From NCBI GenBank assembly GCA_016781845.1, contig JADDPP010000443.1, forward strand, positions 4,961 to 45,369: DNA of 40,409 nucleotides. The letters are read 5' to 3'. The stretch comes from Rubrobacter sp. GTDB taxonomy: Bacteria; Chloroflexota; Chloroflexia; Thermobaculales; Thermobaculaceae. Position 1 is the first letter of the stretch, and each line of letters begins with the position of its first letter. The notes beneath the pieces are model-generated. The model was given only the letters and a program-made list of their open reading frames with translations. It was not told the origin of the DNA and did not search any database. A program made the translations under genes and the position numbers. Shown here one piece after another: positions 1 through 40,409 of this stretch.

Positions 1-242
1 TGGCGAGCCGCTGGCGGCAGGAGCGCGATAGGAGATGACGGGCAGCGGGTGAAGCAACTGCTCGATGGCGAGCGGCCCCGCTATGGCAGGGGGAGTCCAG
101 AGTCGCGGTTGGCGGGGGGTGGATACGCGGCGCAGTGGCGCAGAGGTTGCGTGCGAGACGTTGCGTGCAACGTCTCTACATGCGCTGATGGAACCGCCAG
201 GTAGTTGCCCGATGAGGCGCTATCTGTATCCGCGAGGACGTG
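1..242. other. Non-coding left edge of window
   Basis: No credible gene is seen between the window edge and the end of the Uma2 gene. The only recognisable structure is one copy of the CGTCTC palindromic repeat, listed separately. Reading frames that cross this stretch have no ribosome binding site and no recognisable product. Confidence 0.6.
153..179. repeat. Palindromic repeat, family A, copy 1
   Basis: GAGACGTTGC and GCAACGTCTC (one base shared or unpaired in the centre) form a near-perfect palindrome, followed by TAC. The same palindrome recurs near 7201, 22014, 27529 and 35993, always between genes or at a gene end. Similar GTAGAGACGTTGCATGCAACG-type repeats are common in Chloroflexota and cyanobacterial genomes (from memory, not searched). 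Confidence 0.75.
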
Positions 243-818
243 TCATCGTCCCCGGCTTACCTCGAATAGCTCGGCCACGCGCACCTGAAAGCCCGGCAGC
301 ACGTCGCCACCGTCCAGCACGTCGCCCTCGCGCAGATCCCGCATCTCCCCGGTCGAGCTATACACTGTGACCGACCGATGCCTCGGCCAGAGGACCCAAA
401 CGAGTCGGACACCCGCATCCAGGTACTCTCGGACCTTCGCGTACACGTCCTCAGCCCGGTCTCCAGGAGAGATGATCTCCACTGCTAAATCCGGTGCCAG
501 CGGGATATAGCCTTCGGGGACCCCTGTATCTGTAATACGGTTTCTCGAGAGGAACGATACGTCCGGAATGCGTACCACGTCCGGGTCCCGGTAGATGGTG
601 TACCCCACCCCATCCGCGAACACCTCACCAAGGTCGCGGGCGAGTGCGAACGGGTCCAGCAGACGCAGCAACACCTTGACTATCAACCCATGCAGTCCTC
701 CAGCGCCAGGCACCTCGATCAACTCCCCTTTCACCAGCTCGTACCTCTTGCCGGGAACCTCTGGCATCTCCCAAAGCTCCTCGGCGGTCATCAACCGCTT
801 GGCCTGCTCGATACTCAT
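243..818 (-). CDS. Uma2 family endonuclease-like protein (DUF820)
   Basis: Protein of 191 residues of the Uma2/DUF820 family, a PD-(D/E)XK nuclease-fold group that is often present in many copies in Chloroflexota and cyanobacteria; its cellular role is unknown. The family pattern is visible: an N-terminal MTAEELWEMPE helix, the RYELVKGEL segment, PDVSFLS, then LAVEIISPGD with the core Asp/Glu residues, followed by KVREYLDAGVRLVWV. The ATG at 818 was chosen because AAGGAGGAGAG lies directly upstream. An in-frame ATG at 896 would add 26 residues unlike the family and lacks such a site. The gene stands alone on the minus strand, about 140 nt beyond the protease gene start side, and nothing suggests an operon. 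Confidence 0.88.
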   Translation of the reverse strand: MSIEQAKRLMTAEELWEMPEVPGKRYELVKGELIEVPGAGGLHGLIVKVLLRLLDPFALARDLGEVFADGVGYTIYRDPDVVRIPDVSFLSRNRITDTGVPEGYIPLAPDLAVEIISPGDRAEDVYAKVREYLDAGVRLVWVLWPRHRSVTVYSSTGEMRDLREGDVLDGGDVLPGFQVRVAELFEVSRGR

Positions 819-961
819 TGCTCTCCTCCTTGCCTCGAAAAAGGGCCCGATAGACCGGCGAGGGACTGCCGATGGTCTCACCCGCCGGTTGAGCACACGA
901 CATCTATCGCCCTGTCGCCTTCGTCACCTGCTCGGGTATCTCACGCCAACCGGAGCCTCCG

Positions 962-2659
962 CTACTTCCGCGTTAGGGAGAAGTCCAGCCTCGAGGTGGT
1001 GCCCATGGTGAACGTTGTGGACCTGGTCTGCGAGGCGTAGCCGTCTCTGGTAGCCGTCGCGTTGCGCGTTCCAAGCGGTACGTGCGTGATGATGTAGTAG
1101 CCGTTGCTGTCCGTCACGTCGCTGCGGGTCGTGTTCGCGATCCTGACGGTCGCGCCGGAAAGCGGAGCCCCGGAACTTGCCCGCACGTATCCGGTGAGCT
1201 TCGCGAGCGGCTTCAGACTGGGGCTTATCAGCAGGCTACCTTTCGCCGGCATCCAGAGAGAAGTCGTATAGCCCTGAAAGCCCCACCTGCTGTACGTCAG
1301 CGTCTGCCTTCCGTAAGGGATGTTCCTGAACATGTAGCGGCCGTACGAATCCGTCACCACGTACCTGGTGGTGCCCTTGAGGCTGACCTTCACACCAGGC
1401 AGCGCTCCGCCGGTCTTCGCGTTCTTGACAACTCCAGATACCTGTCCGGGAATCGCGAGCGCCCAGAAGAGGTTTAGCCTCCCGTAGCCCGTGTACTGGT
1501 CCTTTCCGCGGATGCCGATGTCGTTCGCGCCGAAGCGCAAGCGGTCCCATACGTGCCCTGCTGTGAACGCCGGGTACTTCGCCTTGACTACCGCGGCTGC
1601 CCCCGCGACGAACGGGGAGGCCATTGAGGTGCCGCTCAGAGATTCGTAACCGCTGCCCGGCCACGTCGAGTAGATGTCCACTCCGGGCGCGCTGATGTCA
1701 ACGTAGCTGCCGTAGTTGGAGAACCACGCGCGGGAGTCATACCTGTCCGTGGCCGCGACCCCTACGACGCCCGGCAACGCGGCCGGATAGCTCGGAAAGT
1801 CAAGACCGTCGTTGCCTGCTGCCGCCACGATGAGCGCGCCCTTCCCCTGGGCATACTTCACCGCGTCCGCAACGACCTGGGAGTAATAATAGTTCCCCAG
1901 GCTGAGGTTGATGACCGCTGCGCCCTTGTTCGCGCTCCAGATGATTCCCCTGCTGACATCCAGATCCGTGCCCGTGCCATCCCCGCCGAGCACCTTCGCG
2001 GCGAGAATCTTTGTGTACCAACCTACCCCGACCACTCCGGCGCCGTTATTGCCTGTAGCCGCGGCTATGCCTGCCACGTGCGTGCCGTGCCCGTGCTCAT
2101 CGTTCGGCACGGAGTCGCCGCGCACGAAGTCGTAGCCCTCCACGTAACGGCCCATAAGGTCTGGATGGTTACGGTCAATGCCTGTGTCCACCACGCCAAT
2201 CTTGACCACCGACGAGCCTTTGCTGATGTTCCAGCCGCTGGAGGACTGTATTCTGCCGTGGCCCCACTGAGTTCCGTAATAGGGGTCGTTCGGGATCGCA
2301 AAAAGCGACATGACGCGCTCCGGCTCCGCATACGCCACGTTCGGGTTCCGCCTGAGGCGCGAGACGAGGGAATCCACACCAGCCCCGCCCACGGGCTGCA
2401 CAACTCGCACCCCGATAGCGCCAACGGACTCCACTGCTCGCCCGCGCGCGCCAGCCAGAGCTTTGGCCGCCTGCGCACCGGCCGTACCCGTACGGAACTT
2501 CACGAGCACTCGGCCCGTCCTCTTCTCCGACGCGATGCGGCCCTGTCCCGACTGTCCCGTATCAGCCGCCCCCACGGGAGTCGGCGCGAGGAGCATCAGC
2601 ACCATGCCAAGCCCAAGTATCAGAGCGGCACATCGCCCTACCGAAGACCCCAGTGTCAT
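962..2659 (-). CDS. Secreted subtilisin-like serine protease (S8) with two carboxypeptidase-regulatory-like domains
   Basis: Extracellular endopeptidase of 565 residues. Order: signal peptide (about 1-31, hydrophobic LILGLGMVLMLLA then GAADTG), I9-type prodomain (about 45-115, with GRVLVKFR and NVAYAEPE), S8 catalytic domain (about 125-405), and two beta-sandwich carboxypeptidase-regulatory-like (CarboxypepD_reg) repeats (about 405-485 and 487-565; GVVKNAKTGGALPGVKV, GYVRASSGAPLSGATVR). The triad is Asp158 (VVDTGID), His191 (GHGTHVAG) and Ser345 (GTSMASP), with oxyanion Asn283 (AAAGNDG). The ATG at 2659 has GGAGGG about 5 nt upstream, and the upstream in-frame ATGs would put charged residues before the signal sequence. 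It likely degrades environmental protein. The C-terminal domains probably help surface attachment or substrate binding (inference). Confidence 0.93.
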   Translation of the reverse strand: MTLGSSVGRCAALILGLGMVLMLLAPTPVGAADTGQSGQGRIASEKRTGRVLVKFRTGTAGAQAAKALAGARGRAVESVGAIGVRVVQPVGGAGVDSLVSRLRRNPNVAYAEPERVMSLFAIPNDPYYGTQWGHGRIQSSSGWNISKGSSVVKIGVVDTGIDRNHPDLMGRYVEGYDFVRGDSVPNDEHGHGTHVAGIAAATGNNGAGVVGVGWYTKILAAKVLGGDGTGTDLDVSRGIIWSANKGAAVINLSLGNYYYSQVVADAVKYAQGKGALIVAAAGNDGLDFPSYPAALPGVVGVAATDRYDSRAWFSNYGSYVDISAPGVDIYSTWPGSGYESLSGTSMASPFVAGAAAVVKAKYPAFTAGHVWDRLRFGANDIGIRGKDQYTGYGRLNLFWALAIPGQVSGVVKNAKTGGALPGVKVSLKGTTRYVVTDSYGRYMFRNIPYGRQTLTYSRWGFQGYTTSLWMPAKGSLLISPSLKPLAKLTGYVRASSGAPLSGATVRIANTTRSDVTDSNGYYIITHVPLGTRNATATRDGYASQTRSTTFTMGTTSRLDFSLTRK

Positions 2660-2834
2660 ATCAGCCCTCCGCCCCACTACCCCAAGCATCCACCAGTCCA
2701 CAGCGTAGCAACCCCACGCATGGCAACCGCCCGCCGCCTAACAGTTTACCCCCTGGTCCGCCTGCACGTGATAGTACTTTTGGGCCCGATAAGGCTTCAC
2801 CGCTCCCGCCCGTGCCATCGCGTCCGAGACGAAT

Positions 2835-3485
2835 CTACCTGTGTGGGCGGACCCGAAAGAGCCGGAACGCAACCTCAACGGCGGGACCTATGCCGAACGC
2901 GAACACAGCCGTGCCCACGCCCACCGTGCCGCCGAGGAGCCAGCCCAACAGAAGGGCGCACAGCTCGATTCCTGTGCGCACCGGGCCCACTCTCCAGCCC
3001 GAGCGGCGGGTGAGCGCGAGCATGAGGCCGTCGCGCGGCCCCGCGCCCAGCCCCGCCTTGATGTACAGCGCCGACCCCATCCCCACAAACGCCACCCCCG
3101 TAACATCCATGATCAGGCGCGCGAATATGGGGAACCCGGTGAGGTCGGGTACAGCCCGCGTCCACAAGATGAGGTCCGTGACCAGACCGATAAGCACCAT
3201 GTTGGCGAGGGTGCCCACTCCGGGGCGCTCACCCAGAAGCACGTTGAGGAGAATAATCAGCGCGCCAATCAGTATCGCGGCCTGCCCGAAGGAGAGCGGC
3301 GAGCGCAGGCTCAACCCCTCATGCAGCACGTCCCACGGGCCGAGACCCATGCGGGAACGCAGCGTGAGCACGATGCCGAGCGCGAACACGAAGAGCCCAA
3401 CGACGAGCAGTCCCAGCTGTGAGAGTTGCGGCAAGCTCTGAGCTCTGCGGGCTTCCAGCGTATCCGCGTTTCTCACGCCTGCCAT
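2835..3485 (-). CDS. YczE/YitT-type integral membrane protein
   Basis: Membrane protein of 216 residues with about five hydrophobic segments (LGLLVVGLFVFALGIVL, QAAILIGALIILLNVLL, LANMVLIGLVTDLIL, VTGVAFVGMGSALYI and a C-terminal LLLGWLLGGTVGVG). The GLGPWDVLHEGLS and GLGAGPRDGLMLAL motifs are typical of the YczE/YyaS family, whose function is not established. The ATG at 3485 was chosen because it overlaps the stop of the upstream gene in a TGATG arrangement, which suggests translational coupling with the small zinc-ribbon protein. Longer in-frame starts exist inside that gene (3512, 3521) but would overlap it. Confidence 0.85.
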   Translation of the reverse strand: MAGVRNADTLEARRAQSLPQLSQLGLLVVGLFVFALGIVLTLRSRMGLGPWDVLHEGLSLRSPLSFGQAAILIGALIILLNVLLGERPGVGTLANMVLIGLVTDLILWTRAVPDLTGFPIFARLIMDVTGVAFVGMGSALYIKAGLGAGPRDGLMLALTRRSGWRVGPVRTGIELCALLLGWLLGGTVGVGTAVFAFGIGPAVEVAFRLFRVRPHR

Positions 3486-3907
3486 CACGTCCCCGCCAGT
3501 GGGGTGTGACATATGACGCATGCATACCTGCCGGGCGCGGTCTCCGGCTCCTGAGCTATCCACAACGCGCAGGCACGGCAATGGTACGCGATGGCACGCA
3601 GGTTGGGGTTTGGGCTGATATCGCGCTCCCGAATGGCGCGCCGCAGTTGCTCGCGGTCCGGGTGCCCCAGTACGCTCGCCTCCGCGACATCCCCCAGGTG
3701 GAACCGAAGCAGAAGCGCCGTGCCTTGCGAGAGGTTGTGCTTGTCCTTCAGGTTGTCCCAGACGTGGTCGTCTATCGTCAGCACCCTGCGCGACTCGCTG
3801 TCCTCTTTCGGGTGCGCATTCACGCCCACCGTATCTCCCTGAAAGAATCCACCAAAATGCACCACCTCATCTATTATGTAGACCTGCCGGTTGCCAGCAA
3901 CTGTCAC
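3485..3907 (-). CDS. Small protein with C-terminal zinc-ribbon-like CxxC pair
   Basis: Protein of 140 residues, not recognised as a named family. The N-terminal half (FGGFFQGDTVGVNA, RRVLTIDDHVWDNL) looks like a small beta-rich domain. The C-terminus carries CRAC and CVIC, spaced as expected for a zinc ribbon. The GTG at 3907 is preceded by a GAGGGGGATGGA purine run, a strong ribosome binding site. The stop overlaps the start of the YczE-type gene (TGATG), so the two are co-translated. The regular codon pattern, ribosome binding site and coupling all support a real gene. Confidence 0.7.
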   Translation of the reverse strand: MTVAGNRQVYIIDEVVHFGGFFQGDTVGVNAHPKEDSESRRVLTIDDHVWDNLKDKHNLSQGTALLLRFHLGDVAEASVLGHPDREQLRRAIRERDISPNPNLRAIAYHCRACALWIAQEPETAPGRYACVICHTPLAGT

Positions 3908-3956
3908 TCCATCCCCCTCGCGTTCGTCCCCTTAGTATATACGAGCGGGCGGGAGC

Positions 3957-4901
3957 CTAAAGCACACCCGGCCCGACGGTACGCAGTTGTCGGTTCGTGG
4001 CGTCCAACCTGGCGCGGATGCCCAGGGGCAGTGTGGCGAGGCCGCGACCGTGACCTACCGGGAGGTGGTACAGCGTCGGGATGCCCAGGGGCCGAATCAG
4101 GTCTTCAAACACCTGCTCCAGCCCAAGCGAGTTGCCTGTCGTTGGAGCGCAGGCGACGTGCTCACCTATAACTATCCCGGCGCACTTCTGCAGGACGCCC
4201 GCCGCGAGCAACTGCGAGAGCATCCGGTCAACCCTGTACGGCTCCTCGTGAACGTCCTCGAAGAAGAGTATTCGGCCCTCCGTCTCCATCTCCCACGGCG
4301 TGCCCATCAGCGACACGAGCAGCGAGAGGCATCCGCCGACCAGCTCGCCCTCCGCCTCTCCGGGAACGACTGTGCGGGTGTACGGGTCCTCCGGGTCAGG
4401 GAGTATCTCGAACGGCTCGGTCTCCATCAGCGCGCGTTGGAACGCGGCGAGTGTGTACTCCGTGGGACGCGCAAACGAGGACAGCATGGGGCCGTAGAAG
4501 GTGGTCCAACCCAACTCCCTACGGAGAACGGCGTGGAGGACTGTGATGTCCGAGTAGCCGATAAAGGGTATCGGCGCCCGGCCGCACAACCGCCGCAGCC
4601 GCGGAAGGTCGAGAGCGGCCACGGTACGGATAGCGCCGTACCCTCCAGACAGGCACATCACCGCATCCACGTGCTCCATCTCCAGCATCTGCAGCAGGTC
4701 GGCGGCCCGGTCGGAATCCTGCCCTGCCAGATATCCGTATGAATCGAGCGCGTGCTCGCCGAGGACCACCTGGAACCCCAGGCGCTCCAGCCGTGCGACG
4801 CCCCTGTCAATCCTGGAGCGTTCGAGTACAGGGCTGCTCGGCGCGACAACCCCTATTCTCATCCCTGGCCTCAGCCGCTTCGGCTTGCTCCGTTCGAACA
4901 T
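3957..4901 (-). CDS. LD-carboxypeptidase, peptidase family S66
   Basis: Cytoplasmic serine peptidase of 314 residues related to LdcA (removes the terminal D-Ala from murein tetrapeptides during recycling) and to MccF (cleaves microcin C adducts). The triad is Ser117 in GYSDITVLH, Glu215 in FFEDVHE and His284 in LPVGHG. Family signatures VVAPSSP near the N-terminus and CLSGGYGAIR are present, and length is normal. The ATG at 4901 has AAGGA seven nt upstream, whereas an in-frame TTG at 4907 is poorly placed. The gene lies about 160 nt downstream of a nitroreductase gene on the same strand, and no murein operon is seen. Sequence alone does not separate the LdcA and MccF roles. Confidence 0.92.
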   Translation of the reverse strand: MFERSKPKRLRPGMRIGVVAPSSPVLERSRIDRGVARLERLGFQVVLGEHALDSYGYLAGQDSDRAADLLQMLEMEHVDAVMCLSGGYGAIRTVAALDLPRLRRLCGRAPIPFIGYSDITVLHAVLRRELGWTTFYGPMLSSFARPTEYTLAAFQRALMETEPFEILPDPEDPYTRTVVPGEAEGELVGGCLSLLVSLMGTPWEMETEGRILFFEDVHEEPYRVDRMLSQLLAAGVLQKCAGIVIGEHVACAPTTGNSLGLEQVFEDLIRPLGIPTLYHLPVGHGRGLATLPLGIRARLDATNRQLRTVGPGVL

Positions 4902-5060
4902 GGTCAATCCTTAGCCTGGGTCCTGACCGCGACAACCTCTGGCTCGCACCTCACCACAGATGTCATGCCGCGCGTCGAGGAAGCTGAGCAGTTGGGTGCG
5001 TGTACCATCGGGCAGAACACCCCTCCCACTCTCGGCGGTCGCACACATTACGTACAGCGC

Positions 5061-5615
5061 TCAAACATCCCCGCGCTGGCCGTACTCCTCCTCGTAGACG
5101 ATCTCTGACAGTGGCTTTCGCGCCTGCTCTGCCCTCGGCCGCCCGCGCCTTGCCTCCTCGTCGGGGTAGCCCAGGCTGATGACAGTGCGCACCAGCCGCT
5201 CCTCTGGAATACTGAGCATCCTCTTGGCGTGTGATCGCCCATCACCTGAAAACCAGCCGATGCTCGAACCCACCCCGTGTGCGGCAGCAGCCAGCATGAT
5301 GCGCTCGCTGAGACGCCCCTCGTCGTACGTCTCCTGCTCAGCGTTCTCCCCCGCCATCACGAGCACGATCCCCACCGGCGCGCCCGCGAGATGCCCGGCG
5401 TAGCCCCTCACACCAGATAAGGACCGCAGAGCTTCCCGGTCGCGAACCACAACGAGCTCCCACGGTTGTATGTTGCGGGCGCTGCCGGACCAGCGCGCTA
5501 CCTCAAGCACGTCGTCGAGCACATACTGTGGCACGGGCTCGGCCCGGAACTGCCGTACGGCCCTCAGGCCCCGCAGAAAAGCTATGCGGTCTCGAACGGC
5601 TTCTGTACTCGTCAT
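5061..5615 (-). CDS. Nitroreductase family FMN oxidoreductase
   Basis: Protein of 184 residues, the usual length for a single-domain nitroreductase. Such enzymes bind FMN as dimers and reduce nitro compounds, quinones or flavins with NAD(P)H. Visible family features are FLRGLRAVRQF followed by VPQYVLDDVLEVARWSGSARNIQPWELVVV (FMN phosphate and ring contacts), then AAAAHGVGSSIGWF and ISLGYPDEEA near the C-terminus. The ATG at 5615 has GAGGAGGAG a few bases upstream. The substrate cannot be told from sequence. Confidence 0.9.
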   Translation of the reverse strand: MTSTEAVRDRIAFLRGLRAVRQFRAEPVPQYVLDDVLEVARWSGSARNIQPWELVVVRDREALRSLSGVRGYAGHLAGAPVGIVLVMAGENAEQETYDEGRLSERIMLAAAAHGVGSSIGWFSGDGRSHAKRMLSIPEERLVRTVISLGYPDEEARRGRPRAEQARKPLSEIVYEEEYGQRGDV

Positions 5616-5812
5616 ACTTGCTCCTCCTCGCTGAGCCAGATGGAGATGGCCCTCAGAACACGCGATTCACACGGGATCGTCGCTTTGAATGCCGTCGGGT
5701 GCAGTCGCCGCCGATTGTACCATTCGAGGCATTCGTCGAGCCTGTGAGCTGCAAGAGCCGCAGTGCGTCGAAGGGCTCCAGATAAGGTTCGTGCGCAGTG
5801 ACACGCGGTCAC
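5612..5812 (-). pseudogene. Possible transposase C-terminal scrap (IS3/IS481-like)
   Basis: A short minus-strand frame contains ECLEWYNRRRLHP, which resembles the end of the DDE integrase core of IS3/IS481-type transposases (typical form WYNxRRxHxxLG). Nothing else of a transposase is present and the following residues diverge, so this would be a decayed remnant in the gap between the nitroreductase and the M15 lipoprotein. The match is short and could be chance. Confidence 0.3.
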
Positions 5813-5849
5813 AGATCGTTATGGTCGTGCCGAAGAGGTGACTTTCAGG

Positions 5850-7052
5850 TCAGCGTCCCGTCGCGGAGAAGTGCTGGTAGTCTTTGGGAGAGTCCCAGTT
5901 CCCGCCCCAACTCCAGCCTATCTCCCTGAAGGCGCGCACCACCGGGCCGTCGCGATATATCATCCCGCGAGCGTCCAGCGACCGGTCCACGTACCGCTCT
6001 CCAGCAGGCGGTAGGACCGTACCGCCCATCACATACGGGTTCTGGATAGGGTTGATGTCGATTGCCCGTCCATAGGAGTGCTCCGACCAGACACTGGGGC
6101 GTCCCGTCACTTCCCTGCAGTTGAACGCAGAGGTATTGTTCGCGGCCATCGAGCTGTCGTCATCGCCGCCGTACGCATCCACGAGCTGCATCTGAGCGAT
6201 GGGAAAACGCGCCTCGAACAACCGGCGCATCACCCACAGAACGGAATCTGCCTCGTCCTCGTGTACAACGAGCTCGCCCCGGTGCTCCTCACCGTCGAAT
6301 CCCCAGTAGTCCACACTCAGGAGGCGAAGGTCCTCTATGGGGAGAGGGCAACCCGGTCGCCAGGAGGAAGGTGTCATGCGGTCGCGTGTCCGCTCGTCTA
6401 TCCGCAGTATGGAGCCATGAAAGTGGCTGTGCGCCGTGGTCGAAGGAGTCGGGGTCGAAGTCGGAGCGACGGGTGTGTTCGTTGGGGACGGAGGCTCTGT
6501 AGGCTCAGGGGTCGGAGTGTTCGTAGGGCGGGGCGTAGGCGTGCGGGTAGGCTTTTGGGTGGCGGTCGGCGGCACACGAGTAGGTGTGTCAACCGACGTA
6601 GGAGTGGCGGCGGTCGCGATAGTATCCCAGCGCCTCGCCATCTTCCTTGCCAGTTGGGACTCCACCCTGCCCGTTGTGGTTATAGCGGCAGCGACAGTAG
6701 GCGCCTGTGTTAGGACCGCAGCCGTCGTGGGTGTCCAGGCGGCCTGGTCATTGGCGGGCGCCGTCGGTTGCGCAACAGGAAGGGCAGGCGTGGACTGGAC
6801 CCGTAGAGTGGCCGTACTCACCGAAGTAGCTGACCGGGCACTCGGCTGGGCGGTGCCAGGTGCGCGTCCCGCCCGCACAGACCCACCCGCGCACGAGGTG
6901 AGGCACAGCGCAACCACCACCGCCAGGAGGACAGCGCGCGAAGCCGCAATAAGCCCTGCACGCCCCTTGCACGCACCCCGAATCCCATCGCCCCCAACAC
7001 TCTGTGAGCGCTGAGCTGCACGGCCTGAGGGTGGGGCGGTCAATCTATCCAT
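5850..7052 (-). CDS. Lipoprotein with Pro/Thr-rich linker and M15 (VanY/D-Ala-D-Ala carboxypeptidase-like) domain
   Basis: Surface protein of about 400 residues. A lipobox (LTSC, Cys54) follows a hydrophobic stretch; a long Ala/Thr/Pro-rich linker (about 60-225) with PT repeats follows; a C-terminal M15-type peptidase domain (about 235-400) ends the protein. Zinc ligands fit His325 and Asp332 in SEHSYGRAIDINP and His394 in YQHF, with WSWGGNW before the last. M15 enzymes hydrolyse murein peptides. The start is uncertain: ATG at 7052 lacks a clear ribosome binding site and leaves a long n-region, while a TTG at 7100 has AAGG upstream. The PT linker probably spans the envelope so the enzyme reaches the wall. 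Confidence 0.85.
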   Translation of the reverse strand: MDRLTAPPSGRAAQRSQSVGGDGIRGACKGRAGLIAASRAVLLAVVVALCLTSCAGGSVRAGRAPGTAQPSARSATSVSTATLRVQSTPALPVAQPTAPANDQAAWTPTTAAVLTQAPTVAAAITTTGRVESQLARKMARRWDTIATAATPTSVDTPTRVPPTATQKPTRTPTPRPTNTPTPEPTEPPSPTNTPVAPTSTPTPSTTAHSHFHGSILRIDERTRDRMTPSSWRPGCPLPIEDLRLLSVDYWGFDGEEHRGELVVHEDEADSVLWVMRRLFEARFPIAQMQLVDAYGGDDDSSMAANNTSAFNCREVTGRPSVWSEHSYGRAIDINPIQNPYVMGGTVLPPAGERYVDRSLDARGMIYRDGPVVRAFREIGWSWGGNWDSPKDYQHFSATGR

Positions 7053-7440
7053 ACGGAGCAGTATCGAAAAGACACCGCACTCGTTGCAAGGTATGAGCAA
7101 TGGCCTTTAGGGAGATTGTAAAGTCAGCATAGGCGGCGTACGCCTCCCACTTACGGCAACTGGTTGGCGGTCACACGAGGACGCGGAGGGTAACAACATC
7201 CGTAGAGACGTTGTACGCACCATCTGGGGTATGTCTACCCACCACCGGCAACGACATTGAAACCGTCCTCAAGTGCCCAAGCGTCGTATCCGCAGCCACC
7301 GGTGCCCCCTACATCCAGGAGGGACCACCCGGACCTTTTCTTGCGATGTAACACCGCACGCCCAGGTAGCACGGTGTCCTGTCAATCTCACGGCGCTGGT
7401 AAAGCTGGCGGCGTTCTCGTATCACACCAGGAGGTACCCC
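7053..7440. other. Divergent intergenic region with one degenerate repeat
   Basis: This 388-nt gap separates the divergent lipoprotein and S9 peptidase genes, so both promoters should lie here, but no convincing -35/-10 pair was recognised. It contains a half copy of repeat family A (CGTAGAGACGTTGTACG at 7201-7217, right arm lost) and an ACACCG/CGGTGT inverted repeat around 7350-7378. Confidence 0.4.
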
Positions 7441-9222
7441 TTGCCCCGTTACGACTTCTCCCGCTTCCTCAACGTGCGCACTGCCGTCGCGCCGAGTCCG
7501 AGCCCGGACGGCTCACACATCGCGTTTCTGTTCGACGTAACGGGCGTGCCCCAGGTGTGGAGCGTTCCCGTCGAGGGGGGCTGGCCGGAGCAACTCACCT
7601 TTCATCCCGAGCGGGTATCAACCCTCGCTTACTCACCGAAGGGTGACCGAATACTGTACGGCATGGACGAGGGCGGGAACGAGCGGCAGGGGTTGTACGA
7701 GCTCTCGCCCCGCGGAGACGAGTCACGCCCTCTGGCGATTGAGCCGGATGTTATACATACGTGGGGAGCCTGGGACCCGGATGGAAGCCGGATAGCCTAC
7801 ACGTCGAACGAGCGCGACCGCAGGTACTTCGACGTGTACGTGCGCCCGCTCGACGGCGACCCTCGAATGGTGCTGCAGCACGACGGCACGAACGCCGTCG
7901 TCGGGTGGAGCCCCGATGGTCGGCATCTGCTCCTCTCCCGGATACATACACCCTCAAACAACGACCTGTACCTGCTGCCTACCGAGGGCGGGGACGCGCG
8001 CCTGCTCACTCCCCACGAGGGCGATGCCCAGTACGAGAGCGCGTGCTTTGCTGGCGAGGATACAGTGCTTCTGATTTCAGACCAGGAGCGAGAGTTTCTC
8101 GCACCCGCGCGCATCAACCTGAACTCCGGGGAGTTGACATGGCTGGCGGAGCATCAGTGGGATGCCGAGGAACTGGTGGCGAGCGCTGACGGGCGCGCGG
8201 TGGCATATACCATCAACGAAGACGGCTACAGCCGCCTCAACCTGAGCGTGGATGGAGAGCATGTGGAGGCGAGGGGACTGCCCGACGGCGTCGTGACGGG
8301 GCTGAATCTATCCAGGGACGGCTCGCTGCTGGTGTTCTCACTGCAATCTCCCACGCGCAACGCGAACGTCTGGGCCGTAGATACCGCGTCTGGAGCCACG
8401 CGACAGGTAACCCGCGCCTCGCAGGCGGGCATCCCCTCCTCCGCGCTCTCCGACCCGCAACTCGTGCGCTATCCCAGCTTCGACGGCCTGCAGATACCCG
8501 CGTTCCTGTACCTGCCACAGGGCGCTCAGCTTCCCGTGCCAGTGGTGGTACACGTCCACGGGGGGCCGGAGTCGCAGGCCCGTCCGGTGCTCAATCCGAC
8601 GATACAGTACCTCGTGCACCGCGGGTTCGGCGTGCTCGTGCCCAACGTGCGCGGCAGCACGGGCTACGGACGGGCGTACACACACCTGGACGACGTGCGC
8701 AAGCGGATGGACTCCGTCGCGGACCTAGAAGCGGCGGTGCAATGGCTCGTGCAGTCGGGAACGGCGCCGGAGAACCAGATAGCCGTAATGGGTGGCTCCT
8801 ACGGCGGCTTCATGACGCTGGCGGCTGTCACCACGTATCCGGAGCTGTGGGCGGCGGCAGTGGACACGGTTGGCATAGCGAACTTCGTGACGTTCCTCGA
8901 GAACACAGGCCCATGGCGGCGGAGGCTGCGCGAGGCGGAGTACGGCAGCCTCGAGGAGGACCGGGAGTTCCTGCAGAGCATCAGCCCCATAAACCACATA
9001 GAACGCATACAGGCGCCGATGCTCGTCATCCACGGCGCGAACGACCCGCGAGTACCCGTTGGCGAGGCGGAGCAGATAGTGGAGGGGTTGCGCTCCCGTG
9101 ACTGCTTCGTGGAGTACCTGCGCTACGAGGACGAGGGGCATGGCCTGGTGAAGCTGCCGAACCGCATACACGCCGCGGAAGCCACCGCGGCGTTCCTGGA
9201 CAGATACCTGGCCAAGGCCTAG
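7441..9222 (+). CDS. S9 family peptidase (prolyl oligopeptidase / acylaminoacyl-peptidase type)
   Basis: Cytoplasmic serine peptidase of 593 residues. An N-terminal beta-propeller with WD40-like/TolB-like blades (about 10-330; SPDGSHIAFLF, WSPDGRHLLLS) gates a C-terminal alpha/beta-hydrolase domain (about 350-590). The triad is Ser453 in GGSYGGFM, Asp535 in GANDPRVP and His567 in DEGHG. The TTG at 7441 was chosen because AGGAGGT sits six nt upstream. An upstream ATG-led extension has no such site and reads unlike the family. The gene is followed after 25 nt by an M20 peptidase on the same strand, so the two probably form a peptide-degradation operon. Confidence 0.92.
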   Translation: MPRYDFSRFLNVRTAVAPSPSPDGSHIAFLFDVTGVPQVWSVPVEGGWPEQLTFHPERVSTLAYSPKGDRILYGMDEGGNERQGLYELSPRGDESRPLAIEPDVIHTWGAWDPDGSRIAYTSNERDRRYFDVYVRPLDGDPRMVLQHDGTNAVVGWSPDGRHLLLSRIHTPSNNDLYLLPTEGGDARLLTPHEGDAQYESACFAGEDTVLLISDQEREFLAPARINLNSGELTWLAEHQWDAEELVASADGRAVAYTINEDGYSRLNLSVDGEHVEARGLPDGVVTGLNLSRDGSLLVFSLQSPTRNANVWAVDTASGATRQVTRASQAGIPSSALSDPQLVRYPSFDGLQIPAFLYLPQGAQLPVPVVVHVHGGPESQARPVLNPTIQYLVHRGFGVLVPNVRGSTGYGRAYTHLDDVRKRMDSVADLEAAVQWLVQSGTAPENQIAVMGGSYGGFMTLAAVTTYPELWAAAVDTVGIANFVTFLENTGPWRRRLREAEYGSLEEDREFLQSISPINHIERIQAPMLVIHGANDPRVPVGEAEQIVEGLRSRDCFVEYLRYEDEGHGLVKLPNRIHAAEATAAFLDRYLAKA

Positions 9223-9247
9223 CCTACTCATCTTCGGAGGAGTCGTT

Positions 9248-10417
9248 ATGACAGTGACACAGCCTGAGTTGGACCGGCTGCGGGCCGCCGCATCCCATCA
9301 AGTTGAAGCGGTGGCAGCACTGGCGACGCGAATCTGCGAGACGCCCGCCCCTACGGGAAGCGAGAAGAGGCGGGCCGAGCTCGTGGCGTCGCTCCTCGCT
9401 GAACGAGGCTACCACCCGGAGATGGACGCGGTAGGCAACGTGTACGCCCGACGCGGGAGCCAGCCCGATTTGCCGGTGCTGATGCTCCTGGCCCACACCG
9501 ACACGGTATTCCCGGCTGATACTCCTATCAACGTCGAGCGGGACGGCGACATCCTGCGCGGTCCGGGAATAGGGGATAACAGCACCAGCGTCGCCGCGAT
9601 GGTCGGCCTTCTGGGCATACTCGACGAGCTACAGCTACAGACAGCCGTGGACATAGTCGCCGTCGCAAACGTAGGAGAGGAAGGACTCGGAAATCTGCGC
9701 GGCGCACGAGCGGCGGTGGAGCGGTACTGCGAGCATCTTGGGGCCGTAATCGTGATTGACGGACGCCTGGGCCACATCACGCATGGCGCTGTCGGGTCGC
9801 GACGATGGCGCGTGACCGTTCAGGGTCCGGGAGGACACTCGTACGGTGACTTCGGGAAGCCGAGCGCTATACACGGTTTGGGCAGGATCATCGCCGCCAT
9901 CGCCGAGCTCGAAGTGCCGCGCGATCCCAAGACGACCTACAACGTCGGCGTCATCGAGGGCGGAACCTCCGTGAACACGATCGCCCCGATGGCTGCCGCG
10001 ATAGTTGACATGCGCTCGACGGATGTCCCGGCGCTCGACCGGCTGACCGAGCAGGTGCGGCAGGTGGTCGAGCGCTGCGCGGGGGAGGGGCTGCGCCCGG
10101 AGATCGAGGTGCTTGGGGAGAGGCCAGCGGGAACACGAGACCGCAGCGATCCCCTGGTGCAACTCGCGGACGAGGCCATCTCCTGGGTGGGGCTGGAGCC
10201 ACAGTATCAGGTGTCCAGCACGGACGCGAACGTGCCGATCAGCCTCGGCATACCCGCCGTGTGTGTCGGCGTGACCATTGGCGAGCAGGCACACACCGTG
10301 CACGAGTTCATCCACGTCCCCCCGATACGCGACGGCCTGGCACAGCTCCTTCGTCTCTGCCTGGAGGCGAGCGCCCTCGTCGCCCGGCAGGCGAGCTCAG
10401 ATTCCCGTACCCCGTAG
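9248..10417 (+). CDS. M20 family metallopeptidase (carboxypeptidase G2/ArgE/DapE-like)
   Basis: Zinc aminoacylase/peptidase of 389 residues. Metal-site motifs are His83 and Asp85 in LLAHTDTVFP, the bridging Asp110 in GPGIGDNS, and the Glu144-Glu145 pair in NVGEEGLGN. The dimerisation domain begins near GGHSYGDFGKPSAIHGL (about 195-300), and the HTVHE segment near the C-terminus supplies a further histidine. The ATG at 9248 has GGAGGAG upstream. Its position 25 nt after the S9 peptidase suggests co-transcription, with oligopeptides cut by S9 and the resulting dipeptides or N-acyl amino acids hydrolysed here (inference). The exact substrate is unknown. Confidence 0.9.
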   Translation: MTVTQPELDRLRAAASHQVEAVAALATRICETPAPTGSEKRRAELVASLLAERGYHPEMDAVGNVYARRGSQPDLPVLMLLAHTDTVFPADTPINVERDGDILRGPGIGDNSTSVAAMVGLLGILDELQLQTAVDIVAVANVGEEGLGNLRGARAAVERYCEHLGAVIVIDGRLGHITHGAVGSRRWRVTVQGPGGHSYGDFGKPSAIHGLGRIIAAIAELEVPRDPKTTYNVGVIEGGTSVNTIAPMAAAIVDMRSTDVPALDRLTEQVRQVVERCAGEGLRPEIEVLGERPAGTRDRSDPLVQLADEAISWVGLEPQYQVSSTDANVPISLGIPAVCVGVTIGEQAHTVHEFIHVPPIRDGLAQLLRLCLEASALVARQASSDSRTP

Positions 10418-10463
10418 CCACGCCTGCCACCGAGCGGCGGCTTTCGAGGGCTCTGCCTGCCCG

Positions 10464-11384
10464 TTAGGAGGACTGGCCCCCAACCGTATGCTGGGCCAGC
10501 GCTATCGCCCCCAGCACGCCTGCCCGATTGCCGAGCGCCGGGGGGACGATGTAGGCGTCAATATCCTCAAGGACCTCCCGTGCCTGCACGTACCCGCCGA
10601 CCAATTCCTGCACCTTGCGCCGAACCAGTGGAAAGAGCTGGCGCTGCTCCATAACCCCACCCCCCATGATGATTCGCTGTGGTGACACGGTGCAGATGAA
10701 GTTCACCAATGCAAGAGCGAGGTACTGAGCTTGCAGGGGCCATGCCGGGTGGTCGCCGGGCAGAGTGTCCCCGCGCTGGCCCCACCGCCCTTGTAGCGCC
10801 GGCCCAGATGCCAGCCCCTCCAAGCAGTCCCCGTGGTATGGGCAGGAGCCAAGGAAAGGGTCCGTCTTCCAGTCGTGTGGGATGCGGACGTGACCCATCT
10901 CCGGGTGTATCAGCCCGTGCATCAGCTTGCCATTCGTCACTCCACCGCCGCCTATGCCTGTGCCGACGGTAAGATATATGAACGTATCCAGCCCCCGAGC
11001 CGCGCCCCAGCGGTGCTCGCCCAAAGCAGCCACGTTCACATCGGTGTCGAAGCCAACCGGGAGCCCGAGAGCTTTTTCCATCGTCCCGGCGAACTCGGTG
11101 TTCGCCCATCCCGGCTTGGGGGTGGTTGTTATGCGACCGAAGGTGGCCGATGCCGGGTCGGGGTCTACCGGACCGAAGGAACCGATGCCAATCGAGGTGA
11201 GCGGCAGTTGCCGCCGCTGCTCGCTGAAGAACTCGATTGCGCGGCCAATGGTCTCGTCAGGCGTTGTAGTCGCGAACCTCGTCTCGGCGCGCATATCCTC
11301 GGGTCCGCTCCCCACCGCGCATACGAACTTCGTGCCACCGGCCTCGATGCCACCATAAAGAGGTGAGGTTCCTTCTTCGCGCAT
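10464..11384 (-). CDS. ROK family sugar kinase, fructokinase-like
   Basis: ATP-dependent hexose kinase of 306 residues. Seen: the N-terminal phosphate loop [15 protein letters not shown], sugar-binding [11 protein letters not shown], adenosine motif [10 protein letters not shown], and the ROK zinc region HPEMGH followed by [16 protein letters not shown]. The CxxHxxC element with LEGLASGP is typical of the fructokinase/mannokinase branch (ScrK/GmuE-like) rather than classical glucokinase. The ATG at 11384 has a GAGGGGGAA site upstream, and an in-frame GTG at 11399 is less likely. It is convergent with the M20 gene and no sugar operon surrounds it. Confidence 0.9.
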
Positions 11385-11490
11385 CACGTTCCCCCTCACG
11401 CGTCGCGCCCTCTCCCCGTGTGTCCCTGCGCAACCACAGCGAGTGTTGCAGGCCAGACCGGGGAGCAGAGCGCCATCAGAACCTCCTCCG

Positions 11491-11778
11491 TCACGACTGC
11501 TCCGGCTCGCGCCTGCCGTGGAGCTCCGGGCTCACGACGGTCATCGGGACGTAGATGTACGTCGCATCTTCGCCTTCCCCATCTTTAATCAGGGTATTCG
11601 CACTAACCAGCTCCTCGAGGCCGTCGCGCGTCTCCTCAGGAACGGTGCCAACCTGGTCCGCCCACCAGGACGCGTCGCCCTTCAGCGGCTGCGGGTCCGT
11701 CTCGAAGATGGTGGAGTCATAGATATACTGCTTTATCTCCGTGGCCGCCCCGCCCAGATTCTCGTCCGTGTAGCCCAT
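11491..11778 (-). CDS. Small acidic protein of unknown function
   Basis: Protein of 95 residues, acidic, with no signal peptide or membrane segment and no recognised family. It reads like a folded soluble domain ([39 protein letters not shown]), possibly a small winged-helix or regulator. GGGGAGAGG lies just upstream of the ATG at 11778, which supports real translation. It lies about 180 nt from the ornithine-cyclodeaminase gene and 106 nt from the ROK kinase, all on the minus strand. Confidence 0.65.
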
Positions 11779-11961
11779 AACCTCTCCCCGTACTCAGAAC
11801 CATATGCGCCGACATCGGTCCCACAGCCTACCACATAGCGCGGCAATCCGGGACTCGCAGCCCGCACACGTGAGTTCTGTTGCACAAACAGATACCCTCG
11901 GTTCTCAAAAGCGAACCCCGCCGGCGCTCCCGTCCCGGTCGGTCGAAGTCCTGATGCTGTA

Positions 11962-12954
11962 TCACAGGGCAAGCCTCTGCCCCAACCCCATCTCGCGAGC
12001 GCGCCTGGCTACCAGTCCAGCCGCGGCGGCATCCTGCACTGCCAGCCCCACGCTCTTGAAGAACGTGACCTCGTCAGGAGACTCTCGCCCCGTCCTCGTG
12101 CCGAGCAGCACCTCCCCTATCTCCGGCAGGGAGGACCAGGACAGACGTCCGCTCTCCACCTCGGGCAGCAGGTCACCAGCCTCAGCTTCCGCGGCTTCCC
12201 GTGAATCCACGAACACCCTCGCCCGGCGGATGAGTTCAGGCGGGACCTCGCGCATGGCGAGGGTGTAACTGCCCACGCCGTTGATGTGGGTACCTGCTTT
12301 GATACTCGCGGCCTCGAACACGGGCGTGGAGGAGCTTGTTGCGGCACATACAACATCCGCCGCTTCGACAGCATCGGCAGGGTTCATAGCCGCGCGCACC
12401 TCGATGGCGTAACCGCGCTCCCGCAGATAATCGCGCAGCTCGGATACGAAGCACGACCATCTCTGTGCGTCCCGGCCGTACACCCGGACCTCCTCGATTG
12501 CACGAACCGCCGCTACCGCCTCCGCTTGAAAGCGCGCCTGGAAGCCCGTGCCGACGAGGCCGAGAACGCGCGCGTCCGGACGGGAGAGCAAATCCGTCGC
12601 AACGCCGGATGCCGCTCCTGTGCGCAGACCCGTAAGGTACGCGCCCTCCATTAGCGCCAGCGGCTCTCCCGTGCCGGCGTCGAGCACGGCGACGAGGCCG
12701 AGTATGGCAGGCAACCCGCGCGCGGAGTTGTTCGGGTACACGGAGACGACCTTGACTGTAGTGATCCCCTGCCGCGGGAGCGCCGCGGGCATCATGAGAG
12801 TCGTGCCTTCGGGCAGAGGGAGTACCGTACGCACGGGCGCTACAGCCGAGCGGTCGGAGAAAGCCGCGAAGCCCTCGCGCACCGCTCCAAGCACATCCCT
12901 CATACTCACGCACGCCGCGACGTCCGCAGCCGAATGCCAGCGCAGTTCTGCCAT
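11962..12954 (-). CDS. Ornithine cyclodeaminase / mu-crystallin family protein
   Basis: NAD(P)-dependent enzyme of 330 residues. Members include ornithine cyclodeaminase, alanine dehydrogenase (Archaeoglobus type), ketimine reductases and tauropine or lysine cyclodeaminases. Seen: VKVVSVYPNN in the substrate pocket, GLPAILGLVAVLDAGTGEPLALMEG, TGLRTGAASGVA and the Rossmann loop GLVGTGFQARFQAE (about 130), then CAATSSSTPVF and HINGVGSYTLAMREV. The ATG at 12954 has GGGGAG upstream. A TATACT -10-like hexamer lies about 30 nt upstream. The true substrate cannot be set from sequence, and the neighbours give no pathway. Confidence 0.9.
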   Translation of the reverse strand: MAELRWHSAADVAACVSMRDVLGAVREGFAAFSDRSAVAPVRTVLPLPEGTTLMMPAALPRQGITTVKVVSVYPNNSARGLPAILGLVAVLDAGTGEPLALMEGAYLTGLRTGAASGVATDLLSRPDARVLGLVGTGFQARFQAEAVAAVRAIEEVRVYGRDAQRWSCFVSELRDYLRERGYAIEVRAAMNPADAVEAADVVCAATSSSTPVFEAASIKAGTHINGVGSYTLAMREVPPELIRRARVFVDSREAAEAEAGDLLPEVESGRLSWSSLPEIGEVLLGTRTGRESPDEVTFFKSVGLAVQDAAAAGLVARRAREMGLGQRLAL

Positions 12955-12983
12955 ATACTTCTCCCCGGACAGCTACTCAGGTC

Positions 12984-12989
12984 AGTATA
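12984..12989 (-). promoter_or_regulatory. Possible -10 hexamer (TATACT) for the ornithine-cyclodeaminase-family gene
   Basis: TATACT on the minus strand lies 30 nt before the ATG at 12954. No good -35 hexamer was found 16-18 nt upstream, so this is only a weak candidate. Confidence 0.3.
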
Positions 12990-13098
12990 CGCGGAGACTG
13001 GACGCTATATTGGTAATGTAGCCACGACTGCCGGTAGCCACAGGACCAACCTGTGTCTCGCGGGCGTGGCGCGGAGTCTAGCCGAAGACGGAGGTAAT

Positions 13099-15381
13099 CT
13101 GCATGTTGCAGCCTGGGGACGATTGGTATACAGGCGACGCTGGGCAGTGCTCGCTGCGTCGCTGCTCTCACTCGTCGTGGCGGTGATGGTCATCCTGCTC
13201 GGTCTAGGCGGCAGCCTGTCGGTCGGACAGTTCGAGGAAGGCACCGAGGCGGGACGCACTGCCGACCTGCTGCAACAGGAGCTGCCATCCAGGCCACCCA
13301 GCTTCACGCTGCTGTTCAGGAGCGACAGGCTCTCGGCGACAGCCCCCTCTTTCCGCGAGGAGATGCTCCGGGCGCTCGAACCCTTGCGCCGAGACCCGAA
13401 TGTGACAGCGATCCGCACGCCATACGACACTCCCACGTCCGCGGTCCGCATGATCTCCCGCGACCGCAGGAGCGCCTTTGCCACGGTGGAGCTGAAGGAC
13501 GCCGAGGAGGCCCGGCTGCAGGACATCTACGCGGAGCTTAGGGAGAAGATCCGACCACACGGTCTGGAGGTGCTGGGCGCGGGCAGCATCGCGGCTAACC
13601 ACGACTTCAACGAGACAGCGGACACGGACCTGCGGCGTGCGGAGCTGGTGAGCCTGCCGCTCGCGCTCCTGATGCTCCTGCTCGTGTTCGGTTCGCTCGT
13701 CGCCACGGGCCTGCCGCTCGGTGTGGGCGCGCTCGCAGTCACAGGTGGCTTCGCGGCCACCCTCCTGCTCGCCCGCGTCATGGATGTCTCCGTATACGCC
13801 ACGAACATCGTCACGATGATAGGCCTCGGCGTTGCGATAGACTACTCGCTCTTCATCGTGAGCCGCTTTCGGGAAGAGGTTCGCAACCGTCCCGTGCCCG
13901 AGGCACTTGCGGTGGCGATGGCGACGGCGGGACGGGCCGTGGTGTTCTCGGGACTCACCGTTGCAATTGGGCTGACGGGCCTGATGTTCTTCAGCCTGGG
14001 GAACATCGGCTCGATGGGACTGGCCGGCACGGTAGTTGTCGCGCTGGCCGTCGTGTACGCTCTGACCTTGCTGCCCGCGCTGCTGGCTCTCAGCGGCGCC
14101 CGCATCAACTCGCTGCGGGTGCCGTTCATCCATCCTGAACGCCCTATGGCAGGGCGGGGCTTCTGGCACCGGATGGCAGGGGCGGTGATGGCAAGACCGT
14201 GGTGGGTGCTGGTCCCCGTCGCGCTCCTGCTGCTCGGGCTCGGCACGCCCGCGCTAGGCATGCGCCTCGGTGGGGGCGACATCACGATGCTACCGGAGAC
14301 CGCGGAGGCACGCAGGGGAATCGAGCTGCTGCGCGAGCAGTTCCCCGGTGGGGACACGAACCAGGTGACGGTCGTGGCGCATTACCCACAGGGCTCCCCA
14401 CTCACACCGGAGCGGATAGGCTACCTCTACGACACAAGCCGCCGCCTGGCCCAGCTACCGAACGTCACCAGAGTGGAGAGCGTGGTGGACCTGGACCCCT
14501 CCATTCCACGCGAGGGATACCAGCGGCTGCTGACCGGGCTACGGGAGAGTCTGCCCCCACAGGTTGCGGAAGCGGTGAGGCAATCGGTTGGGGCGCATGT
14601 CGTGGCGCTCACGGCTTACACTGCCCTCGGTCCGGACACCGAAGAGGTGCGTGACCTGATACGCTCTGTGCGCGCTCTACCCACTCCCGCGGGAGGAGAG
14701 CTTCTTCTGACGGGTCAGGCCGCGTACAACCTCGACTACGTGGACGCTATCGCGGAGGACGCGCCAGTCGCGGTGCTGTTCATAGTCGTGGCGACGTACC
14801 TCGTCCTCTTCCTGCTACTCGGCTCTGTATTGCTGCCGCTGAAGGCTGTGCTGATGAACTTTCTATCCATCAGCGCCTCGTACGGCGCCCTCGTATGGAT
14901 CTTCCAGGAGGGCCATCTGTCGGGAGTGCTCAACTTCACCCCAAACGTGATCGAGGCGAGCACCCCAGTGCTGATGTTCTGCATCCTGTTCGGGCTCTCG
15001 ATGGACTACGAGGTGCTACTTCTGGCCCGCGTCAAGGAAGAGTGGGAGCGCACAGGCGACAACACGCTGGCGGTGGCGCAGAGCTTGGAGCGAACCGGGC
15101 GGCTCATCACGGGCGCGGCAGCCATCATGGCGGTTGTGTTCTTCAGCTTCGGGCTTGCGGAGACGGTGATAATCAAGGCAATAGGTCTGGGTATGGGGCT
15201 CGCGGTGGTTATAGACGCGACGATTATCCGAGCGCTGCTGGTTCCAGCGACCATGCGCCTGCTGGGACGGTGGAACTGGTGGGCGCCCAGGCCCCTGGAG
15301 CGGCTCTACCGGAGGCTGGGTCTTGCGGAGCAGAGCTCCGACGCCACTCACGAGCTGCAAGCCGGGATGCCGCCAGCGTAA
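13099..15381 (+). CDS. MMPL/RND family transporter
   Basis: Inner-membrane proton-driven exporter of about 760 residues with the MMPL layout: an N-terminal membrane helix (RRRWAVLAASLLSLVVAVMV), a large outer loop, five helices (about 175-345; YATNIVTMIGLGVAIDYSLFIVSRFREEV is the family core), a central helix, a second outer loop, and five C-terminal helices with the paired motif FGLSMDYEVLLLARVKEEW. Substrates of relatives are lipids, pigments or drugs. The start is problematic. A GGAGGT site at 13090 points to an ATG at 13103 that is out of frame by one base. The in-frame options are CTG 13099 (used here), TTG 13123 and GTG 13066. A 1-nt indel near codon 2 would resolve this. Confidence 0.88.
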   Translation: MHVAAWGRLVYRRRWAVLAASLLSLVVAVMVILLGLGGSLSVGQFEEGTEAGRTADLLQQELPSRPPSFTLLFRSDRLSATAPSFREEMLRALEPLRRDPNVTAIRTPYDTPTSAVRMISRDRRSAFATVELKDAEEARLQDIYAELREKIRPHGLEVLGAGSIAANHDFNETADTDLRRAELVSLPLALLMLLLVFGSLVATGLPLGVGALAVTGGFAATLLLARVMDVSVYATNIVTMIGLGVAIDYSLFIVSRFREEVRNRPVPEALAVAMATAGRAVVFSGLTVAIGLTGLMFFSLGNIGSMGLAGTVVVALAVVYALTLLPALLALSGARINSLRVPFIHPERPMAGRGFWHRMAGAVMARPWWVLVPVALLLLGLGTPALGMRLGGGDITMLPETAEARRGIELLREQFPGGDTNQVTVVAHYPQGSPLTPERIGYLYDTSRRLAQLPNVTRVESVVDLDPSIPREGYQRLLTGLRESLPPQVAEAVRQSVGAHVVALTAYTALGPDTEEVRDLIRSVRALPTPAGGELLLTGQAAYNLDYVDAIAEDAPVAVLFIVVATYLVLFLLLGSVLLPLKAVLMNFLSISASYGALVWIFQEGHLSGVLNFTPNVIEASTPVLMFCILFGLSMDYEVLLLARVKEEWERTGDNTLAVAQSLERTGRLITGAAAIMAVVFFSFGLAETVIIKAIGLGMGLAVVIDATIIRALLVPATMRLLGRWNWWAPRPLERLYRRLGLAEQSSDATHELQAGMPPA

Positions 15382-15410
15382 GTATCAGAATGATCGGCTG
15401 GAACCCGCCC

Positions 15411-15704
15411 TCACGCCTGCGAATCCTGCCCGGAGTCGGGGCGGGACCAGCACTTCTCGATAGCCTGCTCTATGCGGTTTGTGAGGTGCAGGTGCTGAGC
15501 GGCAAGAGCCACCTCGCGCACGCACTCGGCGGTTTCGCGCTGCATCATGCGCATCGCGGGGTCGTCGAACATGCCGTCAATCGCCCTGTACGCCGCGAGC
15601 GCCGCGTCCCCCTTCGAGCTGTGCAGCAGGAAGCACGCGAACTCGACGGCGCGGGGGTCGTGCTCCTGACAGAGGCGCTCAAGGTCCACAGTGCGCACAA
15701 CCAT
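15411..15704 (-). CDS. Small helical protein of unknown function
   Basis: Protein of about 97 residues from the ATG at 15704, mostly alpha-helical by appearance (AVEFACFLLHSSKGDAALAA, QRETAECVREVALAAQHLHL). It has no signal sequence and no recognised family. The start is uncertain because no proper ribosome binding site precedes it; a TTG at 15734 would add ten residues. A TATAAT hexamer at 15773-15778 on the minus strand could be its -10 element, though no matching -35 is seen. It is convergent with the MMPL gene. Confidence 0.5.
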   Translation of the reverse strand: MVVRTVDLERLCQEHDPRAVEFACFLLHSSKGDAALAAYRAIDGMFDDPAMRMMQRETAECVREVALAAQHLHLTNRIEQAIEKCWSRPDSGQDSQA

Positions 15705-16008
15705 GCCTTGGGTAATAGTGGTCGTTTCTTCCAATGTCCTGTATCCGCCTCTCCACAGGTGTCTTGTCCGACACATTATACCGCCGGAAGTGCCGTTCCG
15801 CCCCGCGGCCTTGTGATAAACTCGGCCCAGTGCCAACCAGCCAGCCGGGGGCTACGCCTTGAGTCTTCACCACGGAGCACAGTAAGGTACCACAGAGAGT
15901 ACAGAGGGATCAGCACTGGTGCGGAGGCAGGTATGCAGTCCGGTTCCTCCGCTATGCCGTTCCTGAGTATCGGTGCTCTCTCGTTGATAGAGGCCAGACA
16001 GGGGTAGA
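15705..16008. other. Divergent intergenic region
   Basis: This 304-nt gap holds a TATAAT hexamer on the minus strand (15773-15778). It also holds an A/C/G-rich stretch at about 15866-15912 with repeated CACAG/ACAGAG units, similar in style to degenerate ACCACGGAG-type interspersed sequence. No further gene is seen. Confidence 0.4.
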
Positions 16009-16800
16009 ATGCGAGTACTCGAAGGGCGGGTCGTCCTTCAGCCGGGCGACCTCGCGCGTTTCAGCCTTATCACGGAACGATTCCCCCTGCCAGCCCCCTG
16101 GACACCCGGCAGGTGGCTCACTGAGAGTCGCGACCGGCTGTGGCTGGAGCTCGTCACCCAGCTCGCAGTGGTAGGGGGACGGCGGTCGGCCGAGCGGATG
16201 TGGGAGAGCGGGGACATCGGCCTGCTCCGCCTCGACGTGCTGATCCCTCTGGCGCGGACGGACATGCTCAGCGCTCAGTGGCACGTACACGGAATCCTCG
16301 CTGCGAATGGTGTGCGCTACGCCAGCGCCAATGCCCCCGCTCCCTCTGTAAAGGCGCGGCAGATAGTACAGGCCGCTTGCTCGCCCAAACTGGTGCAGGA
16401 GGGCGTATTCCGTCTGAGGGAGATGCTGCACCCTTTACTGCCCGGACCGCCCGAGTGGAGCAACGCGAGTCGGGAAAGGGAGCGGGCGGCGCGCGCGAAG
16501 CTTGTAAGCGTTGTGTCGGGGTTCGGCATGAAGAGCGCGAGCGACTACCTCAACCACCTGGGCGCGTCACAGAACCTCATAGCGTTCGACTCGCGCATCC
16601 AATCGCTCCTGCGGGACGGTTTCGGGCTGGACGAAGGCATACAGCGCCGGTACGTGTCGCAGCCGAGCCGGTACGAAGAGCTCGAGCGGCCCTTCGTGGA
16701 AGAGGTTTGCCCGCATCTGGGCATGCCACCCGCCGTGCTGGACGAGATGCTCTTCGCAAACTCCCACGCCGCGAGGAGGGTGCTGGCGGTGGGTACGTAA
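16009..16800 (+). CDS. HhH-GPD superfamily DNA glycosylase/AP lyase, OGG1-like
   Basis: Protein of 263 residues. The core SGFGMKSASDYLNHLG followed by IAFDSRIQSLL matches the helix-hairpin-helix plus Gly/Pro-Asp motif of base-excision glycosylases. The putative nucleophile Lys175 and catalytic Asp194 are 19 residues apart, the spacing of Lys249 and Asp268 in human OGG1. The family excises oxidised bases such as 8-oxoguanine through a Schiff base and nicks the strand. The N-terminal 100 residues are not the usual OGG1 beta domain, so the protein resembles the compact Ogg2/AGOG groups, and substrate is inferred. There is no Fe-S cysteine cluster. The ATG at 16009 follows a CAGGGGTAGA site. Confidence 0.72.
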   Translation: MRVLEGRVVLQPGDLARFSLITERFPLPAPWTPGRWLTESRDRLWLELVTQLAVVGGRRSAERMWESGDIGLLRLDVLIPLARTDMLSAQWHVHGILAANGVRYASANAPAPSVKARQIVQAACSPKLVQEGVFRLREMLHPLLPGPPEWSNASRERERAARAKLVSVVSGFGMKSASDYLNHLGASQNLIAFDSRIQSLLRDGFGLDEGIQRRYVSQPSRYEELERPFVEEVCPHLGMPPAVLDEMLFANSHAARRVLAVGT

Positions 16801-16914
16801 GGACGACTTGGTGAGCACCCTGACGCACGCTCGTCGCTCCTCACGCCGGGAGGCAGCGTTCGCGGTGGTCGTCGTGGTCTATATTGGCTTGCAGGTTTAC
16901 ACGGGCGGTGATAA

Positions 16915-17982
16915 CTACCGGCGCTCCTCCATCATGGAGTCGAAGTTGTAGACCGCTTTTGCCCTGGTTGTGTTTCCTCGGACATTGAGGACGAGGTTGC
17001 CCGTCATATTGCCCTGCATCGAAACCATGCGGCCTGCTTCGGGGTCGAACAGGAACGTCTGAGTGCCCTTACCAGCGAACTCGGCTCCCTGCGCGGTCTG
17101 CACTCTGGGAACCGTGAAGTTCATCCTGATACGCGCGAGGTTCTTACCACCCTGCTGGACGTAGCCGACAAATGTGTAATCGCTCGTCACCTGGGGTGCG
17201 TTCTTTCCGTTCGTAGCCTTCTGTTTCGCTGTCCACTTGTCGCCCGGCGCTATCGGTCTCTCAGGCAGGATAGGTCCGAAGGGGGATGCTGCCCCCTGCG
17301 CGGGGGTTGTCTGCAGTGCCTGAGCCTGTGGAGATGCGAACTTGACGGAGCGTATGTTGCCCAAGTCATCTACCTGGTACGTCTGTGTCAGCTGTCGAAG
17401 CACGTCCCTGGGAAGATTGGGGTTTCCAGCAGACCTGCCGTTCAGGGTCGTGCCTATCTTCGTGTACTCAGCCACGATAGTGGCGATGTCGCGCGCGACC
17501 GATTTGATGGTGAGGTTCAGCGTAGTGTTTACGCCGGTCTTGACCGGTTCCTGTTCGCCGTCATCCTGCTGCGGAGTTATCGTGAACCCAAAGTTCACGT
17601 GTTGCACCAACTCCTGCCCCGGCCTGTACTTGTACCGCATCTCGACAGGCCCCGCGGTGTCTGCAGGCCCGGCAGTGTCCGTAGCGGCCGCTGTCGGCTC
17701 CCCAACAGTCGCCGTCGCCGCGGGCCCGACCGCTGCCGTGACGGTGGGCGCAGTATCCACAACCGGGCTGGCGGCTGCCGTGGGGCCGTCGGTGGGCAAG
17801 GCATCGGTCACTACCACACTCGTCGCCTGCCCCGCACCGGCGGTCGGTACGCCCACCTGCGCCGTTGGCGCCCCGGCTGTTATGGGAGCGGTCGGGGAAG
17901 CCGTCCGTGAAGCCTGTCGCGAGCCACCGCCACACGCCACTCCAACGAGCATTATCAGTAGCGCGATTACTCTCAGTCTCAA
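16915..17982 (-). CDS. Lipoprotein with Ala/Thr/Pro linker, DUF6263-like C-terminal domain
   Basis: Predicted lipoprotein of 355 residues. The TTG at 17982 was chosen because GAGGAGAGGAG lies just upstream and gives a standard signal peptide, MRLRVIALLIMLVGVAC, with the lipobox Cys at 17. An ATG at 18018 would add twelve charged residues. An Ala/Thr/Pro/Val-rich linker (about 20-115) precedes a beta-rich domain (about 115-355; YKYRPGQELVQHVNFGFTI, SVARDIATIVAEYTKI). This pattern resembles uncharacterised DUF6263-type lipoproteins. Function is unknown; the overall plan matches the M15 lipoprotein (5850-7052), with a surface anchor and flexible spacer. Confidence 0.82.
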   Translation of the reverse strand: MRLRVIALLIMLVGVACGGGSRQASRTASPTAPITAGAPTAQVGVPTAGAGQATSVVVTDALPTDGPTAAASPVVDTAPTVTAAVGPAATATVGEPTAAATDTAGPADTAGPVEMRYKYRPGQELVQHVNFGFTITPQQDDGEQEPVKTGVNTTLNLTIKSVARDIATIVAEYTKIGTTLNGRSAGNPNLPRDVLRQLTQTYQVDDLGNIRSVKFASPQAQALQTTPAQGAASPFGPILPERPIAPGDKWTAKQKATNGKNAPQVTSDYTFVGYVQQGGKNLARIRMNFTVPRVQTAQGAEFAGKGTQTFLFDPEAGRMVSMQGNMTGNLVLNVRGNTTRAKAVYNFDSMMEERR

Positions 17983-18317
17983 GTCGAAGCTCCTCTCCTC
18001 AACGGTGGCAGCAAGCATTTACCGCACCACGGCTTCTGCAGATGCTGGAGCTAACAGACGCGGCGAATCGCGGCCCACGAATAACTGCAGGATACTCATC
18101 AAACCGAGCTCAGAGGTGAGCCAAGCCGCTCCCTTTTATGGAATACTGAACGTGGCAAGTCGATTCTTCAGCGCAAGAGGCATCGAACCGTGATATCGTC
18201 AGATGCGGTGAGATAGGGCAGGAGTAGCCTGCTGGACTCGTCCAGCGTAATATCCCGTCAGATCTTGGCGCTCCTGGCGTCCTGGGGGTTCATTACAGGC
18301 AAGGGAGAGTAGGGTAG
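17983..18317. other. Divergent intergenic region
   Basis: This 335-nt gap separates the divergent lipoprotein and LhgO genes and must hold both promoters. No convincing -35/-10 pair, repeat or small gene was recognised. The plus-strand end carries the AAGGGAGAG ribosome binding site for the LhgO gene. Confidence 0.4.
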
Positions 18318-19532
18318 ATGGCGGATCACCGGGCGGAGATAGCGATCATCGGGGGAGGCATTATCGGGTTAGCGACGGCGATGGAGCTGCTCATCCGTCA
18401 GCCGGGGCTCAAGCTCGTGGTGCTCGAGAAGGAGAGCGAGATCGCCCGGCACCAGACGGGGCACAACAGCGGCGTCATCCACTCCGGCATCTACTACGCG
18501 CCGGGTTCGCTAAAGGCCAAAACGTGCGTCGCGGGGAAGGAGCGGCTCTTGCGCTTCTGCGACGAGCATGACATCCCGTACGACCTGTGTGGCAAGGTGA
18601 TTGTAGCAACGAGGAAGGAAGAGCTGCCCCGCCTCCACAATCTGCACGAGCGCGGCCAGGCGAACGGCGTGCCTGGTCTGGAACTCATCGGCCCTGAGCG
18701 GCTGCGCGAGCTGGAGCCGTATTGCGTGGGCATCCAGGCGCTGTACTGTTCCACAACCGGCATCGTGGACTATGTGCAGGTCGCGCAGGCATACGCGCGG
18801 GAGGTAACCGACCGGGGCGGCGCGATACTCACCAACCACGAGGTGACAGCGATACAGGAGCGATGTGGCCTGTATGAGCTGCAGACGCCGTCGGGCACGG
18901 TGGAGGCTGAGTACGTCGTGAGCTGCGCGGGCCTGTACTCCGACCGAGTGGCAAAGATGACGGGCGGCCCGGAAGACCCGAAGATCGTACCGTTCCGCGG
19001 TGACTACTACGTGCTGCGCTCTGAGAAGAAAGATATGGTCCGTGGGATGATATACCCCGTGCCCGACCCGCGCTTCCCGTTCCTCGGAGTCCACTTCACG
19101 CGCCGGATGGATGGGGAGGTATGGCTCGGTCCGAACGCGGTTCTCGCGTTCGCGCGGGAGGGATACGGCAAGCTACAGATCAAGCCTGGGGACCTGCTGG
19201 AGACGCTCACGTACCGCGGCTTCGGCAAGCTCGCATTCAAGTTCTGGCGCATGGGTTTCGACGAGATGTACCGCGATTTCAGCAAGGCCGCGTTCCTCTC
19301 AGCTCTGCGCGAGTACATGCCACAGTTGCGGATGGAGGACATGGAGCCTGGGCCATCGGGCGTGCGTGCGCAGGCGCTGAACTTCCACGGCGAGCTCGTG
19401 GACGACTTCGTCGTCAACCACAAGGGCCGCACGCTGCATGTCCGCAACGCCCCCTCGCCCGCGGCTACCTCCTCGCTCGCCATAGCGGATATCCTCGCGA
19501 ACACTGTGCAGAAGGCATTCGCACTGGCTTAG
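18318..19532 (+). CDS. lhgO: L-2-hydroxyglutarate oxidase/dehydrogenase
   Basis: FAD enzyme of 404 residues that oxidises L-2-hydroxyglutarate to 2-oxoglutarate, a metabolite-repair step and, in some bacteria, part of lysine/glutarate breakdown; electrons go to oxygen or the quinone pool. It starts with the FAD dinucleotide loop IAIIGGGIIGLATAMELL, then LVVLEKE, the RHQTGHNSGVIHSGIYY signature that separates LhgO from other DAO-family members, SCAGLYSDRVAKMTG, and the C-terminal FVVNHKGRTLHVRNAPSPAATSSLAIADI. Length is normal. The ATG at 18318 follows AAGGGAGAGTAGGGTAG. It appears monocistronic, and no glutarate hydroxylase (csiD) is adjacent. Confidence 0.93.
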   Translation: MADHRAEIAIIGGGIIGLATAMELLIRQPGLKLVVLEKESEIARHQTGHNSGVIHSGIYYAPGSLKAKTCVAGKERLLRFCDEHDIPYDLCGKVIVATRKEELPRLHNLHERGQANGVPGLELIGPERLRELEPYCVGIQALYCSTTGIVDYVQVAQAYAREVTDRGGAILTNHEVTAIQERCGLYELQTPSGTVEAEYVVSCAGLYSDRVAKMTGGPEDPKIVPFRGDYYVLRSEKKDMVRGMIYPVPDPRFPFLGVHFTRRMDGEVWLGPNAVLAFAREGYGKLQIKPGDLLETLTYRGFGKLAFKFWRMGFDEMYRDFSKAAFLSALREYMPQLRMEDMEPGPSGVRAQALNFHGELVDDFVVNHKGRTLHVRNAPSPAATSSLAIADILANTVQKAFALA

Positions 19533-19545
19533 GGTGTATCGGCTG

Positions 19546-19569
19546 GTAGTGGCGCGACCGCACCACTAC
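19546..19569. terminator. Hairpin between convergent genes
   Basis: GTAGTGG and CCACTAC pair (7 bp, 10-nt loop with two further possible pairs) between the stop of the LhgO gene and the end of the SGNH hydrolase gene, overlapping the latter's last codons. There is no T-tract on either strand, so termination is only suggested by position. Confidence 0.4.
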
Positions 19570-20315
19570 TCCGCAAGCCCTTGCAGCGTGGCGAGGGTCG
19601 CCTCGGCCCAGAGCGCGTAGCCCTTTGATGAGGGGTGGTAGCCGTCGGCGGCAAAGTTGGCACGGTCTCGCTCGAATGGTTCCCGTGTGCGCTCGTAGAT
19701 GGGCACGAGAAGAAAGGCATGGCGGTCCCTCAGCGCCTGCAGCCCGGCGTTGAAGCGGCGTGTCCGTACGTCGAAGACAAGTCGCGCGGGGAGCGGCAGA
19801 AGTGGGGCAGTAACTATCGCGGGCACGTCGAGCACCGCGACATCCGCACCGGTAGCTCGTAGCTGGCGGATAATCTCCTCCATCTGAGCCAGGTATTCTT
19901 CCGTTGAGGTCCAGCCGGTGACATCGTTCGCGCCCACGCTCAGCAGGATGAGGTCCGGAGAGAGTCCGCGCAACCTCGGAATCTGCTTCGACGGTACGTC
20001 TCGCGCCGTGGCGCCGGAGACGCCGAGGTTGAGCAACTCCACATCCCGTCCGCCGCTCTCAGCGAGCGACCGGGCCACCACCGCGCCGAAGCTCTGCTCA
20101 ACTGAGCTCGCGCCCATGCCCTGCGCTGTGCTGTCACCCACCACCACGACTGTGTACGGCGCGCGCGACGCCCCGGCCCCAGGGTATCGGAGCCGAGCAT
20201 CGAGCGGTATGGAGGGCAGGTCGGCGGCCTGGAGGGTGCGATGTATCCGCACGTACTCGTAGACCGCGTACGCCGCCATGAGGGCGAGCGTCGCAAGCAC
20301 GACCCGCCGTATCAA
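19566..20315 (-). CDS. SGNH/GDSL hydrolase
   Basis: Protein of 249 residues with an N-terminal membrane anchor or signal segment (VVLATLALMAAYAVYEY), then an SGNH esterase domain. Block I is VVVGDSTAQGMGAS with the nucleophile Ser, block II contains NLGVSGATARDV, block III is LSVGANDVTGW with the Asn, and block V is DGYHPSSKGY with the Asp and His. Such enzymes are lipases, thioesterases or carbohydrate esterases acting outside or at the membrane. The TTG at 20315 was chosen because CAGGGA lies five nt upstream and it begins just before the hydrophobic segment. The longer reading from a TTG at 20390 has no such site. Confidence 0.85.
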   Translation of the reverse strand: MIRRVVLATLALMAAYAVYEYVRIHRTLQAADLPSIPLDARLRYPGAGASRAPYTVVVVGDSTAQGMGASSVEQSFGAVVARSLAESGGRDVELLNLGVSGATARDVPSKQIPRLRGLSPDLILLSVGANDVTGWTSTEEYLAQMEEIIRQLRATGADVAVLDVPAIVTAPLLPLPARLVFDVRTRRFNAGLQALRDRHAFLLVPIYERTREPFERDRANFAADGYHPSSKGYALWAEATLATLQGLAE

Positions 20316-20370
20316 GCGATTCCCTGCTGTCGTGATAGTCCGCGCAAAGGTCCAATCCTCGTCACTACGG

Positions 20371-20399
20371 CGTGGACAAGTAAGCACCAATTGTCCACG
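20371..20399. promoter_or_regulatory. Inverted repeat in divergent promoter region (possible operator)
   Basis: CGTGGACAA and TTGTCCACG form a perfect 9-bp inverted repeat with an 11-nt spacer between the divergent SGNH hydrolase and DUF429 genes. The right arm includes TTGTCC (20391-20396), which could be a -35 for a TATCAT -10 (20416-20421, 19-nt spacing) driving the DUF429 gene. A dimeric regulator site is possible, and no regulator is nearby. Confidence 0.4.
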
Positions 20400-20453
20400 C
20401 CCCCCTGTGGTAGTCTATCATCGCCGTCAGCTTTAGAGTCTCAGGAGGTTTCC

Positions 20454-21431
20454 ATGCCCGCCCGACCGTTCTCTCCACTGCCTGCGCTCGTGGTACACGC
20501 AGACTGGGGGTCGGCCCCCGGAAAGCGCTGGATGGCTCGTGCTACGTTGGAGGGAGGACGATACCGAGCACTGCCGCCAGAGCCAGTAGGTGTTGCAACA
20601 ACTCTCGTCAACCGCATGAGGTCTATGGCCGGCGAACAAGGCGCCATACTATTTGGCTTCGATTTCCCGATTGGCGTGCCGTCTCTGTATGCCGAACGAG
20701 CTGGCATAACGGATTTCGTAGCGCTACTGCCTGAGCTCGGACAGGGTAGGTGGGCCGACTTCTTCAGGGTCGCGGAAACAGCTGAGGAGATCAGTCCGCA
20801 TCGTCCGTTTTACCCTCAAGCACCAGGAAACAAGAAACAGGAGCACCTCGTGGCGGGGCTCGGCGTACGGAGTATGGATGATCTGCTTCGCCGCTGCGAT
20901 CAGGGACACAGCGGACGTGGCAAAGCATCACCCATGTTCTGGACATTAGGCGGCAAACAGGTAGGCAAGGCCGCAATCCTGGGCTGGCAGGAGGTCGTTG
21001 TTCCAGCCCTGATCTCGGACCGATCGAGAGTGAAGGTATGGCCTTTCGAAGGAGAGCTGCAAACTCTACTGGAACCTGGACAGTCGGTCATAGCGGAAAC
21101 CTATCCGGCTGAGTTCTACGGCCACCTGGGTGTCAGGTTCTACGCCGGTGCGAGTGGCGAGAAGTGGGGCAAGCGGTCGCAACAAGGAAGACAGCGAAAC
21201 GGACCAGCACTACTCCATTGGGCCGAGACCGCGGAGGTGGGACTCGATCCTGTCCTCAGCGAAGCGATTCAGAACGGCTTTGGTCCCTCCGCAGATGGGG
21301 AAGATCCGTTCGATGCTGTGGTAGGCTTGTTCGGAATGCTGAACATCGTGCTAGGATACCGCGAGTCGGGCGAGCCGGACGAGGAGCAGATCCGAGAAGT
21401 CGAGGGTTGGATGCTGGGGAGATGTGCCTGA
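20454..21431 (+). CDS. DUF429 family protein, predicted RNase H-fold nuclease
   Basis: Protein of 325 residues. It begins with a beta-strand carrying an acidic residue (VVHADWGSAPGKRW), then ILFGFDFPIGVP, later VIAETYPAEFYGHLG and near the end EDPFDAVVGLFGML. This series of acidic residues after beta-strands is the pattern of DUF429, predicted to have an RNase H-like fold; no biochemical role is known. The ATG at 20454 follows AGGAGGTTTCC. The next gene, a NUDIX hydrolase, starts eight bases before this stop, so the two are translationally coupled. Confidence 0.72.
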   Translation: MPARPFSPLPALVVHADWGSAPGKRWMARATLEGGRYRALPPEPVGVATTLVNRMRSMAGEQGAILFGFDFPIGVPSLYAERAGITDFVALLPELGQGRWADFFRVAETAEEISPHRPFYPQAPGNKKQEHLVAGLGVRSMDDLLRRCDQGHSGRGKASPMFWTLGGKQVGKAAILGWQEVVVPALISDRSRVKVWPFEGELQTLLEPGQSVIAETYPAEFYGHLGVRFYAGASGEKWGKRSQQGRQRNGPALLHWAETAEVGLDPVLSEAIQNGFGPSADGEDPFDAVVGLFGMLNIVLGYRESGEPDEEQIREVEGWMLGRCA

Positions 21432-21864
21432 GGTGGGGAGCGGCAGGGTGGTCATTGTACGAGGGGGCCGGGTGGCGCTGATAAAGCGAGTGCGCGACGG
21501 AAGGACGTACTACGTGTTCCCTGGCGGCGGTATCGAAGAGGGCGAGACGCCGGAACGGGCGGCGGTGCGCGAGGCCAGGGAAGAGTTGGGCGTTGATGTC
21601 ACCCTGGACGCGCTGTTGTTCGTACTGAAACTCGACGGCGGTGAGCAGTTCTTCTACCGCGCGAGCATCGTCGGCGGAGAGTTTGGCACGGGGTCCGGAC
21701 CGGAGTTCTGGCCGGAACGGCAGTTGAGGCGAGGGACCTACTCCCCGGTCTGGGTGCCTCTGGACAAGATGCATGTGCTCGATGTGCGCCCCCGCACGGT
21801 TGGGGTAGCGGTCTCCGCTGGCGCCGGCCCGGAACAACGAGAAGCAAGCGTCGCGGAGAAATAG
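21424..21864 (+). CDS. NUDIX hydrolase
   Basis: Nucleoside-diphosphate-X hydrolase of 146 residues. The complete Nudix box is present: GG-x5-E-x7-REAREELG with flanking VFPGGGIEEGETPERA, giving the Mg-binding REXXEE residues. The family cleaves substrates such as 8-oxo-dGTP, ADP-ribose or dinucleotide polyphosphates; the substrate here is unknown. The GTG at 21424 overlaps the last codons of the DUF429 gene, with GGGGAGAT immediately before it, so expression is coupled. A second in-frame GTG a few codons later is possible. Confidence 0.9.
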   Translation: MPEVGSGRVVIVRGGRVALIKRVRDGRTYYVFPGGGIEEGETPERAAVREAREELGVDVTLDALLFVLKLDGGEQFFYRASIVGGEFGTGSGPEFWPERQLRRGTYSPVWVPLDKMHVLDVRPRTVGVAVSAGAGPEQREASVAEK

Positions 21865-22013
21865 AACAGGCCCGACATCTGTGCTGAGCGAGGAATGACC
21901 TCGCCTCGACGCGCATTGCGGGACGGTGGGTGCGGCATCGCCAGTGCCGCTTTGCATCGTATGTGCCTGGTCGCAGGGGCAGGAAGCATTGAGCCTTGCA
22001 TCGCGGGATACGC

Positions 22014-22034
22014 AGACGTAGCGGTGCTACGTCT
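22014..22034. repeat. Palindromic repeat, family A variant, copy at gene end
   Basis: AGACGTAGC and GCTACGTCT form a 9-bp perfect stem with a 3-nt loop directly after the stop of the flavin reductase gene (minus strand). It lies in the 170-nt convergent gap behind the NUDIX gene. It is related to the other family A copies but has GTAGC instead of GTTGC at the centre, as does the copy at 27529. Confidence 0.7.
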
Positions 22035-22601
22035 CTACGAGGTGGCGGAGTCGGAGTTTACGAGGAGCAGCTTTGCTGTGGGGGCATCGTCCTGGTCCTC
22101 GGTATCCGAGCTTGCGGGCTGGATGCGCACGTAGGTACTGTTGTAGTACAGCAGCGGGTCATCGAGGCGGTCGGAAAGATCAATTGCCTGGACGGTTCCG
22201 AAGAAAACGGTGTGGTCCCCCTGCTCCGTCAGGTCCGTCAGGCGGCAATCAACCCAGCCAAGACTGCCCTCGATAATGGGGGCGCCCGTTACCTCACGGC
22301 GCAGCTCTAGGTCGGCGAACTGGTCGGGCGGCCTCTCCCGGCGGCTGTATCGCCTCGAGAGCTCTATCTGGTCGGCGCGCAGGATGTTTACCGCGAAAGC
22401 ACCAGAGCGCCGGATGGCCTCGTTCGTGGTAAGGCCGTGGCTAACGGCGACCATCACGATAGGCGGGTCCAGCGAGATGGAGGTAAACGAGTTGGCGGTC
22501 ATCGCCCAGGGCTCACCGCTGGGCAGGGTAGTCGTCACAATCGTGATGCCAGTGGCAAACTGGCCGAGCACTTTGCGGAACAACAAGCTATCAAAAGCCA
22601 C
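22035..22601 (-). CDS. Flavin reductase domain protein (FMN-binding, HpaC/RutF-like)
   Basis: Protein of 188 residues of the flavin-reductase-like domain family, which supplies reduced FMN/FAD to a partner monooxygenase. Seen: LGQFATGITIVTT, WAMTANSFTSISLDPPIVMVAV (flavin contacts), the SGAFAVNILRADQ segment, and DHTVFFGTVQAI with the conserved His/phosphate-side residues. The GTG at 22601 follows CGGGAGAG. No monooxygenase lies next to it, so its partner is encoded elsewhere. An 82-aa unknown protein is encoded about 100 nt upstream on the same strand. Confidence 0.9.
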   Translation of the reverse strand: MAFDSLLFRKVLGQFATGITIVTTTLPSGEPWAMTANSFTSISLDPPIVMVAVSHGLTTNEAIRRSGAFAVNILRADQIELSRRYSRRERPPDQFADLELRREVTGAPIIEGSLGWVDCRLTDLTEQGDHTVFFGTVQAIDLSDRLDDPLLYYNSTYVRIQPASSDTEDQDDAPTAKLLLVNSDSATS

Positions 22602-22705
22602 GCAACTCTCCCGGGAATAACGTCACTTCGGACCTCTCCCGATGTGACACCCCCATCTTAAGGCCCTCTCATGCGATCTGTCAAAGGGAGGAACGGCGCG
22701 CCGAG

Positions 22706-22954
22706 CTACGAGTAATCGCCGCGGCTGATCTCTCGCGCCAGCTCCCACGCTGCCTTGAGGTCCGCGCGACGCAGCTTGCTGCCGCCGGTGCCCACACCGC
22801 GGGCATTGAGAGTTCCAGCGCCGCCCATGGTTGGAGAGAAGCCGACGTGGCGATTGATGCCCTGGACATCCTCCCAACTGAGCTCGGGCCAATCCTTCAT
22901 AAGCGTGGCTATGCTGGTGGCTGCAAGACGTATCCTGTAGTCTACGGTGCTCAT
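22706..22954 (-). CDS. Small protein of unknown function (82 aa)
   Basis: Soluble protein of 82 residues with no recognised family. The N-terminal part looks helical (RIRLAATSIATLMKDWPEL), a Gly-rich middle (TMGGAGTLNARGVGTGG) follows, and a second helix (ADLKAAWELAREISR) ends it. AGAAGGG is placed 7 nt before the ATG at 22954, a proper ribosome binding site. The 5' leader is unusually structured, with a hairpin whose loop can pair with bases touching this ribosome binding site. It may be co-transcribed with the flavin reductase gene that follows. Confidence 0.6.
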   Translation of the reverse strand: MSTVDYRIRLAATSIATLMKDWPELSWEDVQGINRHVGFSPTMGGAGTLNARGVGTGGSKLRRADLKAAWELAREISRGDYS

Positions 22955-22967
22955 GTACGTACCCTTC

Positions 22968-23024
22968 TAGACAGCGCTCCCCGCCTTGGGTGCCGGCCCT
23001 GTCTAAAGGGCGGCGGGAAGGAGC
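22968..23024 (-). promoter_or_regulatory. Structured leader with possible pseudoknot at the ribosome binding site
   Basis: On the minus strand GCTCC/GGAGC, CCGCC/GGCGG and GCCCT/AGGGC form a 15-bp stem with bulges (22976-23024). Its loop TTAGAC can pair, five to seven bases, with the sequence CTGTCTA at 22968-22974, directly before the AGAAGGG ribosome binding site of the 82-aa gene. This geometry is that of a translational switch. It does not match any riboswitch class I recognise. Confidence 0.4.
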
Positions 23025-23082
23025 GGAATGGGAAGTTGCGAGACCGGGCGTCGCCTGCACTCAGCCTGCAGGAATCGGGAGA

Positions 23083-23142
23083 GTTGGAGCAAGTGATCCG
23101 CCCGCTCTCTCCTACCTACCCAAGCGGATCACCGGCTCCAAC
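23083..23142. repeat. Long imperfect inverted repeat
   Basis: GTTGGAGC plus GTGATCCGC pair with GCGGATCAC plus GCTCCAAC, giving 17 bp with one 2x2 internal loop and a 22-nt pyrimidine-rich loop (plus strand view). There is no T-tract. It lies in the 366-nt gap (22955-23320) between the methyltransferase gene and the 82-aa gene and would be part of the latter's leader if transcription starts upstream. Confidence 0.6.
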
Positions 23143-23164
23143 CATCCTGACATAAGGGTACAAA

Positions 23165-23219
23165 CTGCATCCGGGAGACCGCCCCACCGAATGGGGTAGT
23201 TTTGCCTGAGGGGATGCAG
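23165..23219. repeat. Nested inverted repeat
   Basis: CTGCATCC and GGATGCAG (8 bp) enclose a CCCCA/TGGGG hairpin with a 5-nt loop. With the two structures at 22968-23024 and 23083-23142 it makes most of the gap between the methyltransferase and the 82-aa gene base-paired. It could be a terminator for the methyltransferase gene (minus strand) or part of one large structured RNA. Confidence 0.5.
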
Positions 23220-23320
23220 CTTTGCTAGAAGTGGTGTCGTTCGCTAGCAGGCTGTCCTCCTGTCCGCTTTCGTCCCCCACCTCGTTCAGGGCATGCTCTG
23301 ACCGACGGCTACACGTCTCA

Positions 23321-24475
23321 TCAGCTTGTCTGGCGGTTGCCTTTCCGGACAAGGACGTACGCGCGGAGGTTTATGTTGTCCATCTGAAATCGGATTGTCC
23401 GCTCCTGGGACCAGCGGTCGGCGTGGTCAGCGAGGGCGCGCTCACAGAGGCGCGCCTCGCTGGTCAGCAGCACGAGCCGCGCGCCGGAGACGGCGATGCG
23501 GGCTGTCTCGGCCAGCACGCGGGGGTATAGCTCCTCGTTCAGACGGTGCGAGCCGACGAGGTGCCCGAATGGCAGGTCGCCGCAGAGGGATGTTACGGAG
23601 GCATCCGGGAGTGGTATCTGCCCCGCGTCCCACCGCTCGAGCCGGGCAATGCCGCCGTACCCCGCCGCCTCCAGGTTGGCACGGGCGCAGCGCAAAGCCT
23701 CCGGGTCAATGTCCGCTCCAATGACTTCCCTCGCCGGGGCGGAGTCAAGCCGCTCCGCCATAAGCGTTCCAGAGCCGCAGACGACGTTTAGAAAGACATC
23801 GTCGGGACTTGGACGAGTGAGCCCTACCATCACTCTCGCGACGCTCGCATTTAGCGCACCCGGCAAGTCGCACACGCGCCAGGGCCTGGCGGAGAGGGGG
23901 CGGGGAGAGAGCCTCACGGAGACCTCGAAGCCATCGCCATCCGAGGGCCTCCGTACGCGCAGGAGCAGGTCCCCGGCCTCAGGGGACGCGGCGAGGCCGG
24001 TCTGTGCCGCGATCTCGTTTCGCAGCCGGTCGAACACGGGCGAGCCTTCGCCAGCGGCGCTGATGCGGAAGGTCTGGAACGCTGCGGAACGGTGAAGGTC
24101 AAGCACCTCACGGATGACACCCAGTAGCGCGGTGAGGTGCTGGTGACCCAGCAGCGCCAGCGGGCGAGGTATGGGGAAACGCCGCACGACGTAGACGCTT
24201 CCAGCGGTGCGTAGCGTCAGGAGCTCCGATAGCTCGCCAGTGTACGTGAACGGGAGATTGCCGGGCTTCGTGCTCTCCTGGACCGTGGCATGCCTCCCGA
24301 AGCGCGTCATCAGCTCCGCGCGCGCGAACTCTTCCAGGCCAGGAGCGACTTCCACCTCGCACTGCCTGGTGAGGGGGGGCGACGCTGGAGGCTGCCGGCT
24401 GGCGTGCTCCCTCGTGCTGCGCGCGCGGTGCGCAGTGGGCAGCCGCGATGGTCTACGGGGTGGACGGCGGGTCAT
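23321..24475 (-). CDS. THUMP domain SAM-dependent RNA methyltransferase (Trm14/RlmL/UPF0020-like)
   Basis: Protein of 384 residues. An N-terminal ferredoxin-like/THUMP region (about 35-165; EVEVAPGLEEFARAEL) precedes a Rossmann methyltransferase (about 185-380). SAM motif I is FLNVVCGSGTLMAE, the acidic motif II is VIGADIDPEALRCARANL, and catalytic motif IV is DLPFGHLVGSH, a variant of the N/D-PPF/Y motif of N2-guanine methyltransferases. It likely methylates a guanine in tRNA or rRNA. The ATG at 24475 was chosen because AGAGG is eight nt upstream; an ATG at 24484 is too close to that site. The first 35 residues are Arg/Pro-rich and probably disordered. Confidence 0.85.
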   Translation of the reverse strand: MTRRPPRRPSRLPTAHRARSTREHASRQPPASPPLTRQCEVEVAPGLEEFARAELMTRFGRHATVQESTKPGNLPFTYTGELSELLTLRTAGSVYVVRRFPIPRPLALLGHQHLTALLGVIREVLDLHRSAAFQTFRISAAGEGSPVFDRLRNEIAAQTGLAASPEAGDLLLRVRRPSDGDGFEVSVRLSPRPLSARPWRVCDLPGALNASVARVMVGLTRPSPDDVFLNVVCGSGTLMAERLDSAPAREVIGADIDPEALRCARANLEAAGYGGIARLERWDAGQIPLPDASVTSLCGDLPFGHLVGSHRLNEELYPRVLAETARIAVSGARLVLLTSEARLCERALADHADRWSQERTIRFQMDNINLRAYVLVRKGNRQTS

Positions 24476-24925
24476 CCGGCACATCCTCTGCTGATGTCAG
24501 GCACACGCTCAGTCCTCATGCTCATGTTTGGGAAAGTGACGCTCTGTTCCTGCGATACGCCGCTCCTCGGCAAAGGGCGTGCCGCGACACCAACCGCGCT
24601 TGAAGAGTACCTCGTCGTCATGCTGGGTACGCAAAGGAGCTCGACCGCCGATTCTTCGCGCCGCTTTGAATGTCAGATGCTGTCCGGTGATGTGAGAGAT
24701 CAGCATCAGAGGACAGGCGCGGGCGTCGAGTATACTAGGGGCTGCGGCTGCGTTGTACGCGGAGTATCGAGGGGGCACGGAGGGCCTGCCCATCCGATGC
24801 GCTGAACGAGGGCTGTGTTGTCTCAGAGCGGCATATCTGCGACACGGGTGGTGATGCTCTCGGTGGGTGGTAGGCGCCGCAAATGCAGAGCTGGGCGCGA
24901 GGAGGGACGGTTGGAGCAGGGGCTT
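24476..24925. other. Divergent intergenic region, possible small ORF
   Basis: This 450-nt gap separates the methyltransferase and MFS genes. A minus-strand frame ending at 24509 (65 codons from an ATG near 24703) encodes a His/Arg-rich peptide ending in KHEHED. It lacks a ribosome binding site and a recognisable family, so it is not called as a gene. The palindrome AGTATACT near 24730 could act as a -10 element on either strand. Nothing else is seen. Confidence 0.35.
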
Positions 24926-26173
24926 ATGGCGTGGCTGCGGACGCCGGTAGGACGCGGGTTCGCGCTGGCGACGATCGCGACGGCGGCAGCGGGTTTTGCG
25001 ATGTCGGCGAACCAGAACGTGGTGGCGAACTTCTTTGAGGACGATCTGGGGCTGACGGGGTCGCAGTTCGGGTACATCACGGCGATCCGCGAGATACCCG
25101 GTTTCCTGCTCATCTTCCTTACGGCACTTTTCTACAGGCTGTCGCTTCCCAGGCTGACTGCGGGGGCGCTCGTGCTGCTCGCGGTTGGGTACAGCTTTTT
25201 CGGCACGGCGAGCGGGTTCTGGGGCGTCGCGCCGTGGGTCGTGATCAGCTCAATGGGGTATCACACGTGGCTGCAGACGCAGCCCGCACTGGGCATGAGC
25301 TTGACAGTGGAGAGTCGGTCGGGTGGTGTGCTCGGAAGGCTCGCGGCTTTCAACAGCGCGGGGACGCTTCTGGCGATGCTCGTGGTGCTTGTGGGCTTTC
25401 ACTTCGGGTGGCTGGGATACAGCTCGACGTTCGTCCTGAGTGGCGTGTGCGCGCTTATCGCGGCGGTGGCCATATACAACTTTCCTCACCTGCACGACGG
25501 GGAACTGAGGGCGGAAGCGGCCCGGCGCGAGCCGATAGTGCTGCGGCGCGAGTACAAGTATTACTACCTCCTGAGCCTGCTCGACGGTGGACGCCAGCAG
25601 ATTTTCTTCTCCTTCGGGCTGTGGGTGCTGGTGCATCACTTCAACCTGCAGGTGCCGGCGATCTCCGCGATCTTGCTCGCGGCGACGACCCTGGGGATGC
25701 TAAGCAGTTCCTGGGTGGGGCGGATGGTGGACAAGCATGGTGAGCGGCAGATGCTTGCCGTGGTGAACGTGGCGTACGTGGTGGCGCTGGCCGGGTACGG
25801 GCTGATTGACAACGTGGTTGTAGCCGTGCTGTGCTACGTAACGTACACACTCATGTTCCCGCTCTCCGCGATAGGCGCGGCAACGTACCTTCGCAAGGTG
25901 GCGCCCGCCGCGGATATGGCGCCCTCGCTGGCGATGGGGCTGACGATGCAGCACGCCGCAGCGGTAGTCGTGCCGCTTGCGACAGGGTACGTGCTGAACT
26001 ACGTGGGGTACCGGGTGCCGTTCCTCGTCGCCTGCGTGTTCGCTTCCCTCACGTTCGCGGTCACCCGGCGGCTGTCACCGGAGACTCAGAAGTCGGAGCG
26101 GCGACTGCGAGAGGAAGCAGAGACCGCGCGGCTCGCGGAGAGCGCGGCCGTCCAGAGCGTCACCGGGCGGTGA
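24926..26173 (+). CDS. Major facilitator superfamily transporter
   Basis: Membrane transporter of 415 residues with about twelve hydrophobic helices in two halves. The first helix is FALATIATAAAGFAMSANQNVV. Helix 2-3 carries FGYITAIREIPGFLLIF, and the central loop (about 195-215) is charged. The second half shows the MFS motif-A-like SSSWVGRMVDKHGERQMLAVVN. The charged C-terminal tail ends in Glu/Arg-rich sequence. Substrate is unknown. The ATG at 24926 was chosen with CAGGGG and GGAG upstream; a TTG at 24911 behind GGAGGGACGG would add five residues and is also possible. Confidence 0.88.
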   Translation: MAWLRTPVGRGFALATIATAAAGFAMSANQNVVANFFEDDLGLTGSQFGYITAIREIPGFLLIFLTALFYRLSLPRLTAGALVLLAVGYSFFGTASGFWGVAPWVVISSMGYHTWLQTQPALGMSLTVESRSGGVLGRLAAFNSAGTLLAMLVVLVGFHFGWLGYSSTFVLSGVCALIAAVAIYNFPHLHDGELRAEAARREPIVLRREYKYYYLLSLLDGGRQQIFFSFGLWVLVHHFNLQVPAISAILLAATTLGMLSSSWVGRMVDKHGERQMLAVVNVAYVVALAGYGLIDNVVVAVLCYVTYTLMFPLSAIGAATYLRKVAPAADMAPSLAMGLTMQHAAAVVVPLATGYVLNYVGYRVPFLVACVFASLTFAVTRRLSPETQKSERRLREEAETARLAESAAVQSVTGR

Positions 26174-26179
26174 GGGGAA

Positions 26180-26205
26180 GGGCGGGCACGGGGACCCGCC
26201 CCTAC
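26180..26205. repeat. GC-rich palindromic repeat, family B, copy 1
   Basis: GGGCGGG and ACCCGCCCC surround CACGGGG, followed by TAC. The element sits right after the MFS stop codon and reaches into the end of the convergent SPW gene, whose TAG stop is the CTA of CCCCTAC. A related hairpin is at 33844-33868. Such GGGCGGGCACGGGG-type elements are familiar intergenic repeats in Chloroflexota (from memory). Confidence 0.6.
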
Positions 26206-26579
26206 AACTGCGGCCTGTCGGAGGGTTGGGTTCTGGTCATCAGGGCGATGCCGACCTTGCCGACGCCCACGAGGACGTGTGGCAGCCAGTATTGCCTTCC
26301 AGACTTGGCAAACCCGAACAGCCAGGGTGATGCTGCCAGCAGCGACCCTGCCATGACGTCGAGCGCTAAATGTCCCGCCATCGGCAGCATCCTGACCGGG
26401 GCGACCTCGTAGTCGGTGACAAGGCTGTAGAGTGTGCTGCCCGTTCCGGCGATGCGTGGAGCGAGCGCGGAGGCAGGCACATCCTGAAGACCAAACAGCA
26501 TGGGCGCGGCTAGCAGCGTGGGGCCCTCGATGTAATCCACGATGCCGTGGACACGTGTTGGTACGACCTGGAATAGCAT
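26202..26579 (-). CDS. SPW-repeat-like integral membrane protein
   Basis: Membrane protein of about 125 residues with four hydrophobic stretches. Two contain the SPW-type signature: LLAAPMLFGL (about 20-30) and LLAASPWLFGF (about 83-93), each following a VHGIVDYIEG or GHLALDVMAG segment. SPW proteins have no established function. The start is uncertain: ATG at 26579 lacks a strong ribosome binding site, a GTG at 26591 has AAGAGG three nt before it, and an ATG at 26621 has none. The stop codon lies inside a GC-rich palindromic repeat, so the original C-terminus may have been replaced. Confidence 0.72.
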   Translation of the reverse strand: MLFQVVPTRVHGIVDYIEGPTLLAAPMLFGLQDVPASALAPRIAGTGSTLYSLVTDYEVAPVRMLPMAGHLALDVMAGSLLAASPWLFGFAKSGRQYWLPHVLVGVGKVGIALMTRTQPSDRPQL

Positions 26580-26748
26580 CAGCTTTCTCACTTTCCTCTT
26601 GAAGTTTGCTCGTACTAGCATGCAAGCGGGGTACCAGCGCGGGAAGGGGGAGCGGTCGGCGCGCTGGCGTGGGGCGTGCGGAAAGAGCCACGCAAAGATT
26701 CTGGGTTGGGAGTCCAATTTGGATGTGTGGTCGTGAAGGGAGAACAGG

Positions 26749-27468
26749 GTGGAGTTCAACGCGGCGGGGAGGCGGTTGCTGGCGATCGTGGCCCATCCGG
26801 ATGACGCAGAGTTCAGCGCGGGTGGCACGATAGCGCGATGGATCTCGGAAGGCGGCGAGGCGTCCTACCTGATATGCACGGACGGCGCTGCTGGCGGGGG
26901 AGACCCCACACACACGCCGGAGTGGCTGCGCGCGACCCGTGAGAGGGAGCAGCGGGAGGCGGCAGAGTTCCTCGGCGTGAGCCACGTCGCCTTCCTGCGC
27001 CACCGGGACGGCGAGCTGGTAGCCACGCTGGAGCTGCGCCGGCAGATTGCGCGGCAGGTGAGGATGCTCAAGCCCGACGTTGCCATCGTGCCGAACCCGG
27101 TGCGCCACTGGCATTGGGGCGCAACCTCCCTGCGCATCTTCCACCCGGACCACATCGCGGTGGGCGAGGCCGCGCTCGCGGCGCTATACCCCGGCGTCGG
27201 CAACGCCTGGACATTCATGGAACTGCTGGACGAGGGGTTGGAACCTCACACGGTGCCGGAGATATGGGTAGTTAGCCCGAGCGAGCCGGATTACGCGGTG
27301 GACATCTCGGGCAGCTTCCAGAAGAAGATAGCTGCGATCAGGAAGCACCGCAGCCAGGTGGGCGACCGCCCCATCGAGGAGCGCCTCGCGGAGAGGGCAC
27401 GGCAGGCTGGGGAGCAGTTCGGCCTGGGGTGCGCCGAGGTCTTCCTGCGGTTGACGATTGACTGGTGA
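26749..27468 (+). CDS. PIG-L/LmbE family zinc deacetylase
   Basis: Protein of 239 residues of the PIG-L family, zinc enzymes that remove acetyl groups from N-acetylglucosamine conjugates (for example MshB and BshB in mycothiol and bacillithiol synthesis, and antibiotic or glycolipid deacetylases). Metal ligands are in AHPDDAEF (His16, Asp18-Asp19) and IFHPDHIAV (His132, Asp134, His135). The HRDGEL segment is also typical. The GTG at 26749 follows AAGGGAGAACAGG. No thiol-synthesis partner lies nearby, so the substrate is open. Confidence 0.92.
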   Translation: MEFNAAGRRLLAIVAHPDDAEFSAGGTIARWISEGGEASYLICTDGAAGGGDPTHTPEWLRATREREQREAAEFLGVSHVAFLRHRDGELVATLELRRQIARQVRMLKPDVAIVPNPVRHWHWGATSLRIFHPDHIAVGEAALAALYPGVGNAWTFMELLDEGLEPHTVPEIWVVSPSEPDYAVDISGSFQKKIAAIRKHRSQVGDRPIEERLAERARQAGEQFGLGCAEVFLRLTIDW

Positions 27469-27528
27469 GGTGAGCGTTCTCCACGGAAGCTCAGAGATGC
27501 GAACACACGGCAGCCTCCAACGGTTGCA

Positions 27529-27550
27529 GAGACGTAGCACGCTACGTCTC
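27529..27550. repeat. Palindromic repeat, family A variant, inside the end of a CDS
   Basis: GAGACGTAGC and GCTACGTCTC form a perfect 10-bp stem with a 2-nt loop. It lies between the PIG-L gene and the convergent P-loop gene and provides the last codons and the TAG stop of the latter (27542-27544). Confidence 0.8.
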
Positions 27551-27913
27551 CCCATCTGTCGCCCCCAGCGACCATGACTCCCGCATGAAGTCCAAGTATT
27601 CGGCGTCCGTCAGTTCAGGCAGGTCCGTCGCGTGGCGCGGGTCGAAGATCAGGACGCAGTATCCACGGAACCGCTGGTCGCGCTTGAGGTACAGCAGGAG
27701 GTCCCGCCCCACATCGAACATGAGGTCGTACAACGCCCGCCCCTCTATCTCCTCTGGAACGCCCGCGGCCAGCATCGAGGACTTTAGCGTGTCCTTGTCA
27801 ACGCTCGGCCAGCCCAGTGCGCGCGAGAGGGCCAGCGCGAGCGTCGTCTTGCCCGCGCCCGGCGGCCCCGCCATCAGCACCAGCGTCGGGCTCCTCGGGT
27901 TGTCATCGCTCAA
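27542..27913 (-). pseudogene. Truncated or chimeric P-loop kinase with HIT-like C-terminal fragment
   Basis: Frame of 123 codons. Residues 1-73 begin like AAA/zeta-toxin-like P-loop kinases (LVLMAGPPGAGKTTLALALS, Walker A at about 15-23) but lack the rest of the kinase, which normally needs 160-200 residues. Residues 74-112 (DQRFRGYCVLIFDPRHATDL) look instead like the middle of a HIT-family nucleotide hydrolase, without its HxHxH active site. The final codons (Glu-Thr-stop) lie inside a family A palindrome, so the frame was probably cut by that repeat. The ATG at 27913 has GGAGGG about ten bases upstream. It may be a decayed gene or a short nucleotide-binding protein. The HIT likeness is my judgement from residues only. 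Confidence 0.5.
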
Positions 27914-28177
27914 GGCATAGCCCTCCTATCACGCGCCGCGCTGCTGCGCAGCCAGCAGACCGGACTTGCAGCGCCACTGCATCCACGGGCCGATGCCGCC
28001 GCGTGCGGAGAGTAGTTGACGTCCGCTTTCACAATCTGTCCTCATACGGTTACAGGTCTGATTCGGCCGTCTGACAATGGCGGGACTGCAAGCCCCCCAC
28101 ACGCTTCGCCTGGACAGGAGCGGTAAGCGACCTCGCGCTGCCCAGGGTGCCCAGGAGAAGGGTGCGAGGGAGCGGAC

Positions 28178-29377
28178 CTATCCTGGTGTCGTGAGCCTGA
28201 GAGCGAGGGCGGCGTTGCCGAGGGCGGCCTCGGTTAGCTGAGCGATGGGGACGCGCTCCTGGTTGGTGTGGGCGAGAGCCTCGTCGCCGGGTCCGAAACC
28301 GATGCAGGGGATGCCCGCAGCCATCAGGTGTCCGCCGTCGGTGGCGAACTCCCAGCGGCGCACAGGTACCTCCCGCCCTAGCGCCTCAGAGAGCGCGGAC
28401 CGGCTGGCAAGTAGGAGCGGGTCATCCTCCTGGAGGACGAAGGAGGGAAAGGCGGCGGGCACGTCCCGCTCAGCGCCGGTGTGAGTGTGCAGATGCTCCT
28501 CCTTCACCGTTACCTCTCCGCTCGCACCGTGAACAAGGGATTCGTCGAGCAGGCGCTGCAGTTCGGCGCGTATCTCGTCCGGGCCGCGCTGCGGGACGGT
28601 CCGCCAGTCAATGTGCAAACGCACCTCGCCGGGCACAACGTTCGAGGAGGTCTGATCGGTGAAGAGCAGCGTGGGGACGAACGTCTCGCGGCCGAGGAAG
28701 GGGTCTTCGGAGAGCGAGATGTTTTCGAGACCCAGTAGAAAGCGGGCCAGGGAGTAGTGGGGGTTGATGCCGCGCTCGGGCATGCTCGCGTGGGCGCTGC
28801 GTCCCCCGATGCGCGTGATGAGCTCGATGCGTCCCCGGTGGCCCCGGCGCAGCTCGTTGTTCGTTGCCTCGCCGATGACCGCGCTGTCGGTGCGGGTCGT
28901 GCACGCGAGCTCGATGGAGCCGAGTCCGCCAACCTCCTCCTGCACGGCGGCTGCGACGTACACATCGCCACGCACGGGGAGGCCGGCCGCCTTGAGCAGG
29001 GCAGCGCCGTACACCTGAGCGGCGGTGGGCCCCTTGATGTCCATCGCCCCACGCCCCCAAACCGCGCCTTCGTGGATGCGCCCCTCGAACGGGGGGAACG
29101 GCCATCCGGACTCGGCGCCCGCGGAGACGTGGTCGAGGTGCGTATTGAGCATGACAGAAGGGCCGCTGCCTGTTCCTCGAAGGACACCTATGGCGTTGCC
29201 CACCTCGTCCTGCCACACGTCGTCGTAGCCAAGCGCCTTCATCTCTTGCTGTACCGCGCGGGCGGCGTTGGCCTCCTCGCCGGGCATGCTGCGCGTCTGT
29301 ATGAGCTTCTGGCAGAAAGCGACAAGTCGCTCTTCGTGCTCCGCCGCCGCCGATCTCAACCGTTCGATGTCCGACAT
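28178..29377 (-). CDS. M20 family metallopeptidase (ArgE/DapE-type deacylase)
   Basis: Zinc amidohydrolase of 399 residues. Metal ligands fit His80 and Asp82 in LNTHLDHVS, Asp113 in GRGAMDIKG, Glu147-Glu148 in VQEEVGG, Asp in VIGEATNNELRRGHRG and a C-terminal His in LAHTNQE. The middle insertion (about 185-300; GGRSAHASMPERGINPHYSL) is the dimerisation domain. It resembles acetylornithine deacetylase or succinyl-diaminopimelate desuccinylase-like deacylases more than the M20 protein at 9248-10417. The ATG at 29377 follows GAAGGGCGG. No arginine or lysine operon adjoins it. Confidence 0.9.
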   Translation of the reverse strand: MSDIERLRSAAAEHEERLVAFCQKLIQTRSMPGEEANAARAVQQEMKALGYDDVWQDEVGNAIGVLRGTGSGPSVMLNTHLDHVSAGAESGWPFPPFEGRIHEGAVWGRGAMDIKGPTAAQVYGAALLKAAGLPVRGDVYVAAAVQEEVGGLGSIELACTTRTDSAVIGEATNNELRRGHRGRIELITRIGGRSAHASMPERGINPHYSLARFLLGLENISLSEDPFLGRETFVPTLLFTDQTSSNVVPGEVRLHIDWRTVPQRGPDEIRAELQRLLDESLVHGASGEVTVKEEHLHTHTGAERDVPAAFPSFVLQEDDPLLLASRSALSEALGREVPVRRWEFATDGGHLMAAGIPCIGFGPGDEALAHTNQERVPIAQLTEAALGNAALALRLTTPG

Positions 29378-29788
29378 CGAGCCACCGCCCTTCTATAGAT
29401 TACGTTGTTGACGCCGAATCATACAGCATTGGCTGATCGGAAGGTCGGAAAGAGCGGTTGGAAGCTATGCTAAAAAACAACACACTTTTGCGTGCAGCTA
29501 CACCTTGACACTTTATGGGATTACTCTCTACAATCCGCACACCTACCACAAACGGTAGGCATTGCAGTACTCCGCGAGGCCAGGCCCGGCCAGATTAACT
29601 TCTCGGCCGAGCATGAAAACGGGCTTCGAAGCGATCGTTAGGGGGTGGTAGAACCAGGATACCCGATAGGCGAGCCGGACGGCGGATAGCGCACTGTTCC
29701 GTCCACGTGCATGCCGGGTCCTCCGACACACACGCTTAGCTGGTAGGACTCCAAACGTCAATGCATCTCTTATGAGGAGGCTTTCATT
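29378..29788. other. Intergenic region with promoter and long 5' leader
   Basis: This 411-nt gap holds the binding-protein promoter (29505-29534) and, if transcription starts near 29541, a leader of about 248 nt. Its first bases form a hairpin (CCTACC/GGTAGG, 29542-29559). A perfect CTCGGCCGAG palindrome is at 29602-29611. A 12-codon frame from ATG 29613 has no ribosome binding site. No known riboswitch was recognised. Confidence 0.5.
29505..29534 (+). promoter_or_regulatory. Sigma-70-type promoter of the peptide ABC operon
   Basis: TTGACA (29505-29510) and TACAAT (29529-29534) are separated by 18 nt, close to consensus and the best promoter in the window. The surrounding bases are unusually A/T-rich for this genome (TAAAAAACAACACACTTTTG just upstream resembles an UP element). 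The predicted start near 29541 opens into a 5' hairpin. Confidence 0.8.
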
Positions 29789-31759
29789 TTGGTAGCACAC
29801 AGACACTCAAAGCGGGCTGTGGCCCTGCTGGCGATCCTGGTGTTGCTCATGCCGCTACTCGCGGCATGCGGCGGTGCGCAGGCGCCGTCGCCGAACGAGC
29901 AGGACCAAGGGGCGGCAAACCCGACACAGACAAATCAGATAGCAGGTCAGCCAACGACTGTACCGGCAGGTACATCACCCGCAGGTGCTAATGCCGCACC
30001 AACCGCCGCTGCCACGCAACCACCACAGGACGGGGCAGGTTTACCGACAGTCGGGGCGACAACTACCTCTGGTAATACGGATGCGGCTGGTGCAGCGGCG
30101 TTCGCAACCGGCCGGCAGTGCGCCCAAACTGGTGGCACAGCAGTCGTCGGCTTCGTCCAGGAGCCCGATGTCCTGAACTTCATTAACACGAATATGACGT
30201 TCACGATCTGGCTGTTGGGCACGGCTGAGACTCCCATGATCCAGGTGCTGCCGGGCGCGAAACTGAAGGGCGCACTGCTCCGGGATGTACCGACCACTGA
30301 GAACGGTGGTATCACCAACAACGGTAAGACCTACACCGTTCACTTCAGGGAAGGTATCAAGTGGAGTGATGGTCAGCCGATAACGGGTAGAGATCTTGTC
30401 TTCACCTGGAAGACCATCATGAACCCACAGATGGGGGCGTCGTCGCAGCTCGGCTGGGAGCAGATAAAGAATATCCAGCTCTCGAACAACGACCTGACCG
30501 CTACCATACAAGTCAAGGACGTGTACGCACCGTTCCTCGCGTACGTACTTACCAGCTGGCTCCTGCCGGAGCATCACCTCAAGGGTATGCCCGTGCAGCA
30601 GATTGCGAAGAGCACTTACAGCCAGCCGGGCAAGGGCGGCGCAATGGAGCACGTTGGCTCCGGTCCCTTTGTCATCCAGAGCTGGGCCAAGGGTGACAAC
30701 ATCACCGCGGTCCGCAACGACAACTACTTCGGTGACAAGGCGTGCCTAGACAAGATGGTATTCAGCTTCCTCAAGGACACGGACCAGCAAACGTCCGCGT
30801 TGCAGCGCGGTGACATTGACCTTGCGACGAACTACACCGAGGGAGACCTGCCGACGCTCCAGCAGCTTGAGGGGGAGGGCATCCAGGTTCTGTCCGTAGC
30901 ATCACCCGGCTCGGTCGAGAGGTACTACTTCAATCTGCACGATCCAAAGGATCCGATGATCAACAAGGATCCGAAGAAGGCCAGGCCGCATCCGATCTTC
31001 TCGGACAAGAACGTTCGCATGGCTATCGCCATGGGCATCAACCGTCCGGCAATAGTCGAGAAGGTGCTTTACGGGCAGGCAAAGGTGGCGGTAACGGAAC
31101 TCAGCGGCCAGGAGCCTTGGGAAAACGAGAAGCTCCAGCCGTATCCTTTCGATCCGAACAAGGCCGCGCAGATGCTGGACCAGGCAGGGTGGAAGGTCGG
31201 ATCGGATGGCATCCGGGCGAAGAACGGCCAGCGCCTTTCCTTCACTCACACCACCACGACACCCAACCCGATCCGCGAGACCATTCAGCGGCTCGTTCAG
31301 AGCGACCTTCGGAAGATGGGCGTCGAGATGAACATCAAGAACGCCGATCCTAACAAGCTCTTCGCTACCTATGCCGAGGGCGGCATCGGCTCCAGGCGCC
31401 AGTTCGACATGGTTGGCTGGACTACCGGTACCGGTGTCCTCGACCCGGACATCACGTGGGAGTTCCACACTAGCCAAATCCCACGCCAGAGCTACCAGAG
31501 TGGCTCGAACGTGATGGGTTACAGCAAGCCGCAGGTGGACAAACTGCTCGATCAGAACGTTCGCCAGCCGGATCCTCAGCAGCGCAAGCAGACGCTCGAT
31601 CAGGTTCAGCAGCAAGTGTACGATGACGTGCCCGTCATTTACATGTACGTCCGTCTGCGCATCGACGCCGCCGGGCCGAACCTGAAGGGACTAACTGCTG
31701 ACCCCATGGCCGGACTGTGGTGGAATCCGCAGGACTGGTATCTGGAGAACGCGAGGTAG
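29789..31759 (+). CDS. ABC transporter substrate-binding lipoprotein, family 5 (peptide type)
   Basis: Extracytoplasmic solute-binding protein of 656 residues (SBP_bac_5; DppA/OppA-like). The signal peptide (ALLAILVLLMPLLAAC) ends in a lipobox LAAC with the Cys near 27. A Gln/Pro/Thr/Ala-rich linker (about 28-110) follows. The binding domain (about 115-656) shows TYTVHFREGIKWSDGQPITG and FVIQSWAKGDNITAVRNDNYF, typical of the family. The TTG at 29789 has GAGGAGG eight bases upstream. It is the first gene of an operon with two permeases, separated from them by a strong hairpin that may keep binding-protein mRNA in excess. Ligand is probably oligopeptide, but nickel or sugar ligands occur in this family. 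Confidence 0.93.
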   Translation: MVAHRHSKRAVALLAILVLLMPLLAACGGAQAPSPNEQDQGAANPTQTNQIAGQPTTVPAGTSPAGANAAPTAAATQPPQDGAGLPTVGATTTSGNTDAAGAAAFATGRQCAQTGGTAVVGFVQEPDVLNFINTNMTFTIWLLGTAETPMIQVLPGAKLKGALLRDVPTTENGGITNNGKTYTVHFREGIKWSDGQPITGRDLVFTWKTIMNPQMGASSQLGWEQIKNIQLSNNDLTATIQVKDVYAPFLAYVLTSWLLPEHHLKGMPVQQIAKSTYSQPGKGGAMEHVGSGPFVIQSWAKGDNITAVRNDNYFGDKACLDKMVFSFLKDTDQQTSALQRGDIDLATNYTEGDLPTLQQLEGEGIQVLSVASPGSVERYYFNLHDPKDPMINKDPKKARPHPIFSDKNVRMAIAMGINRPAIVEKVLYGQAKVAVTELSGQEPWENEKLQPYPFDPNKAAQMLDQAGWKVGSDGIRAKNGQRLSFTHTTTTPNPIRETIQRLVQSDLRKMGVEMNIKNADPNKLFATYAEGGIGSRRQFDMVGWTTGTGVLDPDITWEFHTSQIPRQSYQSGSNVMGYSKPQVDKLLDQNVRQPDPQQRKQTLDQVQQQVYDDVPVIYMYVRLRIDAAGPNLKGLTADPMAGLWWNPQDWYLENAR

Positions 31760-31777
31760 CTCTCGTATCGGTAGCAC

Positions 31778-31810
31778 AACAGTGGGACGGATTGGATCCG
31801 TCCCACTGTT
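31778..31810 (+). terminator. Intra-operon hairpin after the binding-protein gene
   Basis: AACAGTGGGACGGAT and ATCCGTCCCACTGTT form a perfect 15-bp stem with a TGG loop, followed by TCCCTCCC rather than a T-run. It lies 18 nt after the binding-protein stop and 35 nt before the first permease. It probably acts as a partial terminator or as a 3' stabiliser that raises binding-protein mRNA over permease mRNA. Confidence 0.8.
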
Positions 31811-31845
31811 TCCCTCCCGCTTTGGCTTTCATTTGGAGGTGAAGA

Positions 31846-32814
31846 ATGGTAAGATACATCACCCGCCGGGTCCTAATAGCGATTCCCATGCTGCTGCTCA
31901 TAACCCTCATCCTGTTTTATGCGATCTTTGCAGTGGGAGACCCTGTCGCACGTCTGACCGCGGGCAACCCGCGTATTACTGAACAGGATATAGCGCGGAT
32001 CAAGCAGAACTTCGGTCTGGATAAACCACGCCCTCTGCAATATCTGGTCTGGCTGGGCAACGTAGTTAGAGGGGATTTCGGTGAGTCCATAGTTTCACGC
32101 GAACCAGTGTCCTCCATGATCGGGCGGCGGCTGGGCAACACTCTAATCCTTATGGGCACCGCATTTGTCGTTACACAACTCATCGCCATCCCCATTGCTC
32201 TAGTCTCGGCGCTGCGACAGTACTCCTGGTTCGACTACCTGGTCACGGGTCTTTCCTTCGTGTTCTATAGCTTCCCAGTCTTCTTCCTTGGCTTCATGCT
32301 CCTCTGGATCTTCTCCGTGAAGTTCAATCAGTGGGGACTGCCCAGCCTGCCCTCGGGCAAAATGTACGACGTACGCGGCGAGCGCAACCTGTTCGAGCTA
32401 GTCAAGCACCTGGTCCTGCCCGTGCTCACCCTCGCGCTCCTAAGCGCCGCGGGCTACGTGCGCTACCTCAGGGCAAGCGTGCTTGAGGTCCTAGGCCAGG
32501 ACTACATCCGCACCGCGAGGGCGAAAGGTCTGTGGAACGCGCTCGTGATTCGCCGCCACGTGTTGAAGAACGCAGCCCTCCCCGTGGTGACGATAATGAT
32601 CCTTGAGCTTGCGTCCCTCTTCTCGGGGGCCATCGTAACGGAAAGCATATTCGCATGGCCTGGCATGGGGTCTCTCTTCATCGATGCCATGGGAGACATT
32701 GACTATCCGGTGCTGATGGGAGTACTTTTTATAGCTACAAGCCTCGTGATCATCTTCAACTTGATCGCGGACATTGCGTACGCGTATCTCGACCCTCGCA
32801 TCAGTTACAGCTAA
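31846..32814 (+). CDS. ABC transporter permease, DppB-type
   Basis: Inner-membrane permease of 322 residues. The N-terminal helix MVRYITRRVLIAIPMLLLIT and the following loop IARIKQNFGLDKPRPLQYL are typical of DppB/OppB subunits. The BPD_transp_1 domain (about 95-320) contains the EAA loop DYIRTARAKGLWNALVIRRH, which docks on the ATPase. The ATG at 31846 follows GGAGGTGAAGA. The second permease starts 12 nt after the stop. Confidence 0.94.
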   Translation: MVRYITRRVLIAIPMLLLITLILFYAIFAVGDPVARLTAGNPRITEQDIARIKQNFGLDKPRPLQYLVWLGNVVRGDFGESIVSREPVSSMIGRRLGNTLILMGTAFVVTQLIAIPIALVSALRQYSWFDYLVTGLSFVFYSFPVFFLGFMLLWIFSVKFNQWGLPSLPSGKMYDVRGERNLFELVKHLVLPVLTLALLSAAGYVRYLRASVLEVLGQDYIRTARAKGLWNALVIRRHVLKNAALPVVTIMILELASLFSGAIVTESIFAWPGMGSLFIDAMGDIDYPVLMGVLFIATSLVIIFNLIADIAYAYLDPRISYS

Positions 32815-32826
32815 GGGAGGCAACAG

Positions 32827-33774
32827 ATGGACCGAACTCAGCCTAAATCGACAGCAGGGCAATCTGGCGCCACCGCAGACGTGCGCGCACAACTACAAGC
32901 GGAGGAAGCGAGCACGCGGGAGACCCTGAGTCCCTGGAAGATAACTCGACGGCGGTTTATGCGTCACCGGCTGGCCGTTGCGAGCCTCGTATTCTTCACT
33001 CTACTGGTCGCCACTGTGTTTATCTGGGGCGCGCTGCTGCCGGAAGGCACCGCGAGGACGGCAGATTACGACCTGATACGCCAGCCGCCATCGCTGCAGC
33101 ACCCAATGGGCACAGACCAGGCGGGCAGTGACGTAATGCAGCGCATTATACTCGGGGGCCGTGTGTCCCTCACCGTCGGGATACTCGCCATGGCCATCTC
33201 CATCCTACTTGGAACACTCGTGGGTGCCGTGGCGGGCTACTTTGGTGGGGGCGTTGACAATGTCCTGATGCGGATCGTGGACCTGATGTTGAGCATCCCG
33301 TCGCTGTTCTTGCTCATAATCCTGGCAGGGGTGATTGGTCCCGGAATGCGCACTATCATCCTTGTGATAGGCATAACGGGCTGGATGGGTGTCGCCCGTA
33401 TCGTGCGGGCGAACTTCCTCAGCCTGAAGAACAAGGAGTTTGTCGAGGCTGCGCGCTCCATCGGCGTCAGGGACTTTCCGATCATCTTTAAGCACATACT
33501 CCCCAATTCGGTTGCTCCTATCATCGTCGCGGCGACACTTGGTGTAGCAGGCGCGATCCTTAGTGAGGCATACGTCAGCTTCCTTGGGTTCGGGATACAG
33601 CCGCCGCAGCCATCCTGGGGTAACATGGTCTCTCCCGGATCTTTCCTGCTAACCATCACCCAGGCCCCCTGGATTATCCTGTTCCCGGGTCTGATGATCA
33701 CGATCACGGTGCTGACCGTGAACTTTATAGGCGACGGGCTGAGGGACGCTCTGGACCCATTCAGCCGGCTGTAA
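32827..33774 (+). CDS. ABC transporter permease, DppC-type
   Basis: Inner-membrane permease of 315 residues that pairs with the DppB-type subunit. After a charged N-terminus a helix (LAVASLVFFTLLVATVFIWG) is followed by HPMGTDQAGSDVMQRIILGG, the DppC/OppC signature, and the membrane domain with EAA loop EFVEAARSIGVRDFPIIFKH. The ATG at 32827 follows AAGGGAGG. No ATPase genes (DppD/DppF) follow, so the importer must use ATPases encoded elsewhere. A hairpin follows about 15 nt downstream. Confidence 0.94.
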   Translation: MDRTQPKSTAGQSGATADVRAQLQAEEASTRETLSPWKITRRRFMRHRLAVASLVFFTLLVATVFIWGALLPEGTARTADYDLIRQPPSLQHPMGTDQAGSDVMQRIILGGRVSLTVGILAMAISILLGTLVGAVAGYFGGGVDNVLMRIVDLMLSIPSLFLLIILAGVIGPGMRTIILVIGITGWMGVARIVRANFLSLKNKEFVEAARSIGVRDFPIIFKHILPNSVAPIIVAATLGVAGAILSEAYVSFLGFGIQPPQPSWGNMVSPGSFLLTITQAPWIILFPGLMITITVLTVNFIGDGLRDALDPFSRL

Positions 33775-33788
33775 GAGCTGAGGCAAGA

Positions 33789-33813
33789 GGACCACGGACG
33801 CAGCTCGTGGTCC
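33789..33813 (+). terminator. Hairpin after the permease genes
   Basis: GGACCACG and CGTGGTCC form an 8-bp stem with a 9-nt loop, 15 nt after the DppC-type stop. There is no T-run. By position it is the likely end of the transporter operon. Confidence 0.55.
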
Positions 33814-33843
33814 CGGCCACTGGTGGATAGCGTCCTGCGTAGA

Positions 33844-33868
33844 TGGGGCGGGTCTCGTACCCGCCCCA
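33844..33868. repeat. GC-rich palindromic repeat, family B, copy 2
   Basis: TGGGGCGGGT and ACCCGCCCCA form a perfect 10-bp stem with a CTCGT loop. It is related to the element at 26180-26205 and lies between the transporter operon and the thioredoxin/NHL gene. It could also act as a second terminator. Confidence 0.6.
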
Positions 33869-33936
33869 CGCTGTTTCCACGCCCCTCGAACTAACCCACC
33901 GCCTCCCAACGTTCAGGACAAGGAGAACTGCCGGAC

Positions 33937-35436
33937 ATGACACAGCAGCAACGCTTCGCGGGCGAGGTGAACGCGCCGGACTTTGCGCCCGGCTTGCAGT
34001 GGTTCAACACGGAGCACCCGGTGAGCCTGCGCGACCTGCGGGGCAAGATAGTGGTGCTCGACTTCTGGACGTACTGCTGAATCAACTGCCTGCATATCTT
34101 TCCGCAGTTGCGGAAGGTCGAGGAGAAATACCACGACGTGCTCGCAGTGGTCGGCGTTCACTCCGCAAAGTTCCCGGCGGAGCGCATCGAGGCGGGGCTG
34201 CGCGACGCGGTGCGCCGATACGAGATACGGCACCCTGTCGTGAACGACGCGGACTTTCGGGTGTGGAGCGAGTACGCGGTGCGCGCCTGGCCGACGTTGT
34301 ACTTTGTGGACCCCAAAGGGAAGGTTGTGGGCAGGCATGAGGGAGAGCTTCCCTTCGAGACGTTCGACGCGCTTCTCACCGCGATGGTGGAGGAGTACGA
34401 TGCGCAGGGACTGCTTGACCGGCGACCGCTGAGGTTCCAGCAGGAGGCAGCGCCCAGGGGTCCACTCGCGTTCCCGGGAAAGGTGCTGGCGGACGAGGAG
34501 ACCGGAACGCTCTTCGTCGCGGACACGAACCACAACCGCATTCTCGAGATGTCGCTGGAGGGCGTGCTGCGCCGAGTGTGGGGGAGTGGAGAGCAGGGAT
34601 TCGGGGACGGCGATGCTGTGAGCGCGACCTTCAACCACCCTCAGGGGATGGCGGTGCGCGGCCGTGAACTGTATGTTGCGGACACGGAGAACCACGCTGT
34701 ACGGCTGTTGCGGCTGGACACCGGAACGGTGGAGACAGTCGCGGGCACGGGGGAGCAGGCGCGGGCGTACGCTCCCGGCGGCGTGCGGGGCAGGCAAGCA
34801 GAATTGAGCTCACCATGGGATCTGGAGATAGTCAACGATGTGCTGTACATCGCAATGGCCGGCATGCACCAGATATGGGCGATGGAGCTTGCAAGCGGAC
34901 TGGTCCGGCCGTTCGCGGGCAGCGGGCGTGAAGGCATCGAGGACGGGCCGGCTTCACAAGCGTGGCTGGCGCAGACAAGCGGACTCTCGACGGACGGTGC
35001 GCTGCTCTACTTCGCGGACAGCGAGACGAGCGCGATAAGGGTCGCGGACCCCGCAAGCGGCAGCGTCACCACCCTTGTGGGGGTGGGGCTGTTCGAGTTC
35101 GGGGACGTTGACGGCGTAGGAGGACAGGCCCGGCTGCAGCATCCACTGGACGTGGAGTACCACGGGGGTGAGCTGTTCGTGGCGGATACGTACAACCACA
35201 GGATAAAGCGCCTCTCTCCGGGTACGCGCAGGGTGACCTCCTGGCTCGGATCAGGCGAGATCGGCGGCGAGGACGGGCCCCGCGCGGCGGCGCGCTTCAA
35301 CGAGCCAAGTGGGCTATCATCCGCAAACGGCAGGCTGTACATCGCGGACACGAACAACCACGCGATAAGGGTCGCGGATATCACGAGCGGGGCGGTCACG
35401 ACGCTGGAGGTGCGAGGACTCCAGGAGCGCGGGTAA
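33937..35436 (+). CDS. Thioredoxin-like/NHL-repeat protein (NHLRC2 type), predicted selenoprotein with in-frame TGA at codon 48
   Basis: One continuous gene of 499 codons if the TGA at 34078-34080 is read as selenocysteine. Residues 1-150 form a thioredoxin-like domain ([31 protein letters not shown], then TGA, then [42 protein letters not shown]). NHLRC2-type proteins normally read WTYCCINC here, so the TGA replaces the first Cys of the CxxC pair and yields U48-I-N-C51. Residues 155-495 hold about five or six NHL beta-propeller blades ([30 protein letters not shown]). The frame is open and family-like on both sides of the TGA, and no base shift is needed. The ATG at 33937 has AAGGAG upstream with a longish spacing. 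Role is probably thiol redox at a propeller scaffold (inference). A sequencing error or a Cys-to-TGA mutation is the alternative. Confidence 0.85.
34098..34117 (+). promoter_or_regulatory. Candidate bacterial SECIS element
   Basis: CTTTCCGC and GCGGAAGG form an 8-bp stem (one G-U) closed by an AGTT loop. The loop starts 26 nt after the TGA and has G as its second base; published bacterial SECIS rules ask for an apical loop about 16-37 nt downstream with a G in the first two loop positions. A competing 7-bp pairing, CAACTGC (34083-34089) with GCAGTTG (34104-34110), is also possible. Confidence 0.6.
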
Positions 35437-35572
35437 GCAGTTGGGCGGCACTGTCCCTGGCCGAGGCATGTGGTTGGCGGGCCGGGTATGGGCTACGGTA
35501 TGCGTTCGTGGTATTATCCTGGCGACGCTGGCGAGAACGGGCCGGTGATGTGAGAGTAGGAGAGGGAGAACC

Positions 35573-35902
35573 GTGAGAGTTTCGTTGCGCGTGAGGGAGT
35601 TGCTGGACGCCCGAGGCATGGGCGTAGACGACTTGGCGAGACTGACGGGTATGGACCCTCAAACCGCACAGAGCGTGTATGACGGGCAGCCCACGGAGAT
35701 GGACCTGACGACGCAGGGGCACATCGCTCAGGCGCTCGGGGTCAGGCCGGACGAGATACTGGGCGAGGTCCAGGAGGAGCAGCCGAGCGTCCTGGACCTG
35801 CAGGAAGAGCAGGGACGCGACCTCGACGTGCAGGAGATGCCACGGGATGAGTCGGTTCCGCTCGCTACCGGGCACGACCCGGATAGGCCGGGCGCGCTGT
35901 AG
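35573..35902 (+). CDS. Small XRE-type helix-turn-helix protein
   Basis: Protein of 109 residues. Residues 1-65 form a Cro/C1-type HTH (SLRVRELLDARGMGVDDLARLTG, then the recognition helix region DPQTAQSVYDG and HIAQALGVRPDEILG). The C-terminal 45 residues are acidic, rich in Glu/Asp/Gln and probably disordered. The GTG at 35573 follows GGAGAGGGAGAACC. It lies 136 nt after the predicted selenoprotein gene on the same strand; whether it regulates that gene is unknown. Confidence 0.8.
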   Translation: MRVSLRVRELLDARGMGVDDLARLTGMDPQTAQSVYDGQPTEMDLTTQGHIAQALGVRPDEILGEVQEEQPSVLDLQEEQGRDLDVQEMPRDESVPLATGHDPDRPGAL

Positions 35903-35992
35903 CGGCGCCGGGGACACCCAGGGCCGAATCAGCAGACTCCACAGCAGCATAAGAGGGCGCTGCCGGAGCCGCGGGCGAGGGATTGCGACATA

Positions 35993-36022
35993 CGTAGAGA
36001 CGTTGCATACAACGTCTCTACG
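35993..36022. repeat. Palindromic repeat, family A, best-preserved copy
   Basis: CGTAGAGACGTTG and CAACGTCTCTACG form a perfect 13-bp stem with a CATA loop. It lies in the convergent gap between the XRE gene and rtcB. It shows the full form of the family seen in shorter versions at 153, 7201, 22014 and 27529. Confidence 0.85.
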
Positions 36023-36091
36023 CATATCTCCCCCAGACAGGTGCCTCCGCCTGACACCTGTCCGTTGAAACTTTGGGCGTCCGCTTGCGTC

Positions 36092-37321
36092 TCAGTCCTT
36101 GTACGGGTCGTAAACGTCCTCTCCAGCCATTACCACCCCAAGTGGCTTGAGCGTGTGCAGGACGCGGATGCTGCCTGCGTGTGCCGCCAGCACCTGGGGC
36201 AGGCGGCGATACACGTGCGGGCTCTCGTCCGTGCCCGCACCGCGTAGCTCCACGCCCTCGCGCTTCAGCCACTCGTGCATCATCTCGCGGCTTACCTCTC
36301 CCGGACTCACGACCTCCGCCACCCGGCGTCCCTGCGCGTCCTTCCTGTAGCGGACCTTGCCCGCGGCCCTGCGGCGGCTCATCACACGGCCCGCGCCGTG
36401 GATGGTGCTTCGGAGCGCGGCCTTCGCCTCCTCCGTGTCCACACCCTCCACCACGACGCTCAGGTCACCCATTGAGCCGCCGACGAAACCACGCTGGCCG
36501 GGCCAGGCAGGCGTCGCCCCCTTGCGCACCACGAGCATCTCCTCGCCGTTGTGCTTCTCTACCCATGCGTAGTTATGGTGGTTGTGTACCTCGTCCGTCG
36601 CCTTCGCTCCAAGTATGAGCAGCACCTGGCTCACGACGTAGTCGCGCCCGGCGTAGGCATACTTCCCCGCAAGCTCCATGGCCTGCATGTACGCCTGTCC
36701 CAGGGGGCTGTGCAGGGAGAGCACAGTCGCGGGCTGGTCCATGGACTCGCCCGGCGCCTTGTCATCGAACTTGCGTCCCGCCGCCAGATTGAGAAAGCCG
36801 CTCGCGGTGCGGTGGCCGAGCCCCCGGCTGCCGAAGTGAGCACTCACCCACAGCCAGCCCTCCTCGTCTTCGAGCAGGTCAACGAAGTGATTGCCGCTGC
36901 CGACTGTGCCGAGCTGGCTCTGCGCGAGCTGCTTGAGCTTGCCGACCTCGCGGATGTCCTGCCAGGTTGGGTCATCGAAAAGCTCGTGGTCCACGTTCTG
37001 GCCGCTGCTGCGTCCCACGCCGAACGCTATCTTGCGCTGGATCTCGTCGAGTATCCTGCCGATGCGCGGCTTGACATCCTCCGCGCGAAGATCAGTGCGC
37101 ACGCCCTTCAGACCGCACGCGATGTCGTACCCTACGCCGCTTGGAGAGACGGCCTGGTAGTAGCCAACGACGCCACCGATGGGCATGCTGTAACCCTTGT
37201 GTCCGTCCGCCATCAGCGCGGCAGCGCCTGCGTACTCTCCGGTGGCACAGCGCCTGATCTGGCTGAGGGTACTCTCGTCGTGCTCGCCCCATACGGGAAT
37301 GTTGTCAATCACCTTGTACAT
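36092..37321 (-). CDS. rtcB: RtcB RNA ligase
   Basis: GTP- and Mn-dependent 3'-phosphate/5'-OH RNA ligase of 409 residues, an RNA repair and (in archaea and animals) tRNA-splicing enzyme. Family motifs are GGVVGYYQAVSPSGVGYDIACG with the metal-binding Asp and Cys, GTVGSGNHFVDLLED, the His-rich EVHNHHNYAW, RKGATPAWPGQRGFVGGSMG, and STIHGAGRVMSRR with His308 as the expected guanylylated residue. There is no intein. The ATG at 37321 follows GGAGAAGATGAT. No archease, RtcA or RtcR gene is in the window, but a tRNA-mimicking RNA candidate lies about 180 nt upstream on the same strand, consistent with an RNA-repair locus. Confidence 0.95.
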   Translation of the reverse strand: MYKVIDNIPVWGEHDESTLSQIRRCATGEYAGAAALMADGHKGYSMPIGGVVGYYQAVSPSGVGYDIACGLKGVRTDLRAEDVKPRIGRILDEIQRKIAFGVGRSSGQNVDHELFDDPTWQDIREVGKLKQLAQSQLGTVGSGNHFVDLLEDEEGWLWVSAHFGSRGLGHRTASGFLNLAAGRKFDDKAPGESMDQPATVLSLHSPLGQAYMQAMELAGKYAYAGRDYVVSQVLLILGAKATDEVHNHHNYAWVEKHNGEEMLVVRKGATPAWPGQRGFVGGSMGDLSVVVEGVDTEEAKAALRSTIHGAGRVMSRRRAAGKVRYRKDAQGRRVAEVVSPGEVSREMMHEWLKREGVELRGAGTDESPHVYRRLPQVLAAHAGSIRVLHTLKPLGVVMAGEDVYDPYKD

Positions 37322-37503
37322 ATCATCTTCTCCGGTTTCGTCAGGTTCGGGTACGTCCAGGGACAGGGCGCGACTGCCGCGATTGAGCCAGGACCGGGCG
37401 GCGAGTCATAGAGCCCCAGCGTAAGCAGGTGAGGAGCAGTGGCGACAGTACGCCTGCGAGCTTCTGGCGCAAGGGGTTCAACGCTATCAGTCTGATAGGA
37501 AGG

Positions 37504-37629
37504 CCCGAGTGGACAGAGCTGTGAAACCTGCCTGCTGCTCTACCCGTTGAGCTACAGCGGCAAACCACTGGCGGGAACCGAACCCGCAACCCTCAGATCG
37601 TGGACTGTTTGCAAGCTCTGTCAGTCGGG
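37504..37629 (-). ncRNA. tRNA-mimicking RNA, probable bacterial Y RNA (YrlA-like)
   Basis: On the minus strand, 5' to 3': CCCGA and GACAGAGCT begin a terminal helix that closes with AGCTCTGTC and TCGGG, interrupted by internal loops, plus AAAC/GTTT. Inside come a T-arm (GCGGG-TTCGGTT-CCCGC, 37572-37588), a hairpin CAGTGG-TTTG-CCGCTG matching a 7-bp tRNA acceptor with its ends joined, then TA (tRNA positions 8-9) and a D-arm (GCTC-AACGGGTA-GAGC with the GG and final A). Normal tRNA order is thus permuted and no anticodon arm is evident. YrlA Y RNAs have this tRNA-like module on a Ro-binding stem and are often encoded with rsr and rtcB; rtcB follows here. A permuted or decayed tRNA gene is the alternative. 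Confidence 0.65.
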
Positions 37630-37871
37630 GCGCGCCCCGTCCTGGCCGTAGATCGCTTCGGGCCTCAGGACCATCGCATCCTTATCGAAGAAACTCGATG
37701 GCGGGTCGAAGCGGGAGGCAGTTGCCTGCCCGATCTGGCGGTTGGAGGACTGGGGACCAGATCGAGCTCGGCGAACGGCATCTCCGGGCTTCGACCATCG
37801 AAGCCGGCGTGGAGCATACGTATCTCGTCGCGTATGAGCTGGTTCATGAGCCACACCATCCTTAGGACCAT
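37621..37871 (-). pseudogene. Possible frameshifted small gene
   Basis: Two overlapping minus-strand frames each look protein-like over part of their length. The frame from ATG 37871 reads NQLIRDEIRMLHAGFDG and MPFAELDLV. The frame ending at 37621 reads ASRFDPPSSFFDKDAM and VLRPEAIYGQDGA. Joining them needs one shift near 37745. There is no ribosome binding site and no recognised family; it could be a decayed gene or chance. Confidence 0.28.
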
Positions 37872-37924
37872 ACAAACCGCCAGTAACGGGGGGTGCTGAG
37901 GGAGCGTGTGATTTGTTGGAGCTA

Positions 37925-37954
37925 CTCCTTGTGGAGAGTCAGATTCGAACAGAC
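37925..37954 (-). other. Second T-arm-like hairpin
   Basis: GTCTG-TTCGAAT-CTGAC on the minus strand (37938-37954) has a canonical tRNA T-loop and a stem with one mismatch. It is followed by CTCC-ACAA-GGAG and TAGCTC, echoing the order seen in the Y RNA candidate 300 nt away, but no D-arm or closing helix could be completed. No 5' acceptor strand for an ordinary tRNA is found upstream. It may be a second, divergent tRNA mimic or a tRNA remnant. Confidence 0.35.
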
Positions 37955-38091
37955 CGCGCTTCTGAGACGCCTGTAAGCTCCGACTGCTAGGGCACGCGCT
38001 ACGACAGCGAGGTACACAGTATCATACGCGCGGATTTACGTCAAGAGCGCGCATTCCGGCATTCCGGCCCAGCGCGTACCTGCATACCGTA

Positions 38092-38122
38092 TTGACTTAT
38101 GTGGCCATACTTGTGCTAGTGT
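38092..38122 (+). promoter_or_regulatory. Candidate promoter of the aldo/keto reductase gene
   Basis: TTGACT (38092-38097) and TAGTGT (38117-38122) are 19 nt apart in a relatively A/T-rich spot, 44 nt before the start codon. The -35 is good and the -10 is weak. Confidence 0.4.
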
Positions 38123-38165
38123 TACGACATTCAACAGGCGGGGTATCCCGTGAAAGGAACAACGA

Positions 38166-39023
38166 ATGATACCGACCCAGCCCTTTGGACGCACAGGACA
38201 CGAGAGCACCCGGACCATCTTTGGCGCGGCGGCTTTCAGCAGCGTGACGCAGGAGGAGGCGGACCGCACGATGGAGCTGCTGCTCCAGCAAGGCGTCAAC
38301 CACATTGACACAGCCGCCTCCTACGGCGACTCCGAGCTTCGCATCGGCCCCTGGATGGAAGGCCACCGCTCCGACTTCTTTCTCGCCACCAAGACGGGTG
38401 AGCGGACGTACCATGCGGCACACGACCAGATCCGCCGCTCGCTCGAACGGCTGCGCGTAGACCAGGTGGACCTCATCCAGCTTCACAACCTGGTGGACCC
38501 CGATGAGTGGGAGCAGGCCCTGGGACCGGGCGGGGCACTCGAAGCAGCAATCCAGGCCCGAGACGAGGGGCTCGTGCGCTTCATCGGCGTAACCGGGCAC
38601 GGAGTGACGGTTGCCGAGATGCACAGGCGGGCGCTGGAGCGCTTCGACTTTGACTCCGTGCTGCTGCCGTACAACTATGTGATGATGAGGAACCTCCAGT
38701 ATGCGGCTGACTTCGAGGCGCTCTTCGATCTCTGTCAGCAGCGAAGCGTCGCTGTGCAGACGATCAAGGCGATCACGCAGGCGCCGTGGGGGGAGCGGGA
38801 GCAGACGGCCGCCACCTGGTACGAGCCGCTGCGCGAGCAGGCTGATATTGACCTTGCCGTGAACTGGGTGCTGGGCCGGCCCGGCGTCTTCCTCAACACC
38901 GTGGGGGACATCCACGTGCTGCCACAGGTGCTCGATGCGGCTACCCGTCTGAGCGGGAGGCCGGCGGACGAGGAGATGGGACGGCTCCTCGCGCAGCGCG
39001 AGATGGAGCCGCTGTTCGTATAA
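38166..39023 (+). CDS. Aldo/keto reductase
   Basis: NADP-dependent oxidoreductase of 285 residues in the AKR fold. The catalytic tetrad is Asp48 and Tyr53 ([12 protein letters not shown]), Lys76 (LATKTGER) and His107 (DLIQLHNL). The C-terminal part lacks the classical RS-type NADP motif length, as in shorter bacterial AKRs annotated as predicted oxidoreductases. The ATG at 38166 follows AAAGGAACAACGA. The LarA-type gene begins 25 nt after its stop, suggesting one transcript; the pair might act on linked 2-hydroxy acid or aldehyde substrates (inference). Confidence 0.9.
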
Positions 39024-39048
39024 GATGGCCAATGCAGAAGGGCGCCAC

Positions 39049-40347
39049 ATGCACGTAGAGCTGCCTTACGGTCGTACCCGCAAATCTGTTCTGTTGCCGG
39101 ACACGACCGTGGTGCTGGAGCCCGTCCACGTTCCGGGCCTGCTGGACGAGCACGCGGCGGTGGTGGAGGCGATGCGGAAGCCTGTCGGGACCCCGCCCCT
39201 CCGCCACCTCGTGGGCTCCCACGACCGAGTTTGCATAGTCATCTCCGACATCACCCGGCCTACTCCGAACGAGCGCCTCATCCCGTGGATCCTCCAGGAG
39301 CTCCCGCATGTGCCGCGAGACCGGTTCACTATACTCAACGGCACCGGCTCACACCGAGCGAACACGCGCGAGGAGCTCGTCGGGATGCTGGGGGAGGAGA
39401 TAGTCGAGACGGTCCGTATCGTCAACCACTCGGCGTTCAAGCCCGAGGAACTGGTCCACGTCGGCGTTACCTCACTCGGCGGCGAGATCAGCCTCAACCG
39501 CGAGTGGGTCGAGGCTGATGTGCGTATCTCCACAGGGTTCATCGAGCCGCACTTCTTCGCGGGGTTCTCCGGCGGCCCGAAGGGGATCATGCCGGGCATC
39601 GCGGGGATAGACTCGATCATGCACTTTCACAATGCGTGGATGATCGGTCATCCGAAGGCGACGTGGGGTGTCCTCGACGGAAACCCGCTGCAGCGGGAGA
39701 GCATCGAGGCAAACGAGTTCTGCCCGCCGGACTTCCTCCTCAACGTGACGCTCAACGGCATGCGCCAGATCACCGGAGTCTTCGCGGGACACTGGCTCCA
39801 GGCGCACAGGGTTGGCTGTGAGTTCTGCAGGGAGACCGCGATGGTCCCGGTCGAGGAGCCGTTCGACCTTATCGTGACCACTAACGGTGGCTATCCGCTC
39901 GACCAGAACCTGTACCAGGCGGTGAAGGGAATGTCGGCAGCTCACCAGATCGCCAGCGAGGGTGGGACAATCGTGTGCGCCGCGGAGTGCAGTGACGGAC
40001 TGCCCGAACACGGTAACTTCAAGGATCTGTTCAAGCTGCGCGAGTCGCCTCGCGAGCTGCTGCAGATGATAGAAGAGCCGGGCTTCGCCGTATTCGACCA
40101 GTGGGAGGTGCAGAAGCTCGCGCTCATCCAGCTGCATGCGCGCGTCCACCTCTACTCAGAGCTCCCCGACGAAGATGCCGAGCTTGCAAACCTCACCCCC
40201 ATTCAGGATCTTCAGTCCCACATAGATAGCCTCGTCGAGGGGCTTGGTCCAGACGCCCGGATCGCCGCTCTGCCCTGGGGACCGTTCACAATCCCCTACG
40301 TGCGTGTGCGAGCGCCGCGGAGAATGGCGGTCACAGCGTCAGAATAG
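39049..40347 (+). CDS. LarA-family nickel-pincer-dependent racemase homologue (DUF2088)
   Basis: Protein of 432 residues related to lactate racemase LarA, which uses a nickel-pincer nucleotide to epimerise 2-hydroxy acids. Seen: the N-terminal DITRPTPNERLIPWIL (substrate/cofactor Asp, Arg), LNGTGSHRANT with its His, and GFIEPHFFAGFSGGPKGIMPG with the His and the Lys that anchors the cofactor. Many LarA homologues act on other 2-hydroxy acids, and this one is not necessarily a lactate racemase. The ATG at 39049 was chosen because AGAAGGG is six nt upstream, whereas an ATG at 39025, 1 nt after the preceding stop, has none. LarB, LarC and LarE are not in the window. The stop is 62 nt before the window edge. 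Confidence 0.86.
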   Translation: MHVELPYGRTRKSVLLPDTTVVLEPVHVPGLLDEHAAVVEAMRKPVGTPPLRHLVGSHDRVCIVISDITRPTPNERLIPWILQELPHVPRDRFTILNGTGSHRANTREELVGMLGEEIVETVRIVNHSAFKPEELVHVGVTSLGGEISLNREWVEADVRISTGFIEPHFFAGFSGGPKGIMPGIAGIDSIMHFHNAWMIGHPKATWGVLDGNPLQRESIEANEFCPPDFLLNVTLNGMRQITGVFAGHWLQAHRVGCEFCRETAMVPVEEPFDLIVTTNGGYPLDQNLYQAVKGMSAAHQIASEGGTIVCAAECSDGLPEHGNFKDLFKLRESPRELLQMIEEPGFAVFDQWEVQKLALIQLHARVHLYSELPDEDAELANLTPIQDLQSHIDSLVEGLGPDARIAALPWGPFTIPYVRVRAPRRMAVTASE

Positions 40348-40409
40348 AGGCGCAGGACGACCTGTAAACCGTAGTCGGGGGGCCGCGCGCGGGGGAGATG
40401 CAGCCACAA

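Follow-up and report, generated by a model that had tools for sequence, protein, structure and literature searches.

According to our analysis, the window (the whole stretch of DNA that was analysed, 40,409 nucleotides) carries two Y RNAs of a divergent, YrlA-related family of Chloroflexota, which stand in tandem ahead of rtcB and probably form with it a compact RNA-repair unit acting on cleaved tRNAs. The mechanism is inferred, without expression or binding data. Work on bacterial Y RNAs has covered few lineages, and what they do in RNA repair remains unsettled.

Y RNA 1 (37498-37638, minus strand) is a complete YrlA-like RNA, slightly wider than the 37504-37629 given in the preliminary description, in which a tRNA-like module in circular permutation sits on a stem of two helices. 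Along the minus strand, an outer strand is followed by the 9-nt strand GACAGAGCT, a linker, the T-arm, an acceptor-like hairpin, TA and the D-arm; the partner strand of the 9-bp helix, the loop CACTCG and the outer strand that closes the stem come last. In alignment A2, the outer helix H1 (37630-37638 with 37498-37506) forms 7/9 pairs with G-T counted; H2 is a perfect 9-bp helix (9/9 pairs) of GACAGAGCT at 37614-37622 and AGCTCTGTC at 37512-37520, evident in the sequence and supported by covariation. The T-arm GCGGG-TTCGGTT-CCCGC (37571-37587), with G in place of A58, the 6-bp acceptor-like hairpin CAGTGG-TTTG-CCGCTG (37555-37570) and the TA with the D-arm GCTC-AACGGGTA-GAGC (37537-37554) were all located in the sequence and in the covariance-model (CM) alignment; we take the TA to be tRNA positions 8-9. 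Alignment with relatives also placed in Y RNA 1 a degenerate counterpart of an anticodon-arm-like hairpin, CAG-TCCACGAT-CTG (37594-37607), of only 3 bp and without a CU loop, whereas relatives have 4 bp and 7-nt CU loops. The 3' internal-loop motif CACTCG (37506-37511) is conserved, as ACUYG occurs in 59/68 relatives. This degenerate hairpin, UGCA instead of UACA, the T-loop without A58 and two unpaired H1 positions are the departures of Y RNA 1 from the family, and may be signs of some decay. The preliminary description, made from sequence alone, had proposed a T-arm, an acceptor-like hairpin, TA and a D-arm in permuted order within a perfect 9-bp helix extended by further helices. The order held on the minus strand (by sequence, CM alignments and covariation) and so did the helices, the outer one with 7/9 pairs; the acceptor-like hairpin, given as "6-7-bp", has 6 bp.

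A cmscan search with all 4227 Rfam families gave YrlA as the sole match in the whole window (43.7 bits, E=1.3e-6), and this match covers Y RNA 1 end to end over the full model (1-114). The score does not reach the YrlA gathering score of 69; therefore, Y RNA 1 is a divergent variant and not a textbook YrlA. Against R2, a covariance model containing no window sequences, Y RNA 1 scored 74.0 bits (E=3.5e-15 in 40 kb, model positions 1-133), far above chance expectation. Its folding energy is unremarkable (z=-0.09), so the support comes from homology and covariation and not from stability. ARAGORN found 0 tRNA genes in the window; thus an ordinary cloverleaf with an anticodon arm, which would have refuted the proposed RNA, was not recovered. 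Like YrlA (RF02553; Salmonella and other bacteria), Y RNA 1 has the permuted T-acceptor-TA-D order on a long stem built from both ends, a 3' ACUYG-like motif, a second Y RNA nearby and rtcB as a neighbour. In contrast to YrlA, it has a second outer helix, H1, and an internal loop CUC../ACUYG, and reaches only the 43.7 bits given above; relatives and Y RNA 2 add an anticodon-arm-like hairpin, and the assembly of the window's genome lacks rsr. A conserved basal stem joining the 5' and 3' ends, the general criterion for a Y RNA, is present (7/9 pairs in H1 and 9/9 in H2), while a Ro60/Rsr gene in the same genome, another such criterion, is missing from the window's assembly and present in most relatives. 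The assignment to YrlA-type Y RNAs in the preliminary description was thus upheld by topology, covariance-model homology and the Ro60 company of relatives, but for a divergent variant below the Rfam threshold.

Y RNA 2 (37901-38000, minus strand; R2 31.3 bits, E=2.5e-5), which had previously gone unnoticed, lies on the same strand 260 nt upstream of Y RNA 1. It has the same stem ends with the GGAGCT-UACA motif, a 15-nt anticodon-arm-like hairpin (GCGU-CUCAGAA-GCGC), a T-arm with TTCGAAT and a mini acceptor (CTCC-ACAA-GGAG), and no D-arm. The motif pattern of the family matched exactly twice in the window's genome, at Y RNA 1 and at the Y RNA 2 locus, and not once in the control. Upstream of Y RNA 2, a script found a promoter-like TTGACG-17-TACTGT (38016-38044, minus strand), a weak consensus match that falls below the threshold of a stricter promoter scan, in which none was reported. 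Between Y RNA 1 and Y RNA 2, the ORFs at 37624-37875 (minus) and 37600-37896 (plus) had no Pfam match. Genes for an aldo/keto reductase and a nickel-dependent lactate racemase-like protein (LarA) occupy the plus strand at 38166-40347 and diverge from the Y RNA/rtcB unit; the contig ends where the window ends.

The next gene after Y RNA 1 on the same strand is rtcB, encoding an RNA ligase (36092-37321, minus strand; PF01139, E=1.7e-68), as the preliminary description had stated; Y RNA 1 ends at 37498 and rtcB starts at 37321. Its translation contains GVGYDIACG, GSGNHF, AHFGSRGLG, HHNYA and STIHGAGR, which we take to be the metal/guanylylation (catalytic) motifs of RtcB. The nearest named relatives are RtcB proteins of Chloroflexia (Roseiflexus, Chloroflexaceae), from which we infer that the organism belongs to this class. 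Members of this rtcB subfamily in other loci (L037-L045, L066-L083) have no Y RNA beside them; therefore, the link between Y RNA and rtcB is not conserved, and the earlier suggestion that the RNA serves RtcB directly was not established.

The structural conservation of the RNA is shown by its relatives. Most Rfam YrlA matches across these genomes were tandem tRNA genes imitating the T-acceptor-D order, and they were dropped as evidence; they set the background, since against our own model they cover only the middle (positions ~30-108) with ~55 bits at most. The few non-tRNA matches shared a common motif, AGCTTACA on the 5' side and ACTYG on the 3' side. Alignment A2, with 7 copies including the window, covers both stem helices, the additional hairpin and the T-, acceptor and D-arms; 93.6% of its cells were paired (33-46% in slid controls), with double-sided changes in 22/38 pairs. 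R2 was built from 15 Chloroflexota copies, none from the window, in which 31/38 pairs had changed on both sides; its alignment was made with R1, which held Y RNA 1, so that there is mild leakage of alignment and none of sequence. Of 400 genomes of the phylum searched with R2, 24 had a match with E no higher than 1e-5. In 53 further copies from 18 fetched regions, double-sided changes were found in 37/38 pairs, and pairing was 91.1% versus 35-50% in slid controls; this alignment was fitted to R2 and leans towards the model. Pairing in these 53 relatives was 96.8% in H1 and 83.4% in H2, and every one of the 18 pairs of the two helices, including the 9 of H1, had changed on both sides. Among 68 copies, GC.UACA and ACUYG (59/68 each) were more common than the T-loop (46/68) and UAGCUCA (28/68), so the stem ends are the constant part of the RNA and the tRNA-like head its variable part.

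Elsewhere in Chloroflexota, single Y RNAs or arrays of them precede Ro60 genes, most of which encode a divergent form of the protein (see below); in the taxonomic family of the window the RNA is seen in just one further genome, G005. We consider it very likely that the Chloroflexota family represents a previously uncatalogued, divergent branch of YrlA-related Y RNAs that is widespread in the phylum. In L233, L234, L235, L236, L237, L238 and L242, Y RNA-like copies are repeated in tandem, about 3 to 7 per array, either preceding Ro60 genes or lying at the ends of contigs, and some of these copies have no recognisable tRNA-like head. Two genomes, G233 and G465, have additional Y RNA copies that are not near a Ro60 gene (L239, L240).

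The linker before the T-arm forms a hairpin with a 7-nt loop in many copies of the family. A hairpin of 3 or more bp was found in 38/55 copies with a recognisable T-arm (23.5 in shuffled linkers), and in 14/38 of these hairpins the loop starts with CU (1.4 in shuffled linkers, with a maximum of 6 in 500). The control linkers were shuffled by composition, and the scan included the copies in which the pattern was first noticed. A CU loop start is the anticodon-loop signature C32-U33. Examples are CUUCGAA in L133, CUCAUAA in L099, CUUCUAA in L229 and CUCAGAA in Y RNA 2. Since the anticodon-like arm is then followed by a variable-loop-like AAGGUY, the copies with a CU hairpin appear to imitate an entire permuted tRNA. 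Published YrlA has been described as imitating the D, T and acceptor arms only (PMC8394870). The CU-NNN anticodon-arm-like hairpin, absent from described YrlA, is therefore probably a new feature of the Chloroflexota members.

Family Y RNAs adjoin genes for ~500-aa proteins with helical repeats and a VWA domain, which are not called TROVE by Pfam. Such genes stand beside Y RNAs in L099, L134, L133, L165, L167, L229-L233, L236-L238 and L242 (mapped at L099:3106-4662, L134:4433-5968, L133:1430-2860, L165:9390-10967 and L167:9471-10946, and also at L166:8039-9775), and classical TROVE genes in L199 and L245. An AlphaFold model of the protein (pLDDT 71) matched below 1e-3 only the Ro60 structures 2i91, 9l5y and 1yvr, its profile also finds genuine TROVE proteins, and tblastn links both groups with E down to 9e-12; on these grounds we identify it as a divergent Ro60. 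It is thus very likely that Chloroflexota have a Ro60 branch missed by the Pfam TROVE model, with the reservation that the fold is predicted. The locus in the window has in this way led to a coherent, strongly covarying Chloroflexota Y RNA family, often in arrays, and to a Ro60 branch undetected by Pfam. In many loci the divergent Ro60 gene is followed by a gene for a ~300-aa protein without annotation and by one for an E1-like enzyme of ThiF type. L133 and L166 contain large tRNA arrays and a Band-7 protein, with an RNA ligase as well in L133. Arrays of about 20-34 tRNA genes beside Y RNAs were located at L133:7087-12411, L166:10478-14107, L084:4129-7059 and L245:7468-9549, and these arrays sit with Band-7, RNA ligase or rtcB genes. 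Such loci recall the trn array/rtcB/slipin regulon that stress induces in Anabaena (PMC10272220).

Ro60 was not found in the assembly of the window's own genome with four profiles (PF05731, PF25045, A1, A6), and neither was the divergent form; the absence of rsr from the window, stated in the preliminary description, was likewise upheld. A weak A6 profile match (G000, C193) was rejected as Ro60, because the protein is a membrane VWA protein and its gene adjoins a DUF58-like one. The assembly is 96.7% complete in 502 contigs, and therefore it cannot be excluded that Ro60 is missing through incomplete assembly. The partner could have been lost recently, could lie in the unassembled few percent or could have been replaced by another protein; each of these remains possible. 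No tRNA array was found near the Y RNAs of the window. A locus without Ro60 and with Y RNAs beside RtcB offers a natural test of a Ro60-independent role of Y RNAs.

The RNA-repair operon rsr-yrlBA-rtcBA of Salmonella is induced by tRNA fragments, and YrlA has been proposed to be a competitive inhibitor (decoy) of an anticodon nuclease (PMC7790460); YrlA also tethers PNPase (PMC8394870). As in this operon, two Y RNAs directly precede rtcB on one strand of the window, so that of the features defining rsr-yrl-rtc operons, Y RNAs beside rtcB on the same strand are present and rsr in the cluster is not. The window cluster further differs in lacking rtcA, in having no RtcR seen adjacent and in belonging to a different phylum. 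The closest precedent, from the same phylum, is L245, with the order 20 tRNA genes, Y RNA, rtcB and classical rsr. Here too a Y RNA of the same family immediately precedes an rtcB; unlike the window, L245 has a classical TROVE/vWA_Ro60 gene and the 20 tRNA genes, and the two RtcBs are only ~30% identical. The Ro60/Y RNA systems of phages, such as the Ro60 of Thermus phage phiLo (PDB 9l5y) and the case proposed in Listeria phage CKA15 (PMC12282133), share with the Chloroflexota family a Ro60-type protein and nearby structured small RNAs. In contrast to these systems, where Ro60 is present, the window looks chromosomal and lacks it.

In the explanation that we favour, the gene neighbourhood is shown and the functions are inferred. 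The two-helix stem with its UACA and ACUYG loop motifs would be a docking site for a Ro60/Rsr-type protein, as inferred from the gene neighbourhoods of the family. The permuted tRNA-like head would imitate a tRNA, so that the RNA or its bound particle engages tRNA-handling enzymes; this is inferred from work on YrlA, which rests on PNPase tethering, modification by TruB and DusA and a possible decoy function for anticodon nucleases. In the response to cleaved tRNAs, RtcB would reseal the ends, and the Y RNA would steer decay or titrate a tRNA nuclease. A role in the response to tRNA damage is itself an inference from the co-location with rtcB.

Two other readings accept the RNAs as genuine and are, in our opinion, unlikely. 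The RNAs could serve RtcB independently of Ro60, as a structured 5' leader or processed RNA from the rtcB transcript, as an RtcB-bound sensor of tRNA ends or as a substrate circularised by RtcB. In its favour, two copies have been kept on the same strand before an rtcB that looks catalytically complete, no Ro60 was found in the genome, and G233 and G465 have the extra copies away from Ro60 genes. Against it, rtcB orthologues elsewhere lack the RNA, and the Ro60-docking ends are kept, at least in Y RNA 2. The RNAs could also be decaying, non-functional relics of a lost Ro60/Y RNA/tRNA-array island, placed beside rtcB by chance. This would agree with the absence of Ro60 from the assembly and of a tRNA array nearby, with the deviation of Y RNA 1 at several conserved positions and with the restriction of the RNA in the taxonomic family otherwise to G005. 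However, Y RNA 1 reaches 74 bits and has kept nearly all of its helices (9/9 pairs in H2, and complete T-, acceptor and D-arms). Pairs should have been broken by neutral decay since the divergence from G005, and two copies were retained.

Two further alternatives, in which the structure would be that of a tRNA, are all but excluded. Ordinary tandem tRNA genes, or a degenerate tRNA, might look permuted, and most YrlA matches in relatives proved to be exactly such tandem mimics; yet ARAGORN finds none in the window, the 4-nt acceptor loop leaves no room for tRNA ends, and true tandem tRNAs match only ~30-108 with at most 55 bits, whereas the match of Y RNA 1 extends over 1-137 and takes in both helices of the stem. 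A true circularly permuted tRNA gene, with ends joined by RtcB into a functional tRNA, would account for the V-T-acceptor-D order, the adjacent RNA ligase and the anticodon-like arm that Y RNA 2 and relatives carry. This is contradicted by the acceptor loop of the window copies, which has 4 nt and no CCA, the degenerate anticodon hairpin of Y RNA 1, the absence of a D-arm from Y RNA 2, the variation of anticodons and loops across relatives and the conservation of a Y stem instead of splice-type junctions. The preferred reading of two Y RNAs ahead of rtcB can be carried further, into a bolder version that we regard as doubtful: the Chloroflexota Y RNAs may imitate a whole permuted tRNA, anticodon arm included, and work with tRNA arrays, RNA ligases and the divergent Ro60 as decoys or guides that counter anticodon-cleaving nucleases, while the window pair would have been rewired to RtcB alone without Ro60. 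Because many members carry the anticodon-arm-like hairpin, the idea of an anticodon-nuclease decoy is directly testable.

Some minor features were observed in the related loci. One relative of rtcB (L071 / L105, G006:C489) is split by a long in-frame insertion within an 811-aa frame, which is probably an intein. An rtcB homologue from the same taxonomic family as the window (L200:9458-10411, G005:C109) lies in several frames, with a stop and frameshifts, and the Y RNA/Ro60 locus of G005 is on a different contig from this broken homologue. Y RNA-like permuted tRNA modules with an encoded CCA in the acceptor loop (for example, CCCAGCC-ACCA...GGCTGGG) were seen at L087:7895-8106, L089:742-952, L101:635-845 and L117:1844-1902, the L087 copy being near a TROVE gene.
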